Below, in pieces: positions 1-64,000 of a stretch of 64,000 nt of DNA (within the stretch, counting starts at the first letter, position 1; each line of letters begins with the position of its first letter). The notes below the pieces were generated by a model. The model ran no database searches. It had not been told where the DNA came from and worked only from the letters and a program-made list of their open reading frames with translations. The position numbers were made by a program, and so were the translations under genes. The DNA lies in contig NZ_JAENIK010000004.1 in assembly GCF_016595465.1 (NCBI RefSeq), positions 1-64,000 on the forward strand, written 5' to 3'. This stretch comes from Luteolibacter yonseiensis (GTDB taxonomy: Bacteria; Verrucomicrobiota; Verrucomicrobiia; Verrucomicrobiales; Akkermansiaceae).

Positions 1-71
1 CCGGTTATGCTCCTCCTCTCTCCACGATCCTTTCCACCCTTTCCACCCTTCCCTCTCTCCTCCCCCCGCAC

Positions 72-109
72 AAAAAAAGAGCCCGGCTCCCTTTTACAGG
101 AGCCGGGCA
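72..109 (-). terminator. Rho-independent terminator of the rRNA operon
   Basis: On the minus strand a perfect GC-rich stem (GCCCGGCTCC pairing with GGAGCCGGGC, loop of about 8) is followed by seven T in a row. It lies directly after the 3' end of 5S rRNA and closes the operon. Confidence 0.93.
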
Positions 110-110
110 T

Positions 111-228
111 ATACCTGGCGACGACCTACTCTCACAAGACCTATCGTCTCACTACCATCGGCGCTGCGGCGTTTCACTTCCGGGTTCGGAATGGGACCGG
201 GTGGTTCCACCGCGCTCTGGTCACCAGA
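111..228 (-). rRNA. rrf: 5S ribosomal RNA
   Basis: The minus strand carries the conserved 5S core, including the universal block around GAAACGCCGCAGCGCCGATGG at about 150-175 and the closing helix between CTGG near 228 and CCAGG near 115. It is the last gene of the rRNA operon, about 195 bases after 23S and immediately before the terminator. The exact ends (plus or minus 3 bases) are inferred from the pairing of the termini. Confidence 0.95.
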
Positions 229-421
229 GGGCAATCCTGGAGCCAACTTCCATTGGCGCAAAACTGAATCTCTGACGATCTGAGCTATGTCTTTGTCGAC
301 GGTCAAGCGGGCTTCGTTCCCTTCGCCCGCTCCCTGACATCCACACGGAGTTTTCAATAATTCCAAAACCTGATTTCCTCAGGTCCATTCACGGTCTCTT
401 GTCTTCACTAATTCAAAAATA

Positions 422-3277
<2,856 letters not shown>

Positions 3278-3503
3278 ATTCCTAATTGAAATCAGCCACG
3301 CGGACTTTTCCTTATCTTCCGATGAGGATAGTTTCCACGCTTTGCAGGTCTTTCGACCTGCCTACTGCCGGCATCTCTGCCGGCTTTGCCGTAAAAATTG
3401 ATGTATTTGGGAATTAGAATATATTCAAGGACCGCTAAGAATGGCTCTTTATGAGTCATCAATATTTATTGCAGTCTTGAAATTATTTGTTTCTCCATGT
3501 GGA

Positions 3504-3515
3504 TGTCAAAGAGCG
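3504..3515 (-). promoter_or_regulatory. boxA-like antitermination site in the 16S-23S spacer
   Basis: The minus strand reads GCTCTTTGACAT, close to the rrn boxA consensus (TGCTCTTTAACA). It lies between tRNA-Ile and 23S, the position of the second boxA in the E. coli rrn operons. The same 11-mer core GCTCTTTGACA occurs in the leader before 16S. NusB/NusE binding is inferred. Confidence 0.7.
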
Positions 3516-3560
3516 GACTCGTTTTTTCAGTATGGAACTTCAATCTCTTCGGTAATGGAA

Positions 3561-3637
3561 TGGTGGGCCTGATAGGACTCGAACCTATGACCCCCGCCTT
3601 ATCAAGGCGGTGCTCTAACCAACTGAGCTACAGGCCC
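3561..3637 (-). tRNA. ileT: tRNA-Ile (GAU)
   Basis: A 77-base cloverleaf on the minus strand, including an encoded CCA end. The acceptor stem GGGCCTG pairs with CAGGCCC, the anticodon loop is CTTGATAAG with anticodon GAT, and the T-loop is GTTCGAGTCC. It is the second tRNA in the rRNA spacer, counted in the direction of transcription. Confidence 0.97.
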
Positions 3638-3695
3638 ATTTGGATTCCACAAAGCGTTCCCTCCGTTGCCGGAGTCCGAGGCGCTTCATGAAAGA

Positions 3696-3771
<76 letters not shown>

Positions 3772-3811
3772 TTTACCGAGGGTGCCCGTTTCACGGGGTG
3801 GTGTTGAAGTG

Positions 3812-3840
3812 AGGAGAAAAGATTAAATTGTGCACTGCGT
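3812..3840 (-). other. 3' strand of the 16S precursor processing stalk
   Basis: The 14-mer AGATTAAATTGTGC (plus strand 3820-3833) is the exact reverse complement of GCACAATTTAATCT at 5669-5682, on the other side of 16S. With flanking near-matches (GAGGAGAAA against TTTTTCCTC) it forms a long stem looping out 16S, as expected of an RNase III processing stalk. Confidence 0.8.
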
Positions 3841-4014
3841 AACCTATCAATAAATACACAGTTGCGTGGTTTTTTGGTTTGGAACATCCTGCGATGTTCC
3901 GGTTTTAAGTGTTTCAGGTGTCTAACTTGCGTTTTGACAACCCCATCCCCCGTTGCCGGGAGCGGGGTCTCGACCTTTCACAGGGACCGTGAGAACGGTT
4001 TGTGAATTTCTCCG

Positions 4015-5556
<1,542 letters not shown>

Positions 5557-5663
5557 AAATGATCTGATCTTTCAGATGCCGTCGCCGGCACCCGCGATTC
5601 AAATCGGGGTTGTTGACTTCAAGAGCCAACTTCCGCGCACTGTTTCGATATTGAAACCAGATG

Positions 5664-5695
5664 CGCAGCGCACAATTTAATCTTTTTCCTCTTCC
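5664..5695 (-). other. 5' strand of the 16S precursor processing stalk
   Basis: GCACAATTTAATCT at 5669-5682 (plus strand) is perfectly complementary to 3820-3833 beyond the 3' end of 16S. It forms the leader half of the stalk that would be cut to release pre-16S. Confidence 0.8.
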
Positions 5696-5740
5696 CAGCG
5701 ATATCATAGTCTGCTTACGACCGCCTTGCTTGAAGCGTCG

Positions 5741-5773
5741 GAATCCTTCGCAGGACTTGAATCCTTCGCAGGA
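5741..5773 (-). repeat. Tandem 15-bp repeat forming two GNRA hairpins in the rRNA leader
   Basis: GAATCCTTCGCAGGA occurs twice at an 18-bp period (5741-5755 and 5759-5773). In the transcript each copy folds as TCCT-GCGA-AGGA, with GCGA fitting the GNRA tetraloop class. It lies between the leader boxA and 16S. Its role is unknown. Confidence 0.6.
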
Positions 5774-5820
5774 TCCACCGGTTCACTTTCTCACTTGGCA
5801 CGATTACCGCTGAGCCATAC

Positions 5821-5832
5821 TGTCAAAGAGCT
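5821..5832 (-). promoter_or_regulatory. boxA-like antitermination site in the rRNA leader
   Basis: The minus strand reads GCTCTTTGACAG, a close match to rrn boxA, about 265 bases before the 16S 5' end and about 90 bases after the proposed promoter. It shares its 11-mer core with the spacer copy near 3504. Confidence 0.7.
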
Positions 5833-5922
5833 TGTTTCGAGGGGACTAAAAAGCCGATCGGGTGGTTTGCACCGCGATCGACCGTCTGTCTCTCGGTCGC
5901 CCTCCGTCGTGGCGACGGGGAG

Positions 5923-5952
5923 ACCCTAGATTGACCGGCCGCCCCCGGTCAA
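5923..5952 (-). promoter_or_regulatory. Probable rRNA operon promoter
   Basis: Minus strand: -35 TTGACC (5952-5947), 18-bp spacer, -10 TAGGGT (5928-5923). A GC-rich discriminator follows, as is usual for stringently controlled rRNA promoters, and an A/T-rich stretch lies just upstream (about 5955-5985). An 8-bp inverted repeat (TTGACCGG / CCGGTCAA) spans the -35 and the spacer. It is the best promoter-like match in the 600-bp gap between 16S and the kinase gene. Confidence 0.5.
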
Positions 5953-6158
5953 TCCATTTCGTGATCATTTTTATTCCTTTTCTTGCCACAGAATTCCAAT
6001 TGACTGAAATTCAGGCAATTCGATCAGCAAAGCGTTCGAAAAAAATTTGATTCAACGCCTCTTAATGCACGATTCGGGCCGATATTCGGGCATAATGCGA
6101 TTCGAAATTGGTAACAGAGTGGTCACTATCCCCTATTCTCAGCGAGGTCTTTCCCAAA
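5953..6158. other. Gap between the kinase gene and the rRNA promoter
   Basis: Together with the leader (5557-5952) this is a 600-bp stretch without a protein gene. The part before the promoter is A/T-rich and may include an upstream promoter element. No gene and no clear terminator for the kinase operon is seen. Confidence 0.5.
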
Positions 6159-7661
6159 TCAGGCGTTGCGGGTGGGTTGTCGCAGCCGGAATGTCACCCG
6201 GAAGCCTCCGGCAGAGGGAAGAGAGGCGGCACAATCACCACCGCACGCTTGGATCGCAGTCCTTACAATGGCGAGACCGAGTCCGCTGCCGCCGGTATCC
6301 CGGCTCCGCGAAACGTCAGGCCGGTAAAATGGCTCAAACAACCGGGACAGCTCTTCTGGAGAAACCCCCGGACCGTCGTCGGTGATGGATACCTCCACAA
6401 ACTCCCCGCGTTCAACCGCTTCAATGGTGATGCGCGCCTGTTCTCCCGCATGGATCCTGGCATTCCTGACAAGATTGCCCACAGCGCGGGTAAGGAGTGT
6501 GGGATCCGCAACCACCTGTAGTTCAGGAGAAACGCTTATCTGCAAGGGATTCACCCCACCTTCCCTCGCGGCGACCTCACGTACGAGCGGTTCCAACGAA
6601 ACCACCTTCTGCTGCGGTGTGCGGTTCCCGGCGCGGGAAAATGCGAGAACCTCTTCCACCAATGTCGCCAGCTCTTGAGCGTCAGCCTCGATCGATGACA
6701 AATGCCGCTGATCCACGTCTGCCAGCTTCATTTCGAGAATTCCCAATCCTGTCCGCAAGCGGGCGAGAGGAGCACAAAGCTCATGCGCGGCATCTCCGAG
6801 AAAACGCTTTTGGCCGGAAATCAAGTGATCCAGACGCCCCGCCATGACTTCGATCGCCTGGCCGAGCTTCCCCAACTCGTCCCCTCCCCGCCGCGGCAGG
6901 GTGATTTGGAATTGGCCTGCCGCGATCCGGTCCGCGGCAAGTGTCAACTTTCCGATATAGCGCGTGATGCCCCAGACAAATGGAGCCCAAAACGCCAGGC
7001 TCAATGCCAGCACCGCCAATCCCCCCCACAGCCAAGGCCTGAATTCGAAAAACATCCCCTCCCCATCCAGCCGTTCGGACCGGACCAGGAGCAATTGCGG
7101 ACCACCGCGAAGCGCTACCTGCACTCCTGCCCAGTAGCCGTTTCCTTTTTCACCCCGCGCGAGAAAAATCGGCCGGCTGACAGGGAAGGACGTGGGAGGG
7201 TCCTCCCGCGGCATCATCTCCTCATCCTCCCTCGGTGGCGGGCCGAAATCGTCCGGAAAATCATGATCCGGAGGAGGTCTCCGTCCGTGTGGTGGTGGCG
7301 GACGCCGATGCCCCTCTCCCCTGGGAGGCGGCATGGTCCGGATTTTCTCCATCACGTTCCGAGGAATTTCCGAAGGGGTCCAGTCATCCAGGAGCCGCGC
7401 CACCACCTTCTTCTCGCTCGCCAGCGAATCAATCACACCACGCCATTCATCCCTCGGGAGCCCGTGAACCCCCTCGCGCGCCTCGTCTCCGAAATCCCGC
7501 AACCGCTCGCCCGCCGCGCCGCTCAGAAGCGAATCCAAACCCATTCCCAACTGCCACCCGACAAAACCCACGAACGCCAGCGCCAGAATCCCCAGATGCA
7601 GCAAGAGCCACACGAGCACCTTCGTCATCAGGGAAACATGGAAGCGCGTTTTCATCATCAA
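6159..7661 (-). CDS. Two-component sensor histidine kinase, CpxA-like
   Basis: A membrane sensor kinase of 500 residues. Transmembrane helix 1 spans about residues 14-37, then comes an extracytoplasmic region, helix 2 (209-232), a HAMP linker (233-283), a HisKA domain with His293 in HELCAPLARL, and a HATPase domain with the N box (NLVRNARIHA), DDGPG and GSGLGLAIV. The extracytoplasmic part holds a striking Pro/His/acid-rich stretch at about 110-158, which could bind metal (inference). The start ATG overlaps the regulator stop codon (ATGA), so the two are translationally coupled. The signal is unknown. The EF-hand protein encoded divergently next door is a plausible partner or target. Confidence 0.93.
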   Translation of the reverse strand: MMMKTRFHVSLMTKVLVWLLLHLGILALAFVGFVGWQLGMGLDSLLSGAAGERLRDFGDEAREGVHGLPRDEWRGVIDSLASEKKVVARLLDDWTPSEIPRNVMEKIRTMPPPRGEGHRRPPPPHGRRPPPDHDFPDDFGPPPREDEEMMPREDPPTSFPVSRPIFLARGEKGNGYWAGVQVALRGGPQLLLVRSERLDGEGMFFEFRPWLWGGLAVLALSLAFWAPFVWGITRYIGKLTLAADRIAAGQFQITLPRRGGDELGKLGQAIEVMAGRLDHLISGQKRFLGDAAHELCAPLARLRTGLGILEMKLADVDQRHLSSIEADAQELATLVEEVLAFSRAGNRTPQQKVVSLEPLVREVAAREGGVNPLQISVSPELQVVADPTLLTRAVGNLVRNARIHAGEQARITIEAVERGEFVEVSITDDGPGVSPEELSRLFEPFYRPDVSRSRDTGGSGLGLAIVRTAIQACGGDCAASLPSAGGFRVTFRLRQPTRNA

Positions 7662-8380
7662 GCGAAATCACCCACCTCGGGTTCGTGCAGTGAATAACCG
7701 ATGCCGCGGATCGTCCGGATGAACCGTGGATTCTTCGCGTCATCACCCAGTTTTTTCCGCAAGGAAGAGACGTGCACATCGATCGAGCGATCATAGACAT
7801 CAAAGCGCCTTTCCGACACCTCCTCGATCAACCGTTCCCGTGTTTTCACCCGGCCCTTCGATTTCAGAAGTGCGGTCAGGATGGCAAACTCCAATGCCGT
7901 CAGATCCAAGACCTGCTCACCGAGAACCACCGTGTGCGTTTCCTCACACAACCGCAGGGCACCCGCGCACAGCTCCACGGGCAGGTCGTTTCCAGGCCTC
8001 ACCCGAGCCCGCCGTGTCACGGCGCGGAGCCTTGCGAGCAGTTCGCGCGAGGAAAATGTCTTCGGCAGATAATCATCCGCACCCAGCTCCAACCCGACGA
8101 TACGGTCCGCCTCATCGCCCAATGCCGTCAACATCAGCACCGGCACGTCGGACTTTTTCCGCAGCTCGCGCAACACTCCGAAGCCATCCATTCCCGGCAT
8201 CATCACATCCAGAATCACCGCTTCATAAGGAAAGGCCAGCGCCTCCGCCAATCCCTCCGGGCCGGTGTGGCGCAGTTCCACCTCATAACCCATCGGCATG
8301 AGATAGTCCCGGATCAATCCCGCCAACTTGCGATCATCATCCACCACCAACAGACGGCGATTTCCTGAAACTTCCAGCAT
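7658..8380 (-). CDS. Response regulator, OmpR/CpxR family
   Basis: A 240-residue regulator with an N-terminal receiver domain and a C-terminal winged-helix DNA-binding domain. The acidic pocket is VVDDD, the phosphoacceptor is Asp58 in ILDVMMPGMDG, Thr85 lies in MLTALGD, and Lys107 lies in LPKTF, where a Pro is more usual after the Lys. The output domain ends in the typical RGIGYSL wing. It is the first gene of an operon with the histidine kinase and is divergent from the EF-hand gene, so the 145-bp gap may hold its own target site. It probably regulates that gene (inference). Confidence 0.94.
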   Translation of the reverse strand: MLEVSGNRRLLVVDDDRKLAGLIRDYLMPMGYEVELRHTGPEGLAEALAFPYEAVILDVMMPGMDGFGVLRELRKKSDVPVLMLTALGDEADRIVGLELGADDYLPKTFSSRELLARLRAVTRRARVRPGNDLPVELCAGALRLCEETHTVVLGEQVLDLTALEFAILTALLKSKGRVKTRERLIEEVSERRFDVYDRSIDVHVSSLRKKLGDDAKNPRFIRTIRGIGYSLHEPEVGDFA

Positions 8381-8525
8381 TGGAAATCTCTTAGCAGACC
8401 CACTCCGCCTCCGCCCACAGGATTTACATGAATTTTACACTTTCGGGCGGATCTCCACACACTTCGTTTACACACGAGCTGTTTCATCAGCATCGTTCCC
8501 ACTGGAGCGTCACTCAATAAACCAT

Positions 8526-9062
8526 ATGAAGACCATCCGCATCCAGCTCCTGCTTGCTCTTGCCGCAGGATTCACCGCCACGGCCCAGCCGCCGCAACAA
8601 AAGCAGCAGGGCGACCGCCGTCCGCCACCATCACCCATCATCGGCGCCCTCGATACCGATCACGATCACACGCTCTCGGCTGAGGAAATCGCAGCCGCCG
8701 CCACCTCTCTCGCCACGCTGGACAAAGACGGCGACGGGGCCATCACACGTGAGGAACTCCCCGCGCCGCCGCCACCACCACGCGAGGGCAAGTCCCGCGA
8801 CGAGGAAGGCAAAAAGACCGGCAAGCCCGACCGGAAGCCGCCTGCTCCACCCGCGCCACCGATCATCGCAACACTCGATGTGGATCACGACGGCATCATC
8901 TCCGCAGAGGAAATCAAAGCCGCTCCAGAAGCACTCAAGACGCTGGATAAAAACGACGACGGCCAACTGACTCCTGAAGAACTCCACCCCAAGGGAGGGG
9001 GCCGTCCGCCACGCGGAGAGCGTCCACAAGCTCCCCCACCGGAAGAGGCTGAGGAGCCATAA
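8526..9062 (+). CDS. Secreted EF-hand domain protein
   Basis: A 178-residue protein with a signal peptide (MKTIRIQLLLALAAGFTATA) followed by four EF-hand-like loops: DTDHDHTLSAEE, DKDGDGAITREE, DVDHDGIISAEE and DKNDDGQLTPEE. The loops form two pairs separated by a Pro/Lys-rich linker, with a Pro-rich tail. The 12-residue loops have the D-x-D-x-D/H pattern expected to bind calcium. It is probably periplasmic or exported. It is transcribed away from the CpxRA-like pair, with a strong terminator after it. The ATG at 8526 is chosen because the signal peptide begins there; longer versions would bury it. Confidence 0.85.
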   Translation: MKTIRIQLLLALAAGFTATAQPPQQKQQGDRRPPPSPIIGALDTDHDHTLSAEEIAAAATSLATLDKDGDGAITREELPAPPPPPREGKSRDEEGKKTGKPDRKPPAPPAPPIIATLDVDHDGIISAEEIKAAPEALKTLDKNDDGQLTPEELHPKGGGRPPRGERPQAPPPEEAEEP

Positions 9063-9081
9063 TTTCCCCGGACTCCCCCGA

Positions 9082-9120
9082 CCCGGCATGGCAGTCTCTG
9101 CCGTGCCGGGATTTTTTATT
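9082..9120 (+). terminator. Rho-independent terminator after the EF-hand gene
   Basis: Stem CCCGGCATGGCAG / CTGCCGTGCCGGG (13 positions, one mismatch) with loop TCT, followed by ATTTTTTATT. It lies 20 bases after the stop codon. Confidence 0.9.
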
Positions 9121-9242
9121 GTCCACCGGAGATCCCGGATCCGCCGATCCAAAGGAGAGATGGAAATCCCCCTCTCCACCGCAGAGTAAGCAGTGCCAGT
9201 GCCATGGGCCGGCTCCGTCCGCTCCCCATTCCGGGTCCTCCT

Positions 9243-9629
9243 TCAAACGTCGTCCCAAAACCCGTGGATCTTATCGATCTCACGCCGGTCCTTCTTCGTC
9301 GGCCGCCCCCCCGCCGCCTCTTGTTTCGCAATCTGCCATTGCTTGAGAGCTTCGTAGACGTCGGGAGCGGTCAGATCCTCGTAGCATATTTGGGCTTCGG
9401 GAGCACCCACCCGTTTCGCGATGACCCCCTTCACGGAAATTTTTCTGATGCCCGGGCCCTCCACGAACGGGATTTCCAACAAGTCCCCCACCTGCACGGG
9501 AGACGCCGGCTTCAGGGGATGTCCGTTGCGCTTCAGTTTTCCCGTCATGCACACATCCGCCGCGATGCCGCGGGTCTTGAAGAAGCGTGTGGCCCACAGC
9601 CATTTGTCGGCACGGATGGAATCGGACAT
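9243..9629 (-). CDS. hslR: S4-domain RNA-binding protein, Hsp15 (HslR) family
   Basis: A 128-residue protein with an N-terminal S4 RNA-binding domain (about residues 3-65, starting IRADKWLWATRFFKTRG and including GKLKRNG) and a basic tail. Family members such as Hsp15 bind free 50S subunits carrying a nascent chain and help recycle them. The internal ATG at 9629 is preferred because the family begins a few residues before RADKWLW; the longer frame would add 64 unrelated residues. It is convergent with the EF-hand gene. Confidence 0.87.
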   Translation of the reverse strand: MSDSIRADKWLWATRFFKTRGIAADVCMTGKLKRNGHPLKPASPVQVGDLLEIPFVEGPGIRKISVKGVIAKRVGAPEAQICYEDLTAPDVYEALKQWQIAKQEAAGGRPTKKDRREIDKIHGFWDDV

Positions 9630-9748
9630 GATCGTGATGAAACTTGGGCGATTCCGGCAAGGAGGGCGATGCCAAATTGAGGTGACACAACCTCCATGGC
9701 TTGGACTGTGTGCTTGCGGCCTATCGGATCCTCCCGCTACAAACGCGC

Positions 9749-10315
9749 GTGGCCGGGAAAAACATCGTCTATTTCGACTTGGAAACGCAGCGCAGCTTCG
9801 GCGACGTGGGGGGATTCTCAAACAAATCCAAAATGGGCGTCTCCGTGGGCGTCACTTACAGCACCGCGCGCGGGACGTATGAAATCTACCCCGAAAGTGA
9901 GATGGAAAAGCTCGGCGAAGAACTGGTCAAGGCGGATCTCGTCGTCGGCTGGAACCACATGCAGTTCGATTACCCGGTGCTGCAACCCTACGTTTTCCAC
10001 ACCATGGTCGAGCAAACGATCAATCTGGACATGATGCTGGAGCTTGAGAAAATCGTCGGTTTCAGGCTGAAGCTGGACTCGGTGGCGTCCGCCTCGCTCG
10101 GCATGGGCAAGACAGCGGATGGGCTCGACGCGCTGCGCTGGTGGCAGGAGCACAAGAAAACAGGACAGTTCGCCCCGCTGCGGAAGATCGCGGAATACTG
10201 TGCCTTCGACGTGAAGGTCACCAAATGCGTGCACGAATACGCGATGGAGCACGGATTGCTCAAATACGACGACAAGAGCGGCCGTGTCGCCGAGGTCGCG
10301 GTGGATTGGAAATAG
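9749..10315 (+). CDS. RNase H-like (DnaQ-fold) 3'-5' exonuclease domain protein
   Basis: About 188 residues with the DEDD exonuclease pattern: YFDLETQ (Asp and Glu), GWNHMQFDYPVL (Asp), and YCAFDVKVTK (Asp). This matches the single-domain RNase H-like proteins found fused to or near helicases. A substrate cannot be named. The start is uncertain: an ATG at 9701 exists, but GTG 9749 directly precedes the conserved core, and a TACAAA -10-like hexamer lies 5 bases before it (9738-9743), so a leaderless GTG start is preferred. Confidence 0.78.
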   Translation: MAGKNIVYFDLETQRSFGDVGGFSNKSKMGVSVGVTYSTARGTYEIYPESEMEKLGEELVKADLVVGWNHMQFDYPVLQPYVFHTMVEQTINLDMMLELEKIVGFRLKLDSVASASLGMGKTADGLDALRWWQEHKKTGQFAPLRKIAEYCAFDVKVTKCVHEYAMEHGLLKYDDKSGRVAEVAVDWK

Positions 10316-10357
10316 CCAGGCTCCTTCCTCCGGGTGAAGCCATCCGGCCCCGCATGG

Positions 10358-10391
10358 GGAAAAAAGAGGGGCCCGGGCAAACCTCCCCTCT
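10358..10391 (-). terminator. Rho-independent terminator
   Basis: On the minus strand AGAGGGG pairs with CCCCTCT, followed by six T. It lies 10 bases after the stop of the 35-residue open frame at 10401-10508 and supports transcription of that frame. Confidence 0.7.
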
Positions 10392-10400
10392 TTGCTCAAA

Positions 10401-10508
10401 TCACAGCCAGCCAATCTGTTGGCACACCTTCACCACGGTCCAGATGAACACGATGGTGAGCGAGATGATGTAAACGTAAGCAGCGGCTTCGATGGATGAG
10501 CGGGTCAT
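10401..10508 (-). CDS. Small single-span membrane protein, 35 residues
   Basis: An ATG-to-TGA frame encoding a short polar N-terminus (MTRSSIEAAAY), one hydrophobic helix (VYIISLTIVFIWTVVKV) and a short C-terminus. Neither neighbour gene covers this stretch, and a good terminator follows on the same strand. I do not recognise a family and no Shine-Dalgarno sequence is obvious. It is reported as a candidate; the clean single-helix design and the terminator are the evidence. Confidence 0.5.
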   Translation of the reverse strand: MTRSSIEAAAYVYIISLTIVFIWTVVKVCQQIGWL

Positions 10509-10650
10509 TGCGCGGGTCTTCTACCCAGATGGTGGGATTTCGCCAAGTGGAAAGTAGGCGGTGCCTGACAGCGGTCGCCGCTGCAACAGCAGCCCTCCCA
10601 ATCTCGTTGGAATGCGGGACGATTGAGAGAGATGGGGTTCATGAAGAATT

Positions 10651-11433
10651 TCAGCGCTTTCCAAACGCAGCCGTCAGGGATGCCAGATCCGCTGGAGCGG
10701 CGCGATCCGCGGTAAGGATCGCGGCCTTTTGAAGCGAGATGATTTCGGAAATCCCTTTCCGCGAGAGCTCCAGCATGGCGGTCATTTCCTCGGACGAGAA
10801 AACGGCTTCCTCACCGCTGCCCTGAACTTCCACGAATTCGTTGGATTCCGTCATGACGACATTGAAATCCACCGAGGCATCCTTGTCCTCCGGATAGTTC
10901 AGGTCCAGCACGGGCACTCCCTGGTAAACGCCCGCGGACACCGCGGCGACAAGCTTTTTGACGGGGAATTGTTTCAACCGTCCCTCCGCCATCAACTTGT
11001 TCAGGGCGATGGCCATGGCGACACAACCGCCGCTGATGGAGGCGGTGCGGGTGCCTCCGTCGGCCTGGAGCACGTCACAGTCGATCCAGATGGTCCGTTG
11101 GCCGATTTTTTTCAAATCCACACAGGCGCGCAGCGCCCGACCGATGAGACGCTGGATCTCCGACGAACGCCCGTCGAGCTTGCCCCGGGAAATGTCGCGT
11201 GGCTTACGCTCCAAAGTGGAATACGGCAGCATGGAGTATTCCGCGGTGAGCCAGCCACCCTCGACCCGCTGGGCACGCATCCAGCGCGGCACGTCGTCCT
11301 CGATGGTGGCGGAACAGATGACGCGTGTGTCGCCAAAGGAAACCAGCACCGAGCCAGTGGCGTAAGGGGCCACGTTCGGAATGAAAGAGATAGGGCGGAG
11401 TTGATCGTTCTGGCGACCGTCTGGGCGTGTCAT
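10651..11433 (-). CDS. rph: Ribonuclease PH
   Basis: A phosphorolytic 3'-5' exoribonuclease that trims tRNA 3' ends. The N-terminus MTRPDGRQNDQLRPISF is the typical family opening, followed by GSVLVSFGDTRVICSATIE and the substrate-contacting GGWLTAEYSMLP-x-RKPRD region. The core LQADGGTRTASISGG is intact. Length is about 260 residues, slightly longer than the usual 240. A GTG at 11454 would add seven residues, but the family starts at the ATG at 11433. Confidence 0.95.
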   Translation of the reverse strand: MTRPDGRQNDQLRPISFIPNVAPYATGSVLVSFGDTRVICSATIEDDVPRWMRAQRVEGGWLTAEYSMLPYSTLERKPRDISRGKLDGRSSEIQRLIGRALRACVDLKKIGQRTIWIDCDVLQADGGTRTASISGGCVAMAIALNKLMAEGRLKQFPVKKLVAAVSAGVYQGVPVLDLNYPEDKDASVDFNVVMTESNEFVEVQGSGEEAVFSSEEMTAMLELSRKGISEIISLQKAAILTADRAAPADLASLTAAFGKR

Positions 11434-11481
11434 GGATACAGTGAAATCAACCACCGCACCTGCTGCAAGCGCGGAGAAATC

Positions 11482-12279
11482 TCACGCCTGTTGGAAACAA
11501 TACGACCGATAGGAGAGCTGCCCGTCCCGAAGCGCGTTGTAAACCCGCGAACCCGTCACGCCGGCGAAGTCGCGGCCGAGGCCGTGCAGGAATTTCGGCA
11601 GCTTTTTATCCAGCAACGCCTGGGAGCTGGCGGAGTTTTTCTCCATGCCCCGCAGGACATCCGGACCGATGTCGCGGGTTTTGAGCTGCCGGAGAGGGAT
11701 GTTTTCAATCGCTTTCTCCCATTCCGGAATGCCATCGCTGAAGCGGAAATCCGCATAGAGAAAGTGGCCGCCCGGCCGGAGAACGCGGGCCACCTCGCTG
11801 AGGAATTTCGGAAAATCCGGATAACAGTGGGAGGCCTCGACGTTGATAACGGCGTCGAACGTATGATCTGGAAACGGCAGGTTTCCGGCGTCTCCCTGAA
11901 TGAAATCCAGCCCGGCGACGCGGTGGCGTTTTTTACAGAATTCGATGCCTTTCGGATTGAGATCGAGGCCGGTGTATTTCTCCGGACGCAAGGTGCGGGT
12001 GAGATAGGAAGCCCCGCCGCCGTGGCCGCAACTGACTTCGAGCACGTTTTTTCCCGCGAGATCCGCCTGGGTGCCGACGTGGTGGTAGAGTTGGACACAC
12101 GCCCGGTGCGGTTCGTCCGCAGGCTCCAGTGGGATGCCAAGCGGCGGCTCGGTTTCGAAAGCGTAATTCAGGAAAACCACCCCTTCTTCATGGAGCCTCC
12201 GGGTAAGGAAGGGATACCACAGCCTCCAGATGGCCTTGCGGATGGGGCCGATGGCGAAGAGATGATCGATGATGGGCAT
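11482..12279 (-). CDS. Class I SAM-dependent methyltransferase
   Basis: A 265-residue methyltransferase. Motif I is NVLEVSCGHGGGASYL, followed by the acidic LDLNPKGIEFC that contacts the adenosyl moiety, QGDAGNLPFPD, and VEASHCYPDFPKFLSEVARVLRPGGHFLYAD, which places it in the sterol/phthiotriol-type methyltransferase group. The substrate is unknown. It is last in an operon with rpe and an unknown gene (gap of 2 bases). Confidence 0.88.
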   Translation of the reverse strand: MPIIDHLFAIGPIRKAIWRLWYPFLTRRLHEEGVVFLNYAFETEPPLGIPLEPADEPHRACVQLYHHVGTQADLAGKNVLEVSCGHGGGASYLTRTLRPEKYTGLDLNPKGIEFCKKRHRVAGLDFIQGDAGNLPFPDHTFDAVINVEASHCYPDFPKFLSEVARVLRPGGHFLYADFRFSDGIPEWEKAIENIPLRQLKTRDIGPDVLRGMEKNSASSQALLDKKLPKFLHGLGRDFAGVTGSRVYNALRDGQLSYRSYCFQQA

Positions 12280-12281
12280 GT

Positions 12282-13313
12282 TCAGAGTTCTTCGTCCGGT
12301 TGTTCCTCGTCGCCCATTTCCTCGGCCTTCTTTATCTCCTCTTCATCCTCCGCACTCATCGCCTCGTTCTCGTCAGGTACCGGCACGCGTTCGACGGTGA
12401 CGGGGGGAACCGGTTCGGGTGTCGCACGGGCCTCGCCCCGCATTTTCGGGATTTTTTCGAGAATCGCGCGAGCCTCGGCGAGCGATGCCTGGTACTGGCC
12501 CATCTGGCCGGAGGACAGGATTCCGTCGAAGCAATTGAGAGTCTCTTCCAGATCACGTCGCTGGCTATCAAGCACCTTTTGATGGGCCTGGGCCGGATTT
12601 TCCGACGGAGCTCCGTCTTCATCGATTTTGGTGAGCAAAAGGATGCCATCCATCGAGAGTTCCTTGTTGTTCGTGGGCAACATGGACTTGTCCAACAAGA
12701 GCGTGGCAGCGTCTGGAATCGCCTGCATTTCGTTCTTCGCCCTCAGTCTCAGACGCTTGAGAACCTCCTCACGCTGCTCGGGCGAGAGATCGATGTCCTC
12801 GATGGCTCCCAGAATCATTTTCTGGGCGCGGGATTCGACCCGGTTTTCCCGTTCGCGGACCCTCAGTTCCTGGAACTTCGCCAGTTGCTCTGGAGAAAGC
12901 AGCTTGGTAAGTCCTTCCTCGATGGCTTTTCCACGCGTGGCCAGGTCCTGGAGAACCGGTACATTTCCGTCCATGGCGGCCTGCACGTCCTCGATAAGCT
13001 TGATGATATCCCCCTGTTGATCGATACTCAGGCCCAGCGCTTCGGTCAGGCGGAGCATACGGGCTTCATCGCGGGTTTTCGGCCCTTTGTCAGCCGCGTC
13101 GGCAAGCGGGAAGTCGCTGGCTTTGACATCTTTCGGCCGCTTGTTGTCGCCAGACGGGCTGGTGACGCCGGACTCCGCGCGCGGAAGCCGCTTGGCCGGG
13201 GACTCCTCCACCTGCCGGGCCGCCGTGGCGGCAGGATTGCCGGGCTTCGCCACCCATGCGAGGGTGAAGCCGAGAACGGCGGTGACGGCGGGAAGTAGGA
13301 ACTTGGATTTCAT
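12282..13313 (-). CDS. Unknown exported or membrane-anchored protein
   Basis: 343 residues with an N-terminal hydrophobic segment (MKSKFLLPAVTAVLGFTLAWVA), then a charged, largely helical body with repeated Leu/Arg/Glu stretches (LSPEQLAKFQELRVRERENR, LSPEQREEVLKRLRLRAKNE) and an acidic C-terminal tail. The LSPEQ-type helices recall Spy/LTXXQ-like periplasmic proteins, but I cannot assign a family. Its ATG overlaps the rpe stop codon (ATGA), so it is coupled to rpe. Confidence 0.75.
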   Translation of the reverse strand: MKSKFLLPAVTAVLGFTLAWVAKPGNPAATAARQVEESPAKRLPRAESGVTSPSGDNKRPKDVKASDFPLADAADKGPKTRDEARMLRLTEALGLSIDQQGDIIKLIEDVQAAMDGNVPVLQDLATRGKAIEEGLTKLLSPEQLAKFQELRVRERENRVESRAQKMILGAIEDIDLSPEQREEVLKRLRLRAKNEMQAIPDAATLLLDKSMLPTNNKELSMDGILLLTKIDEDGAPSENPAQAHQKVLDSQRRDLEETLNCFDGILSSGQMGQYQASLAEARAILEKIPKMRGEARATPEPVPPVTVERVPVPDENEAMSAEDEEEIKKAEEMGDEEQPDEEL

Positions 13314-14008
13314 GCGGTGCGGATGGCGGTGATCGCTGCGGCCATGTCGGCCGCGCGGAAGGTGGACGAGCCCGCCACCATCACATTCGCTCCAGCGGAA
13401 TAGCAGCGGGCGGCGGTGGTGGCGTCGATGCCTCCATCCACTTCAACGTGGTAGCGCAGCCCATTTGTCTGTCGAAATGCCGTGGCCGCGGAGATTTTCT
13501 CCAAAACCTCCGGCATGAACGCCTGCCCGCCGAAGCCCGGGACCACCGTCATGCAAAGCAGCAGGTCGATTTCTCCGAGGAATGGAACCACCTCGCTGAA
13601 CGGCGTGGCCGGGTTCAGCGCAAGGCCCGCCTGGCAACCCGCCTCCCGGATGCGCCGGAGCGTTTCCGCCACATCGTGCTCCGCTTCGACGTGGACCGTG
13701 ATGAGATCCGATCCTGCGGAAATGAACCGCTCGAGGTAGTGGTCCGGCCGGGAAATCATCAGGTGCACGTCGAGAAAAATGTCGTTCGACTCATGCACCG
13801 TCTGGATCATGGCCGGGCCGAAGGAAATGTTGTCCACGAAATGGCCGTCCATCACGTCCATGTGCATCCAGTCCGCCCCGGCATGGATCGCCCGGCTGAC
13901 TTCTTCCCCCACGCGCGAAAAATCCGCCGCCAGCAATGAGGGGGCGATCACTCGGTCCGTAAAAATTTTCGGTATCACAGGCGGGATACGAACCACGGAT
14001 TCCCCCAT
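13310..14008 (-). CDS. rpe: Ribulose-phosphate 3-epimerase
   Basis: Interconverts ribulose 5-phosphate and xylulose 5-phosphate (pentose phosphate pathway). The TIM-barrel family motifs are in order: IAPSLLAADFSRVGEEV, DWMHMDVMDGHFVDNISFGP, LMISRPDHYL, MTVVPGFGGQAFMPEVLEKI and EVDGGID. The 232-residue length is typical plus a short N-terminal extension, so the true start could lie slightly downstream. It is first in a three-gene operon. Confidence 0.95.
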   Translation of the reverse strand: MGESVVRIPPVIPKIFTDRVIAPSLLAADFSRVGEEVSRAIHAGADWMHMDVMDGHFVDNISFGPAMIQTVHESNDIFLDVHLMISRPDHYLERFISAGSDLITVHVEAEHDVAETLRRIREAGCQAGLALNPATPFSEVVPFLGEIDLLLCMTVVPGFGGQAFMPEVLEKISAATAFRQTNGLRYHVEVDGGIDATTAARCYSAGANVMVAGSSTFRAADMAAAITAIRTA

Positions 14009-14061
14009 CCCGCACGGAAAATTTTCACGGACCTCGGACCCGGGCCGTGCGAATTGTAAAA

Positions 14062-14089
14062 TTGACAGATGGACGGGGATCTCTAACAG
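14062..14089 (+). promoter_or_regulatory. Promoter of the PEP-CTERM gene at 14099
   Basis: TTGACA (14062-14067), 16-bp spacer, TAACAG (14084-14089), then nine bases to the ATG. The leader would be almost absent. Confidence 0.6.
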
Positions 14090-14098
14090 ATATCGAAG

Positions 14099-14704
14099 AT
14101 GAAATACAAAATCGCATTCCCGGGACGGCTGGCTTCCTGGCTGGGTATTATGAGTGTCCTATGCCTGAGCCTTCCCGCGTCAGCGGCCACTCTCATTCTG
14201 CGAGACTGGGCCAGTCTGCCTTTTCCTCCGGATGCGACTCATGCGGACCGATACCCCTTCCCCAACGAATTCACGCTGTCCGAGACCAATCCCATCACAC
14301 AGATCGAGATGGACTACCGCAACCTGCCGAATATTCCCGGAGTGGGAATCCACGAGATAAAGAGCGCGGCATTTTTGTTCGCGCCTGCCGATGTCGCCAG
14401 CACGACGATCTTTGAAAACACTGCGGAGAGATTCTGGGCGCGCATCGTGTTCAGAACCGCAGGGGGAGATCGCCGGTTGACCGGTCTCAACGACCCATCG
14501 GCACCCTCTTTCGTGGCCTTCCATGGATCAGCCGCGGGAGGAGCGAATACATCAACAAAATGGACCGTCACCTACCTGAACGGAGCAACCGCTGTTTATG
14601 ACAACGGGATCGTTCCCGAGCCGGGCACCATGGCAGTGGTCGCGATTTCGGCCGTTTTGGGGTTGTCGTGCCGGAGGAGGCACGTGACGGGAGCCACGGC
14701 ATAA
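14099..14704 (+). CDS. PEP-CTERM sorting domain protein
   Basis: A 201-residue exported protein: signal peptide about residues 1-29 (hydrophobic SWLGIMSVLCLSLPASAA), a beta-rich body without a recognised domain, and a C-terminal sorting signal made of VPEPGTM, a hydrophobic helix (AVVAISAVLGLS) and a basic cluster (CRRRH). The family is processed by an exosortase, usually in biofilm or polysaccharide-producing species. A good promoter ends nine bases before the start. Confidence 0.85.
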   Translation: MKYKIAFPGRLASWLGIMSVLCLSLPASAATLILRDWASLPFPPDATHADRYPFPNEFTLSETNPITQIEMDYRNLPNIPGVGIHEIKSAAFLFAPADVASTTIFENTAERFWARIVFRTAGGDRRLTGLNDPSAPSFVAFHGSAAGGANTSTKWTVTYLNGATAVYDNGIVPEPGTMAVVAISAVLGLSCRRRHVTGATA

Positions 14705-14726
14705 AGGAAAAGGCAACTGCTTCAGA

Positions 14727-14755
14727 TTGCATCCCGTCCTCGCACCCGCTACGCC
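14727..14755 (+). promoter_or_regulatory. Promoter of tadA
   Basis: TTGCAT (14727-14732), 17-bp spacer, TACGCC (14750-14755), then six bases to the GTG start codon. It supports a leaderless GTG start. Confidence 0.5.
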
Positions 14756-14761
14756 TCCGGC

Positions 14762-15295
14762 GTGGAAAACGAAGGCCCCATCATCGACCTGCAGAGCGAC
14801 GCCTATTTCATGGGCCAGGCCCTGCGCGAGGCCCGCAAGGCCTACGCCGCGGGAGAAGTCCCTTGCGGGGCGGTCATCGTCCGGGACAGCCGCATCATCG
14901 CCCGGGCCTGGAACCAGGTGGAAACACTCAAGGACGCCACCGCCCATGCGGAAATGCTCGCGCTCTCCGCGGCCCAGGTCGCCGTGGGGGACTGGCGGCT
15001 GGAGCGATGCACGCTCTACGTCACCAAGGAGCCTTGCCCGATGTGCGCCGGGGCCATCGTCCACTGCCGCCCGGAACGCGTCGTTTTCGGTTGCCCTGAT
15101 AGCAAAGCGGGAGCCGCCGGCGGATGGATCAATCTGCTGGAGGCGAATCCCCCGCTCAACCACCGCTGCGACGTCACCTCGGGAGTGCTCGGCGAGGAAT
15201 GCCTCTACCTGCTCCAGAGCTTCTTCCGCGAAGCCCGGGAGCGGAAAAAAATCGAACGCCTCAACGGCGGAACACCGGAGACCGGGGGGGACTGA
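14762..15295 (+). CDS. tadA: tRNA adenosine(34) deaminase / nucleoside deaminase
   Basis: A 177-residue zinc deaminase that converts A34 to inosine in tRNA-Arg(ACG). The zinc and catalytic residues are in place: His62 and Glu64 in HAEMLAL, Cys92 and Cys95 in PCPMCAGAIV. The family signature RPERVVFGCPDSKAGAAGG follows. It begins with GTG; no in-frame ATG precedes the conserved core. The C-terminus extends slightly beyond the family. The nucleoside deaminase (guanine deaminase) group is a less likely alternative. Confidence 0.88.
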   Translation: MENEGPIIDLQSDAYFMGQALREARKAYAAGEVPCGAVIVRDSRIIARAWNQVETLKDATAHAEMLALSAAQVAVGDWRLERCTLYVTKEPCPMCAGAIVHCRPERVVFGCPDSKAGAAGGWINLLEANPPLNHRCDVTSGVLGEECLYLLQSFFREARERKKIERLNGGTPETGGD

Positions 15296-15370
15296 TCCCC
15301 GGTCGCCGGATATCCCGACCCGGAGGCGGATCCCATGACCGACCTCCCTGTTTATCCAGTAATCCTCTTC

Positions 15371-15398
15371 TTGCTTCCCTCGTCCTACATGTTAGGAA
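15371..15398 (+). promoter_or_regulatory. Promoter of the NHL-repeat gene
   Basis: TTGCTT (15371-15376), 16-bp spacer, TAGGAA (15393-15398), then ten bases to the ATG at 15409. Confidence 0.5.
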
Positions 15399-15408
15399 TG
15401 CGGGTCTT

Positions 15409-16422
15409 ATGCGTTTCCTAATCCTGCCCTTCCTCATCGCCCCGCTCGCGTTCGCCCATCCGGATCACGGCACCAAGCCGGGAGACGATCCCGGCACGGC
15501 GGTGAAAACCGGCAATGGCGCATGGTCCTACGAAGCGGTTCCGCACTGGGGTGAACTGCCGGGCGGAAAAATCATCGGCCCCACCCACGGTGGTGTGGTC
15601 GTGGATGACGACAGCGGGTTGATCTACGTTTCAACGGATTCCGCGCTTTCCGTGCTCGTCTATGAGCCGGGTGGCAAGCTTCGCGACACCATCGCCCCGG
15701 AATGCCAGGGATTCCACGCCATGGCCATCCGCAAGGAAGGCAACAAGACGGCCATCTACGGAGCCCAGCTCAACGGCAACAATCCGCCCCTCCGCATTTG
15801 CAAAATCGACACCAGGGGGAAACTCCTGCTGGAAATTCCCAACGCCTCCACCGGTGAAGTCCCGGGCGGTTGGAGTGGGGTCACGGGCGTCACCGTCGCC
15901 CCGGACGGAGCCATCTTCGCCTCGATGGGCTACGGCTCGAACATCATTCACAAGTTCGACGAGAACGGCAAACTCTTGAAATCCTTCGGCAGCAAAGGGC
16001 CGGATGAAAAGCAATTCAACACCCCTCACGGCCTCGCCATCGACACCCGCTTCGGCGATCCGCGCCTGCTTGTCGTGGACCGCGAGAAGCGCCGCCTCGT
16101 CCACCTCGATCTCGAGGGCAATTGGATCGGCGTGCACGCGTCGAACCTGCGCCGCCCCTGCTCCGTGAGCATCCTCGGGGACACCCTTGCCGTTGCCGAG
16201 CTTGAATCGCGGGTGACCATCCTCGACAAGACCGGCACCCCCGTTTCCTTCCTTGGTGACAATCCGGACAAGTCCCAGTGGGCCAACTTTGGTGTCGCCC
16301 CGCAGGACATGAAGCTCGGAATCTTCACCGCTCCCCACGGCCTCAGCTTCGACAAGGCGGGCAACCTCTATGTGCAGGATTGGAACAAGACCGGTCGCGT
16401 GACGAAGCTCACGAAACTGTGA
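15409..16422 (+). CDS. Secreted NHL-repeat beta-propeller protein
   Basis: 337 residues with a signal peptide (MRFLILPFLIAPLAFA) followed by HPDHGTKPGDDPG and NHL-type propeller blades such as VTGVTVAPDGAIFASMGYG, KQFNTPHGLAIDTRFGDP and FTAPHGLSFDKAGNLYVQDW. These resemble six-bladed propellers that bind ligands or act like peptidylglycine lyase. The specific role is unknown. ATG 15409 is chosen because it opens the signal peptide and follows a promoter by ten bases. Confidence 0.83.
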   Translation: MRFLILPFLIAPLAFAHPDHGTKPGDDPGTAVKTGNGAWSYEAVPHWGELPGGKIIGPTHGGVVVDDDSGLIYVSTDSALSVLVYEPGGKLRDTIAPECQGFHAMAIRKEGNKTAIYGAQLNGNNPPLRICKIDTRGKLLLEIPNASTGEVPGGWSGVTGVTVAPDGAIFASMGYGSNIIHKFDENGKLLKSFGSKGPDEKQFNTPHGLAIDTRFGDPRLLVVDREKRRLVHLDLEGNWIGVHASNLRRPCSVSILGDTLAVAELESRVTILDKTGTPVSFLGDNPDKSQWANFGVAPQDMKLGIFTAPHGLSFDKAGNLYVQDWNKTGRVTKLTKL

Positions 16423-16509
16423 CATCCCGTCGGTCGCAATCCGCTTGGGAATGTTTCAACCTGTTCGGAGATGGTGGAAAATCCGGCGGCTTTTCCAACA
16501 CCATCCTCA

Positions 16510-16537
16510 TTGACATGGGCGGAAAAAACCGTCGAAT
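16510..16537 (+). promoter_or_regulatory. Possible promoter of A1/B1
   Basis: TTGACA (16510-16515), 16-bp spacer, TCGAAT (16532-16537), then nine bases to the TTG start codon of A1. The spacing matches the other promoters of the window; the -10 is weak. Confidence 0.4.
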
Positions 16538-16546
16538 GCCATCAAG

Positions 16547-17800
16547 TTGAAAGTCATCATCTTCATCCCCCCCATCGCGGCGGTGGTCCTGGCAGGGAGC
16601 CTGCTCTCCACGCAGCATCATTCCATCTCCACGTTGGAAATTGAAAGCACGCGGCTGCGCGAACGCATCGCCAGAGCAAAGGCGTCGCCGGAGGAAACGC
16701 ATTCAAAACAGACAGCCAAGTCCGCTCAGGCGAAGTCCAAGGACGCGCCGGACTGGAAAAAAATTTCTGAAGCGATGCTGGAAATGCGGACCAACGGCGG
16801 CATGGGCGACATGCGCGAAATGATCCGCATGCACCAGCGCCTTCAGGCCATGACCAAGGAGGAGATCGTCGCCGCTTTGGACGAGATCGCCGCCCTCGAC
16901 CTGTCGCCGGCGGCCCGGTCCGCCTTGGAGCAGATGTTCGTCGAACCGCTTGCGGAAAAAGATCCGGAGCTGGCGCTCAACCTTTTCTCAGACCGGTTTG
17001 GGGACGACCGCGGCGACCTCATTTGGCAACTTTCGAACGCGTTGGGAAAATGGTCGAAAAAGGACCCGGTCAAGGCCACCGCCTGGTTTGATCAACAGAT
17101 CGCCGCAGGGAAATTCGACAGCAAGTCGTTGGATGGGAAAAACCGGATGCGGATCCAGTTCGAGGGCCGCCTGATCTCCACCCTCCTCGCCTCGGATGTC
17201 CAAGGAGCCGGCCAGCGTCTCGCCGGTCTTCCGGAAGAGCAGCGTGCGGAGGCGTTGCAATCGGCCAACCCCGGCCAACTCAAGGAGGAGGACCAGAAGG
17301 CCTACGCGGATCTCGTCCGTTCGCAGATACCGGAGAACCAGCGGAACCACACCCTCGCCGAGCTCGCATCAAACCTGGTTTCCAAGGGCTATCCGGAAGT
17401 GACCGCCTATCTGGACCGAATCGCCGCCAGCTCCGACGAACGGAGGGCCGCGGTGGAACAGGCCGCCACCACAAAAATCAGGCAGTCAGGTCGTGAGAAA
17501 GAGATTACCACCGAAGACATCGACGCCATGCGTGGATGGGCGGAATCGCAGGTCCCCGGCAGCGCGGACGCCATGACCGGCAAGGCCCTCACAAGTTCCT
17601 ACCGTGACCGTGGGAAATTCACTTTCTACAATGCCGCCGCACTCGCTGTGAAGTATCACGAAACCAGTGGAAATGACGAGGTTCTCGTCAATTTCCTCGG
17701 CGGTTGGGAGGCTCGTGAACACAAGGAGGAGTCCGCCAGACTCGCCGGGAAAATTTCCGATGAGAAACGCCGCGAGGAGATCCTCAAGAACCTCAAGTAA
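16547..17800 (+). CDS. A1: membrane-anchored helical protein, paralogue family A
   Basis: Unknown function. 417 residues with an N-terminal transmembrane or signal-anchor helix (KVIIFIPPIAAVVLAGSLL), a short coiled-coil-like part, then an all-helical body. Recognisable family A features are DWKKISEAM near residue 65, EEIVAALDEIAALD, ALGKWSKKDPVKATAWFDQQIAAGKFD, and the ending DEKRREEILKNLK. It is homologous along its length to A2 (20123) and to the C-terminal part of the sigma fusion at 22824. It starts with TTG, because the nearby ATG at 16536 is out of frame. B1 follows 17 bases later, so A1-B1 is an operon. Confidence 0.8.
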   Translation: MKVIIFIPPIAAVVLAGSLLSTQHHSISTLEIESTRLRERIARAKASPEETHSKQTAKSAQAKSKDAPDWKKISEAMLEMRTNGGMGDMREMIRMHQRLQAMTKEEIVAALDEIAALDLSPAARSALEQMFVEPLAEKDPELALNLFSDRFGDDRGDLIWQLSNALGKWSKKDPVKATAWFDQQIAAGKFDSKSLDGKNRMRIQFEGRLISTLLASDVQGAGQRLAGLPEEQRAEALQSANPGQLKEEDQKAYADLVRSQIPENQRNHTLAELASNLVSKGYPEVTAYLDRIAASSDERRAAVEQAATTKIRQSGREKEITTEDIDAMRGWAESQVPGSADAMTGKALTSSYRDRGKFTFYNAAALAVKYHETSGNDEVLVNFLGGWEAREHKEESARLAGKISDEKRREEILKNLK

Positions 17801-17817
17801 GCCAGGCAGCCACCGTC

Positions 17818-19140
17818 ATGAAAATTTCCATCGCCATCTCGATCCTCATCCTCGCACTCGCCGCCGCATTCGGCTGGCGTGGCAGCCAGCGGCTGGAAGT
17901 GGTCCGCAAGGACCACAGTCGGCTTGTCGCCGAAGCGGCGCAACTTGGCATCGCCGCGGACACCGCACATCCCGCCGGCTCCGCCCCGCTCACCAAACGG
18001 ACGGAACGGGAAGACCAGGAAAAGGCAGCCCGGCTCATCGCGAAGGAGTTCATCGCCTTCGCAAGGGAGATGGAAGCCGCCGAGAGCAAGGGCCAGGCTC
18101 CGGACGAAGCGGCGCAGAAACGCATCATGGAGATTCTCGACCGGTTGATGTCGCTGGATGGTAAGCAGCTGAAGATCCTCATCGCCGAAGTCCGGGCCAC
18201 GCCGGACCTCAAGGATGATACCCGGGAAGGTCTTATCGGCTTTTCCGTCATGAGCCTCGCCAGCGAACACCCGCAGGCCGCTCTGGCGCTGTTCACCGAA
18301 TCCGCGGACATCTTTACCTCGAACGGAATGGGCGAACATCTCGTCTCCTCATCCCTGGGCAACTGGGCGAAAAGCGATCCCGCCGCCGCTCTCGCATGGG
18401 TGCGTGCCAACAGTGCGAAATTTCCCGATCTCATCACCCAGGACGCCAAGCGCGGCCTCATCCAGGGAGCCGCCACGAATGATCCCAGACTCGCCTTCAA
18501 GCTCATCGGGGAGCTGGGCATCGAGGAACCCAATGAAACCCTTTCCGGAATCGCCCGCGCTGCCAAAACTCCGGAGGCGCGGACCGCCACCTTCACCGCC
18601 CTCCGCGAATACCTCGCCACGATCAATGATGAAGAAGCGCGCAAAAGAGCGGCCGGCACCGCATCCGTGAACTTGGGAAGCGGCCTGGCGGCGGATGGGT
18701 TCGAATCCGCCACGAAATGGTTGGACTCCTCGGACATGACCCCTGCGGAACTGGAATCCGTGGTCAATGGAATCTCCGGCGGAGCCGCCAAAGCCGAGAC
18801 GGGCAGGTGGGTCGGCTGGATCAGCGAAAAACTCCCCGCCGACAAGGCGGACAACAGCATCCGGGATCTGGTCAGGCAATGGACCCGGAACGACTACCAG
18901 GCCGCCGGCACGTGGCTGGGCACCATGCCTGAAGGTCCCGCGAAAAACACATCGGTAAGAAGCTACGCCGAAACCATCTCGAAGTATGAGCCCGAAGCAG
19001 CCGCGCAATGGGCCGTGACCCTGCCACCCGGCAAGGAACGCGACCGGACGCTAAGGAACATCTATCACAACTGGCCGAAAAAGGACGAAGCGGAAAAAGC
19101 GGCGGCCGAGGCGTTCAAGGCGCAGCACGGCATCGAATAG
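17818..19140 (+). CDS. B1: membrane-anchored helical protein, paralogue family B
   Basis: Unknown function. 440 residues with an N-terminal hydrophobic helix (MKISIAISILILALAAAFGW), then a helical body. Family B marks are SLGNWAKSDPAAALAWVRAN, KTPEARTATFTALREYLATI, WTRNDYQAAGTWLGTMPEGPAKN and the C-terminal EPEAAAQWAVTLPPGKERDR-x-LRNIYHNWP. B2 and B3 share all of these. The repeated pattern of small-residue helices ending in DP-x-A/W recalls TPR- or HEAT-like solenoids (inference). B is a distant relative of A, sharing the W-x-K-x-DP-x-x-A-x-AW motif. Confidence 0.82.
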   Translation: MKISIAISILILALAAAFGWRGSQRLEVVRKDHSRLVAEAAQLGIAADTAHPAGSAPLTKRTEREDQEKAARLIAKEFIAFAREMEAAESKGQAPDEAAQKRIMEILDRLMSLDGKQLKILIAEVRATPDLKDDTREGLIGFSVMSLASEHPQAALALFTESADIFTSNGMGEHLVSSSLGNWAKSDPAAALAWVRANSAKFPDLITQDAKRGLIQGAATNDPRLAFKLIGELGIEEPNETLSGIARAAKTPEARTATFTALREYLATINDEEARKRAAGTASVNLGSGLAADGFESATKWLDSSDMTPAELESVVNGISGGAAKAETGRWVGWISEKLPADKADNSIRDLVRQWTRNDYQAAGTWLGTMPEGPAKNTSVRSYAETISKYEPEAAAQWAVTLPPGKERDRTLRNIYHNWPKKDEAEKAAAEAFKAQHGIE

Positions 19141-19168
19141 GAATCATTCCGGAAGACCATCATTCTTC

Positions 19169-19738
19169 TCACGCGGACCTGCGCCAGCCGTCGTGATCGT
19201 GTTTTTCCGCCAGTGCCACCACCCGCAAGGGCCGCCGTGGAATACGGCCTGCCTTGGCCGCATCCCTGACCAGGTCTTCCAGCGTCAATGGAGCGAACTC
19301 CCGCTCATAGGTCCCCGCGCTCGCGGCCCCCGTGATGACTCCGGCCACCGCCTCGGCGGGGTCGGAAATGAGCGAAAGGCTCTCCTCGAGCAAATGCGCG
19401 AGATCCTCACGGTCCTCCGGCAGATCAAAGACCGCCGCCAGCACATCGTGCGACGCCTGGGCCGTCGCAGCCAACGCGGCGGATGTGGAGCTTCCGGACG
19501 ACAGTCCATGGAACATATAGCCGTTTCCCGATCCCAGCACCGCATGAATGCCATCATGAATCGCCAGGAGCCTGATGGATTCCACCTTTCCCGCCGCTTC
19601 ACGATGGTTGGCGAGGCGGTTCAGGAAACGGGTGGCGATGTGATCCCAGGCAAGGATCATCGAGTCGAGCAACGGGTTGTTCAGGTCGAAGGCCAGCGCG
19701 GTGACCAGACGGGAAAATTGAGGTGTGGGAAGATGCAT
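19169..19738 (-). CDS. Haloperoxidase/PAP2-like N-terminal domain protein, probably truncated
   Basis: 189 residues. The segment NNPLLDSMILAWDHIATRFL, then ESIRLLAIHDGIHAVLGSGNGYMF and ALAATAQASHDVLAAVF, resembles the N-terminal helical region of vanadium-dependent haloperoxidase-like (PAP2 superfamily) proteins, in which RxLAxxHxAxxDA is typical. The C-terminal catalytic part with KxxxxxxRP and GHxxx is absent, so it may be a fragment or a diverged standalone domain. There is no signal peptide. It lies on the opposite strand between B1 and A2. The assignment is tentative. Confidence 0.5.
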   Translation of the reverse strand: MHLPTPQFSRLVTALAFDLNNPLLDSMILAWDHIATRFLNRLANHREAAGKVESIRLLAIHDGIHAVLGSGNGYMFHGLSSGSSTSAALAATAQASHDVLAAVFDLPEDREDLAHLLEESLSLISDPAEAVAGVITGAASAGTYEREFAPLTLEDLVRDAAKAGRIPRRPLRVVALAEKHDHDGWRRSA

Positions 19739-19784
19739 GATGTTGGAAAATGAAGGTGGAGAAACAGGAGAGCGGCGGCGGAAT

Positions 19785-19821
19785 GGTCCGCTCCGGTCGT
19801 GAGACCGGGGCGGACCTTTTT
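19785..19821 (+). terminator. Terminator-like hairpin with T tract
   Basis: Stem GGTCCGCTCCGGTC / GACCGGGGCGGACC (one mismatched position), loop GTGA, followed by TTTTT. It reads on the plus strand, where the nearest upstream gene is B1 (ending at 19140), so it may stop A1-B1 readthrough before A2. Confidence 0.65.
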
Positions 19822-20075
19822 ACCAGCCAACCACGGCGTTCAAAAAAAGGATGGGGCGATACCAGCGATGAGGCGGAACAGTTTCCCACCGGGCGGAAAA
19901 AGCAGCGGCGGATCAACAAAGACCGTCTGCCGCGACGAACATCGCGAGCGGAGAATGGGCAGCCTGAAGTTTCATGATTCGCGGAGGTGAGAAGGGTGTT
20001 CCCGATCTTGCCACGCACCTCACACAGAAGGTGGCGACGACCGAATCTGGTCCGGCTTTCCGAATAAGGCAAGCA

Positions 20076-20105
20076 TTAAATTACTATATTAAGCAATTTT
20101 ATAAT
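20076..20105 (+). promoter_or_regulatory. Candidate promoter of A2/B2
   Basis: TTAAAT (20076-20081), 18-bp spacer, perfect TATAAT (20100-20105), inside an unusually A/T-rich stretch. Confidence 0.45.
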
Positions 20106-20122
20106 GTTTTAATTATCGGGCC

Positions 20123-21439
20123 ATGCGCCTCGGTTTCTCCGTTGACAGCAGGAATCGATATCCGGGAAATTCTGTTTTGTTGAAACCGCTCCAGTTCCTA
20201 CTTCCGGCAGCGACATTGGTTCTCGGTTCCTATTGGATCACCCACCAGGTGGGGACGCTTGCGGAGGTGGAACGTGGCAACTTGGAACTGAAGACCAAGA
20301 TCCGGAGCGGTTCCGTTTCCCGCTTCGATCAGCCGACGGAGACAGAGGAGCCGGTCATCAGGATCGGAAACGATTCCCACCCTCCGGACTGGAAAACAAT
20401 CCTCGCCCGGTTTTCACAAATCAAAACCGGCACTCCATACAATCCAAATATCATCAACCAGCAGCTCGGCGCGATGGATTCGGACGAATTGCTCGCCGCC
20501 TTGGATGAGATCGAGAGGTTGGAGGCATCGCGCCGGGAGAAGGATTGGCTGGTCGCGATGGTGGTCGGACCGCTGATGAAAAAGAACACCGAGGCGGGAC
20601 TCGACCGTTTTATCGATCGACTCGAAGACGCCGGAAGCGGATTCCTCGACGACTTGAACCGGGCCTTCGGGCAATGGGTGGAGGACAACCCGGCGGGTGC
20701 GCGGGCATGGTTTGATCGCCAGATCATGGCTGGAAATTTCGACAGCAGGACGATCGATGGCAGATCCCGGTCCCGAGTGGAATTCGAATCGATTCTGATG
20801 AAATCCATGCTGGCGGCAAATGTGTCGGACGCGCGTGACCGGCTTGCCGGGATGCACCAGGACCAGCGGGTCGAGGTGATGCAGGCATTCCAAGTCCCGG
20901 AGCTCAACGACCAGGAAATCAAAAATTATGCGTCTCTCGTCCGGGAACAACTGATGGAGGAGGATTCAAACCGTGTCATCGCGCGGACCACGGCCCGCGC
21001 GTTGATCCAATCCGACCTCGCCGGGGTGTCCCTCCAGTTGGATCGTATCGGCGCGACGCCGGCGGAACGCGTGGAGGCGGTCAAACAGGTGTGGTCGAAT
21101 ATCGAGATGGGTTTCGGCCCCTATCGCAGGTTGAGTCTCGAAAGGATCGATGCCGCACGAACGTGGATGACGTCCCAGGCGCCGGATGCGGATGTGGAAC
21201 GGATGATCGGCGGAACATTGGCCAAGGCCGCCAGGCAGGGAAGCCTGTCGTTTCCGGAGGCGCTGGCACAGGCCATTGTCTACTATGAAAATAGTGGCAA
21301 AGAAGACGGACTGGCGGGCTTCCTGGAAAGTGATGTCGCGGCGGAGCACCGTGCCGAAGCGATCCCTCTGCTGGACAAGGTGTCCGACACGGAGGTCCGT
21401 ACCAGGCTGGTGAAAAAACTCGAATCGGGAGACCGGTGA
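20123..21439 (+). CDS. A2: membrane-anchored helical protein, paralogue family A
   Basis: 438 residues from the ATG at 20123. Homology to A1 begins at a TTG at 20180 (KPLQFLLPAATLVLGSYWI, the membrane helix), which would give 419 residues and mirrors the TTG start of A1. Family marks are DWKTILARFS, DELLAALDEIERLE, FGQWVEDNPAGARAWFDRQIMAGNFD, and DTEVRTRLVKKLE. Function is unknown. It is followed by B2 after three bases, so the A-B pairing is repeated. It lacks a sigma domain, unlike A3. Confidence 0.78.
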   Translation: MRLGFSVDSRNRYPGNSVLLKPLQFLLPAATLVLGSYWITHQVGTLAEVERGNLELKTKIRSGSVSRFDQPTETEEPVIRIGNDSHPPDWKTILARFSQIKTGTPYNPNIINQQLGAMDSDELLAALDEIERLEASRREKDWLVAMVVGPLMKKNTEAGLDRFIDRLEDAGSGFLDDLNRAFGQWVEDNPAGARAWFDRQIMAGNFDSRTIDGRSRSRVEFESILMKSMLAANVSDARDRLAGMHQDQRVEVMQAFQVPELNDQEIKNYASLVREQLMEEDSNRVIARTTARALIQSDLAGVSLQLDRIGATPAERVEAVKQVWSNIEMGFGPYRRLSLERIDAARTWMTSQAPDADVERMIGGTLAKAARQGSLSFPEALAQAIVYYENSGKEDGLAGFLESDVAAEHRAEAIPLLDKVSDTEVRTRLVKKLESGDR

Positions 21440-21442
21440 ATC

Positions 21443-22717
21443 ATGAGAACCTCCCTTTCACTCACGCTCGTCCTGCTGGCGGTGATCGTCCCGATCGGAT
21501 GGAAAAACCATCACAAGATCCAACATGCTCTGGATGTCCGGCAGCGCCTTGAAAAAGAAACCGCCGGTTCCGCCCTCGATTCCGGCCCGGGCGGTTTCCC
21601 CACCAAACGCCCCAGGGAAACACGCTCTCCGGACGCAGGACAACTCACCGCGGACATCCTCGCCTTCCTGAAGGAGCCGAAAAAGCCAGCTCCGGACGGG
21701 AAGGATGTCCACCTCGGGAGTCTCAGCGGACGCATCCGCGAGCTGAACGCGGGCGAGCTGAAGCAGCTCGTGGCCGATCTGAATTCCACTGATCTCCCTG
21801 AGAGCGGGGATCGCGAGAATCTCATGAGGATTTCCCTCCGCATCCTCACGGAGAAGAGCCCGCAACAGGTGCCGCTTCTCTTTTCCCAGATGCCGGATTT
21901 ATACAAACGTCTTGCCCCGGCGGAATCCATCGTTGCCGCGGCACTTGGCGAATGGGCGAAAAGGGATTCATCAGCGGCGGTGGAATGGTTCCGTGAGAAT
22001 TCAAAACAGCACCCGGAGCGGTTTTCCGCGCTGACGGGATCCGCCCTCGTCAGGAACGCGTCCGAGCAGGACCCGACGCTGATGTTCAAATTCATCCGGG
22101 AGCTTGGAGTCACCGAACTCTCGATGGATCGCCTCGTCCCTCAATCGGGGAAAACGCCCGAGGGCAGGACATCGATCTTGAAGGCGCTTAGGGAGCATCT
22201 CGCCACCCTGCCGGACAAGGCGGAGTCGGAAAAAATCCAGTCGCAGGTCCTCGGAGAATTCGTTCGCCAGACCGTTTACGAAGGCTACCCCGCAGCTACC
22301 CGATGGTTGGAGTCATCCAGGCTGGAGCCGGAAGAGCTGGCGGTTTTCGCCAGGCATTTGGGCAGTTGCGGCATGTATGACGAGACAGGGAAATGGACCG
22401 AATGGATGAGCCGGAAACTGCCTCCCGCCCAAGCCTCGGAAACGATCCAAACCATGGTCGCCAGCTGGAGCCGGACCCACTACAAGGCCGCCGGACAGTG
22501 GTTGGCAACCGCCCCGGAAGGTCCGGCGAAAACAGCGGCCATCCGCGGTTATGTCGAAACCGTTTCCCGTCACGACCCGATGAATGCGGCGCAATGGGCG
22601 ATGACCCTGCCGGCGGGAAACGACCGGGATTCGACACTCAGGCTCATCCACCAAAACTGGCCGGAGGGAGATTCCCCGGAGAGGGATGCCTTTGCCAAAA
22701 AACACGGGATTGATTGA
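21443..22717 (+). CDS. B2: membrane-anchored helical protein, paralogue family B
   Basis: 424 residues with an N-terminal hydrophobic helix (TSLSLTLVLLAVIVPIGW) and a helical body. It shares with B1 and B3 the blocks ALGEWAKRDSSAAVEWFREN, GKTPEGRTSILKALREHLATL, WSRTHYKAAGQWLATAPEGPAKT and the ending AAQWAMTLPAGNDRD-x-TLRLIHQNWP. Function is unknown. The gap of three bases to A2 points to co-translation. Confidence 0.82.
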   Translation: MRTSLSLTLVLLAVIVPIGWKNHHKIQHALDVRQRLEKETAGSALDSGPGGFPTKRPRETRSPDAGQLTADILAFLKEPKKPAPDGKDVHLGSLSGRIRELNAGELKQLVADLNSTDLPESGDRENLMRISLRILTEKSPQQVPLLFSQMPDLYKRLAPAESIVAAALGEWAKRDSSAAVEWFRENSKQHPERFSALTGSALVRNASEQDPTLMFKFIRELGVTELSMDRLVPQSGKTPEGRTSILKALREHLATLPDKAESEKIQSQVLGEFVRQTVYEGYPAATRWLESSRLEPEELAVFARHLGSCGMYDETGKWTEWMSRKLPPAQASETIQTMVASWSRTHYKAAGQWLATAPEGPAKTAAIRGYVETVSRHDPMNAAQWAMTLPAGNDRDSTLRLIHQNWPEGDSPERDAFAKKHGID

Positions 22718-22762
22718 CCTCCCGAACCGGGGACTTCCGCCTTCGCCTTTCAGTCGGTAGGA

Positions 22763-22788
22763 TGAAATTTCCAAAAAATATTTGTCCG
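22763..22788 (+). promoter_or_regulatory. Conserved upstream element of the sigma gene at 22824
   Basis: ATGAAAT-N2-CC-N8-TTTGTCCG, ending 35 bases before the ATG. The same arrangement precedes the sigma gene at 26202 (N7, 34 bases). The pattern is compatible with a -35/-10 pair read by the sigma factors themselves (inference). Confidence 0.5.
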
Positions 22789-22823
22789 TTTTCTTCCGCG
22801 CCCGGACAGATCCATTCCAGAAC

Positions 22824-24776
22824 ATGCAGAACACCTCCCCCACCGATGCCGAACTCCTAGCCGAATGGGTGAGGCATCAGCGTGAGGCCGCGTTCCACCA
22901 ACTCGTGACGCGCTATGCCGGGCTGGTCCACGCCGCAGCCCGGCGCATTGGCAACGATGATGCTCTGGCAGACGAGGCAACCCAACTCGTTTTTATCCTG
23001 CTAGCCCGGAAAGCAGGATCGCTCGTCTCGCGAGGGTCGCTGGCTGGTTGGCTCCACCTCACCGCAGTCATGCAGACGAAAAATCTGCTGCGCGCCTCCC
23101 GCCGTGAAAACCGCAAGCGCACCTCGCTGCAAGCCGCCATGCAAAACCAACCCCATCACCCGCACGATTCATGGAAGGAAATGCAGCCAGAGCTTGATGA
23201 AGCGCTCGCCGCATTGTCGGAAAAGGATCGGGAAGCGCTTTTGCTGCGTTTTTACCGATCCCTCGCAGTCAGGGAAGTGGCCCTGATCCTTGGCATCGCC
23301 ACGGACTCCGCGCAGAAACGCATCGACCGCGCCACAGGGCGGCTTCGTGAGAAACTCGCGAAACGGGGTTGCGTGGCAGGTGGCTCCCTGACCGCCGCCA
23401 TGCTCACAGGTTTCACCTCCGACGCAAAGGCGGCGGGACTGCCGATTTCCGCCCTGACCAGCAAGGCCATCGCCGCTGGATCCTCCACTTCCCTGACTCT
23501 CCCCATCCTCCTGACCACCGTCATGAAAGCCACCACCTTCGCGCCACCCGTCATCGCCCTCATCCTCGGCGGTGCGTGGATCGTCACCCAGCGGCAAACC
23601 ATCCAAGCGCTGGACCGGCACAGCGATCTCTTGGAAACCACAGTTTCCACCCGCACCTCCGCTCTCATAGCCGACGCCTCACCCGCGAAACTCCAGCGGA
23701 GCAACACTTATAAAAACAGCAGGCTTTCGATCGACTGGAGCGTCGTCGCCGAACAATTCGCGAAGGCGAACCCGCCCGGCCAGCTCAATAAGGTCGACCA
23801 ATTCATGTTGGAGAAGCGGTTGGGTGAAATGACGCAGGAAGATTTGCTGGCCGGGATCGATGATATTTCGAGCCTTGATACTACCAGGGAGATGAAGGAG
23901 AGTATGGAGGAAGCTCTTCTGCGCGTGCTCGGCGGGAAATTCCCTGAATTTGCGGTGGTCAGTCTGATCCGGCGCTATCAAGACGCCACCGGGCCCGTCC
24001 CGCTCTGTCTTGCGGAGGCGTTCGGAAAATGGGCGCATTACGATTTCGCAAAAGCCTCCGCATGGATGGACGAACAGATCGCCGCCGGAACATTCGACTA
24101 TAAATCTCTCAGCGGGGAAAACTGGCTGCAGAACAAACTCCAACAGGTCGTGGTAAAATCGCTTCTTTCCCAACCGGGCGACGCCGCCACCCTCCGCGTG
24201 ATGCAGGTGCCGGAGGAGTCGCGCGAGAACTTTCTCCTCGAAGTGGCGTTGGATCCGCTGAAGCAGGACGAAACAGCCTCTTTCGCCAAACTGGTCAGGA
24301 ACTCGCTTCCAGTCACCGGACAGCAGAAGGTGTTCAGTTGGGCGGCCTGCAAATTGGCCGAAGACCTGCCAGCGGTCGCGCCGTTTCTGGAGAACATCGG
24401 AGCCACATCCGAGGAGCGCGCGTTCTGCGTGGCAAATGTCGCGGTTTCCAAAATTGGAAACATTTCTCTCCAAAGAAAAATCGGCGGCACCGACATCGCC
24501 GCGATCCGCAAATGGATCGGAGAGCAGTTGCCGGAAGCCGTGGATCAGGTCACCGCCCGGGTGCTGGACAATGCGGTGCGGATGCGGGCCAAAACGACCT
24601 TCTCCGAAGCCGCCGCGTTCGCAGTGGAGTTCTCCCACTCCAGTGGAAATGACGAACTCCTCGGCGAGTTTTTAAAAAGTTCCGCGGCACAATCCAACAA
24701 GGATCATGCCCGTACCCTCGCGGAAAAAATCTCCGATGAAGCCCTCCGTAAGGAGATCCTCAAAAGCCTAGACTGA
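22824..24776 (+). CDS. Sigma-70-type factor fused to a membrane helix and family A domain (A3)
   Basis: 650 residues. The first ~195 are a sigma factor of the extracytoplasmic-function type: region 2 (DEATQLVFILLARKAGSL, GWLHLTAVMQTKNLLR) and region 4 (LSEKDREALLLRFYRSLAVREVALILGIATDSAQKRIDRA). A small-residue linker follows, then a membrane helix at about 234-255 starting MKATTFAPPVIALILGGAWI, then a full family A domain (DWSVVAEQFA, FGKWAHYDFAKASAWMDEQIAAGTFD, DEALRKEILKSLD). The A part aligns from the start codons of A1 and A2. The design places the sigma domain in the cytoplasm, tethered to an external domain. B3 follows 10 bases later. The ATG at 22824 matches the start of the sigma paralogue at 26202. 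Confidence 0.87.
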   Translation: MQNTSPTDAELLAEWVRHQREAAFHQLVTRYAGLVHAAARRIGNDDALADEATQLVFILLARKAGSLVSRGSLAGWLHLTAVMQTKNLLRASRRENRKRTSLQAAMQNQPHHPHDSWKEMQPELDEALAALSEKDREALLLRFYRSLAVREVALILGIATDSAQKRIDRATGRLREKLAKRGCVAGGSLTAAMLTGFTSDAKAAGLPISALTSKAIAAGSSTSLTLPILLTTVMKATTFAPPVIALILGGAWIVTQRQTIQALDRHSDLLETTVSTRTSALIADASPAKLQRSNTYKNSRLSIDWSVVAEQFAKANPPGQLNKVDQFMLEKRLGEMTQEDLLAGIDDISSLDTTREMKESMEEALLRVLGGKFPEFAVVSLIRRYQDATGPVPLCLAEAFGKWAHYDFAKASAWMDEQIAAGTFDYKSLSGENWLQNKLQQVVVKSLLSQPGDAATLRVMQVPEESRENFLLEVALDPLKQDETASFAKLVRNSLPVTGQQKVFSWAACKLAEDLPAVAPFLENIGATSEERAFCVANVAVSKIGNISLQRKIGGTDIAAIRKWIGEQLPEAVDQVTARVLDNAVRMRAKTTFSEAAAFAVEFSHSSGNDELLGEFLKSSAAQSNKDHARTLAEKISDEALRKEILKSLD

Positions 24777-24786
24777 TTCCCCGATC

Positions 24787-26094
24787 ATGAAAATCTCCAT
24801 CGCCGTCACCTTTCTCATCCTCACCCTCGCCGCAGGCATCGGTTGGACCGACCGGCAACGACTCATTGTCGCGACCGCGAGGAACGCCCGACTCGTCTCA
24901 CGCGCCGCAGAACTCCGTATTCCTGCCTCCTCCCCCACACTGGAACACTCCGCCCCTGTTACCAAACGCGACCGCGACACCCACGACACCGTCGCCAGGG
25001 AATCCGTCGGCAGGTTCCTCGCATGGATGCGGCAACTCGATGAAATCCAAAAAACCGGCCTGGCGATCGATGACGCGACGCAGAAAGAAGTAATGATGCA
25101 ACTGGCCTCCTTCGGCCCTTCCGAAATGGAGATGCTGCTGATCGAAGTGCTCGATAAGAACGAATTCGGCGGGAAGCTCCGCGACGTCGTCCTCTCCATT
25201 CCCATGTTGAAACTCGCCAGCGTCAATCCTCTGACAGCGCTGCGCCTCCTGCCGAAATTTTCCGCTACGACACGGGAAGACTCCGACCCGATTCTGGCCA
25301 AAGTGATCGAAACTTCCCTGCCCGCCGGAGGACGGACCGATCCCCTAGCGACGGTCGCATGGCTGCGGGAGAACGGAGGGAATTACTCAAAGTTCATCAG
25401 GGAGGATGACAAGAGGGGGATTTTATCGGGAGTCGGAAGAAAAGACCCGGCCCTCGCGTTCAAGCTCATCGGAGATTTGGAAATCAAGGACAACCACCAA
25501 GCGCTCAAGGCCATTCTCAGTGCGCCAAAGACACCGGAGGAACGCACCGCAACCCTGACGGTTCTCCGCCAGCACCTCGCCACCATCACGGACGAGGATT
25601 CCCGTAAGGAAATGTCCAAGTCGGCGGTCGCACACCTTGCGAACTGTTCGCACCAGTACGGCTATGACACCACGATCGAGTGGCTCGCCTCCGCGCGGCT
25701 CACCCCTGCGGAGTCGGATGCGTTCCTTTCCACCCTGGTTTATTCCAACGTGAAAAAAGACGCTCCGAAATGGATCGGTTGGATGGAGGAAAATCTCCCG
25801 CCAGATCGAGCGGATGAGCATGTTTCCACCATGATGATCGACTGGACGCGGCAAGATTATCAAGCAGCGGGCAAATGGCTGGCCACCACTCCGCAGGGCG
25901 CGGCAAGGAACACCGCCGTCCGGGCTTATGCCACCACGGTTTCCACTTACGAACCCGAAGCCGCCACCCAATGGGCGATGACCCTTCCCGCTGGAAAAGA
26001 CCGCGAACGGACGCTGCGGCAGATCTACGACAACTGGCCGCAGGAAGAATCCGCGGCGAAAGCCGGTTTCGCCAGGGAACACGGGATCAGATGA
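24787..26094 (+). CDS. B3: membrane-anchored helical protein, paralogue family B
   Basis: 435 residues with an N-terminal hydrophobic helix (MKISIAVTFLILTLAAGIGW, nearly the same as in B1) and a helical body sharing the B blocks: ATVAWLRENGGNYSKFIRED, KTPEERTATLTVLRQHLATI, WTRQDYQAAGKWLATTPQGAARN and EPEAATQWAMTLPAGKDRERTLRQIYDNWP. B3 is more like B1 than like B2 by eye. Function is unknown. It is paired with the sigma-A3 fusion. Confidence 0.82.
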   Translation: MKISIAVTFLILTLAAGIGWTDRQRLIVATARNARLVSRAAELRIPASSPTLEHSAPVTKRDRDTHDTVARESVGRFLAWMRQLDEIQKTGLAIDDATQKEVMMQLASFGPSEMEMLLIEVLDKNEFGGKLRDVVLSIPMLKLASVNPLTALRLLPKFSATTREDSDPILAKVIETSLPAGGRTDPLATVAWLRENGGNYSKFIREDDKRGILSGVGRKDPALAFKLIGDLEIKDNHQALKAILSAPKTPEERTATLTVLRQHLATITDEDSRKEMSKSAVAHLANCSHQYGYDTTIEWLASARLTPAESDAFLSTLVYSNVKKDAPKWIGWMEENLPPDRADEHVSTMMIDWTRQDYQAAGKWLATTPQGAARNTAVRAYATTVSTYEPEAATQWAMTLPAGKDRERTLRQIYDNWPQEESAAKAGFAREHGIR

Positions 26095-26141
26095 GTTCCG
26101 GCCTGTGGAGCGGCGGCGCAGCCGGCGGGTGGACGCGGGAA

Positions 26142-26167
26142 ATGAAATCACCGGATTTTTTTGTCCG
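26142..26167 (+). promoter_or_regulatory. Conserved upstream element of the sigma gene at 26202
   Basis: ATGAAAT-N2-CC-N7-TTTGTCCG, ending 34 bases before the ATG. It matches the element before 22824 in sequence and spacing, and both genes also share CAGAACATG at the start codon. Confidence 0.5.
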
Positions 26168-26201
26168 GTATCCGGGGTGACATGACACTCTTTTTCAGAA
26201 C

Positions 26202-27773
26202 ATGGAAAAGTCCGCGCCATCCGACCCCGAACTGCTCGCCGAGTGGCTGGAGCAAGACCGCGAAGCCGCGTTCCACGCGCTGGTCGCCCGCTACGCCGGA
26301 CTCGTGCATTCGACAGCCAGAAGAACCTGCCGTGACGACTCGATGGCGGGCGAGGTTTCCCAGCTCACTTTCATCGCGCTCGCACAAAAGGCGAGATCCC
26401 TCACCTCATGCGCATCGCTCGGCGGCTGGCTCCACCTCACCGCGATGATGCAGGCGAAAAACCTGATCCGCAAATCCCAGCGGGAAAACCGCAAACTCCA
26501 GCACCTGCAGGCAGCCATGGAATCCGAGCCACCCCGCCCGTCCCACGATGTCTGGCAGGAAATGCAACCCTTGCTCAACGACGCTCTCGCCTCGTTGTCG
26601 GAAAAAAATCGCGAAGCATTGTTGCTCCGGTTTTACCGCTCACTGTCCGTTCGGGAAATCGCCCGGACACTCGGCATCGCGACGGATGCGGCCCAAAAAC
26701 GCATCGACCGCGCGACCGAACGCCTTCGCGGCAAGCTCGCGAAACGCGGATGCGCCGCAGGCGGCTCGCTGGCCGCCGTCATGCTCGCCGGTTTCGCCAC
26801 CGACACACAGGCCGCCGCACTGCCGGTTTCCCTGCTCGCCTCCAAGGCTCTCGCCGCAGGCACCGCCGCCACGGGCGCCTTTCCCGGAACCACCTCCTTT
26901 TTTAATGGCGGGAGTCTCCGGGGCGGAATGAATTCCGCGCTCCATTTTCCACCCATCTCCACCCTTCCCTCACACGCTGCAGATCCCCACCGCCTGCCGC
27001 AGGCTCTCCAGTGGATTTTCCGCCAGCGGAATGAACTCCTGCCCGACGAACCCGTCATAACCCGTTTCCACAATCGCACGCATGATGGCGGGGTAGTTCA
27101 GCTCCTGGGTGGAATCGATTTCATTCCTGCCCGGGCAGCCGCCGGTATGGTAGTGGATGAACCAGCGGTGGTTCTCACGGATGGTGCGGATGACATCACC
27201 TTCCATGATCTGCATGTGATAGACGTCGTAAAGCAGGCCGAAATTCCCGCTGTCCAACAGCTCGCACAACCGGACACCCCACGCGCTGTGATCGCATTGG
27301 TAGTCCGGGTGGTCGATCCTGCTGTTGAGCAGTTCCATCACGAGCGTGATGCCCAGCTCTTCCGCCAATGGCAGCAGGCGGCGCAGACCGGTGGCGCAAT
27401 TCCGAAGCCCCTCCTCATCGCCGAGCCCCTCGCGGTTGCCGGAAAAGACGATGACGTTTTTCACTCCGGCGGCGGCGGAAGCCCGGAGGTGGGGTTCGTA
27501 GATTTCCACGAGGGTGTCGTGGTGTTCGAGACGGTTGAAGGCCTTTTCAATGCGCCCGACTTCGATTCCATCGGGGGTTTTTCCCGTGGGAAAGCTCATC
27601 ATCGCACAGACCAGTCCGTGGCTTTTCAACAAGGGCATGTCCTCGGGCATCACCAGTTCTATGGAGGAGATGCCAATGTCATTCGCGGCGAGACAGAGGG
27701 TTTCCAACGGTATGTCGGAATAACACCAGCGGCAGAAGGAATGGTTGATGCGGGACATGGCGGAGGACCATGA
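26202..27773 (+). CDS. Sigma-70-type factor, C-terminal A domain lost; frame runs antisense through the next gene
   Basis: The first ~240 residues (to about 26920) are a close paralogue of the sigma part at 22824: DPELLAEWLEQDREAAFHALV, GEVSQLTFIALAQKARSL, LSEKNREALLLRFYRSLSVREIARTLGIATDAAQKRIDRA, then LAAVMLAGFATDTQAAALP. Similarity ends just before the membrane helix. After that the frame stays open to 27773, but this part is antisense to the well-supported gene at 26970-27758, so its ~280 residues are probably not genuine or are an accidental tail. It is best read as a fourth array unit whose A and B parts were deleted. The sigma part may still be functional. Confidence 0.6.
   Translation: MEKSAPSDPELLAEWLEQDREAAFHALVARYAGLVHSTARRTCRDDSMAGEVSQLTFIALAQKARSLTSCASLGGWLHLTAMMQAKNLIRKSQRENRKLQHLQAAMESEPPRPSHDVWQEMQPLLNDALASLSEKNREALLLRFYRSLSVREIARTLGIATDAAQKRIDRATERLRGKLAKRGCAAGGSLAAVMLAGFATDTQAAALPVSLLASKALAAGTAATGAFPGTTSFFNGGSLRGGMNSALHFPPISTLPSHAADPHRLPQALQWIFRQRNELLPDEPVITRFHNRTHDGGVVQLLGGIDFIPARAAAGMVVDEPAVVLTDGADDITFHDLHVIDVVKQAEIPAVQQLAQPDTPRAVIALVVRVVDPAVEQFHHERDAQLFRQWQQAAQTGGAIPKPLLIAEPLAVAGKDDDVFHSGGGGSPEVGFVDFHEGVVVFETVEGLFNAPDFDSIGGFSRGKAHHRTDQSVAFQQGHVLGHHQFYGGDANVIRGETEGFQRYVGITPAAEGMVDAGHGGGP
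26970..27758 (-). CDS. Hydroxypyruvate isomerase family TIM-barrel protein
   Basis: 262 residues of the xylose-isomerase-like TIM-barrel superfamily. Metal-binding and core motifs are VMELLNSRIDHPDYQCD, FGLLYDVYHMQIMEGDVI, IHYHTGGCPGRNEID and GYDGFVGQEFIP, which fit hydroxypyruvate isomerase (Hyi) better than endonuclease IV. It probably interconverts hydroxypyruvate and tartronate semialdehyde or acts on a related sugar. No pathway partners are adjacent. Its whole length is covered by an open frame on the other strand, which is taken as spurious. Confidence 0.87.
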   Translation of the reverse strand: MSRINHSFCRWCYSDIPLETLCLAANDIGISSIELVMPEDMPLLKSHGLVCAMMSFPTGKTPDGIEVGRIEKAFNRLEHHDTLVEIYEPHLRASAAAGVKNVIVFSGNREGLGDEEGLRNCATGLRRLLPLAEELGITLVMELLNSRIDHPDYQCDHSAWGVRLCELLDSGNFGLLYDVYHMQIMEGDVIRTIRENHRWFIHYHTGGCPGRNEIDSTQELNYPAIMRAIVETGYDGFVGQEFIPLAENPLESLRQAVGICSV

Positions 27774-27807
27774 ACATCGAACGCCGGACGCTCAACATTG
27801 AACATCG
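27773..27807. repeat. Five tandem degenerate heptamers
   Basis: AACATCG, AACGCCG, GACGCTC, AACATTG, AACATCG follow each other without gaps in the intergenic space between the isomerase gene and ybeY. This is a short period-7 repeat. Confidence 0.6.
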
Positions 27808-27847
27808 GAAGGAAGCGAAACAAAGAAGAACCACCGGTATCCCGGTG

Positions 27848-28318
27848 TCACGCCACGCCGAGGCGTTCCCGGAGGTCGGCGGTCCATAGGACTGCGACGA
27901 TCTCCTCTTGTGCGGCTTCCATGGTGGCGCGTTCGCGGGAATCCTCGTCTTCGTGCCCCGCCAGATGCAGCAGTCCATGCACGAAATAGCGCAGGATCTC
28001 ACGAGCGAGCGGCTCCCCATATTCAGCAGCCTGCCGCTCCGCCACTCCGGCTCCGATGACGATCTCCCCGTGATGGAAGGTGATCACATCGGTCGCTCCC
28101 TCGATGTTCATGAAGTCGCGGTGGACCTGGTCGCTGGTGGCGTCATCCACAAGGGCGACCTCGAGCGTTGCCAGGTGGGAAAGAGGCGAGTCGTCTTCGG
28201 CGGCGTTCTCCAGTGCCAGCCGCGCGGCCTCGTGGGCGATGCTTTCAAGCGCCGTGAGCCAGCTTTCGGGGATTTCCGTGGCTTCCTGGTTGTTGCCAAT
28301 GATGACTTCGAGCGACAT
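27848..28318 (-). CDS. ybeY: Endoribonuclease YbeY (16S rRNA maturation)
   Basis: 156 residues. The zinc site H-x3-H-x5-H is present in HGLLHLAGHEDED, preceded by the family strand TDVITFHHGEIVIG. YbeY is required for 16S rRNA 3' maturation and ribosome quality control. The ATG at 28318 is chosen because the conserved part begins near it; a longer frame overlaps the upstream gene. It follows the 7TM-HD phosphodiesterase gene, a pairing common in many bacteria. Confidence 0.92.
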   Translation of the reverse strand: MSLEVIIGNNQEATEIPESWLTALESIAHEAARLALENAAEDDSPLSHLATLEVALVDDATSDQVHRDFMNIEGATDVITFHHGEIVIGAGVAERQAAEYGEPLAREILRYFVHGLLHLAGHEDEDSRERATMEAAQEEIVAVLWTADLRERLGVA

Positions 28319-28344
28319 GATAATGGTTTTCCGTCTGAAAGGCA

Positions 28345-29988
28345 TCAGGCACGCTTCGGCATCGGGATGACACGTCCGCCGTGGCTGGGATCGCTCGAGA
28401 GCCGCTTGGTGGCGGAGGCTGAATCGTCCTTCGGGTAGTCGATGCGGCTGTGAAGCATGCTGCGCAACGTGCTGGAGAAGCTGTCCTTGACCAGGGCGAG
28501 CTCGCGGAGAGTGAGCGGGCATGCGTCCAGCTGGCCATCGTTGATTCTCGTCCGGACAATGTCGTCGACGAGCGCGCGGATCTTCGCCGGCGTGGGTTTT
28601 TGCAGCGAGCGGGAAGCGCTTTCCACACTGTCCGCCAGGGAAATGATGCCGCTCTCACGCGTGCTCGGGCGGGGGCCGGGGTAACGGAAATTCTTCTCCT
28701 CCACCATCGGGAGATCCTCCGGGTTTTCCAAACGGCGGTCGACTTTTTCCATCTCCGCCTTTTTCTGCTCCTGTGCCCGACGGTAGAAATAATAGACCAG
28801 CGAATCCCCGTGATGTTCCTGGATGACGTCGATGATGCGCGGGTTGAGCTTGTTTTTCACCGCCAGATCGACGCCGTCCTTCACGTGGGCGATGATGATG
28901 AGCGAACTCATCGTCGGGGTCAGGGTGTTGTGGGGATTTTCACCACCATCGTGTTGGTTCTCAATAAAATAGCCGGGCTTTTTCAGCTTCCCCACGTCAT
29001 GGAAATAAGAACAAACCCGGCACATCGGTGCGTTCGCCCCGACTTTTTCCGCCGCCGCTTCCGCCAGCGAGGCCACCACCAGGCTGTGGTGGAAAGTCCC
29101 GGGCGCTTCGAGCTGCATCTGGCGCAGGAGCTTGTGATTCAAGTCGCTCAGTTCCAGCCAACTGATGTCGGTGGTAAGGTGGAAGGCTCCTTCGAAAAGC
29201 GGCAGCAGTCCGCTGATGAGCAGGGCCGTGAGCACCGCCGTCCCGAACGCCGCAGCACTGCCATTCCCCAGGAGTTGCAGGTGATCCATCGATTGCGGTC
29301 CGAAAACGGCGACGAGATCCAGCCGGCCGAGCACCAGTCCGGTCACGAGGGTGACCGCGCCAATATAAATTCCCGCCTGCAGGAGCTGGAGGCGCTTCCT
29401 TACCTGATAGGCAAGCAGAACGCTGGTCATACCCGCCACCAAGCTCAGGATCAGATAGCCGAGGACTTCCTCTTCCGGAGCCAGCAAACAACCGATGAGC
29501 GTTACATAAACCGCTGAAAATGAAGCCACCGCACGTCCCAACAGGACTCCATGGAGCATCGGTGCGAGAGCGAACGGGACTGCGAAAAACCGGAAAACCT
29601 CCGGAATCGCCCCGACGTCCGCGAGACTCATCACCGCCCTGACCAGCAGCAGGTGACCGAAAATACCTCCCAACACCAACACCACCCGGCTGTTCCGGCG
29701 GCAGGAGCCTTGCAAATTGATGTGGAACATCACCAGCGCGGTGAATGCGATGATGAATGCGTAACGCCCCCCCTTGAGAATGTCCTGACCGAACGCCGTG
29801 TCCGGAGAAGAGTTGAGAACGAGTGCCGCCGTACCCACGACGAACGTGGCGTAAAGCGAGAGTTTCACCCAGAAGCTGTCTTCCAAGGCTTGCACCATCG
29901 GGTTCTCGCTATGAACCCGGCGTTTTTTTCCAGACGAGAGTCCCTGTCGGGCCAACCGCCAGCGTTTGATGGCATCCACAAATCCCAC
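28345..29988 (-). CDS. 7TM-HD family membrane phosphohydrolase (PgpH-like)
   Basis: 547 residues: several transmembrane helices in residues ~35-275, then a cytoplasmic HD domain with HHSLVVASLAEAAAEKVGAN, SYFHDVGKLKKPGYF and IIAHVKDGVDLA, continuing to HHGDSLVYYFY. Family members such as PgpH hydrolyse cyclic di-AMP. The usual large extracellular domain between the first and second helices is missing, so the protein is shorter than the roughly 700-800-residue family norm. It is next to ybeY, as in Firmicutes. Confidence 0.87.
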   Translation of the reverse strand: MGFVDAIKRWRLARQGLSSGKKRRVHSENPMVQALEDSFWVKLSLYATFVVGTAALVLNSSPDTAFGQDILKGGRYAFIIAFTALVMFHINLQGSCRRNSRVVLVLGGIFGHLLLVRAVMSLADVGAIPEVFRFFAVPFALAPMLHGVLLGRAVASFSAVYVTLIGCLLAPEEEVLGYLILSLVAGMTSVLLAYQVRKRLQLLQAGIYIGAVTLVTGLVLGRLDLVAVFGPQSMDHLQLLGNGSAAAFGTAVLTALLISGLLPLFEGAFHLTTDISWLELSDLNHKLLRQMQLEAPGTFHHSLVVASLAEAAAEKVGANAPMCRVCSYFHDVGKLKKPGYFIENQHDGGENPHNTLTPTMSSLIIIAHVKDGVDLAVKNKLNPRIIDVIQEHHGDSLVYYFYRRAQEQKKAEMEKVDRRLENPEDLPMVEEKNFRYPGPRPSTRESGIISLADSVESASRSLQKPTPAKIRALVDDIVRTRINDGQLDACPLTLRELALVKDSFSSTLRSMLHSRIDYPKDDSASATKRLSSDPSHGGRVIPMPKRA

Positions 29989-30162
29989 GGCGGTGTAAAA
30001 ATCGGTTCAGTGGACAGCATCCATGCGCGGAGCGGCTGTCGGGCGGCGAAGCTATTCCGGGTTAGCCTGCTTGGCAATCCGCAAATTGCGGACGGCGGAG
30101 GGTTGGAAATCTCGCTTAAATTTACTATTTCCGTAATGCCTTGGCTCCGTTAGACTCGGTCG

Positions 30163-31110
30163 GTGACGATGACTTCCGGAGAAATGATAATGGCTGCGCC
30201 CGAGCGCTGGGATGAGGCCTGTTTCTCCGTGCCGGCACTGCGGGCGATGATGGCGTCCGGCCTGAAAACAGCGGTCCTCTGCCCTGAAAATCAGGCGGAT
30301 TTCTGGGCCACACTCCCGGATCTGACCGTCATCCCCATCCATGCGAAGGCGAAATCCAGGCTCCTCGCCAAGGAGATTGCGGGAAACTGGCAGGCCTCGC
30401 TGGCGTGGGAAACCGGGCTGGCCGCGGATGTTTTTCAAAACGCCTCCATCCCCCGCCGGCTGGGAGTGGACGAGCGGAAACTGAAAAAGCAGCTCACCCA
30501 CCCGCTCGCCATCTCCGCTACTCCCCTCGAACACCGGGTGCGCCACTACCTTTCCGCTGTCGAGACATTGGGCATTCCAACCGGCCAACCGGAATATTTC
30601 GCCCCTGCCGACCTTGGTGTGGACCCCGTGGACGGAACGGTCCTGCTCTGCCCGGGGTCGGATTTCGGCCCGAGTCACGAATGGCCCATCGAACGATGGG
30701 TGGAACTCGCTAAAAAACTCATCACCAGCGGTCTCCGGGTCACCGTCGCCAGCATCGGCACCGGACGCGGGCTCGGGAAGATCCTCTCCGACAATCTGGG
30801 AAAAAGCGCCGAGTCGTTCCATGCCGAGCCGCTCGACCAAGCCCTGCCCGTGTTGGCGGGCCAATCGCTCGTGATCTCGGCGGACGGCTCGCTGCCGCAC
30901 CTCGCCTCCCACGCGGGGGCCACCTGTGTGGTGCTTTTCGGGCCGAACGACCCCGCTTGGAAGCGTCCGCTGGGAAAACGCCACGCCAGCGTCCGCCGTC
31001 ACGTGGAATGCTCTCCCTGCCTGCTGCCCAAGTGCCCGCTCGACCTCCGTTGCCAGAAGGAGCTCGATACCGGCAGGGTCTGGCAGGCGGTGCTTGAAAA
31101 GCTGCGGTGA
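30163..31110 (+). CDS. Glycosyltransferase family 9 (heptosyltransferase-like)
   Basis: 315 residues. The C-terminal half carries family 9 features: LLCPGSDFGPSHEWPIERWVELAKKL, the DGSLPHLASHAGATCVVLFGPNDP block that contacts the sugar nucleotide, and CSPCLLPKCPLDLRC. Such enzymes add heptose or other sugars to lipopolysaccharide core. GTG 30163 is six bases after a TAGACT -10-like hexamer; an in-frame ATG at 30169 is the alternative. It is a single gene. Confidence 0.85.
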   Translation: MTMTSGEMIMAAPERWDEACFSVPALRAMMASGLKTAVLCPENQADFWATLPDLTVIPIHAKAKSRLLAKEIAGNWQASLAWETGLAADVFQNASIPRRLGVDERKLKKQLTHPLAISATPLEHRVRHYLSAVETLGIPTGQPEYFAPADLGVDPVDGTVLLCPGSDFGPSHEWPIERWVELAKKLITSGLRVTVASIGTGRGLGKILSDNLGKSAESFHAEPLDQALPVLAGQSLVISADGSLPHLASHAGATCVVLFGPNDPAWKRPLGKRHASVRRHVECSPCLLPKCPLDLRCQKELDTGRVWQAVLEKLR

Positions 31111-31158
31111 AACGGGTCCGCAGGTCCTGACGGCCCCGGGACACGGGTCCATCATTCC

Positions 31159-31704
31159 TTACTTCGCGGGTTCGGCGATTGCCTTCTCCACCGCGCCTGT
31201 CAGTTCCGCACTGTCCGGCTTCGTCGTCGGTTCGAAGCGGGCGATCGCCTTGCCATCCTTGCCGATGAGGAATTTCCCGAAGTTCCAGCGCACATCGCCC
31301 GGGAACGCTCCCTTCTCCCCCGTCAGGGTCTTGTAGAGCTTGTGCTGTTCCTCACCTTTCACATGGACCTTGTCCATGATGGGGAAAGTCACGTCGTAAT
31401 CCGCTTTGCAGAATTTCTGGATCTCCTCGATGGTGCCGGGCTCCTGCCCCCCGAAGTCGTTGCAGGGAAAGCCGAGCACGACAAATCCCTCCTCCTTGTG
31501 CTTCCGGTAGAGAGCCTCCAGAGCCTCATACTGCGGAGTGAGGCCGCATTTCGAGGCGAGGTTCACGATGAGCACGACCTTGCCCTTGTAGTCCTTGAGC
31601 GAGGTTTTCTTCCCCGCCGCATCGTCAAAGGAAATGGCTGTCAGATCCGCGGCGAAGGCGGTGGCGCACATGGCGAAAGCGGGGACGATGATTCGGTGAA
31701 GCAT
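31159..31704 (-). CDS. Exported glutathione peroxidase family protein
   Basis: 181 residues with an N-terminal signal peptide (MLHRIIVPAFAMCATAFAAD) and a full thioredoxin-fold peroxidase domain. The catalytic Cys53 is in NLASKCGLTPQY, the Gln is in FPCNDFGGQEPG, and the Trp/Asn pair is in VRWNFGKFLIGKDG. It reduces hydroperoxides, probably in the periplasm and with thioredoxin-like donors. The start is six bases after a promoter -10. Confidence 0.93.
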   Translation of the reverse strand: MLHRIIVPAFAMCATAFAADLTAISFDDAAGKKTSLKDYKGKVVLIVNLASKCGLTPQYEALEALYRKHKEEGFVVLGFPCNDFGGQEPGTIEEIQKFCKADYDVTFPIMDKVHVKGEEQHKLYKTLTGEKGAFPGDVRWNFGKFLIGKDGKAIARFEPTTKPDSAELTGAVEKAIAEPAK

Positions 31705-31710
31705 GGCCGG

Positions 31711-31738
31711 AGTTTAGCACGGATTGCCGGTTGTCCAA
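31711..31738 (-). promoter_or_regulatory. Promoter of the glutathione peroxidase gene
   Basis: Minus strand TTGGAC (31738-31733), 16-bp spacer, TAAACT (31716-31711) preceded by TGC (extended -10), then six bases to the ATG. Confidence 0.6.
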
Positions 31739-31783
31739 AAATTTCCCACACGGACATCCGCACTTTGCGGGATGAATGTGGAT

Positions 31784-32470
31784 TTATTGTTCCGGCAGCT
31801 TGCGGTGCTCGTGGCGGATGTCACGGGCCTCCCCCAGAAACACGGCGTCCTCACCAATGTTCACCGCCAGATCGCCGATGCGCTCGATGGAACGGGCGAC
31901 GAAGATGAGGTGCAGCAGGTTTTCCGAGCGTCCGTTGGAATCCTCCAGCCGGCCGCTGAGTGACGAAATCATTTGCTTGTGGAGACGGTCCAATTCCTTG
32001 TCGCGGAGTTTCAATCCCTCGCCGAGCACGGTGTTCGCATCCGTGTAAGCCATCAGCGCGTCGCGCAGGAGCTTGTCCGCCAGGGAATAGAGAGGCTCCG
32101 TGAGGGAGGCTTCCTCAAGCGGGTTCGCCTTGCAGATTTTCTTGGACCGCTTGGCGATGTTCACGGCATGGTCCGAGATCCTTTCCAGATTATGCGCCAT
32201 CTTCATGGATGTGATGACGAGACGCAGATCCGAGGCGACAGGGTGGAAACGCACGAGGATTTCCATGCCGGTCTGGTCGATCTTGCGCTCCAGATCATCC
32301 ACGTCCGAATCATCCGCGATGACGGTGCGGGCGAGGTCGATGTCACGCTCCAGAAGCGAGCGCATGGCGCGCTCCAGGTTCTGGCGGGCGAGGCTGGCCA
32401 TGAGAAGGACGTCCGCCTTGAGGGCTTCCATCACCTTGTCAAAGTCACGAAAAATGTGGGGAGTGTTCAT
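31784..32470 (-). CDS. phoU: Phosphate signalling protein PhoU
   Basis: 228 residues, two repeats of a three-helix bundle. Metal-binding-type motifs are ADDSDVDDLERKID in repeat 1 and DKELDRLHKQMI in repeat 2, with the signature MKMAHNLERISDHAVNIAKR and ARSIERIGDLAVNIGEDAVF. PhoU dampens the Pst transporter and the PhoR/PhoB response. It is the last gene of the pst operon, as usual. Confidence 0.95.
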   Translation of the reverse strand: MNTPHIFRDFDKVMEALKADVLLMASLARQNLERAMRSLLERDIDLARTVIADDSDVDDLERKIDQTGMEILVRFHPVASDLRLVITSMKMAHNLERISDHAVNIAKRSKKICKANPLEEASLTEPLYSLADKLLRDALMAYTDANTVLGEGLKLRDKELDRLHKQMISSLSGRLEDSNGRSENLLHLIFVARSIERIGDLAVNIGEDAVFLGEARDIRHEHRKLPEQ

Positions 32471-32491
32471 GATGAATATGTATGTGTGATC

Positions 32492-33289
32492 TCAACCGAA
32501 ACGGCCGCTGATATAGTCTTCGGTTTTTTTGTGCGTGGGATTGCTGAAAATCTTCGACGTGGTGTCGAATTCGACGAGTTCCCCCATGTAAAAGAAAGCG
32601 GTTTTGTCCGACACCCGCGAGGCCTGTGCCATGCTGTGGGTGACGATGATGAAAGTATAGTCCTCCTTGAGATTCCAAACGAGCTCCTCGACCTTCGCGG
32701 TGGCGATCGGGTCGAGAGCGCTGCATGGCTCGTCCATGAGCACCACAAGCGGCTTCACCGCGATGGTGCGGGCGATGCAGAGCCGCTGTTGCTGGCCGCC
32801 GGAGAGGCCGAGCGCGGATTCCTGGAGACGGTCCTTCACCTCGTCCCAGAGCGCCGAGGCCTGGAGCGCCTCCTGCACGGCCTGGTCGAGGACGGCCTTG
32901 TTCGACTCGCCGCGCAGCCGGAGGCCGTAGGCGACGTTCTCGTAAATGCTGCGCGGGAACGGGTTGGACTTCTGGAACACCATGCCCACGTCGCGGCGGA
33001 GCTTCACCACATCCACCGACTTGTCGTAGATGTCCACACCGTTGATCCGGATGCCGCCGCGGGTGATCCGGGTGCCGGGGATCTCGTCGTTCATGCGGTT
33101 GATGCAGCGCAGCAGGGTGGACTTGCCGCAACCGGACGGGCCGATGAAGGCGGTGACTCCGTTGGCCGGGATTTCCACATTGATGCCCTTGAGGGCCTGC
33201 GACGATCCGTAGCAGAAATCGAGGGTCTCCACATCGATGGAAGATCCTGTCTGCGGTTCCGTGGCCGGGCGGTTGAGAATGTCGTGCAT
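32492..33289 (-). CDS. pstB: Phosphate ABC transporter ATPase PstB, copy 2
   Basis: 265 residues. Walker [11 protein letters not shown]-loop [16 protein letters not shown], signature [13 protein letters not shown], Walker [13 protein letters not shown] and the H-loop THSMAQA are all intact. The ATG at 33289 precedes the conserved [11 protein letters not shown]; a longer frame exists but adds unrelated sequence. A second, clearly diverged pstB lies immediately upstream, 14 bases apart. Confidence 0.93.
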
Positions 33290-33302
33290 GGTGCGGGGAG
33301 GT

Positions 33303-34061
33303 TCAGCCGAAGGTGCCGGTGACGTAGGCTTCGGTTTGGGGATCTTTCGGCGATTCGAAAATCTGCATGGAGGGACCATATTCGATCAGCTTGCCCAAGT
33401 ACATGAAGGCGGTCCTGTCCGAGCAGCGGGCGGCCTGGGCCATGTTGTGCGTGACGATGACGATAGTGAATTTCTTCTTCAGCTCGACGAGCAGTTCCTC
33501 GACCTTGAGGGTGGCCAGCGGATCGAGCGCCGCGCATGGCTCGTCCATCAGCAGGATCTGCGGCTGGTTCGCGATGGCGCGGGCGATGCAGAGACGCTGC
33601 TGCTGGCCGCCGGACAAACCGAAGGCGCTGCTGTGGAGGCGGTCCTTCACCTCGTCCCAGAGGGCGGAGCCGCGCAGGGCGTTCTCCACGATCTCATCGA
33701 GCTCGGACCGCTTGTTCCGGCCCGCGACACGCAGGCTGAACGCGACGTTCTCGTAGATCGATTTCGCGAACGGATTGTACTTTTGGAAGACCATGCCGAC
33801 CTGGCGGCGGAGTTCCTGGAGATCGATGTCCGGGCGGTTGATGTCGATCCCGCGGACATGGATGGAACCTCCGACGATGTGCGCGCCGGAAATGCGGTCG
33901 TTGATGCGGTTGATGCAGCGCAGCAAGGTCGATTTCCCGCAACCCGAGGGCCCGATGAATGCGGTGATCTCCCGTTCGGGAATGTCGAGAGTGACGTCGT
34001 GAAGAACCTGCTTGGAATGATAGGCGAAGGAGACGTTCTGGATCTGGATGGCGTTTTGCAT
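33303..34061 (-). CDS. pstB: Phosphate ABC transporter ATPase PstB, copy 1
   Basis: 252 residues with all ABC motifs: Walker [54 protein letters not shown], and THNMAQA. Two start codons are close: ATG 34070 overlaps the pstA stop, and ATG 34061 follows it. Both give the same core. It is paralogous to the adjacent pstB; both keep all catalytic residues. Confidence 0.93.
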
Positions 34062-34063
34062 GT

Positions 34064-35191
34064 TTACCATTTGAGTTTCGCCCGGAGCTTGGCACGCAGG
34101 ATCATGGAACCCGCCGACAGGAATGCGACGAGGAGGAGGAAGACGAATACGGAACCGAACTGCGCGCGCTGCGTGTATTCGGAATTGGGGATGCGGGCCG
34201 CCAGGGTGTAGATGTGATACGGCAGCGCCTGGACCTGCGAGGAAAGCAGGTCGAAGGGACTCTTCAATCCCTGCCACGGCAGATCATCCTTCGCGGCGAC
34301 GGCGGCGGTGAACATGATCGGCGCGGTCTCCCCGGCGACACGGGCGATGGACAGCAGCGAGGAGGTCAGGATGCCGGGGAGGGAGAAGGGCAGCACGCAC
34401 TTCCGGATGGTCTGCCAGCGGGTGGCTCCCATGGCGAGGGAGGCATCCCGGAAGCCCTGCGGCACGGCGCGGAGGGATTCCTCCGAGGCGGTGATGATGA
34501 CGGGCAGGATCATGCACGCCAGCGTCGCACAACCGGCCATGAGCGAGGAGTTCCAACCTTGGAAGCTCATCACGTAGTCACCGATCAAAAGCGGGATGAC
34601 GAGGAGGGAGCGGTCCGATGGCGCGGCGGTGATGACGGGCACCGCAAGCACGAAGACGGAGAAGCCGAACAGACCGAAGACGATGGAGGGGATCCCCGCC
34701 AGATTGAGGATCGCCAGCCGGACGGCGTGGATGAAGGGACTTTGTTTCGCGTATTCCGACAGGTAGATGGCCGCACAAACCCCGAAGAAAAGCGCGATGA
34801 TCATGGAGCCGACGGTGAGCAGCGCGGTTCCGACGATGGGTCCGGCGATGCCGCCGCCCGAATAGGAATAGCTCTGCTCGTTGAAGATTTCCTTACCCTC
34901 GTTCTTCTTGAGATATTCGCTGTATTCCGAAGCGGGCAGCTGGTGGCGGGTTCCTTGCGCGTCATCGAAAACGTGCAGCGTCTGGTTCTTCGCCGTGAGG
35001 AAATCAAAGTCCACGAAAGGAGCTTCCGCCTTGAAGAGAACGGGCGCTCCATCGACGATGATCTTGCCGAAAAGCAGCGCCGCGATGAGGACGATGAAAT
35101 AGGTGCCGCCACCGAGCAAAAAGCGCACGGCGACATCCTTGAAGTGGCCTTTCGGCAGCCCCTTGCGGATGAGTTTATCAGGATGAGACAT
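34064..35191 (-). CDS. pstA: Phosphate ABC transporter permease PstA
   Basis: 375 residues, longer than the usual 280-300. An N-terminal helix ([23 protein letters not shown]) is followed by a polar loop of about 85 residues, then the permease core beginning [31 protein letters not shown], and the EAA-like loop [29 protein letters not shown]. It forms the membrane channel with PstC. The stop codon lies within the pstB start region. Confidence 0.92.
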
Positions 35192-35203
35192 GGGACGGAA
35201 AGG

Positions 35204-37111
35204 TTAGTGCTTCATCTGGTTCACGAAGCGGTGCGCGGTGGCGTTGATCGCAAGGACCACCGCGAACAGGGCGATGCCGACGACGAACAGCGCCCGGTAG
35301 TGGACGCTGCCGAGCGGGACCTCTCCCAGCTCCTGCGCGATGATGCCCGTGAGGGTGTGGGCGGGTTGGAAAAAGGTGCCGAAGCCGCTGGTGAAGTCCG
35401 GGATCTTGATGCGGTTTCCGGCGACCAGCAGGACAACCATCGTTTCTCCGATCACACGGCCGAGCCCTAGCAGGATGGCGGCGAGAATGCCGGAAAACGC
35501 GGCGGGGATGATCACCCGGAACGTGGTTTGGATGCGTGAGGCGCCGAGCGCTTCCGAAGCCTCCGCATAGGCACCCGGCACGTTGTTGATGGCGTCCTCC
35601 GCAAGCGAAAAGATGGTCGGTATGCTCATGAGCGCGAGCAGGCAGCCGGCGGTGAAGATGTTCAACCGTTCCTCGATCGGGAAGCCGGGCACCCAGCTCA
35701 ACGAATCCGACATCGAGAGATCCCGCAGCACAGTGCCGAAAACCAGGATGCCGATGAACCCCAGCACGACGGAAGGAATCGCCTGGATGAATTCGATGAC
35801 AGGCTTGATGGTGGACTGCTCCCACGGCGAGGCGAACTGGTTCACGTAGATCGCCGCTCCGATGCCGGTGGGGATGGCGATGACGAGCGCGACGATGGAA
35901 ATCATCAGCGAGCCCGCGGCCAGCGGCAGGATGCCGTAGAAATCCTGCCACTCCCCTCCGGTGACCCAGTCCTTGCCGGTGAGGAACGAGCCGATGGCGG
36001 TGGTGAGGGCGACGGGTTTGTCGTGCTTCCAGGAGTTGATCTCGGCGGGAGTCTTCCCGAGGTCGCTGAGAAAGACAGGCCACGCCTTGCGGGCCACGCC
36101 GAGCAGGCGGTTCGCCTCCGGTTGGCTGAAGTCCGCGGGGAGCTGGCTGGGAATGCCTGACGCCGCCTGCCTGAGCTTCTCATGGATCTCGATGCATGCG
36201 GGGCGCCGTTCCAGAAGGAGCTGGATGGGTCCCTCGGTATCGGGGATCTCGGCGAGCGAGGCGTGGGCCTCGGCGGTGAGCTTTTCCCGCTCGGCGGGAT
36301 CCTTCGCGCTGGCGGCCGCGGCGAGAAGCGTCTTGCGGTCCTTTTCCAGCAGGTCCGCTTCGGAGAGTTTCGCCTTGGTGGCGGTGACGGTCTCGGTCAT
36401 TTCCGAGATGAGGCCACTGAGTTCCGAACCGCTGGATTCAAAGGTGTCGATGGTCGCACGCACCGCCTGCAGGGGCTCGGCGTGTTTCTGTTGGGCGGCG
36501 GCGTATTCCTCGGCGAGTTTCGCCACCAGCGGAGGATCTTCGGTGGCATCCACGGCGCGGCCCCGGATGGAGTCGATCAACGCGGCTCGTTCGCTCTCGG
36601 TGAGATGCGGGGTGGCGGGGAGTGACGAGAGGGCCTTGGTCTTCTGTTTTTCATAGTTGGCCATGAGGGTGGCCATCATCTGGGGGTTCGGATGGCTGCC
36701 TTCCTGGGTGTTGTTCACCACCAGGTCGCGCGTTGCCCCGATCTGGTCGGTGTAGGCGTTGAAAAGGGCGCTCGCTTCCTGGGTGCGGCGGATCTCACGG
36801 GCCGATTTCCCGTTGATTTCCGCGAAGTAGGCGCGGTTCAGGAGGCTGGTGAGCTGCTCCTGCGCGGTCAGGTTCTTACGGGAAATATCGACGAATTCCA
36901 GACCCGCGACCCGGTAGATCTCGAGTTCCCGCCGGTAGCCGGGGAAGAATCCAAGGCCTTCCTTCAGGAGGAAGACGATGATGAGGATGAGAATGACAAT
37001 GGTCAGCCCGGCATTGGACGCGAAGAAATATTTGATCGCCCCATCAAAGGAGAGACCGCGTTTTTGAAAACGGTGACCGGGTGGACGAGCGGTTTTTTCT
37101 TCCTGCGACAT
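35204..37111 (-). CDS. pstC: Phosphate ABC transporter permease PstC with large insert
   Basis: 635 residues against about 300 for the family. The N-terminal helix (GLTIVILILIIVFLLKEGL, about 35-53) is followed by an insert of about 320 residues, mostly charged, predicted helical and coiled-coil-like (for example EMTETVTATKAKLSEADLLEKDRKTLL). After it comes the ordinary PstC core (GILPLAAGSLMISIVALVIAIPTGIGAAIYV, EALGASRIQTTFRVIIPAAFSGI). The insert would sit outside the cytoplasm. Its role is unknown; it could contact PstS or the envelope. Confidence 0.9.
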   Translation of the reverse strand: MSQEEKTARPPGHRFQKRGLSFDGAIKYFFASNAGLTIVILILIIVFLLKEGLGFFPGYRRELEIYRVAGLEFVDISRKNLTAQEQLTSLLNRAYFAEINGKSAREIRRTQEASALFNAYTDQIGATRDLVVNNTQEGSHPNPQMMATLMANYEKQKTKALSSLPATPHLTESERAALIDSIRGRAVDATEDPPLVAKLAEEYAAAQQKHAEPLQAVRATIDTFESSGSELSGLISEMTETVTATKAKLSEADLLEKDRKTLLAAAASAKDPAEREKLTAEAHASLAEIPDTEGPIQLLLERRPACIEIHEKLRQAASGIPSQLPADFSQPEANRLLGVARKAWPVFLSDLGKTPAEINSWKHDKPVALTTAIGSFLTGKDWVTGGEWQDFYGILPLAAGSLMISIVALVIAIPTGIGAAIYVNQFASPWEQSTIKPVIEFIQAIPSVVLGFIGILVFGTVLRDLSMSDSLSWVPGFPIEERLNIFTAGCLLALMSIPTIFSLAEDAINNVPGAYAEASEALGASRIQTTFRVIIPAAFSGILAAILLGLGRVIGETMVVLLVAGNRIKIPDFTSGFGTFFQPAHTLTGIIAQELGEVPLGSVHYRALFVVGIALFAVVLAINATAHRFVNQMKH

Positions 37112-37155
37112 GCGGTGTTGGGCGACTTGGTAGGCTGGTTGGAGGGGAGAAACAA

Positions 37156-37193
37156 GAATTGAGCATCACCAGCGAGCCAGTGATGCTCAATTC
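37156..37193 (-). other. Perfect hairpin between pstS and pstC
   Basis: GAATTGAGCATCAC and its exact complement GTGATGCTCAATTC, separated by ten bases, in the 108-bp gap between pstS and pstC. No strong T tract follows on the minus strand, so it is more likely an mRNA-protecting or partial-termination hairpin than a full terminator. Confidence 0.75.
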
Positions 37194-37219
37194 GATGGCA
37201 ACTTTAACCAATAACAGGA

Positions 37220-38029
37220 TTACAGATCCTTGACAGGGATGAAGCCCACTTTGCGGACGATGTCCTGACCAGCAGGGGATTCCACATATTTCATGAAAGC
37301 CTCGGCCTCGGCGCTCGGCTTGTCAGGAGCGTAGAAGTAGCAGAGGCGTGCATAGGCGTATTTCTTCGCGTTCGTGCCGACAGGCTCGACACCGTCGATG
37401 GAGAGCGCCTTGGTTCCGGCGGTCTTCGAATAGGCGAGGCCGACGTAGCCGATGCCGTTCTTGTTCTTGGCGACTTCCTGGGCGATCTGCTCGTTGCCAG
37501 CCAGCTTCGAGGAGCTGCTCGGATAGTCGCGGCCGCCCATGGCGAGCTTCTGCCAGTCCTTGTAGGTTCCGGAGGAGGTGTTGCGGGTGTAGATGGAGAT
37601 CTTGCCCGGCGCGCCGCCGATCTCGGACCAGTCCTTGATCTGGCCGGTGAAGATCTTGGCGACCTGGTCCTTGGTGAGCTTGGTGAGCGGGGAGTTCTTG
37701 TTCACGATCACGACGATCATGTCGTGGCAGACCTCGTGCTCCTTGAGGTAGACGCCCTTGGTGCGGCAGAAGGTGCGCTCGTCGTCCTTGACCTTGCGGG
37801 AGGACATGCCGATCTGCGCGGTGCCGTTGGCGAGAGCCGGAAAAGCGGTGGTCGATCCTTCCGCGGCGATCTCGAATTTCACGCCGGTGTTTCCAGCTGC
37901 CTTGAAGCTTTCCGCGAGCTGCGGGACGAGCTTGGCACCCAGGGTGTCGGAGCCCTTGATGCTGAGGGTCTGCGCGCTGGCCATGGTGAGCATTGCGGCG
38001 GCGCTGAACAGGGTGATGATGTGTTTCAT
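37220..38029 (-). CDS. pstS: Periplasmic phosphate-binding protein PstS
   Basis: 269 residues with a signal peptide (MKHIITLFSAAAMLTMASA) and the phosphate-binding fold: IKGSDTLGAKLVPQLAESF, GSTTAFPALANGTAQIGMSSRKVK, TRNTSSGTYKDWQKLAMGG, and GNEQIAQEVAKNKNGIGYVGLAY. It delivers phosphate to PstCA. It is the second gene of the operon, 35 bases after the porin. Confidence 0.94.
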   Translation of the reverse strand: MKHIITLFSAAAMLTMASAQTLSIKGSDTLGAKLVPQLAESFKAAGNTGVKFEIAAEGSTTAFPALANGTAQIGMSSRKVKDDERTFCRTKGVYLKEHEVCHDMIVVIVNKNSPLTKLTKDQVAKIFTGQIKDWSEIGGAPGKISIYTRNTSSGTYKDWQKLAMGGRDYPSSSSKLAGNEQIAQEVAKNKNGIGYVGLAYSKTAGTKALSIDGVEPVGTNAKKYAYARLCYFYAPDKPSAEAEAFMKYVESPAGQDIVRKVGFIPVKDL

Positions 38030-38064
38030 GATGTCGTTCGTTCGATGTTGAGGGTTCCTGGAAA

Positions 38065-39381
38065 TCAGAATGAGAAGCGGAGGCCGGAGAGGAAGGTGGT
38101 GCCGTCGTAGTCACCGCCGCCGAGGTGGGAGTATTCCACGCCGTTCATGAGCTTGAGCTTGTTACCATAGATATAGTAATTCAGGCCCAGATAGGCGGAG
38201 AAGTAGCTGTTGCCCGCGGAATCGGAAGTCCTCTTTCCGGTGAGGGGATCGGTGTCGGGCGAAACCCCTTCATAGCGGGAGCCGAGCTTGAGACCATCCG
38301 GATCCTGGCCGGATGCGAGCTGGATGCGGCCGGCGAGCTGCAACCCGTCCGCGATGAAATAGGTGGGGATGATGTTGAGCGCGACAGCGTCGGACTGGGC
38401 CAGCTCCTCATCACCGAAACCGTAGATGAGATCCGTTGTCAGACCCCAGCGGCCGTGCACGATGTCGTTGGAAAGAGCGATGGAATCCGTGTAACCGGGC
38501 GAGGCCGAGAACGAATAGTTCGGATCCACCTTGGAATCCTTGAAGCCCGGCTCCGTGTTGTGCATGTAGCGGAACGACACGATGGCGGAATCCAGGCGGG
38601 ATTGCGCGGAGTAGTCGTAGCCGACCTTGCCAAGGAAGAGGTAACCGGCGTCCAGATCGGAAAATTCGGCGACCTGGTCGTTTCCGTAAGCACCGAGTTC
38701 ATAGAGCCAGTGTTCGCGGATGCCCTTGCCGTTCACCCAGATACCGGTGAGGTTGCCGGGGTGGGTCATGTTCGTGACAAGGCTGCGCTCGAAGGTCACG
38801 ATTTCCTTGGAGGAGATTTCCTGTTCGCGGGAGAACTTGATCTCCTGTTTGCCGATGGAGACGTTCAGAGCGTCCGAGGGGGCGTAGCTCACGTAGAGGT
38901 CGTAGATGTCCTTGTAGAACGTGCGTCCGCCCTCGCCGTCGAGTCCGTCGGTATCGACGTCGATCTGTCCTTCGAGCTTCCAGTTCTGGAACCATTTGGA
39001 CTTGAATCCGAGATAGGCGCGGCGGACTTCAAGCTTGTCGCCCCACACGGCCTCGTCCTTGCCGGAGTTCTTGTAGTCCTCGATGTCGAAATGGCCGTTG
39101 TCGGAGTGACCGTCGGCATATTGGACCTGCAAACGGCCCTGGAGCGAGAACTCCTGGAGAATCGGGTTGTTGTCGTCCTTGTAGAGAGTGAAGGCGGACC
39201 AGGCGCGGTCCCACGCGGACTCTCCGGGGAATTTTCCGACGAGGAGGCCCGTCGCGGTGGAGGAACTGGTTTCGTCGGCTGCCGCGGTTTCGGTGACAGC
39301 CTCGTTGCCGGCGGTGGCGGGAAGGCAGCCGAGCAGGCTGGAAGCGAGCAGGACGCGTCGGATGGATTTCATGGATTGCAT
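38065..39381 (-). CDS. Phosphate-selective porin (OprP/OprO-like)
   Basis: 438 residues from ATG 39381 (or 435 from ATG 39372). A signal peptide (KSIRRVLLASSLLGCLPATAG) is followed by a beta-barrel with many alternating aromatic strands and the family-typical features DKLEVRRAYLGFKSKWFQNWKLEGQIDVD, KQEIKFSREQEISSKEIVTFERSL and a C-terminal Phe (FLSGLRFSF). Anion- or phosphate-specific uptake is inferred from the family and from being first in the pst operon. Start codon choice is uncertain. Confidence 0.87.
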   Translation of the reverse strand: MQSMKSIRRVLLASSLLGCLPATAGNEAVTETAAADETSSSTATGLLVGKFPGESAWDRAWSAFTLYKDDNNPILQEFSLQGRLQVQYADGHSDNGHFDIEDYKNSGKDEAVWGDKLEVRRAYLGFKSKWFQNWKLEGQIDVDTDGLDGEGGRTFYKDIYDLYVSYAPSDALNVSIGKQEIKFSREQEISSKEIVTFERSLVTNMTHPGNLTGIWVNGKGIREHWLYELGAYGNDQVAEFSDLDAGYLFLGKVGYDYSAQSRLDSAIVSFRYMHNTEPGFKDSKVDPNYSFSASPGYTDSIALSNDIVHGRWGLTTDLIYGFGDEELAQSDAVALNIIPTYFIADGLQLAGRIQLASGQDPDGLKLGSRYEGVSPDTDPLTGKRTSDSAGNSYFSAYLGLNYYIYGNKLKLMNGVEYSHLGGGDYDGTTFLSGLRFSF

Positions 39382-39400
39382 TTTTCGGTAGGTGGATCGT

Positions 39401-39418
39401 GTGACGAAACGGTGACAG
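39401..39418 (-). promoter_or_regulatory. Pho-box-like direct repeat before the pst operon
   Basis: On the minus strand CTGTCAC-CGTT-TCGTCAC, a 7-4-7 arrangement like the PhoB-binding consensus (two CTGTCAT-like heptamers, 11-bp period). A TACCGA -10-like hexamer lies about ten bases downstream. The box is only about 20-30 bases before the porin start, so the leader would be very short. Confidence 0.5.
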
Positions 39419-39471
39419 TTACGCGTCACACGCCAGCTTGTTATTGATGCTGTGCGACATTCCCAAGGGAG

Positions 39472-39497
39472 CTTTTGTGACACAAATGTCACAAAAG
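39472..39497. promoter_or_regulatory. Palindromic operator candidate
   Basis: CTTTTGTGAC-N6-GTCACAAAAG, a perfect inverted repeat of ten bases per arm, about 90 bases upstream of the porin start and about 320 bases upstream of the HNH start. The half-site TGTGAC resembles CRP/FNR-type and Pho-type half-sites. The regulator is unknown. Confidence 0.55.
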
Positions 39498-39763
39498 CCG
39501 GATCGGTCGGGAGAAATCCGGATCAATCGACGGATTTGTGCGAAATTCCGGGAATCCAAGGGGGTGAGAATCATTGACACAGGCTTCATCCGGTATTCGC
39601 CGCGCCCGGTGAAGATCGCATATGTGACGAAGCCGACACTTGCCACGGAAGCGGATGAGCGGGAGGAACGGAACATATCCCGCGAAGCTGTGAAACCGTG
39701 CGATTTGCAGCCCCTCTCCCTGGAGAAAGCCGAAGCGAACTGCGAAATTCGCGAGCTTTTGGG

Positions 39764-39791
39764 TTGCCGTGGGGAGGGGCTCTGCTAGTTT
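39764..39791 (+). promoter_or_regulatory. Promoter of the HNH gene
   Basis: TTGCCG (39764-39769), 16-bp spacer ending TGC (extended -10), TAGTTT (39786-39791), then 23 bases with GGGAAAGG before the ATG. Confidence 0.55.
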
Positions 39792-39814
39792 GCGCACGAT
39801 TGGTTGGGAAAGGT

Positions 39815-40426
39815 ATGAATGCCGTGCTCGAACATCCCGTGCTCGTATTGAATCGGTTCTGGCAGCCGATCCATACCTGTTCCGTCCGCAGGTCGCTCCA
39901 TCTGCTGTGCATCGGACACGCCCAGGTCGTGCAGGTGGACGGTGAGGAACGGTTCAACTCCCATGACCTATCGTCCTGGATTTCCTACTCGCTGGACAGC
40001 ACGGACGCGGAAATGATCCGTGCCGCGAAAATCGCGATCCGGGTGCCGAAGATCGTCGTCCTGTCCATTTACGACCGTCTCCCGCGGCTTGAGGTGAAAT
40101 TCACCCGCAGGAACGTGTTTCTGCGGGACAAGTTCACCTGCCAGTACTGCACCAAGGTCCTGCCGGAAACCCAGCTCAACCTCGACCACGTCCTGCCCCG
40201 CGACAAGGGCGGTCGCACCACTTGGGACAATATCGTCACCTCCTGCTTCCGCTGCAACACGCGCAAGGGAAACAAGCTGACGCATGAGGCGAACATGCAT
40301 CCCCAGAGCAAACCGCTGGCCCCGCGCTGGAGGCCGCTCTTCGGCATGCATGAAAACGGCCTCGCCGACGAAAGCTGGAACCATTTCCTGCAATCCGACC
40401 GGGGCGAGACAAGGCGGTCGGCATGA
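39815..40426 (+). CDS. HNH endonuclease family protein
   Basis: 203 residues. The C-terminal half has the HNH nuclease finger: Cys109 and Cys112 in CQYC, Asp124-His125 in LDHVLPRDKGG, Asn139 in WDNIV, and Cys144 and Cys147 in CFRCN. The N-terminal half is typical of the stand-alone HNH proteins common in this phylum and cyanobacteria, whose role is not settled. ATG 39815 has a ribosome-binding-like GGGAAAGG just upstream. Confidence 0.88.
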   Translation: MNAVLEHPVLVLNRFWQPIHTCSVRRSLHLLCIGHAQVVQVDGEERFNSHDLSSWISYSLDSTDAEMIRAAKIAIRVPKIVVLSIYDRLPRLEVKFTRRNVFLRDKFTCQYCTKVLPETQLNLDHVLPRDKGGRTTWDNIVTSCFRCNTRKGNKLTHEANMHPQSKPLAPRWRPLFGMHENGLADESWNHFLQSDRGETRRSA

Positions 40427-40475
40427 ACCGGGAGCGCGGAATTCATTCCCGCGCGGTTGCTTCCGGCCATGGAGA

Positions 40476-40500
40476 GATCCAACTATCGCATCGTTGGATC
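40476..40500. other. Hairpin between convergent genes
   Basis: GATCCAAC and GTTGGATC separated by nine bases, between the HNH and hprK stop codons. It lacks a T tract, so termination is not certain. Confidence 0.4.
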
Positions 40501-40538
40501 CATGACCGTGCTATCAAAAAGCAACGGTTGAAACACGT

Positions 40539-41498
40539 TCATAAGGATCTCCCCCCACCCATGTGGTGCAGCAGTTTCTGGTTGAACTCGTCCGCCATGT
40601 TGTAACCCAGCCTTCTCAACTGCTGGTCAAGCGCCGCGATGGTCACCATGCGCGCGGTGTCCCGGCCGGGACCGACCGGAATCTCCACATGGTTCACCTG
40701 CTGGCCGAGGATTTCGTAGGTTTTCTGCTGGAGGCCGATGCGGTCCACCTCATTCAGATCCGCCTGCGGCTTGAGCGTCACCACCAGATCCAACCGCTTG
40801 TCCGGCCGGATGGATGCGAGGCCGTAGAGGTTCGCCACGTTGATGATGCCGATGCCCCGGATCTCCATGTAGCCGCGTGAGAGGTCGGGCGCGGTCGCCA
40901 CCAGGTCCCCACCGACGTATTTCACCCGCACCATGTCATCCGCCACGAGCGAGGCGCCACGCTCCAAAAGACCGATGGCGGTCTCGGACTTTCCGGCTCC
41001 GCTCCGACCGACGATGAGCACGCCGACCCCGCGCATGTCCACCATGCAGCCATGCAGCGTGACGCTCGGAGCGAACTCGTGTTCCAGGCGGATGGTCGCC
41101 GCGTTCAGGAAATTCATCGTCACCTGGGAAGTGCCGAAAACCGGAATGCCATGGTCCTTCGCCACCAGGGCGAGGCTGTCATCCAGCACGGAACCGCGGG
41201 CGACGACGATGCACGGGATGTCCCGCTCGCACATCCTGCGGAAGCGGTCGATCCGCATCGGTTCCGGCAGTTTCTTCAAATAGGAAAGCTCCGAGTTTCC
41301 CAGCACCTGCACCCGTTTCCGGGCGAAGTAGGCGAAAAACCCCGCCAGTGCCAGGCCCGGGCGGTTCATCGCCGGTTCGCTGATCAGGCGGTCGAATCCC
41401 ACCCGTTCGCCATGCAGTGTCAGGCCGAGGGCGGCGGCATGGGCATCGAAAAACTTCTCGACAGAAATGGATGCGACGGTCTTGACGCGGGGTGGCAT
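40539..41498 (-). CDS. hprK: HPr kinase/phosphorylase
   Basis: 319 residues. The C-terminal kinase domain has Walker A GRSGAGKSE (164-172), the catalytic His149 in TLHGCMVDMRG, and the family block EIRGIGIINVANLYG. It phosphorylates HPr on serine. No PTS sugar permease is nearby, so in this organism it may act in the regulatory or nitrogen PTS (inference). Confidence 0.93.
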   Translation of the reverse strand: MPPRVKTVASISVEKFFDAHAAALGLTLHGERVGFDRLISEPAMNRPGLALAGFFAYFARKRVQVLGNSELSYLKKLPEPMRIDRFRRMCERDIPCIVVARGSVLDDSLALVAKDHGIPVFGTSQVTMNFLNAATIRLEHEFAPSVTLHGCMVDMRGVGVLIVGRSGAGKSETAIGLLERGASLVADDMVRVKYVGGDLVATAPDLSRGYMEIRGIGIINVANLYGLASIRPDKRLDLVVTLKPQADLNEVDRIGLQQKTYEILGQQVNHVEIPVGPGRDTARMVTIAALDQQLRRLGYNMADEFNQKLLHHMGGGRSL

Positions 41499-41576
41499 GT
41501 CCGTGACTCAACCAGAACCCGCCGCCCACGGCACGCGAAATCCCACGCTGCCCGCCGACATTCTCCCACGCCGGGG

Positions 41577-41604
41577 TTGCACCCGGGTCCGGACGTGCTA
41601 CAAG
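41577..41604 (+). promoter_or_regulatory. Promoter of the FmdB-family gene
   Basis: TTGCAC (41577-41582), 16-bp spacer ending TGC, TACAAG (41599-41604), then 14 bases to the ATG. Confidence 0.5.
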
Positions 41605-41618
41605 ACCCGCCCAGCACC

Positions 41619-41888
41619 ATGCCAAACTACGATTACGAATGCCAGAAATGTGGAAAACGCTTCGAAGTCTTCCAAAGCATGAGCGAAGCCAAGCTCACGG
41701 ACTGCCCGCAGCCTGACTGCGACGGCACCGTGAAACGCCTGCTCGGCACGGGCGGAGGCATCATTTTCAAGGGTTCGGGTTTCTACCAGACCGACTACCG
41801 CTCGTCCTCCTACACCGCCGGAGCCAAGGCCGACGGAGCCTCCGCCCCCCCTCCCCCTTCCGCCCCCGCGCCGAAGTCCGCCGAGTGA
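41619..41888 (+). CDS. FmdB-family zinc ribbon protein
   Basis: 89 residues. An N-terminal zinc ribbon (Cys8, Cys11, Cys29, Cys34; MPNYDYECQKCGKRFEVF) is followed by the family block GTVKRLLGTGGGIIFKGSGFYQTDYR and a Pro/Ala/Ser-rich tail. FmdB proteins are putative regulators with no settled role. Confidence 0.9.
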   Translation: MPNYDYECQKCGKRFEVFQSMSEAKLTDCPQPDCDGTVKRLLGTGGGIIFKGSGFYQTDYRSSSYTAGAKADGASAPPPPSAPAPKSAE

Positions 41889-41892
41889 GGCA

Positions 41893-41920
41893 TTGCAAGT
41901 TTCGCACGAAGTGGTAAGCA
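41893..41920 (+). promoter_or_regulatory. Promoter of the gene at 41929
   Basis: TTGCAA (41893-41898), 16-bp spacer, TAAGCA (41915-41920), then eight bases to the ATG. Confidence 0.5.
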
Positions 41921-41928
41921 GACGGCTC

Positions 41929-42624
41929 ATGGCCGAACCCACAGCATACAGATCCGGCGGCGGATGCTTCTCGAAACTCGTCACCCTGATCCTGCTCATC
42001 GCGGCGGGTGGCCTCGCCACAGCGGTTTTTTACGCCGCCCAGCCACAGGACCTGACCGGTCTTTCCGGCGAAGGCCCGAATGCCAAGCCGCTGCCCGAGC
42101 GTGACATGAAGGTCGTCCTGCAGAACGCCATCGACCGGGGTTACGCCGTCACACTCTCCGAGGCCGAAGTGAACCAATGGCTCGCGCGCACGCTGGTGGC
42201 GAAACAAGGCGGCCCGCTCGCCAGCCAGGTCTCCCTGGACCGCGTTCTGGTCCGCTTCGAGGACAGCCGTGCGGAGGTCATCATGGAGCGCCGCATCATG
42301 GGCAGGCCGTTCACCGTTTCCATGTTCCTTCAAATCTCGCGCATGGAAGACCTCAAGGGCACCACGACCGAAGTCCAGCTCCACGGGGGCCCCTATCACC
42401 CGGACTTTCCGAATCCACCGCGCGGAGGACGGTTCGGCAGGCTCACCATCCCCCAAGGCTTCCTGATCCTGGTGAGACCGGCCTACGAGAAGCTTGCCGC
42501 GGCGTTCCCGGATGAGATCCGCATGGCATTCCACGAAATGCAGCGCATCAAGATCGAAAAGGGCAACATCATCCTCGATCCCCGCGAACCGATGGGCATG
42601 GGAGGCGTGCCCGGGACATTCTAG
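41929..42624 (+). CDS. Unknown membrane-anchored protein
   Basis: 231 residues with a Gly-rich N-terminus, one transmembrane helix (LVTLILLIAAGGLATAVFYAA, about residues 18-38) and a soluble domain outside the cytoplasm (LSEAEVNQWLARTL, VEVIMERRIMGRPFTVSMFLQI-like strands). No family is recognised. ATG 41929 is chosen because the promoter -10 ends eight bases before it; an upstream ATG at 41893 would overlap the promoter. It is 11 bases from the next gene and probably co-transcribed. Confidence 0.75.
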   Translation: MAEPTAYRSGGGCFSKLVTLILLIAAGGLATAVFYAAQPQDLTGLSGEGPNAKPLPERDMKVVLQNAIDRGYAVTLSEAEVNQWLARTLVAKQGGPLASQVSLDRVLVRFEDSRAEVIMERRIMGRPFTVSMFLQISRMEDLKGTTTEVQLHGGPYHPDFPNPPRGGRFGRLTIPQGFLILVRPAYEKLAAAFPDEIRMAFHEMQRIKIEKGNIILDPREPMGMGGVPGTF

Positions 42625-42635
42625 CCCGAGCAGAA

Positions 42636-44108
42636 ATGATCACCCGTCCGCTGATTTTCGGATTTTTTTCCACCGTCGCTCTGCTCGCGGAGGACGCGCC
42701 GCGTGCCGTCCAGATCGTCGAGCCTCCCGCCCCGGCGGTGAAAATCGATGGCATGGACCGCGCCATCAGCAACACCGGCCAGTTCAGCATCATCGGCGGC
42801 GAACCCCAGGACCGGGGCAACATCTCCGCGCTCGCCGAGCAGGCGAAGGACGAATTTCTCATCCTCACCGGAGAACGCCTGCAGCCGAGGGATCAGAAAT
42901 ACGAATGGAAGGTGCCCATCAACATCACCCTCCACGGAAAATCCGGCGATCCCGCGCCCTCGCGCACCATCGCCATGCAGATCCTCGTCGGCGAGTCCGG
43001 CTACCGCGTCAACATGGACGTGCACCTCAGCCGCGGGATCGAACATGAACGTCTCAAGTTCGCTATCACCACCGCGCTGATTTACGAACGCGGGTTGAAA
43101 AACCATCCGACCCGCGACTCGGAGACCCGTTTCCTCGTTCCTCCGTGGTTGGTCGACGGCCTGCGCGAGGCGAACGCATGGCGTACGAACCAGAGCGACC
43201 GCCGCTTTTACGAAGCCCTCTTCAAGAGCGGCGGGCTGTTCAAGATCGACGACCTGTTTTCCACCGATGCGGAAGCCTTCGATGAAATGGACGCCGCGAT
43301 GCGGGCGGCCTTCCGCGTCTCCGCCGGTTCGCTTGTCATGGCATTGTTGGAACAACCCCAGGGCAAGGAGGCCTTCCGGAGCTTCCTCACCGAAGTGGCG
43401 CCTTACGAAGGCGAGATGCCGGCGCTCCTGCGCAGGCATTTCCCGGAACTCAACCTCTCCGAAACCAGCCTGGCGAAGTGGTGGGCCCTCCAGCTCGCCA
43501 ACATCGGCGGGCAGAACCTCGCCACCGACATCCTCAGCGTCTCCCGTACCGAGACCGCTCTGGAAGAGGGACTGAGGCTCAACTTCCGCAATGGGGAAGG
43601 GATCGTGGAACAAAAGGATCTCGCCGCCTGGCCTGAAGTCGCGGCACTGCCCGAACCCGAACGCGTGAAGGCCGTGCAACTCGCGCAGGACGCCCTCGTC
43701 CGCCTCAGCTACCGCTGTTTCCCGTCCTACCGTCCCGTCATCTCCGAATACCAGATCGTCCTCAACGACATTGCCAGGAACAAGTCCAAGGGGCTGGCGG
43801 AAAAGATCACCGCCCTCAACGAACGGCGCACCACCATGAGGGCCAAGGCTCAACAGGCCCGCGACTATCTCGATTGGTTCGAAATCACCCGTGCCCGCGC
43901 CGGCGAAACCACCGGCGTCTTCGAGGACTACATGCGCCTGAAGGAACGGCTCAAATCCAAGCCGCACCGCCGCAGCGACGACGTCTCGAAATACCTCGAC
44001 CGTATGCAGGAGATCTTCAGCCGTCCGGGCGACCCCACCACGCCTGCGGAGAGCTTCGAACAGCTCAATGATGTTCCGGAACTGCCGCCGCTGCTCCCGC
44101 CGGAATAA
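42636..44108 (+). CDS. Unknown exported protein
   Basis: 490 residues with a signal peptide (MITRPLIFGFFSTVALLA) and a mixed alpha/beta body. The middle part (FLVPPWLVDGLREANAWR, then SAGSLVMALLEQPQGKEAFRSFL) resembles the layout of gluzincin-like peptidase-family domains but lacks an HExxH motif, so no catalytic role is claimed. The C-terminal part is coiled-coil-like (ALNERRTTMRAKAQQARDYLDW) with a Pro-rich end. It is between two membrane-associated unknowns on the same strand. Confidence 0.75.
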   Translation: MITRPLIFGFFSTVALLAEDAPRAVQIVEPPAPAVKIDGMDRAISNTGQFSIIGGEPQDRGNISALAEQAKDEFLILTGERLQPRDQKYEWKVPINITLHGKSGDPAPSRTIAMQILVGESGYRVNMDVHLSRGIEHERLKFAITTALIYERGLKNHPTRDSETRFLVPPWLVDGLREANAWRTNQSDRRFYEALFKSGGLFKIDDLFSTDAEAFDEMDAAMRAAFRVSAGSLVMALLEQPQGKEAFRSFLTEVAPYEGEMPALLRRHFPELNLSETSLAKWWALQLANIGGQNLATDILSVSRTETALEEGLRLNFRNGEGIVEQKDLAAWPEVAALPEPERVKAVQLAQDALVRLSYRCFPSYRPVISEYQIVLNDIARNKSKGLAEKITALNERRTTMRAKAQQARDYLDWFEITRARAGETTGVFEDYMRLKERLKSKPHRRSDDVSKYLDRMQEIFSRPGDPTTPAESFEQLNDVPELPPLLPPE

Positions 44109-44123
44109 TCTCCACCGCGAAAA

Positions 44124-44381
44124 ATGCTCCAATATCTTCCCCTCATAGCCGCGCTGATCGCCGTCACATTCGCAGCACCCATCGCTTTCAAGCTGTTTTT
44201 CTCAGGGTCCAAGGAGTTTTGGGAATGCGTTCGCTACAGCTTCAAACCCGACTTTTTCTCGTGGATGGACAACGAACTTCAACGTGACTACGGAAAGACC
44301 CTCAAGCTGGGCATCTTTATCTCCGTCCTCCTTTTCATAGGACTGTTGACATCGGCTTTTGTCGATGGATTGCTGAACTGA
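44124..44381 (+). CDS. Small membrane protein, two helices
   Basis: 85 residues: helix 1 (LPLIAALIAVTFAAPIAFKLFF), a polar loop with EFWECVRYSFKPDFFSWM, and helix 2 (LGIFISVLLFIGLLTSAFVDGLL). Unknown function. It follows the gene at 42636 by 15 bases on the same strand and probably belongs to the same operon. Confidence 0.7.
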   Translation: MLQYLPLIAALIAVTFAAPIAFKLFFSGSKEFWECVRYSFKPDFFSWMDNELQRDYGKTLKLGIFISVLLFIGLLTSAFVDGLLN

Positions 44382-44408
44382 GAATGATCCTGAAAAGTTC
44401 ACGGGAAC

Positions 44409-47078
44409 TCATCCCTTCGCCGGCGGCTTGATCGCCTGCGTCATCCGGAAGGCATCAAGATCGATGCCAAGAAAATCGCGTAGTTCCCCCACCATCCGGT
44501 CCGTCTCCTTGAGCACGCGGGTATAATCGATTTCAAGCGCGGAAATTTGTCGCGTCCGGAGAAAATGGCGGGCGAGATTTTCCTGAGTTCTGGCGGCCTG
44601 CTCTCCACTCGCGGAGGGAGATTCTTCCAACATACGGGAACGGGATGCCATGACATCCTCCAGCGGGCGTGTCATGAATATCACGCGGTAATGCAGGGGT
44701 TTTCCTTCGCGATCGGATTCGACAAGAAACGGTAATAACGGAGCGACGATCTTCACGACCTTGCCGCGGGCGTCAGGAAGCCACGAGGCATCCCGGTGCA
44801 GAAGCTTCACCGCCTCGTGTTCGAAATAGCCGTGGGGGTTGCTCGCATCGGCGATCCGCCCGTTGTCGGCGAAAACCGTCAGACCACCGGCGGCGAGCAT
44901 TTGCATCATCATGGAGGTGCCGGAACGCGGGAGGCCGCTGACGACGGTGATGATCCGGTCCCGGGGGATACCGGCGAGGGAGTCCGGAAATTTGTCCAGT
45001 TCCGCAGGAGCGCCCGCACGTTCCGCCGGAGGTTTGCCCGGAGAGATCTCCCTCTCGCGTGCCTCGCGCAGCCGCTGCCGTGCCTGCCTCGCCATTTGAT
45101 TGCACGCGGCCCCCATCGCCACATCCCCGCCGTGGCGGGTGTGGATTTCCGAGAGCATCCGGTAGGCGGCCGCGTAGGAGGGATTCAGGTGGGTGGCGAG
45201 TTCGAAGGCCTTGCGCGCCCGCTCCATCTCCCCGTTCCGGAAGAGTGCCATTCCCAGAAGGAAATGCGCGAGCGGCCTGCCGAAAACCAGGCTGATGGAG
45301 GATATCGCCGCTTCCGCCGCGGCAGGATAACGGCGCATGCCAAGCCGGGCACGGGCGACTCCGCACCAGGCATTGGCGTTTTCCTGGTCCGCCGCGATGA
45401 CGGTGAGGAAATTCCATTCGGCGTCCTGCCAGCGCCGCAACCGGAGCTGGACCTCCGCCAGCATGTTGCGGGTTTCCGCACGCTCCCGGTAGGCGGGTGA
45501 CATGCGACCGATGGCCTGGAGAACTTGCCCGAAACGTTTTTCCGAAAATGCCGCGAAGGCGAGGAAATGCCTGAGCGCGTCCCGGTCCAGAACCGCACCA
45601 TGTTCCCGCTCCTTGCGAAGCTGCGCCCTGACGAGCCTGCGACTGAGGCCGGTGATTTTCCCCTCCCTCCCGATGGCGTGGTAACAGGCGGCGAGGTGGA
45701 GCCCGAATCGGTGCTCCTCCGGGTGCTTCACATGCAGAGGTTCCAGCAGCAGTTCGGCATCGCCGTAACGGCCCGCATCCATGTAGCTGAGGGCGAGATT
45801 GTATTTCAGCTCCTGGTTGGTGATTTCCGCAGCCAGAATGGCGTCATCTCCGGGCGGGGCGATGTAGCCGAGCGCGACAAGCTGGCGGATGCCTTCACCG
45901 GCATCCCCGGAATCGATCGAGAGGCCGGCGGGATGTGAGCCGTCGTCACCTTTGATTTCCTCCCATGAGGGAATGCTCCGGATCGCGGGCGGCGCGTCCC
46001 AGATTTCCGCGAGAGCGCGGCCATCCATATCCGCTCCGACGGGCAGTCCGAAGAGGGTCAGCAGGGTGGGACAAACATCCAGCAGCCCCGCGCCATGGAT
46101 ACGGTGGCCCCGGCGGATCCCCGGACCGCGCGCGACGAAAATCCCATATCGCCTGTGCTCCGTGGCGGGCCCCGCGGGCTCGAGCGGAAGCGTGTCCGGT
46201 CGGGAACCGCCGGATTGGAACCCGTGATCGGAAACCAACATGACGGTGGTTTCCTCGCCCGCGATCCGCAGCAGGGTGGCGAGCATCATGTCGTGGTAGC
46301 GGTAGGCACCCTCGACGACATGCCGGTAGATTTCGTAATCCAACGGATCGACACCGTTCTTGAGAGGCGGATGATACTTCATGAACCCATGGCAGAAGTG
46401 ATCGAGCGCGTCGTAGTAAACGGCGGCGAAATCCCAGGAAGTGGATCCCATCGCGGCGGTGGCGGTGGCGTGGACGGTGGAGCACTCCGCGAGGATGCGG
46501 GCGAGTTTTTCCAGACGATCGTCCTTTCTCTGATCGATTTTCGCCGCAGCGGGAATGAAAGGAAGGAGGTGGGATTCGTCGAGATGGTGCGGATGGATCC
46601 GCAGTTCCTTCAGCGCCGCGGCCATTTCCGGCGGATGGACAGCCCCGGTGGGAACGGGCCATGGCATCCCGGCGGAGGCGGGGGCCACGTGAAACCGATC
46701 CGAAACCATCACGCCGTCGATGGGTTCGGCCGGATGGCTGGGCCACCACCCGGTGACCGCCGAGCGATACCCGTGCAACTGCAGGATGTTCCAGATCGCG
46801 CGGCAGGAGCGGGAGAGATTGGTGATGGGGCGCACCAGCCCCGTGCCCGGATCCACCTCGCTGAAACCATGGATGCCGTGTTTGAACGGGCGCTTGCCTG
46901 TGGCGATGCTCGTCCAGAGCATCGGTGAATAGGCGGGCTGGATCGTGGTGAGGTTGCCCCAGGTCCCCTCCTCCATCAGCTTTGCGAGCGCGGGCATTTT
47001 TCCCGCCTCAACCAAGGGCAGGCAAATCTCCCAATCCGCAGCGTCCCAGCCGACCAGCAGGACCTTGCGCCGCTTCAT
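44409..47078 (-). CDS. Phosphodiesterase/AlkP-like, TPR and sulfotransferase fusion
   Basis: 889 residues in three parts. Residues ~1-400 are an alkaline-phosphatase-superfamily type I phosphodiesterase: metal-binding Asp12 in LLVGWDAADWE, and VMLVSDHGFQSGG. Residues ~410-650 are TPR repeats (YNLALSYMDAGRYGDAELLLEPL, AEWNFLTVIAADQENANAW). Residues ~710-889 are a sulfotransferase-like domain with the PAPS-binding loop SGLPRSGTSMMMQML and RPLEDVMASRSRML. There is no signal peptide, so it is probably cytoplasmic. The ATG overlaps the stop of the upstream PEP-CTERM gene region (ATGA), so the two are coupled. Confidence 0.85.
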   Translation of the reverse strand: MKRRKVLLVGWDAADWEICLPLVEAGKMPALAKLMEEGTWGNLTTIQPAYSPMLWTSIATGKRPFKHGIHGFSEVDPGTGLVRPITNLSRSCRAIWNILQLHGYRSAVTGWWPSHPAEPIDGVMVSDRFHVAPASAGMPWPVPTGAVHPPEMAAALKELRIHPHHLDESHLLPFIPAAAKIDQRKDDRLEKLARILAECSTVHATATAAMGSTSWDFAAVYYDALDHFCHGFMKYHPPLKNGVDPLDYEIYRHVVEGAYRYHDMMLATLLRIAGEETTVMLVSDHGFQSGGSRPDTLPLEPAGPATEHRRYGIFVARGPGIRRGHRIHGAGLLDVCPTLLTLFGLPVGADMDGRALAEIWDAPPAIRSIPSWEEIKGDDGSHPAGLSIDSGDAGEGIRQLVALGYIAPPGDDAILAAEITNQELKYNLALSYMDAGRYGDAELLLEPLHVKHPEEHRFGLHLAACYHAIGREGKITGLSRRLVRAQLRKEREHGAVLDRDALRHFLAFAAFSEKRFGQVLQAIGRMSPAYRERAETRNMLAEVQLRLRRWQDAEWNFLTVIAADQENANAWCGVARARLGMRRYPAAAEAAISSISLVFGRPLAHFLLGMALFRNGEMERARKAFELATHLNPSYAAAYRMLSEIHTRHGGDVAMGAACNQMARQARQRLREAREREISPGKPPAERAGAPAELDKFPDSLAGIPRDRIITVVSGLPRSGTSMMMQMLAAGGLTVFADNGRIADASNPHGYFEHEAVKLLHRDASWLPDARGKVVKIVAPLLPFLVESDREGKPLHYRVIFMTRPLEDVMASRSRMLEESPSASGEQAARTQENLARHFLRTRQISALEIDYTRVLKETDRMVGELRDFLGIDLDAFRMTQAIKPPAKG

Positions 47079-47734
47079 TCAACGGAAAGCGCGGTTTCCC
47101 GTTCGCGGCGGCGGCGATGGAAAGCCGTGGTCCCGGCGGCTCCGAGAGCCAGCAGGGCGAGGCCGGAAGGCTCCGGAACCGCTCCAACCGCGATGGGAGC
47201 CCCCGTGTCCTCATATGCCCAACCCAGGAGTTTCACGTTACCTTCGGCATTTTCCACAGGCGGCAGCTCGATCCGGGCCCAACCGTAAACGGGAGCACCG
47301 CCGTTCACATCCGCAGAGGTGAAACGGAAGGCGACATAATTGTCGGCCCCTTCCTGGGCGTTGTTGTAATAATCACCATCGAGGAAATTCGCCTGCGTGA
47401 AAGGGGACGAGACGAACCCGGATCCGTCGACCGTAGCGCCACCGTTGCGGAAAAAGCCGAACAAGGAGGATTCCCCGAACACGAGGTTGCCGATACCGGT
47501 GATGTAACCCAGCGCACCCGACGAAAACTGGGAGCCGATCTCAAGTCCCACGGTGAATCCTCCGGGTGGCGTGATGTCGCCGGTGGACGTCACACCGGTG
47601 GATGAAGTGTAGACAACCGCCCCGTGGGCCTGCCCCGAAAAGGCGGCCGCGGCCAGGGCGAATCCGGCCGTCTTTTCATAAAATGAAAAATCGCCGCGCG
47701 AGGCGGATTTTTTAAAAGCGGAATAGAGGCTCAT
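47075..47734 (-). CDS. PEP-CTERM sorting domain protein
   Basis: 219 residues: an N-terminal export segment (TAGFALAAAAFSGQAHG), a beta-rich body with VAFRFTSADVNGGAPVYGWARIEL, as in many PEP-CTERM proteins, and the sorting signal AVPEPSG, a helix (LALLALGAAGTTAF) and HRRRRER. It is translationally coupled to the large fusion protein downstream. A promoter -10 ends ten bases before the ATG. Confidence 0.85.
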   Translation of the reverse strand: MSLYSAFKKSASRGDFSFYEKTAGFALAAAAFSGQAHGAVVYTSSTGVTSTGDITPPGGFTVGLEIGSQFSSGALGYITGIGNLVFGESSLFGFFRNGGATVDGSGFVSSPFTQANFLDGDYYNNAQEGADNYVAFRFTSADVNGGAPVYGWARIELPPVENAEGNVKLLGWAYEDTGAPIAVGAVPEPSGLALLALGAAGTTAFHRRRRERETALSVE

Positions 47735-47744
47735 TTTCCGTGGA

Positions 47745-47772
47745 AGACTAACAATCAGACATCAGGGCGCAA
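47745..47772 (-). promoter_or_regulatory. Promoter of the PEP-CTERM gene at 47734
   Basis: Minus strand TTGCGC (47772-47767), 16-bp spacer, TAGTCT (47750-47745), then ten bases to the ATG. Confidence 0.6.
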
Positions 47773-47882
47773 GCATTTTGGCCGGGGCTGCGGCACGGTG
47801 ATGTCATCCCGTATGCGTGCCACGATCCAAATATGACCCGGACGACGGAAACAGCGTCCGCCGGGAAGAATCACATCAGGTT

Positions 47883-48506
47883 TTACAACTCCTCGATCGC
47901 CGCCATGATGCGTTTGGCGATGCGGTCGTAGTTTTCCTTGGCGTCACCCCGGGTGTCTTCCTCGGTCAGGCGGATGGGCTTGCCGACGGCGACGGTGATG
48001 CGCGCGAAGCGGATTTTTCCGGAGCCGCGCGGCAGGGCTTCACGAGCCCCCGAGATACGGACGGGCTGGATGACCGCCCCGGATTTCACGGCGACGAGGC
48101 CGATGCCCGGAGCCGCCTTGCCGATGTTTCCGTCCAGCGTCCGCTCGCCTTCCGGGAAAACGAGCACGCGCTCGCCTTCCTTCAGCTTGCGGATGATGGT
48201 CTTGAGGCTGCCCATGTCCGGCCGGTCCTGATCGACGGGGATGGCGTTCCACCTCGGGTAGAGCCATGCGCCCATGCCGGTGAAAAGCGTCTTGCGGGCG
48301 AGATAGGTCATCTCGGTCTTGTAGAGATTTCCGATCAACGGCGGGTCGAGAAAGCTCTGGTGGTTCGAGGCGACCAGTACCGGGCCTTCTGAAATGAGAT
48401 TTTCCTCCCCGGTGACTCTCATCCCGAAAAGGGTGCGGAAGGCCGCGCCGAAGGACATCCAGCCCAGCCAGTAGATCCAGCGCATCATGGGAGGTTTCGG
48501 ATTCAC
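47883..48506 (-). CDS. plsC: 1-acylglycerol-3-phosphate acyltransferase
   Basis: 207 residues. The catalytic H-x4-D is His49 to Asp54 in NHQSFLDP, followed by the substrate block VFPEGERTLDG. It adds the second acyl chain in phosphatidic acid synthesis. The ATG overlaps the cmk stop (ATGA), a pairing of cmk and plsC seen in several bacteria. Confidence 0.92.
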   Translation of the reverse strand: MNPKPPMMRWIYWLGWMSFGAAFRTLFGMRVTGEENLISEGPVLVASNHQSFLDPPLIGNLYKTEMTYLARKTLFTGMGAWLYPRWNAIPVDQDRPDMGSLKTIIRKLKEGERVLVFPEGERTLDGNIGKAAPGIGLVAVKSGAVIQPVRISGAREALPRGSGKIRFARITVAVGKPIRLTEEDTRGDAKENYDRIAKRIMAAIEEL

Positions 48507-49177
48507 GACTCGGCGAGTGGGAGACCTTGCTGCTTGAGAATCTCGATGGCGGCGTCCACACCGCTTTCAATCGTGTGATGCGAGGTGTCCAGCACGACGG
48601 CCCCTTCGGCGACGACAAGCGGCGCGTGCTTGCGCTCGCTGTCGGCGGCGTCGCGCTTGGCGACGGAATCCACCTCCCCGACATGACTGCGGCGGGCGGA
48701 GCGCACGGCTTCGTCGGCATCCACGTAGATCTTGAAGGGGGTGTCGGGAAAAACCACGGACCCGATGTCCCGGCCTTCCATGATGACGCTGGTGTGGTCG
48801 AGGTAGTTCCGCTGGAGATCCACCAGCAGTGTCCGCACCTCCGGAATGGCGGAAATGGCTGACACGTTCGAATTGATGGCTTCCGCGCGCAGTTCATCCC
48901 CGGGATCCACACCGTCGATGGTGATGGTGGAGGTCATGCCGGTCTCGCCGCAGTGGATGGAGATGCGGTCGAGCATCGCGACGACCGCGGCGGAGTCCGC
49001 CGGATCGATGTTTTCCTGAAGCGCCTTCCACGTGACGGCGCGATACATCGCGCCGGAGTTGACCATCACCAGGCCGAGACGCTGGGCGAGCCTGCGTGCG
49101 AGGGTGCTCTTTCCTGAAGCGGCTGGCCCATCGATGGCGATGGCGAAACGGGGGGTGTCGGCTGGATTCGAACTCAC
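48503..49177 (-). CDS. cmk: Cytidylate kinase
   Basis: 224 residues. The P-loop GPAASGKST (17-25) is followed by VNSGAMYRAVTW and the NMP-binding MEGRDIGSVVFPD, then DADEAVRSARR. It phosphorylates CMP and dCMP. It overlaps aroA upstream and plsC downstream by four bases each, in the order aroA-cmk-plsC. Confidence 0.95.
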   Translation of the reverse strand: MSSNPADTPRFAIAIDGPAASGKSTLARRLAQRLGLVMVNSGAMYRAVTWKALQENIDPADSAAVVAMLDRISIHCGETGMTSTITIDGVDPGDELRAEAINSNVSAISAIPEVRTLLVDLQRNYLDHTSVIMEGRDIGSVVFPDTPFKIYVDADEAVRSARRSHVGEVDSVAKRDAADSERKHAPLVVAEGAVVLDTSHHTIESGVDAAIEILKQQGLPLAES

Positions 49178-50526
49178 GCGGTGGCTTGGGTTGGCAGGCT
49201 GAAATCTGAGGCTTGAGACCGCTCGTGGCGGATCGCGTCAAGGTGATGGGAGAATCCCGGATAGGATGTGTTCACGCACTCGGTGTTGCGGATGACCGTC
49301 TCGCCCGAGGCGAAAAGCCCGGCGATGGCGAAGGCCATGGCGATGCGGTGGTCGCCGCAACTGTCGATGGTGGCAGCGTGGAGAGGACGCCCGCCGGTGA
49401 TTTCCATCCCGTCTTCGAACTCGTCCACCTCGGCACCCATCGCGCGGAGACCGTTGACCACGGTGGTGATGCGGTCGGTTTCCTTGACACGGAGCTCCTT
49501 GGCATTGCGGATGATGGTCCTGCCCCTGGCGAGCGCGGCGGCGACGGCGATGACCGGGATCTCATCGATGAGATTCGGGATTTCATCGATGAAAAGCGTG
49601 GTGCCGGTGAGCTCCGCACCGTGGATCTCGATGTTCCCGATCGGTTCGCCCTCGCTGCTGTGGACAATCTCGGTCATGTGCGCGCCCATGCGGCTGAGGA
49701 CCTTGAGAATGGCGGTGCGGGTGGGATTCAGCCCCACATCCTTGATGAGCAGGCGCGAGCCGGGCAACGCGGCGGCGGCCACGAGCCAGAAGGCGGCGCT
49801 GGAAATATCTCCGGGAACGGTGAAATCACAGGCCTCGGGGATTTGTCCGCCAAAAATGGAAATGGCATTGCCCTCGCGCCGGGTGCTCACGCGGAAGTCG
49901 GCGAGCATGCGTTCCGTGTGGTCGCGGGTTTCCGCCGGCTGGATGACCGTGGTTTTCCCTTCGGCGAACATCCCTGCGAGCAGCACCGCGCTTTTCACCT
50001 GCGCGCTGGCCATCGGCATTTCGTAGGTGATGGGCGTGAGTTTGGCGGGATGGATGTAGAGCGGGGCACAGCCGGGTTTTTCGCCCCGGGTCTCGATGTT
50101 GGCCCCCATTTGCCCGAGCGGCACCGTGATGCGGCCCATCGGGCGGGACGAAAGCGAGGCGTCGCCGAAGAGCTCGGTCGGAAAATCCTGTCCGGCGAGG
50201 AGGCCGGCGAGCAGGCGCATGCCGGTGCCCGCGTTCCCGCAGTCGATCGGCGCGGCCGGCTGGCTCAGCTTCATCGACTGGCCATGGATGCGCAGGTTCA
50301 CCGGGCCGTAGCCGGGCAGCGTGTCGAGCACCTCGTGGGGTGCTCCGAGCGCCTTCATGGCGTTGAGGGTGTTCACACAATCCTCGCTCGGGAGGAAGTT
50401 ACGGACGGTGCAGACGCCGTTGGACAGGCCGCCGAGGATGGCGGCGCGGTGGGACATGCTCTTGTCACCGGGGACACTGAACTCCGCTTGGAGTTTTGAA
50501 ATGGCTTTGACTCGAAATTCCGACAT
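49174..50526 (-). CDS. aroA: 3-phosphoshikimate 1-carboxyvinyltransferase (EPSP synthase)
   Basis: 450 residues. The N-terminal signature PGDKSMSHRAAILGGLSNG, the PEP-binding GNAGTGMRLLAGLLAG and the C-terminal RVKETDRITTVVNGLRAMGA are all present. It catalyses the sixth step of chorismate synthesis. The start is the internal ATG 50526 (MSEFRVKAISKLQAEF), 21 bases after the tyrA stop; a longer frame adds unrelated sequence. Confidence 0.95.
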   Translation of the reverse strand: MSEFRVKAISKLQAEFSVPGDKSMSHRAAILGGLSNGVCTVRNFLPSEDCVNTLNAMKALGAPHEVLDTLPGYGPVNLRIHGQSMKLSQPAAPIDCGNAGTGMRLLAGLLAGQDFPTELFGDASLSSRPMGRITVPLGQMGANIETRGEKPGCAPLYIHPAKLTPITYEMPMASAQVKSAVLLAGMFAEGKTTVIQPAETRDHTERMLADFRVSTRREGNAISIFGGQIPEACDFTVPGDISSAAFWLVAAAALPGSRLLIKDVGLNPTRTAILKVLSRMGAHMTEIVHSSEGEPIGNIEIHGAELTGTTLFIDEIPNLIDEIPVIAVAAALARGRTIIRNAKELRVKETDRITTVVNGLRAMGAEVDEFEDGMEITGGRPLHAATIDSCGDHRIAMAFAIAGLFASGETVIRNTECVNTSYPGFSHHLDAIRHERSQASDFSLPTQATA

Positions 50527-50546
50527 GAGAAAGGACAGAAATTGGC

Positions 50547-51410
50547 TTATGATTGAGGGTTCAGCGGTTCGCGCCGCTGCTTGGCGGTGACGAGCCACTG
50601 CCGCGCTTGTTCTTGGTTGGCGTTCTCCAGACTGGCAAGGATTTCGCGCAGGTCATCGATGCTTTCGCGCAGCAGTCCGGTGAGGGCCTCGCGGTTTTCG
50701 ATGACAATTTCCGCCCACATCGTCGGATTTCCTCCGGCGACGCGGGTGGTGTCGCGCAATCCGCCGCCGCCGAACTTTCCTTCGGACGGGTCTTTCAGAC
50801 AAACCCGCGCCGCACTGGCGGCGTAGATGTGCGGCAGGTGGCTGATGCGGGCGACCAGTTCGTCATGGATCGCCGCGCTCATCCATGAGGTTCGGCAGCC
50901 GATGGCTTTCCAGAACCGCTCCAGGGCGGTGGCTTGGTCGGCAGGTGCGCCGTTGTCATTGGTCAGCAGGCACGCGGCGTTTTGGAACAAGGTGGCGGTG
51001 ACGGCGGAAAGACCGTTCCGCTCGGAGCCGGCCATCGGGTGGCTTCCGATGAAACGGATGCCCCGTTCCTTGAGAAGAGGAGAGATCTTCCGGTGCGGCA
51101 CACGTTTCACACTGCCCACATCGGTGACGAGGCAGTTGTCAGGAAGACCGGCGGCCAGGGCATCGGAAACCAGCGCGGCCATGGCCCCCACCGGCACACA
51201 GAGGATGACGAGGCTCGCGTCTTGGACAGCCTCGGCGAGGTCGCTGGTGACATTGGCAATCCCCAACCGCGAGGCGGCGTCGGCGGTCTCCTGCTTGCGC
51301 GCCCACAGCCGGACGTGTGGCGGATTTTCCATGGCGGTGAGTGCGAGCGCGAGCGAACCGCCGAGCAGTCCGCCGCCGAGAATGGTGATGTTTGGAAAAT
51401 CCGTCTTCAT
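50547..51410 (-). CDS. tyrA: Prephenate dehydrogenase
   Basis: 287 residues. The NAD(P)-binding GGGLLGGSLALAL at the N-terminus and the family block IRFIGSHPMAGSERNGLSA are followed by HLPHIYAASAA. It makes the tyrosine precursor 4-hydroxyphenylpyruvate. It is directly upstream of aroA, forming tyrA-aroA-cmk-plsC. Confidence 0.92.
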   Translation of the reverse strand: MKTDFPNITILGGGLLGGSLALALTAMENPPHVRLWARKQETADAASRLGIANVTSDLAEAVQDASLVILCVPVGAMAALVSDALAAGLPDNCLVTDVGSVKRVPHRKISPLLKERGIRFIGSHPMAGSERNGLSAVTATLFQNAACLLTNDNGAPADQATALERFWKAIGCRTSWMSAAIHDELVARISHLPHIYAASAARVCLKDPSEGKFGGGGLRDTTRVAGGNPTMWAEIVIENREALTGLLRESIDDLREILASLENANQEQARQWLVTAKQRREPLNPQS

Positions 51411-51450
51411 GGGAAAAGAAAAGACCGGGTCCTTTGCGCCGGACCCGGTC
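51411..51450 (-). terminator. Rho-independent terminator after the lipoprotein gene
   Basis: Minus strand GACCGGGTCC / GGACCCGGTC with an eight-base loop, followed by TTTTCTTTTC. It separates the lipoprotein gene from the tyrA operon. Confidence 0.9.
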
Positions 51451-51488
51451 GGTTTGCTTGCCAGAATGGCTACCGGGGAATGCGGGGC

Positions 51489-51926
51489 TTATGGTACGCG
51501 GAAGTGCTTCTTCGCGGATTCCGGGTAGGTTGGATCCGCAACGAGCGTGCCGGGAGCATAACCACGAACATCGATGAGCTTGTTGTTGAAGGGGCTGAAA
51601 ACGTAGCCGTCCTTGCCCGGAACCTTGTTCGCCACCGGAATGTCCGGCTTCTTCTCCTCCACCGGCGGCTTGGGTGCCTCGGTCGGCGGCACGCTGGTGT
51701 CCGGAGCGACGGTTGTCTCCTTCAGCTCTTCTTTCTTCGCAGCTTCCTCCTTCTTTTTCAATTCGTCACGCTGCGCCTGGAGCTTCTGCTGTTCGACGCT
51801 GGTGACGGACGCATTCTCGGGTTTCTTCTGAACGCGCCTCCGGTCCCGGCTCTCGTCATAAGGATAACAAGCGGCCAACGAGACGCAGAGCAGTGCGGCA
51901 AGTGCGGTGGTGAGACGGAAGTTCAT
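51489..51926 (-). CDS. Putative lipoprotein
   Basis: 145 residues with a lipoprotein signal peptide ending in the lipobox SLAAC (Cys20). The mature part starts with charged sequence, includes a Lys/Glu-rich coiled-coil-like stretch (QQKLQAQRDELKKKEEAAKKEE) and a Pro-rich linker, then a small C-terminal domain (DGYVFSPFNNKLIDVRGYAPGTLVADPTY) that recurs in this phylum as a short secreted module. The function is unknown. A strong terminator follows. Confidence 0.83.
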   Translation of the reverse strand: MNFRLTTALAALLCVSLAACYPYDESRDRRRVQKKPENASVTSVEQQKLQAQRDELKKKEEAAKKEELKETTVAPDTSVPPTEAPKPPVEEKKPDIPVANKVPGKDGYVFSPFNNKLIDVRGYAPGTLVADPTYPESAKKHFRVP

Positions 51927-52115
51927 GACGGTAGGAGAATTGATAAAGTTGGGAAAAACCAGCAGGCATCCATATCAAGCGGTTGTCCGGGATCATGATC
52001 GACCCACGCGGCACGTCAAGCAAGGTCATCTTCCAATCCCGCGGATTTTGAAGGAAAATTCACCCACCCGCAGGCTTGTCGCGGGGCCGCCCGGCGGTTG
52101 AAACTCCGCCACGCC

Positions 52116-52331
52116 ATGCCGGACGCCACCATCCATACCGCCGCCACGATCCTGGAGAACCTCAACCCGGTGCTCTACCGCGTGCGGGCACAGAATGGAA
52201 AATTGATCCTCGCCCATCTCTCGAAGCCCCTCACCGAGGAAAAGGCGAGTTTCCCGCCGGACACCCGGGTCGTCATCGAGCTGACCCCCTTCGACTTCGA
52301 CCAGGCGCGGATCATCGGCCTGGCCGGGTGA
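52116..52331 (+). CDS. infA: IF-1-like translation initiation factor paralogue
   Basis: 71 residues of the S1/IF-1 fold: ATILENLNPVLYRVRAQNGKLILAHLSKPL aligns with the IF-1 block GTVLE-x-LPN-x-x-FRV-x-L-x-NG-x-x-x-x-AHISGK, and TRVVIELTPFDFDQARII with VELTPYDLSKGRI. Conserved residues around the GKM(R) stretch differ (SKPLTEEKASFPP), so it may be a diverged second copy. ATG 52116 gives the family N-terminus; 52098 is an alternative. It is convergent with ftsW. Confidence 0.75.
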   Translation: MPDATIHTAATILENLNPVLYRVRAQNGKLILAHLSKPLTEEKASFPPDTRVVIELTPFDFDQARIIGLAG

Positions 52332-52340
52332 TGCCCCTTT

Positions 52341-53489
52341 TCAAAGTTTCACGGCCAACCGCGTCTGCTTGGTCAGCGGGTATTCCACCGGAACACGCAC
52401 TTGGGAACGGCGGTGGATCCCCACCAGCATCCCCACCGCGGCGAGGCTGAAGACGAGATTCGTGCCGCCGTAGCTGACGAAGGGCAGCGGCAGGCCGTCG
52501 TTCGGCAGCAGCGCGGTGGTCACGGCGATGTTCTGGATCGCGGGAATCACGATCAGACACGTGAGCCCGAGCGCGACACAACGGCTGAAAATCGTGTTCG
52601 CCTGCAGCGCGATGCCGCAGCCACCCACGCCGATGAGCACATAGCACAGCACCACGCCCAGCGTGAAAGGCAGGCCGAGCTCCTCGCCGATGACAGGGAA
52701 GATGAAGTCGATGTGGGCGAAGGTGAGCGTGCCGAATTTTTCCACTCCGTTGCCAAGGCCCACGCCCCAGGGACCGCCGTTGCCGAGAGCCAGCAGCGCG
52801 CGCCACTGCTGCATGCCCTGGCTCAGCTTGTGTTCTTCCAGATTCATCCATGCCTCGATCCGCCCCCAGCGGTTCGCGTTGTTCATCAGGTAGAACATTA
52901 CCGCGCCCCCCGCCGTGAGGGCCGTCGGCACCAGATAGATCAGCCGCGTGCCGACACAGAACAATACCGCGGCGACCGCGAGGGACAGGGAAAGCGCGGA
53001 ACCCACGTCCGTTTCCACCAGGATCAGCAACGTCGGAATACCCACAATGATCCCCGGTATCACAAAACCCCGCCAGAAGGTGTGCACCTCCGTCTGCCAG
53101 CGTGCGAACCACGTCGCCAGGCAGATGAGGGTCACCAGCTTCGCCGGTTCCGACGGCTGGAACTGGCCGACCAGGGGAATGACGATCCAACGCTTCGATC
53201 CCAGGATGTCGCCGGTTCCCACTCCGGGGACGAAGCACAGGATCAACATGAGACAGATGACACCATACATGTATGGTGCGAGTTTCCTCAGGTTCTCCAC
53301 GGGGAACCACGCTGCGAACATGGCGGCGACGAGGCCCAGCCCCACCATCTGTGACTGGCGGATCAGGAAATGATAGGATCCCTTGAATTGTCCCGTCGCC
53401 CACATCCCGGTGCTCATGAGCATGACCAGCCCCAGCCCCGTCAGGATGATGACGGCGGCGTAGAGGAGGATCGAGCAATAACGGGACAT
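52341..53489 (-). CDS. ftsW: Peptidoglycan glycosyltransferase FtsW
   Basis: 382 residues with about ten membrane helices. SEDS-family motifs include GSKRWIVIPLVGQFQPSEPAKLV, NRWGRIEAWM, GQGMQQWRALLALGNGG-like LSQGMQQWRALLALG and the C-terminal LPFVSYGGTNLV. It is the septal glycosyltransferase partner of FtsI. It is last in the dcw cluster, with no murG or murC after it. Confidence 0.92.
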   Translation of the reverse strand: MSRYCSILLYAAVIILTGLGLVMLMSTGMWATGQFKGSYHFLIRQSQMVGLGLVAAMFAAWFPVENLRKLAPYMYGVICLMLILCFVPGVGTGDILGSKRWIVIPLVGQFQPSEPAKLVTLICLATWFARWQTEVHTFWRGFVIPGIIVGIPTLLILVETDVGSALSLSLAVAAVLFCVGTRLIYLVPTALTAGGAVMFYLMNNANRWGRIEAWMNLEEHKLSQGMQQWRALLALGNGGPWGVGLGNGVEKFGTLTFAHIDFIFPVIGEELGLPFTLGVVLCYVLIGVGGCGIALQANTIFSRCVALGLTCLIVIPAIQNIAVTTALLPNDGLPLPFVSYGGTNLVFSLAAVGMLVGIHRRSQVRVPVEYPLTKQTRLAVKL

Positions 53490-53501
53490 CCGTGGGATTT
53501 G

Positions 53502-54281
53502 TCAGTTTGGAATCACCAGGCTCATTCCGACTTTCATCTTGCGGGCGTCGCTGATGCCGTTCGCCTTCATGAGCTTGTCCTGCTTCACCTTGAAACGGTT
53601 CGCGATGCGCCAGACGCTGTCGCCGTTCTGCACGACGTAGGTTTTCCCTGACGCCGTCACCGGAGCGGCGGCGGATGCGGCGGCGGTCGCGCTCGCGACG
53701 TTCGGCTTCACTAGGCGGGCGCGCGGGGCGTCGTTCACATCCACCGCGGGCACCAGCCCTTCCGACTGAGGGACTGCCACCGGAGCGGGCGCCTGGGTCG
53801 CCGCGACTTCCGCCACGGGCGGAGCGACGGGACGCTTCGGCGGGATCAGCATGATCCGCCCGGGCACGATATCCATGTGTTTGTTGACCAGGCGGAGGTC
53901 TCCCTCATCCACACCCAGTCTGGATGCGATGCGGGTGTAGTTGTCACCTTGCGTGGGCACGTAGGACCTGTCTCCCGATGAAAGCCGGGGGAGATCCTCC
54001 TTCGGTGCGACCGGAGCGACGACCTCGGGTTTCTGGGCCTGGGCTTCCTCGGGAGCACGGCCGTCCAGGAATTTCTGATGCACGAAAATCAGCGCGATCG
54101 CGACGATGTGGATCAGGAAAATGATCGTCAGGGCGCGTGAGATTTTCGAACTGCTGTCCTCGCCTTCCATTTCCGCGGTGGCGGCGACGCGCTGCCGGCG
54201 GTTGCCTGTCACGGCACGGAGGCGTTTGAAAATCCCTTTCGGCGCGGGGCGGCGTTTGACGGGTAGGGTGTGGGGTTTCAT
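53502..54281 (-). CDS. Membrane-anchored LysM-domain protein
   Basis: 259 residues: a basic cytoplasmic N-terminus, a membrane helix (ALTIIFLIHIVAIALIFVHQKFL, about 50-72), then two LysM-type domains: one in the middle (YVPTQGDNYTRIASRLGVDEGDLRLVNK) and one at the C-terminus (TYVVQNGDSVWRIANRFKVKQDKLMKANGI, ending GMSLVIPN). It should bind peptidoglycan at the cell envelope. It sits between murD and ftsW, an unusual place for a LysM gene. ATG 54281 is the start; the longer frame overlaps murD. Confidence 0.87.
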   Translation of the reverse strand: MKPHTLPVKRRPAPKGIFKRLRAVTGNRRQRVAATAEMEGEDSSSKISRALTIIFLIHIVAIALIFVHQKFLDGRAPEEAQAQKPEVVAPVAPKEDLPRLSSGDRSYVPTQGDNYTRIASRLGVDEGDLRLVNKHMDIVPGRIMLIPPKRPVAPPVAEVAATQAPAPVAVPQSEGLVPAVDVNDAPRARLVKPNVASATAAASAAAPVTASGKTYVVQNGDSVWRIANRFKVKQDKLMKANGISDARKMKVGMSLVIPN

Positions 54282-54294
54282 GGCACGAATGAGT

Positions 54295-55605
54295 CTAACG
54301 AAGTTGGTGGACCAGGTCGCGGAAGGCGTTTCCACGTTGTTCATAGCCGGAGAACTGGTCGAAGGACGAGGTTCCGGGAGAAAGCAGGACGGTTGATCCC
54401 CGGGGGGCGAGGCTGCGGGCGACGGTCACGGCATCCGCGAGAGACGAGACTGACTCACAATTCACCGCGGTGGAAAACAAATCCGCGAGAGGGCGCGCGA
54501 TTTGTCCGAAGGTGACCACGCCGAGGGCTTTTTCCGCCAGGAGCGGCACCACCGGCGAGTAGTCGAGGCCTTTCTCCTTCCCTCCCGCGATGAGGATGAC
54601 GGGGCGCGTTTGCGAACGCAGCGCGCTTTCGAGCGCGTGCAGGTTCGTCGCTTTGGAATCATTCAGGTATTCCACTCCGTCGAGCGTGCGGATCAGTTCG
54701 CAACGGTGGGGAGGCGGCGCGTAGCCTTGCAGCGCCTCGCGCATCAGCAACTGGGAAATCCCGAGAGCCTGGCAGGCAGCCAGGGCGGCCATCGCGTTCT
54801 CCGCATTGTGAAGGCCCCGCAGGCTGGTATCGCGATCAAGGTCCAGCCAGGTCTCCCCGCCATGCCGGATGGTATGTCCTTCGGAATACCAGTCCGCCGA
54901 AGCATCGGTGGTGGAGAATGTCACCACCTTCGCCTTCAGATCAGGCAGCTCCTCACCCAGACGGATGACGGCGGTATCTTCGGACGTTTGGTTTTCGAAA
55001 ATTCTCAATTTCGCCGCACGGTAGGCCTCGACCGTCGGATAGCGGTCCATGTGGTCCGGCGCGAAATTCAGCCACACCGCGACGACGGGATGCAGCGTGG
55101 AAACCGTTTCCAACTGGAACGAACTCAGTTCCAGGGACACCGCATCAGGCGGAGTGTTTTGCAGCACCACCTCGGTGAAGGGGACGCCGTAGTTTCCGCA
55201 GGCGGCACCGCCGAGCGACGCGTGGGAGAGGATGCGCTCGATGAGTTCGGTCGTGGTTGTCTTACCATTCGTCCCGGTGATGCCCACGATTTTCCCATTG
55301 TAATATCGCGCGGCGAATTCCACCTCGCCGATCACCTCTCCCGTCTGCCGGGAGAATGCCGCGACATAGGATCCATAGGTGTCGATGCCCGGGCTGACGA
55401 CCAGCAGGTCCGAAACCAGTTCCGCCCCCTGCGCCTCCGAGGCGAGCGGATGGATCGCCACACCGGCGGGCATCCCGACAAACGCCTGCGCCCCGGCGCT
55501 GTCCCAAACCGAGACCTCCGCTCCTTCCCTCAAGGCAAGCGCCGCCGCCGCGCGGCCGCTGCGGCCCGCGCCAAGGATGGCGACATGTTTTCCGGTGAGT
55601 GTCAT
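54295..55605 (-). CDS. murD: UDP-N-acetylmuramoylalanine-D-glutamate ligase
   Basis: 436 residues. The ATP-binding GITGTNGKTTTTELI, the His/Asn block FAPDHMDRY and the DSKATNLHALESAL C-terminal signature identify MurD. It adds D-glutamate to UDP-MurNAc-L-Ala. It begins two bases after the mraY stop region in the cluster order mraY-murD. Confidence 0.95.
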   Translation of the reverse strand: MTLTGKHVAILGAGRSGRAAAALALREGAEVSVWDSAGAQAFVGMPAGVAIHPLASEAQGAELVSDLLVVSPGIDTYGSYVAAFSRQTGEVIGEVEFAARYYNGKIVGITGTNGKTTTTELIERILSHASLGGAACGNYGVPFTEVVLQNTPPDAVSLELSSFQLETVSTLHPVVAVWLNFAPDHMDRYPTVEAYRAAKLRIFENQTSEDTAVIRLGEELPDLKAKVVTFSTTDASADWYSEGHTIRHGGETWLDLDRDTSLRGLHNAENAMAALAACQALGISQLLMREALQGYAPPPHRCELIRTLDGVEYLNDSKATNLHALESALRSQTRPVILIAGGKEKGLDYSPVVPLLAEKALGVVTFGQIARPLADLFSTAVNCESVSSLADAVTVARSLAPRGSTVLLSPGTSSFDQFSGYEQRGNAFRDLVHQLR

Positions 55606-55607
55606 GA

Positions 55608-56807
55608 TCAGGCGATTTTCAAAAGGGCGAGGCCGAACAACGCGAGCATGATCGAGATGATCCAGAAACGGATGATCACCTGGTTCTCATGCCAGCCGAG
55701 GAGTTCGAAATGATGGTGGATCGGAGACATCTTGAAAATGCGTTTCTTCCGCAGCTTGAAGCTGCCGACCTGCAGGATGACGGACATCGCCTCCATCACG
55801 AACACCCCGCCGATGATGACGAGAAGCAGCTCCTGCTTGGTGCAGATGGCCGCGGTGCCGAGGGCGCCGCCGATGGCAAGCGAACCGGTGTCTCCCATGA
55901 AAACCTTCGCCGGGTGGCAGTTGAACCAGAGGAACCCGAAGCAGGCTCCGACCAGCGCCATGAGGAAAACCGCCAGCTCGCCGATGTAGCGGTTGTGCGG
56001 GATGACCAGATACTCGGTGGCCATGAAAAAGTGACCGGCCAGGTAAGCGAGGAACGCGTAGGACAATGCGACGCTGATGGTCGTGCCGGTCGCAAGACCG
56101 TCCAGACCGTCGGTGAGATTCACGGCGTTCGAACAACCCACGATGACCAGCGCGAAGAAGGGGATGACCAGCCACTGCAGGTCGATGATGGCGACCTTGA
56201 AGAGAGGAAAGGTGACCGCACCGATACCGATGGGATTCTGGCCGAGCCGGTAACCCGCCAAACCCTCGGCAATCTGCTGGGGTGTCGCGCCGAAACCGGA
56301 GATCTCCTTTTTGAAATACAGGAAGCAGGCCGCGATGAGGGCGATGACCAGCTGCCAGGCCAGTTTTTTCCGGCTGCTGATGCCGTCGGATTTCTTCTCC
56401 TTCACCTTCTTGTAGTCGTCGCAGAACCCAAGCAGGCCGCACGCCGCCATGGTGCAGGCGCAGACCGCGATGAAGGGATTCAGCGGCCGTGCGAAAACGA
56501 GCGTGGAAACCAGCACCGACCCGATGATGAGCACGCCTCCCATGGTCGGCGTGCCGATTTTTCCTCCGTGGAGTTCCGCGAGCTTGTGCACCTCGTCCGC
56601 GGTGCGGATCGGCTGGCCGACTTTCAACGAGATCAAACGGCGGATGACGCGCGGCCCGAAAATGACGGACAGGATGAACGACAACAACCCCGCGCTGGCG
56701 GCACGGAAGGTGATGTATTGAAAAAGGTTCAGGAAGCGGAAGGACTTGGCCCAGGCTTCTCCGTGTTCAAAGGCGTTCAGCCAGAAATCGTAAATCGCAG
56801 GTAACAT
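55608..56807 (-). CDS. mraY: Phospho-N-acetylmuramoyl-pentapeptide transferase
   Basis: 399 residues with about ten membrane helices. Conserved cytoplasmic motifs are present: CDDYKKVKEKKSDGI, SNAVNLTDGLDGLATG, and FMGDTGSLAIGGALGTAA, and the His-rich PIHHHFELLGW. It makes lipid I. The start codon overlaps the murF stop (TGATG). Confidence 0.96.
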   Translation of the reverse strand: MLPAIYDFWLNAFEHGEAWAKSFRFLNLFQYITFRAASAGLLSFILSVIFGPRVIRRLISLKVGQPIRTADEVHKLAELHGGKIGTPTMGGVLIIGSVLVSTLVFARPLNPFIAVCACTMAACGLLGFCDDYKKVKEKKSDGISSRKKLAWQLVIALIAACFLYFKKEISGFGATPQQIAEGLAGYRLGQNPIGIGAVTFPLFKVAIIDLQWLVIPFFALVIVGCSNAVNLTDGLDGLATGTTISVALSYAFLAYLAGHFFMATEYLVIPHNRYIGELAVFLMALVGACFGFLWFNCHPAKVFMGDTGSLAIGGALGTAAICTKQELLLVIIGGVFVMEAMSVILQVGSFKLRKKRIFKMSPIHHHFELLGWHENQVIIRFWIISIMLALFGLALLKIA

Positions 56808-58171
56808 CAGTTGCGGGGAAAAGCGGCGTGCATCACACGCTCCACGGTTGCGGATCGGCTGCCCTTGAAGAGGACGACGTCACCTGGTTTCACTTCTTGT
56901 TTCAGCCACTCGGCCGCTTGTGTGAGATCGGGAAAATGAGGAGCGTTTCCAGCGCCTTCCGCGATGCCTTCCGAGCCATCGCCCACGGCGATGACCGTCA
57001 GGTTCCGCCCGGCGGCGAGGGCGCCGGTCCGGAGATGCGCGGCGGGTGCGTGAGGCCCGAGCTCGCCCATGCGTCCGAGCACGATGACCCGGCGTCCTCC
57101 GTTGTTGACCGGGGTGTCCGCCAAGGTCTCGATGGCCGCGGCCATGGACTCGGGATTGGCGTTGTAGGTATCGTCGATGACCGTCGTGCCTTGGTATTCG
57201 TAGCGTCCGAGACGTCCGCCTGTCAGCGAGGCGTTCGACAACCCTGCGGCGATCTCCGCGGGAGAAATCCCGAGCTTCCAACCGGTGGCGGCGGCGAGCA
57301 GCGCGTTCGTCACCATGTGGCGGCCGGGCACGGGCAGGCTCACACGCACCGGCTCCTCGCCTTCGATCACGAGCGAGAACTCCGTCGAATCAGCGCCGAA
57401 TTCCAGATCTTCCGCACGAACGAGTCCGCGGCCGTTTCCCACGGAAATCATGCCGCAGCGGACACGCTGGCGCAGGTAGTCGCGGAAATCACAGGTCGCT
57501 GGCAGAAACAGGATGCCGTCGGCAGGAAGCGCGCGGCCGAGCATTCCTTTCTCCTCGGCGATGGCCTCGCGCGTGCCCATGAACTCGATGTGCGCGGTGC
57601 CGATGTTCGTGATGATGCCATACTTCGGCCTCGCGATCTCGCACAGCGGCGCGATCTCGCCGGGATGGTTCATCCCCATTTCCCAGACAGCGGCGGTGTG
57701 GTCTTTCGAAGTCCCGAGAACGGTCAGGGGAACCCCGATGTGGTTGTTCAGGTTCCCCCGGGTGGCGGAGACGTTGAACCGCTGTGAAAGCACGGCGGCG
57801 GTGAAATCCTTGGTGCTGGTTTTCCCGTTCGAGCCCGTTATGCCCACCACGGGGATGTCGAGCTGCCTGCGCCACCAGCAGGCAAGGCGCTGCAGGGCCA
57901 GCAAGGTGTCGGGAACCACGATGACCGCGGTCCCCTCCGGTGGCACCCCTTCCCAGTTCTGGACGACGGCGACGGACGAACCGGTGCCGAGCGCCTGGGC
58001 GGCGAAGAGGTCGCCGTTGAAATTCTCCCCACGCAGGGCGAAAAACGCGGACCCCGGCGGCAGCTTGCGGGTGTCGGTGGAGACGCCGCCGGACACGATC
58101 ACGTCTCCCCGTCCCGCGGCGACCGGCACGCCGAGGATCTCCGCGATCTGCTGTCCGGAAATGGGGTTCAT
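56807..58171 (-). CDS. murF: UDP-MurNAc-tripeptide D-alanyl-D-alanine ligase
   Basis: 454 residues. ATP-binding GITGSNGKTSTKDFTAAVL, the family block EMGMNHPGEIAPLCEIARP, and DDTYNANPESMAAAIETL identify MurF. It adds D-Ala-D-Ala to the stem. Its start overlaps the murE stop (ATGA). Confidence 0.95.
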   Translation of the reverse strand: MNPISGQQIAEILGVPVAAGRGDVIVSGGVSTDTRKLPPGSAFFALRGENFNGDLFAAQALGTGSSVAVVQNWEGVPPEGTAVIVVPDTLLALQRLACWWRRQLDIPVVGITGSNGKTSTKDFTAAVLSQRFNVSATRGNLNNHIGVPLTVLGTSKDHTAAVWEMGMNHPGEIAPLCEIARPKYGIITNIGTAHIEFMGTREAIAEEKGMLGRALPADGILFLPATCDFRDYLRQRVRCGMISVGNGRGLVRAEDLEFGADSTEFSLVIEGEEPVRVSLPVPGRHMVTNALLAAATGWKLGISPAEIAAGLSNASLTGGRLGRYEYQGTTVIDDTYNANPESMAAAIETLADTPVNNGGRRVIVLGRMGELGPHAPAAHLRTGALAAGRNLTVIAVGDGSEGIAEGAGNAPHFPDLTQAAEWLKQEVKPGDVVLFKGSRSATVERVMHAAFPRN

Positions 58172-59667
58172 CGCATGTCGGAAATGGCTTGGGCACGTTC
58201 GCGAAGCGCCTTGCTGGCATGCTTGCGGTCATCGAAGTCGATGGTTTCGGTGGCGAACTGCTGGGTGGTCTCATGGCCCTTGCCGGCGATGAGGATGATG
58301 TCGCCGGAGAGGGAGTTCGCGATGGCGAAATTGATGGCTTCCGAGCGGTCCGGAATGCTGCGGGAGGCTTTCCCTCCGAGGCCCTTCTCGACCTCGCTGA
58401 TGATGGCGAGCGGATCTTCCGAACGTGGGTTGTCGGAAGTCACGACGACCGCGTCGCTGTGGCGGGCGGCGGCGGCGGCCATGAGCGGGCGCTTGCCCTT
58501 GTCGCGATCCCCCCCGCAACCGAAGACGGTGATGAGGCGGCGCGGCTCGAGCTCCTTGAGCGTGCGGCAGGCGTTTTCCAGCGCATCCGGAGTGTGCGCG
58601 TAGTCCACGAAAACGGTCGCACCACCGGCATTTCCGACGTTTTCCATCCGGCCCGGGACCTGTGGCGCTTCCAACAAGAACGCGACGGCGTCGCGTGGCT
58701 TGATGCCGCAGGCGCTGGCGGCGGCGATGGCGGCCAGGAGATTGTAAACGTTGAAGCGGCCGATGAGCGGGGCACGGACCAGGAAGGATTTGCCCTTGGC
58801 CGTGAGCTCGAACTCCATGCCGCGGGCGTTCTGGCGGAAGTTGTTCGCGCGGAAATCACAATGCACGTTGAAGCCGAACCTGATGACCGGCAGCTTCCCT
58901 TCCAGTGCGACGGCGAGCTCCCTGCCGTAGGCGTCGTCCGTGTTGATGACGGCGGCGGGCTTCTTGCCGAGGGGGTTCGCCGCAAGAGCATGGAACCAAT
59001 CCGCCTTCGCCTTGAAGTAGGCTTCGAAGGTGCCGTGATAGTCGAGGTGGTCCTGCGTGAGGTTCGTGAAAACACACGCATCGAACCCGACGGCGGCGAC
59101 ACGCTTCTGGTGGATGCCGTGCGAGGAGACCTCCATGGCCACGCCACGGCACCCGTTGTCGCGCATGCGGGTGAGCACCGCGGAAAGCTCGATCGAACCG
59201 GGAGTGGTGTGCTTGGCGGGCTCCTGTCTCCCGCCGTCGTCGACGAGGATGGTGCCCAGCAACCCCGCGCGATGCCATGCGGATTTCATCAGGTGGTGGA
59301 GCAGGAACGCCGTGGTGGTCTTGCCATTGGTGCCGGTGACACCCGCCATTTTCAGGTCTTGCCATGGGTGCCCCGCCAGGGTGGAGGCAAGTATGGAAAC
59401 GGCTTCGCGGCTGTCCGGCACATGCAGCCAGGTCGCGGGCGCGGTGTAGTCGGAAGGCTGCGCCGTTTCCGCGAGAATCGCCGAGGCTCCGGCGGCGAGC
59501 GCGTCATTGATGAAGCGGTGGCCGTCCAGCGTGGTTCCCCGGATGGCCGCGAAAATCTTGCCCGGTGTCACCTCGCGGGATGAGGTGGTGACGGCATAGA
59601 CGGCGGTATCCAGCGATCCTGCGACCGTGACTTTTGTGAGGCTTGAAATGAGATCGCGGAGAATCAT
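58168..59667 (-). CDS. murE: UDP-MurNAc-L-Ala-D-Glu meso-diaminopimelate ligase
   Basis: 499 residues. ATP-binding GVTGTNGKTTTAFLLHHL and the specificity motif DNPR (TSDNPRSEDPLAII), typical of enzymes adding meso-diaminopimelate, indicate a DAP-type peptidoglycan. Overlaps with ftsI and murF (ATGA) show tight coupling. Confidence 0.96.
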   Translation of the reverse strand: MILRDLISSLTKVTVAGSLDTAVYAVTTSSREVTPGKIFAAIRGTTLDGHRFINDALAAGASAILAETAQPSDYTAPATWLHVPDSREAVSILASTLAGHPWQDLKMAGVTGTNGKTTTAFLLHHLMKSAWHRAGLLGTILVDDGGRQEPAKHTTPGSIELSAVLTRMRDNGCRGVAMEVSSHGIHQKRVAAVGFDACVFTNLTQDHLDYHGTFEAYFKAKADWFHALAANPLGKKPAAVINTDDAYGRELAVALEGKLPVIRFGFNVHCDFRANNFRQNARGMEFELTAKGKSFLVRAPLIGRFNVYNLLAAIAAASACGIKPRDAVAFLLEAPQVPGRMENVGNAGGATVFVDYAHTPDALENACRTLKELEPRRLITVFGCGGDRDKGKRPLMAAAAARHSDAVVVTSDNPRSEDPLAIISEVEKGLGGKASRSIPDRSEAINFAIANSLSGDIILIAGKGHETTQQFATETIDFDDRKHASKALRERAQAISDMR

Positions 59668-61589
59668 CTGTTGGAGGCGGAGAGCGGCGTTGTGACGGGT
59701 TCGGTCGGTTGCAAATTCATGTGGGTAACCACGCGGGCGGCGATTTTTCCAAAAATGGGCGCGGAGACATTGCCTCCCTGGGGCTTGACGACCTCCGCCG
59801 TGGGATTGGGCTCGTCAATGACGACCACACAGACAAACGCGGGGTCCTGTGCGGGCATCATGCCGGCGAAGGTGGTGATCTTCTTGCCCTTGAAGTATCC
59901 GCCCAGCGGATTGTGCTTCTCCGCGGTTCCGGTTTTTCCAGCGACACGAAAACCGGGCACGCCGGCCCGGACTCCCGTTCCGCCCTTCTGGACGATTTTT
60001 TCCAGGGCTCCCCGCATCTGCGCCGCGGCACGGGGTTTCAGGACCGTGCCCACAACCTCCGGCTTGTAGTCTTCCACGATGGTCCCGTCGTTCGCGATGA
60101 GCGATTTGACGATGTGCGGCTTCCTCAGTTTCCCATCCCCCGCGATGACCGAGTAGGCGCAGGCGACCTGAAGCGTGGTGACATTCGTGGCGTAGCCATA
60201 GCAGGCGCGGGAGAAATCCGCTTCATTGTTGGTATTCCGGGCGATCCCTGAACTCTCGCCGCTGAGCTGGATGCCGGTTTTCTTCCCGAAACCGAACTCG
60301 TGGAGGTATTGGTAGAACCGCCTCGATCCGAGCTGGCGGCCGAGGTTGTAAGCCCCGTTGTTGTTCGACTTCTGCAGGACTCCCTCCACCGTGAGATATC
60401 CCGCGGGATGGTCGTCGGTCACCTTGAAGCCCCTGCCCTGGTAAAAGCCATTGAAGCAGTTGATGGAGGTCAGCGGAGTGACCAGGCCTTCGTTCATCGC
60501 ACCGCTGGCGGAGATGATCTTGATCACGGAGCCGGGCTCGTTCACGGCCTGGATGGCGTAGTTGAAGCTGTTCTGCGCGAGATTCTCCTTGCGGTTCAGG
60601 TTGAAGTTCGGGCGGCTCGCCAAGGCGAGGATCTCACCGGTTTTCGGATCCATCAGGACAACCGCCCCCTTGTGGGTCCGGAATTCCGCCAGCCCCGCGT
60701 CCAGCTCCTCCTCGACAATGCTCTGGATGCCCATGTCGATGGTGAGCTTGACGTTGAGTCCGGCACGCGGCGGCTTCAGGCTGCCCGAATCGCCGGGGAC
60801 GACGATGCCACGGTCGTTGCGGCGCTTTTCGCTCCAGCCGTCCCGACCGGCGAGAAAGTCGTTCATCGACGACTCGACGCCGAACCTGCCCACGATCTTG
60901 GTGTGGACCTTGCCATCGGCGTCCTTCTCCTCGGACTCCGCGGTGAAACCGATGAGGTGGGTGGCATGCTCCTCGGAGGTGTACCAGCGCTTGAGCGAGT
61001 TCTCGAACTCGATGCCGTCTATCCTGTTTTTCTCGGTGATCTCGCGGATGTTGTCGCCGATGTCCTGATTGATGTTCTTGGCGATGGTGAAATATTTCGC
61101 GTCGTTTCCGGCGATCTTCGCGTGAAGCTCGTCCCTCCGCATGCCCAGCGGACGGGCGAGGGTGCCGACGATGTAGGCGAGGTATTTCTGCTGGATGACC
61201 TCGACAGGCTCGCCATCGAGAATCTCGCCACGCAGCACGTTGATGCGTTTCGCCTGCTTCGCGGGAGTGAGATCGTTCCAGCCGGGTTCGGCGCTTGCCT
61301 GCTGGTAGGCGAGGCCGAAGCTTCCGATCTTCGGGTCCATGATGTGCGTCTTGTCCACCAGCACGCTCATCACGGGGATGCTTTTCGCGAGGGTTTCCTC
61401 GTTCCGGTCCACGATTTCACCGCGCGAGGCGGTCAGCCTCTCCACGCTCCGGTTCTGGCGTTGGGATTTCTGCTCGTAGTGGTGGCGGTCCACGAGCTGG
61501 ATCTGCACCAATCTGGCCGAAAGCACACTGAGCCCGACCACGAGGATCGAACACAGGATGATGCAGCGGGACTGGAAGGTGGTTTTCAA
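59664..61589 (-). CDS. ftsI: Penicillin-binding protein 3 / FtsI (septal transpeptidase)
   Basis: 641 residues: an N-terminal membrane helix (CIILCSILVVGLSVLSARLVQIQ), a dimerisation domain and a transpeptidase domain with all three active-site motifs, SVIK in PGSVIKIISA, SNN in KSNNNGAYNLG and KTG in VAGKTGTAEKH. It cross-links septal peptidoglycan with FtsW. It starts three bases after ftsL. Confidence 0.95.
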   Translation of the reverse strand: MKTTFQSRCIILCSILVVGLSVLSARLVQIQLVDRHHYEQKSQRQNRSVERLTASRGEIVDRNEETLAKSIPVMSVLVDKTHIMDPKIGSFGLAYQQASAEPGWNDLTPAKQAKRINVLRGEILDGEPVEVIQQKYLAYIVGTLARPLGMRRDELHAKIAGNDAKYFTIAKNINQDIGDNIREITEKNRIDGIEFENSLKRWYTSEEHATHLIGFTAESEEKDADGKVHTKIVGRFGVESSMNDFLAGRDGWSEKRRNDRGIVVPGDSGSLKPPRAGLNVKLTIDMGIQSIVEEELDAGLAEFRTHKGAVVLMDPKTGEILALASRPNFNLNRKENLAQNSFNYAIQAVNEPGSVIKIISASGAMNEGLVTPLTSINCFNGFYQGRGFKVTDDHPAGYLTVEGVLQKSNNNGAYNLGRQLGSRRFYQYLHEFGFGKKTGIQLSGESSGIARNTNNEADFSRACYGYATNVTTLQVACAYSVIAGDGKLRKPHIVKSLIANDGTIVEDYKPEVVGTVLKPRAAAQMRGALEKIVQKGGTGVRAGVPGFRVAGKTGTAEKHNPLGGYFKGKKITTFAGMMPAQDPAFVCVVVIDEPNPTAEVVKPQGGNVSAPIFGKIAARVVTHMNLQPTEPVTTPLSASNR

Positions 61590-61592
61590 ATT

Positions 61593-61934
61593 CTAAGGTG
61601 CGGCGGAGGCGACGCTGTGGCGGCCGGATGCGCCGGAGTCAACCTCTTCGATGACGTTCAGCGGAATCGGCCGCAGGGAGGTTCCGTTTTCGGCGATCTG
61701 CTTGCGGATGACGAAGCGGTTCAGAAGCTGGTCCATGCGCATGTCGGTGGTGCGCGTGTCAAGGCGGCATTGCTCGATGTTCCGGTTGATCGATTCGATC
61801 TCCCGGGAAACCTGGATCTGGCGGTTCTTGTAGAACACGTGCAGAACTCCACCGGCGGTCATGATGATGCCGCCGAGGATGATGGCGATATAGGTTGACA
61901 CGGAAGTGCGGGGCTCGTTGCGGCGACGGTTCAT
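61593..61934 (-). CDS. ftsL: FtsL-like cell-division protein
   Basis: 113 residues: a short basic cytoplasmic N-terminus (MNRRRNEPRTS), one membrane helix (YIAIILGGIIMTAGGVLHVFY) and a coiled-coil segment (IQVSREIESINRNIEQCRLDTRTTDMRMDQLL). The sequence is not conserved in FtsL families, but the design, size and position between rsmH and ftsI are. The start overlaps the rsmH stop (ATGA). Confidence 0.82.
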   Translation of the reverse strand: MNRRRNEPRTSVSTYIAIILGGIIMTAGGVLHVFYKNRQIQVSREIESINRNIEQCRLDTRTTDMRMDQLLNRFVIRKQIAENGTSLRPIPLNVIEEVDSGASGRHSVASAAP

Positions 61935-63385
61935 GACTTGGGGTGTAAAAGCTGTGCAACCCGCAGTTTGGCACTGCGGGCTCGCGGGTTCAGGGAGATT
62001 TCTTCGGCAGATGGTGCGATGGCTTTTCTGCAAAGCAGCCGGTATTGGTAGTCGGGGTTCGGCCGGGGTTCCGGCCAACCGGGGTCATCGAGAAATTCGG
62101 TGGACCGGTGTTTGAGGAATCTCTTGACCATGCGGTCCTCAAGACTGTGGAAGGTGATGATGAGCAGGCGTCCCCCGGGCTTCAGGGCCGAGGAAGCGTT
62201 GGCCAGAGCGGTCGCCAGGGACTCGAGTTCCTCGTTCACCGCCATGCGGATGGCTTGGAAGGTCTTTGTCGCGGGATGGGTCCGCCCGTGACGACCGATC
62301 GTTTTCTCGATGAAGTCCGCGAGATCCAGCGTGGTGGTGAAGGGCTTGATGGCCCGCTGCCTGACGATGGCTCCCGCGATGCGCCTCGCTTTCGACTCCT
62401 CGCCGAATTCGAAAAGGATCCGCACGATCTCGGCTTCCGGCCATTTGTTCACGATGTCCGCGGCGGTGCGCGGGCTGGAAGGACCCATGCGCATGTCGAG
62501 CGGCCCCTCCCGCATGAAGGAGAATCCACGTTCGGCGGAGTCGAGCTGGCGCGAGGAAACGCCGAGATCCATCAGCAGTCCATCCGCGAGATCGCCCTGC
62601 CGGATTGCGGGGGTTTCCAGAAGCTGGGAAAAATTCCCCTCCCATGTGGAAAAGCGCTCGCCGTAATGCGCGAGGCGGGCGCGGGCATGCGCGAGCGCCT
62701 CCGGATCGCGATCCACGCCGAGCACACGGGCTCCGGATTTGAGAAAAATCTCGCTATGGCCGCCACCACCCAAGGTGCCGTCGATGATGAACTTGCCGGG
62801 GCCCGCAGCCATCCATTCTTCGGTTTCCGCAGGGAAAACCGGGAGATGGTAGCCATCCGCAGCCACGATTTCGGAAAAATTCACGGATGCCCGGGCCGAC
62901 AACCAGCCAGGAGCGGCGCAGGCATCCGTGGGAAGGGACGAAGCGGCGTGCTGTCCCGAGCCAGCCACTTCGTCCGATGGAATGTCTTCCAATCCCCGTG
63001 TTGTGGATTCGTCCGCAACAGGGCGGAGCGACTTGCCGAACAACGCTTCGAACCACCCGGCACGCCGTAGGGAAACCACAGCGCCAGGTGTTGGAAAATC
63101 TGTCGATGGCCGCGCTGACAACCAGCCAGGAGCAGCGCGGACCACCGTTTCAAATAGCGAGAGAAGCTCTGTCCCGAGAGACTTCTTACGCCCAGCCATG
63201 AAAATTTGAGGAAACCGCACCGACAACCAGCCAGGAGCGGTGCGGTCCTCCGTCGACCATCCGGCAAGCTGTCCCGAGCGTGCCGCATCGTCTGAAAAAA
63301 CTCCCGGACCCGACAGGCACACGAAACCGGCCGGAGCCGCAAGGCGGGCCGTATCGTGGGTCGGAATGGGTGGGGTGAACAACAT
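61931..63385 (-). CDS. rsmH: 16S rRNA (cytosine1402-N4)-methyltransferase RsmH with repeat-bearing N-terminal extension
   Basis: The frame has 484 residues. From about residue 168 it is a standard RsmH: YHLPVFPAETEEWM, SAM-binding IIDGTLGGGGHSE, GLLMDLGVSSRQLDSAERGFSFM, and the ending LITFHSLEDRMVKRFLKH. The first ~167 residues have no similarity to RsmH and contain three copies of a DNA element (APGWLS in each). The extended frame begins 33 bases after the mraZ stop, which argues for coding, but a GTG at 62884 directly before the conserved part is the other candidate start. It methylates N4 of C1402 in 16S rRNA. Confidence 0.8.
   Translation of the reverse strand: MLFTPPIPTHDTARLAAPAGFVCLSGPGVFSDDAARSGQLAGWSTEDRTAPGWLSVRFPQIFMAGRKKSLGTELLSLFETVVRAAPGWLSARPSTDFPTPGAVVSLRRAGWFEALFGKSLRPVADESTTRGLEDIPSDEVAGSGQHAASSLPTDACAAPGWLSARASVNFSEIVAADGYHLPVFPAETEEWMAAGPGKFIIDGTLGGGGHSEIFLKSGARVLGVDRDPEALAHARARLAHYGERFSTWEGNFSQLLETPAIRQGDLADGLLMDLGVSSRQLDSAERGFSFMREGPLDMRMGPSSPRTAADIVNKWPEAEIVRILFEFGEESKARRIAGAIVRQRAIKPFTTTLDLADFIEKTIGRHGRTHPATKTFQAIRMAVNEELESLATALANASSALKPGGRLLIITFHSLEDRMVKRFLKHRSTEFLDDPGWPEPRPNPDYQYRLLCRKAIAPSAEEISLNPRARSAKLRVAQLLHPKS
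62874..62960. repeat. Palindromic element copy A in rsmH
   Basis: Starts GAAAAAT, contains an outer 10-bp perfect stem (CACGGATGCC / GGCATCCGTG), an inner CCG/CGG stem around the conserved 15-base loop ACAACCAGCCAGGAG (62899-62913) and ends CTGTCCCGAG (62951-62960). Confidence 0.75.
63094..63178. repeat. Palindromic element copy B in rsmH
   Basis: Starts GAAAATCTG, has an 8-bp perfect stem CCGCGCTG / CAGCGCGG around the same 15-base loop (63118-63132) and ends CTGTCCCGAG (63169-63178). The stem sequence differs from copy C, but pairing is kept. Confidence 0.75.
63200..63278. repeat. Palindromic element copy C in rsmH
   Basis: Starts GAAAATTTG, has a 9-bp perfect stem ACCGCACCG / CGGTGCGGT around the same 15-base loop (63223-63237) and ends CTGTCCCGAG (63269-63278). 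Distance from loop to end block is shorter than in A and B by five or six bases. Confidence 0.75.
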
Positions 63386-63417
63386 CGTGGTTGTCGAATG
63401 TGGAAGGGATGAAAAAT

Positions 63418-63870
63418 TCAGAAAATACCGAGATCGTCTTCGGCGTCCTCGCCAGTGAGATGCGCCAGGTAGGTGTCGAAGTTGGCCTTGCTCCAGATCT
63501 CGAAATTCATGCCGCGGCCGGCCAGGACCACGTCCGAGTCGGGAGCGATCCCGGCTTTCTCGCTCAGATCCTTGGGCACGAGCAACTTGCCCTGCTCGTT
63601 GACCGCGGCTTCACGTGAGAGCAACGCGAGCTTGGCAAGCAGTTTGGATTTCTCCGCAGGGGTCTTGTCGCTCCCGTTGATGACCGACACCTTGTGCCCA
63701 TAAGCTTCCTTGCTGAGCACGCGGACCAACGGCAGCCCCTGATCCTTCGCGAACAACAGATAGAGGGACGTTCCCACCTCGGGCCGCCATGACGCCTGGA
63801 CCGAAACCCGGAACTTCGGGTCGATCTTATACGGGTGAAATCCCGTGTAGCGTTGGTTGTCAATTTCCAC
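63418..63870 (-). CDS. mraZ: Transcriptional regulator MraZ
   Basis: 150 residues with two MraZ/SpoVT-AbrB-like domains: the first starts YTGFHPYKIDPKFRVSVQASWRPE, the second includes AAVNEQGKLLVPKDLSEKAGI. The motif DxKxR is kept (DPKFR). MraZ represses its own dcw operon by binding short direct repeats upstream of its gene. The start is GTG. A fitting 10-bp tandem repeat lies about 35 bases upstream. Confidence 0.92.
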   Translation of the reverse strand: MEIDNQRYTGFHPYKIDPKFRVSVQASWRPEVGTSLYLLFAKDQGLPLVRVLSKEAYGHKVSVINGSDKTPAEKSKLLAKLALLSREAAVNEQGKLLVPKDLSEKAGIAPDSDVVLAGRGMNFEIWSKANFDTYLAHLTGEDAEDDLGIF

Positions 63871-63902
63871 TGGAGGCAGGTGTCGTTTGTGTCAGTGGCA
63901 GC

Positions 63903-63922
63903 AAAGTACACCAAAATACACC
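63903..63922 (-). promoter_or_regulatory. Tandem 10-bp repeat, probable MraZ operator
   Basis: On the minus strand GGTGTATTTT followed by GGTGTACTTT, nine of ten bases alike, at the 10-bp spacing expected for MraZ boxes. It overlaps the spacer and -10 of the proposed promoter, fitting autorepression. Confidence 0.5.
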
Positions 63923-63932
63923 GAGCCAGCAA
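63905..63932 (-). promoter_or_regulatory. Candidate promoter of the dcw cluster
   Basis: Minus strand TTGCTG (63932-63927), 16-bp spacer, TGTACT (63910-63905), about 34 bases before the mraZ GTG. A perfect TATAAT at 63964-63959 in the very A/T-rich window end is a second candidate. Confidence 0.45.
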
Positions 63933-64000
63933 GATGAAACTGTGGCATTTTTATTGAAATTATAATTCATTTAAAATAAGATATTTAAATAAATTATTAC

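Follow-up and report, generated by a model that had tools for sequence, protein, structure and literature searches.

A tandem two-hairpin RNA element within the rsmH reading frame of Luteolibacter-like bacteria, with similar units in phage-type contigs

Searches for structured RNA elements normally look outside coding sequence. The palindromic elements of Rickettsia are palindromic units that lie in frame inside ORFs, with many copies dispersed over unrelated genes. The locus described here lies in a window of 64,000 nt, the whole stretch of Luteolibacter yonseiensis DNA that was analyzed, in which a sequence-only reading had likened three repeats in rsmH to these elements. The likeness holds for a palindrome placed in frame inside an ORF, no detected unit interrupting the frame in 55 of 56 same-genus rsmH genes (the exception is that of genome G009). 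It does not extend to dispersal, since the three copies that our covariance model R1, built from a 53-unit alignment, places above chance in the window's own genome are all in rsmH.

A candidate RNA named for the same gene, the mraW motif (RF01746; mraW is rsmH), appears in a table of PMC2864571 among likely cis-regulators, for Actinomycetales. This motif has no match in the window at the gathering score, nor in 62700-63999 with the limit relaxed to E 5, and, compared with it, our element is tandem, sits inside an ORF, belongs to another phylum and has phage copies. Rfam as a whole gave no relevant match at the gathering score in the window or in loci L137, L180, L182 and L142, and only unrelated sub-threshold matches at E up to 5 in 62700-63999. 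ANTAR-binding RNAs consist of two adjacent hairpins recognized via terminal-loop residues and tied to attenuation (PMC3369931). Our units also have two hairpins, and the hexaloop of the first (H1) carries a G at position 4 in 155 of 157 distinct loops. However, while ANTAR sites have a hexaloop in both hairpins, with A at position 1 and G at position 4, the loop of our second hairpin (H2) is 15 nt long, position 1 of the H1 loop is mostly C (A in 9/157), and the stems are long. A search for ANTAR proteins in the window's own genome gave no match, the search control being likewise unmatched.

The third described system is the HK022 putRNA, a phage-borne RNA of ~70 nt with two stem-loops that acts in cis on transcription, the put sites being located downstream of early promoters (PMC9378689). 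The array unit also displays two adjacent stem-loops, in ~99 nt instead of ~70, but its placement probably differs from that in early operons, the phage copies being beside late genes and the host copies in rsmH. No description of the element was found in the literature searched, most subscription journals being outside its reach. We rate the element as a new structured-RNA family, and as an unusual variant because it is tandem and within a translated frame.

The array in rsmH

The rsmH (mraW) ORF runs uninterrupted on the minus strand from its ATG at 63385 to 61931 (484 aa), the open frame across the repeats thus being as originally described, and it follows mraZ (PF02381; 63418..63870, minus strand), whose stop is 32 nt before the rsmH ATG. 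Since the Pfam Methyltransf_5 domain spans RsmH residues 179-478, 178 residues (62852..63385) precede the catalytic domain, and it is this N-terminal extension that harbors the array. On the rsmH sense (minus) strand, each unit consists of H1, with hexaloop CGGGAC, then H2, with loop CTNCTGGCTGGTTGT, and then a U-rich tract. The H1 hexaloop is usually closed by U-A or C-G, while the H2 stem has eight pairs, in many cases extended by further pairs beyond a one-base step. Unit 1, the first in the mRNA, is at 63203..63296 (R1 score of 80.1 bits, E 2.1e-13), with its H1 hexaloop at 63271..63276 and its H2 loop, CTCCTGGCTGGTTGT, at 63223..63237, 39 nt apart. Unit 2, at 63098..63196 (97 bits, E 6.0e-17), has loops at 63171..63176 and 63118..63132, 44 nt apart. 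In unit 3, at 62879..62978 (75.3 bits, E 2.2e-12), the H1 hexaloop at 62953..62958 is 45 nt from the H2 loop and in a different frame from that of unit 2, and arms at 62882-62898 and 62914-62930 flank the H2 loop at 62899..62913; all of these features are on the minus strand. When the array region was folded, it was more stable than its shuffles (z = -4.58), none of 100 being as good.

This layout confirms part of the sequence-only reading and redraws the rest. The three copies of ACAACCAGCCAGGAG are real (62899-62913, 63118-63132 and 63223-63237), and an exact search found only these three in the 5.73-Mb assembly, which is 96.6% complete (zero in a backward control). As claimed, the flanking arms differ between copies and yet pair, e.g., CACGGATGCCCGGGCCG with CGGCGCAGGCATCCGTG, and the block CTGTCCCGAG is read in differing frames, as LGT or SGQ. 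However, this shared block, while real, is not the end of the repeat but the loop of H1, and the equally real shared GAAAAT is not its start but the U-tract after H2 as it appears when the minus strand is read from the other side. The proposed length of 80-87 bp was too short, the unit being ~99-105 nt.

Comparison between units and species argues that RNA is what is conserved. In the 53-unit alignment, 91.7% of the cells of the named structure are paired and 14 of 15 pairs have changed on both sides; none of 500 shuffles reached any of five measures, and sliding the partner by 1-3 columns lowers pairing to 36-51%. Among distinct hairpins, at H2 pairs 0-7 and H1 pairs 0-2, there are 63 G-U against 20 A-C, with G-U in excess in 33 of the 56 genomes, A-C in excess in 5 and a tie in 18, counts that are not independent because units and species are related. 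The reverse is seen at H1 pairs 3, 4 and 7 (A-C vs. G-U of 41:7, 9:2 and 48:10) and at H2 pairs 11-12 (42:3 and 45:8), which we read as unpaired or out-of-register columns and hence did not count. Since G-U exceeds A-C at the positions counted, the sense RNA is the probable structured strand, and covariance likewise supports the minus (rsmH sense) strand.

The loops are near invariant across units, while the stems change with compensation. The hexaloop is CGGGAC in 145 and AGGGAC in 9 of the 157 distinct H1 loops. In the H2 loop (142 distinct hairpins), columns 1, 4, 7 and 13, which are third codon positions, show their commonest base in 125, 129, 140 and 139 hairpins, compared with 86 for column 2, a first codon position. 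At +19 to +21 after the H2 loop, T is present in 121, 145 and 149 of 164 array units. We consider it very likely that the array is an RNA element under selection, and the comparison of sequences shows that this selection bears on structure and loop letters, most likely in the sense RNA.

Where the gene was read, the array is usually tandem and in frame. A stem test identified 162 H2 hairpins in 55 genomes, and a looser test 168 candidate two-hairpin units in 56 genomes, 114 of them with loops 44 nt apart; by script detection, there are 1 to 8 units per genome. Nineteen of 187 H2 candidates had been dropped since they were without H1, several of them 35 nt after a true H2 at a TGGCTGGGCG stretch, and a few false units of this kind may remain among the 168 (e.g., in G031 at -222). 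H1 counts come from a stricter list, the looser one having contained many false matches. Successive H2 loops are separated by 105 nt in 72 of 107 cases, then by 108, 117, 102 or 210 nt, and in one case by 106. H2 lies in the same frame in 158/162 hairpins, the four others being two in G028, one in G009 and one, in G031, that is probably false, whereas, in the 164 units with their H2 loop in the usual frame, the start of the H1 loop falls in frame 2 (147 units), frame 1 (15) or frame 0 (2). In G018, G028 and G034, the rsmH frame runs to the end of contigs that are not full. At G009:C139 3296-3500, where the 106-nt spacing is found, the frame misses the first unit, while near position 20,500 of G028:C408 a T11 run coincides with a frame change; either may be a sequencing error or a slippage site.

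As for the protein, most of the 56 loci share the start ATG and the codons that follow it (MLFTPP or a close variant), so the array region is probably translated, which would give peptides such as SLGTELLSLFETVVR. We compared codon positions in 29 species pairs, drawn from 13 genomes with one common layout of the last unit. Differences at first, second and third positions were.106/.073/.392 in the catalytic domain,.165/.286/.319 in array linkers,.148/.226/.261 in the H1 stem,.100/.092/.210 in H2 stems and.076/0/.014 in the H2 loop. Some protein constraint is therefore possible, since the third position is the most variable in all classes except loops, H2 stems included. The proposal that structure and not protein is conserved is supported in the main, protein-level constraint on the 178-residue extension appearing weak but not absent. 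In an AlphaFold2 model based on a 30-sequence alignment, residues 1-176 have a pLDDT <50 and no secondary structure, while the methyltransferase that follows is mostly confident, except for 277-297. The N-terminal extension is thus predicted to be disordered.

Distribution in host genomes

Within the family, R1 matches were found in 88 of 260 genomes, 71 from the window's genus and 17 from a second genus, i.e., in 2 of 16 genera. The only misses listed for the window's genus are G008 (79% complete) and G033 (70%), in which no RsmH was found either. R1 matched 35 of 59 genomes in a sample of relatives and 10 of 387 in a phylum sample; these runs, like that on the family, used Infernal's stricter filters, with which weak matches are lost. 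Among the matches listed, R1 hits one place per genome, save for small contigs taken as split arrays. A fourth match in the window's own genome (L123, E 0.25), inside a LamG-type gene, was taken as chance.

Searching for the exact H2 loop in 99 relatives gave 41 genomes, all from the same genus (41/61) and none from other families of the order (0/38). In one of the 41, G057, the match (G057:C183) is in another gene, without a hairpin, and was put down to chance; the rsmH gene of that genome carries its own array. The RsmH query itself matched in 95 of the 99 relatives, although in G025 and G059 the scores were no better than those of a paralogue. When rsmH was read directly, the element was present in all 56 same-genus and 6 second-genus genes, a reading that covered loci with a recognized domain motif and so left out five, G057a and 4 of 14 loci from other families. 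The frame before the domain is open in all six second-genus genomes that were read. Four of these (G417, G275, G397 and G341) match the usual-frame loop pattern, while G409 and G367 do not match it but are matched by R1, and the second genus has an extra H2 variant, TTCCATGGCTGGTTGG.

A strict two-loop pattern was also run over 84,980 species genomes, a collection without entries for the window's own genome or very close ones, and it returned 56 stretches, one of them (L126) in the cultured Luteolibacter pohnpeiensis KCTC 22041. Their titles name Akkermansiaceae, Verrucomicrobia (also Verrucomicrobiaceae, Verrucomicrobiales and Verrucomicrobiota), Luteolibacter and Haloferula, and some are in metagenome-assembled genomes (MAGs) labeled Prosthecobacter debontii or Akkermansia. 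They also include a phage-like contig of a Hyphomonadaceae MAG (L137) and a Streptomyces contig, the match in the latter (L142) being rejected as chance. Comparison thus shows that, in the host genomes covered, the element is found only in rsmH of Luteolibacter-like genera. The three repeats are more than a local triplication, as both copies elsewhere and covariation exist, and outside rsmH the two-hairpin unit was found only in phage-type contigs.

Two further observations concern RsmH genes in the order. In ten loci from other families (among L090-L102), an open frame of 198-411 nt without repeats precedes the domain motif. The window's own genome has a second RsmH-like gene (G000:C9:132958-133716, 41% identity) in which R1 finds no copy, and many relatives have similar second matches.

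Units in phage-type contigs

Seven loop-pattern scans of viral contigs were combined with that of the species genomes, and stem tests and R1 then left eight phage-type contigs of five lineages, each with one similar hairpin pair beside late genes. Seven of these contigs are IMG/VR records, while L137 belongs to a genome bin. As the contigs were picked by loop letters, only their stems and positions, including the site shared by L137 and L418, are independent evidence. R1 scores are 47.8 bits for L137, 45.2 for L197, 40.8 for the unit common to L180, L181 and L182, 34.0 for L418, 24.9 for L183 and 19.4 for L345. The last two score like L430 (22.4 bits) and L190 (19.8 bits), which fell outside the two-hairpin candidates of the stem tests, lack the H2 loop or hairpins and were not counted; the case for L183 and L345 is made by loops and stems judged by eye. 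L226 was also left uncounted, since its perfect H2 loop is on an AT-rich stem without H1. In a minimum-energy fold, other pairings compete with H1 of L183 and L180. For the seven contigs other than L418, the source records were searched for further copies, and none above chance was found.

The contigs L137 and L418 come from related phages, their large terminases being 90% identical. In both, the RNA directly follows a tail-fibre-like ORF of 90-91 aa (44% identical between the two), and the RNA site, H1 loop and H2 loop core are equal, while the stems differ. L180, L181 and L182 share one unit, flanked in L180 by an ORF that weakly matches a protease and by a major head protein gene. The unit follows the portal gene in L197, a head protein gene in L345 and, in L183, an ORF that we took by eye for a capsid protein and that has no PHROG or INPHARED match. 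Model matches start close to where the upstream ORF ends, from 8 nt before that point to 11 nt after it (L137, L180, L183, L197, L345 and L418). H2 runs straight into UUUUUC in L137 and L418, and reaches it two bases later in L345, whereas L197 and L183 have no clear U-tract.

Two of the five lineages are tied to Verrucomicrobiota by their proteins. When 189 genomes of the order were searched, the ORF of L183 matched in 8, among them G038 (87%), which belongs to the same genus as the window. The L197 portal matched in 28 of the 189, its closest counterparts (38%) being in two Verrucomicrobiota genomes, compared with ~26% in the phage collection. Relatives of the phage contigs in INPHARED were limited to distant proteins, at best ~33% identical, with none for L183. 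The element is missing from the prophage-like locus of G038 closest to L183. At G038:C52, the site homologous to the L183 RNA has a long nested hairpin of different sequence.

Possible functions of the array

Our best overall explanation, which we hold tentatively, is a tandem cis-acting RNA whose loops are read by a putative trans factor, with a regulated attenuator as the most likely mechanism. The array would represent tandem copies of one clade-specific structured RNA, in which the apical loops, CGGGAC in H1 and NNNCUGGCUGGUUG(U) in H2, would be the recognized parts, followed by a U/C tract, with the stems mainly holding the loops up. The two apical loops are the constant parts, as would be expected of a site that a factor recognizes. 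We infer that a trans-acting factor of these hosts reads both loops, although no candidate was found, and that phages may have recruited the same site, which they would keep only if it is useful to them.

As to mechanism, it is possible, with somewhat less assurance, that H2 and the U-tract form a weak terminator or pause that is set by the loop-binding factor. In rsmH, ribosomes on the leader would unwind the units, so that entry into the mraZ-rsmH-dcw transcript would need translation as well as the factor. In phages, the relative output of neighboring late genes would be set by the unit. We rank attenuation first, antitermination second and processing third because U follows H2 in L137, L418, L345 and the array. 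In the array, this tract is short, starts several bases past the stem and falls in a conserved Phe codon. A terminator scan gave no site in the array, although it considers only loops of 3-8 nt and the H2 loop has 15. A terminator at this place in the operon is difficult to account for unless antitermination also takes place.

It is fairly unlikely that the element is a put-kind antiterminator, whose nascent two-hairpin RNA would act on RNA polymerase, directly or with a factor, so that transcription reaches the end of long operons (dcw and phage late genes). The two stem-loops per unit are consistent with this, both settings are likely long operons from whose antitermination phages would benefit, and putRNA offers an RNA-only precedent in HK022 (PMC9378689). 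The phage copies, however, adjoin packaging and head genes, whereas the HK022 put sites described there are downstream of early promoters. We also find unlikely an RNA processing or stability site, at which a host nuclease or binding protein would cut or protect the hairpins and so set the half-life of phage late-gene and rsmH mRNAs. Phage units do start near the end of the upstream ORF, like processing sites between genes, but repeated cuts within the rsmH frame would destroy the message, and it is the loops, not the stems, that are conserved.

A selfish or mobile palindrome of the Rickettsia type, tolerated in frame and spread between phage and host, seems improbable. It would account for in-frame tandem copies, for copy numbers of 1 to 8 per genome and for a prophage-like G038 locus with an ORF 87% identical to that of L183 but no element at that place. 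However, it sits poorly with the lack of dispersed copies in the window's own genome, with the single place per genome among the matches listed and with loops fixed over two genera and phage copies.

Autoregulation by likeness to rRNA, in which RsmH or the 30S subunit would bind the array, H1 resembling or pairing with 16S rRNA, is highly improbable. In its favor, CTCGGGAC is the exact complement of positions 538-545 of the own 16S, which read GTCCCGAG (window minus strand), the complement of the H1 loop region, and GTCTCAAG is at that 16S site in the places listed for those genomes of the order, 36 of 141, that matched the search pattern. However, an 8-base match is expected by chance ~0.2 times in the rRNAs by our estimate. 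The 16S pattern used misfits the genus itself, and, since it misfits the window's own 16S, the result informs on those 36/141 genomes only. Moreover, H1 variants such as AGGGAC break the pairing, and the phage copies would need another reason. The longest loop-rRNA pairings, 8 nt if exact (H1/16S) and 12 nt with G-U (H2/23S), are both near chance by estimate. The rRNA genes are in the window, where 113-5557 on the minus strand holds 5S, 23S, two tRNAs and 16S, each matched at full model length. Equally remote is a protein repeat, with the 35-residue peptide (LGT...APGWLSAR...F) as the selected product: spacings that are nearly always multiples of three, H2 in one frame in 158/162, the conserved ATG leader and the variability of third codon positions in stems and linkers would fit, but the contrast between codon positions is weak beside that of the catalytic domain, the H1 loop stays the same across two or three frames, the stems are compensatory, disorder is predicted and the phage copies come after stop codons.

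Returning to loops read by a host factor, a wider version, which we regard as doubtful, is that the two-loop code (CGGGAC and UGGCUGGUUG) belongs to an RNA-reading system of the Luteolibacter branch, in which the translated array, built into the gene of a 16S rRNA methyltransferase, would make expression of the cell-division operon depend on translation and on ribosome quality, while phages would run their late genes with the same code. What makes the locus of interest is a covarying RNA repeated inside the rsmH frame over two genera, at the price of a long and apparently unneeded protein tail, while phage-type contigs carry similar units outside coding sequence. The question is directly testable because the in-frame RNA in rsmH has these noncoding phage counterparts: the loops predict a binding partner, and the host and phage copies are natural mutants. 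For this group of bacteria, extended RsmH annotations may reflect selection on RNA.
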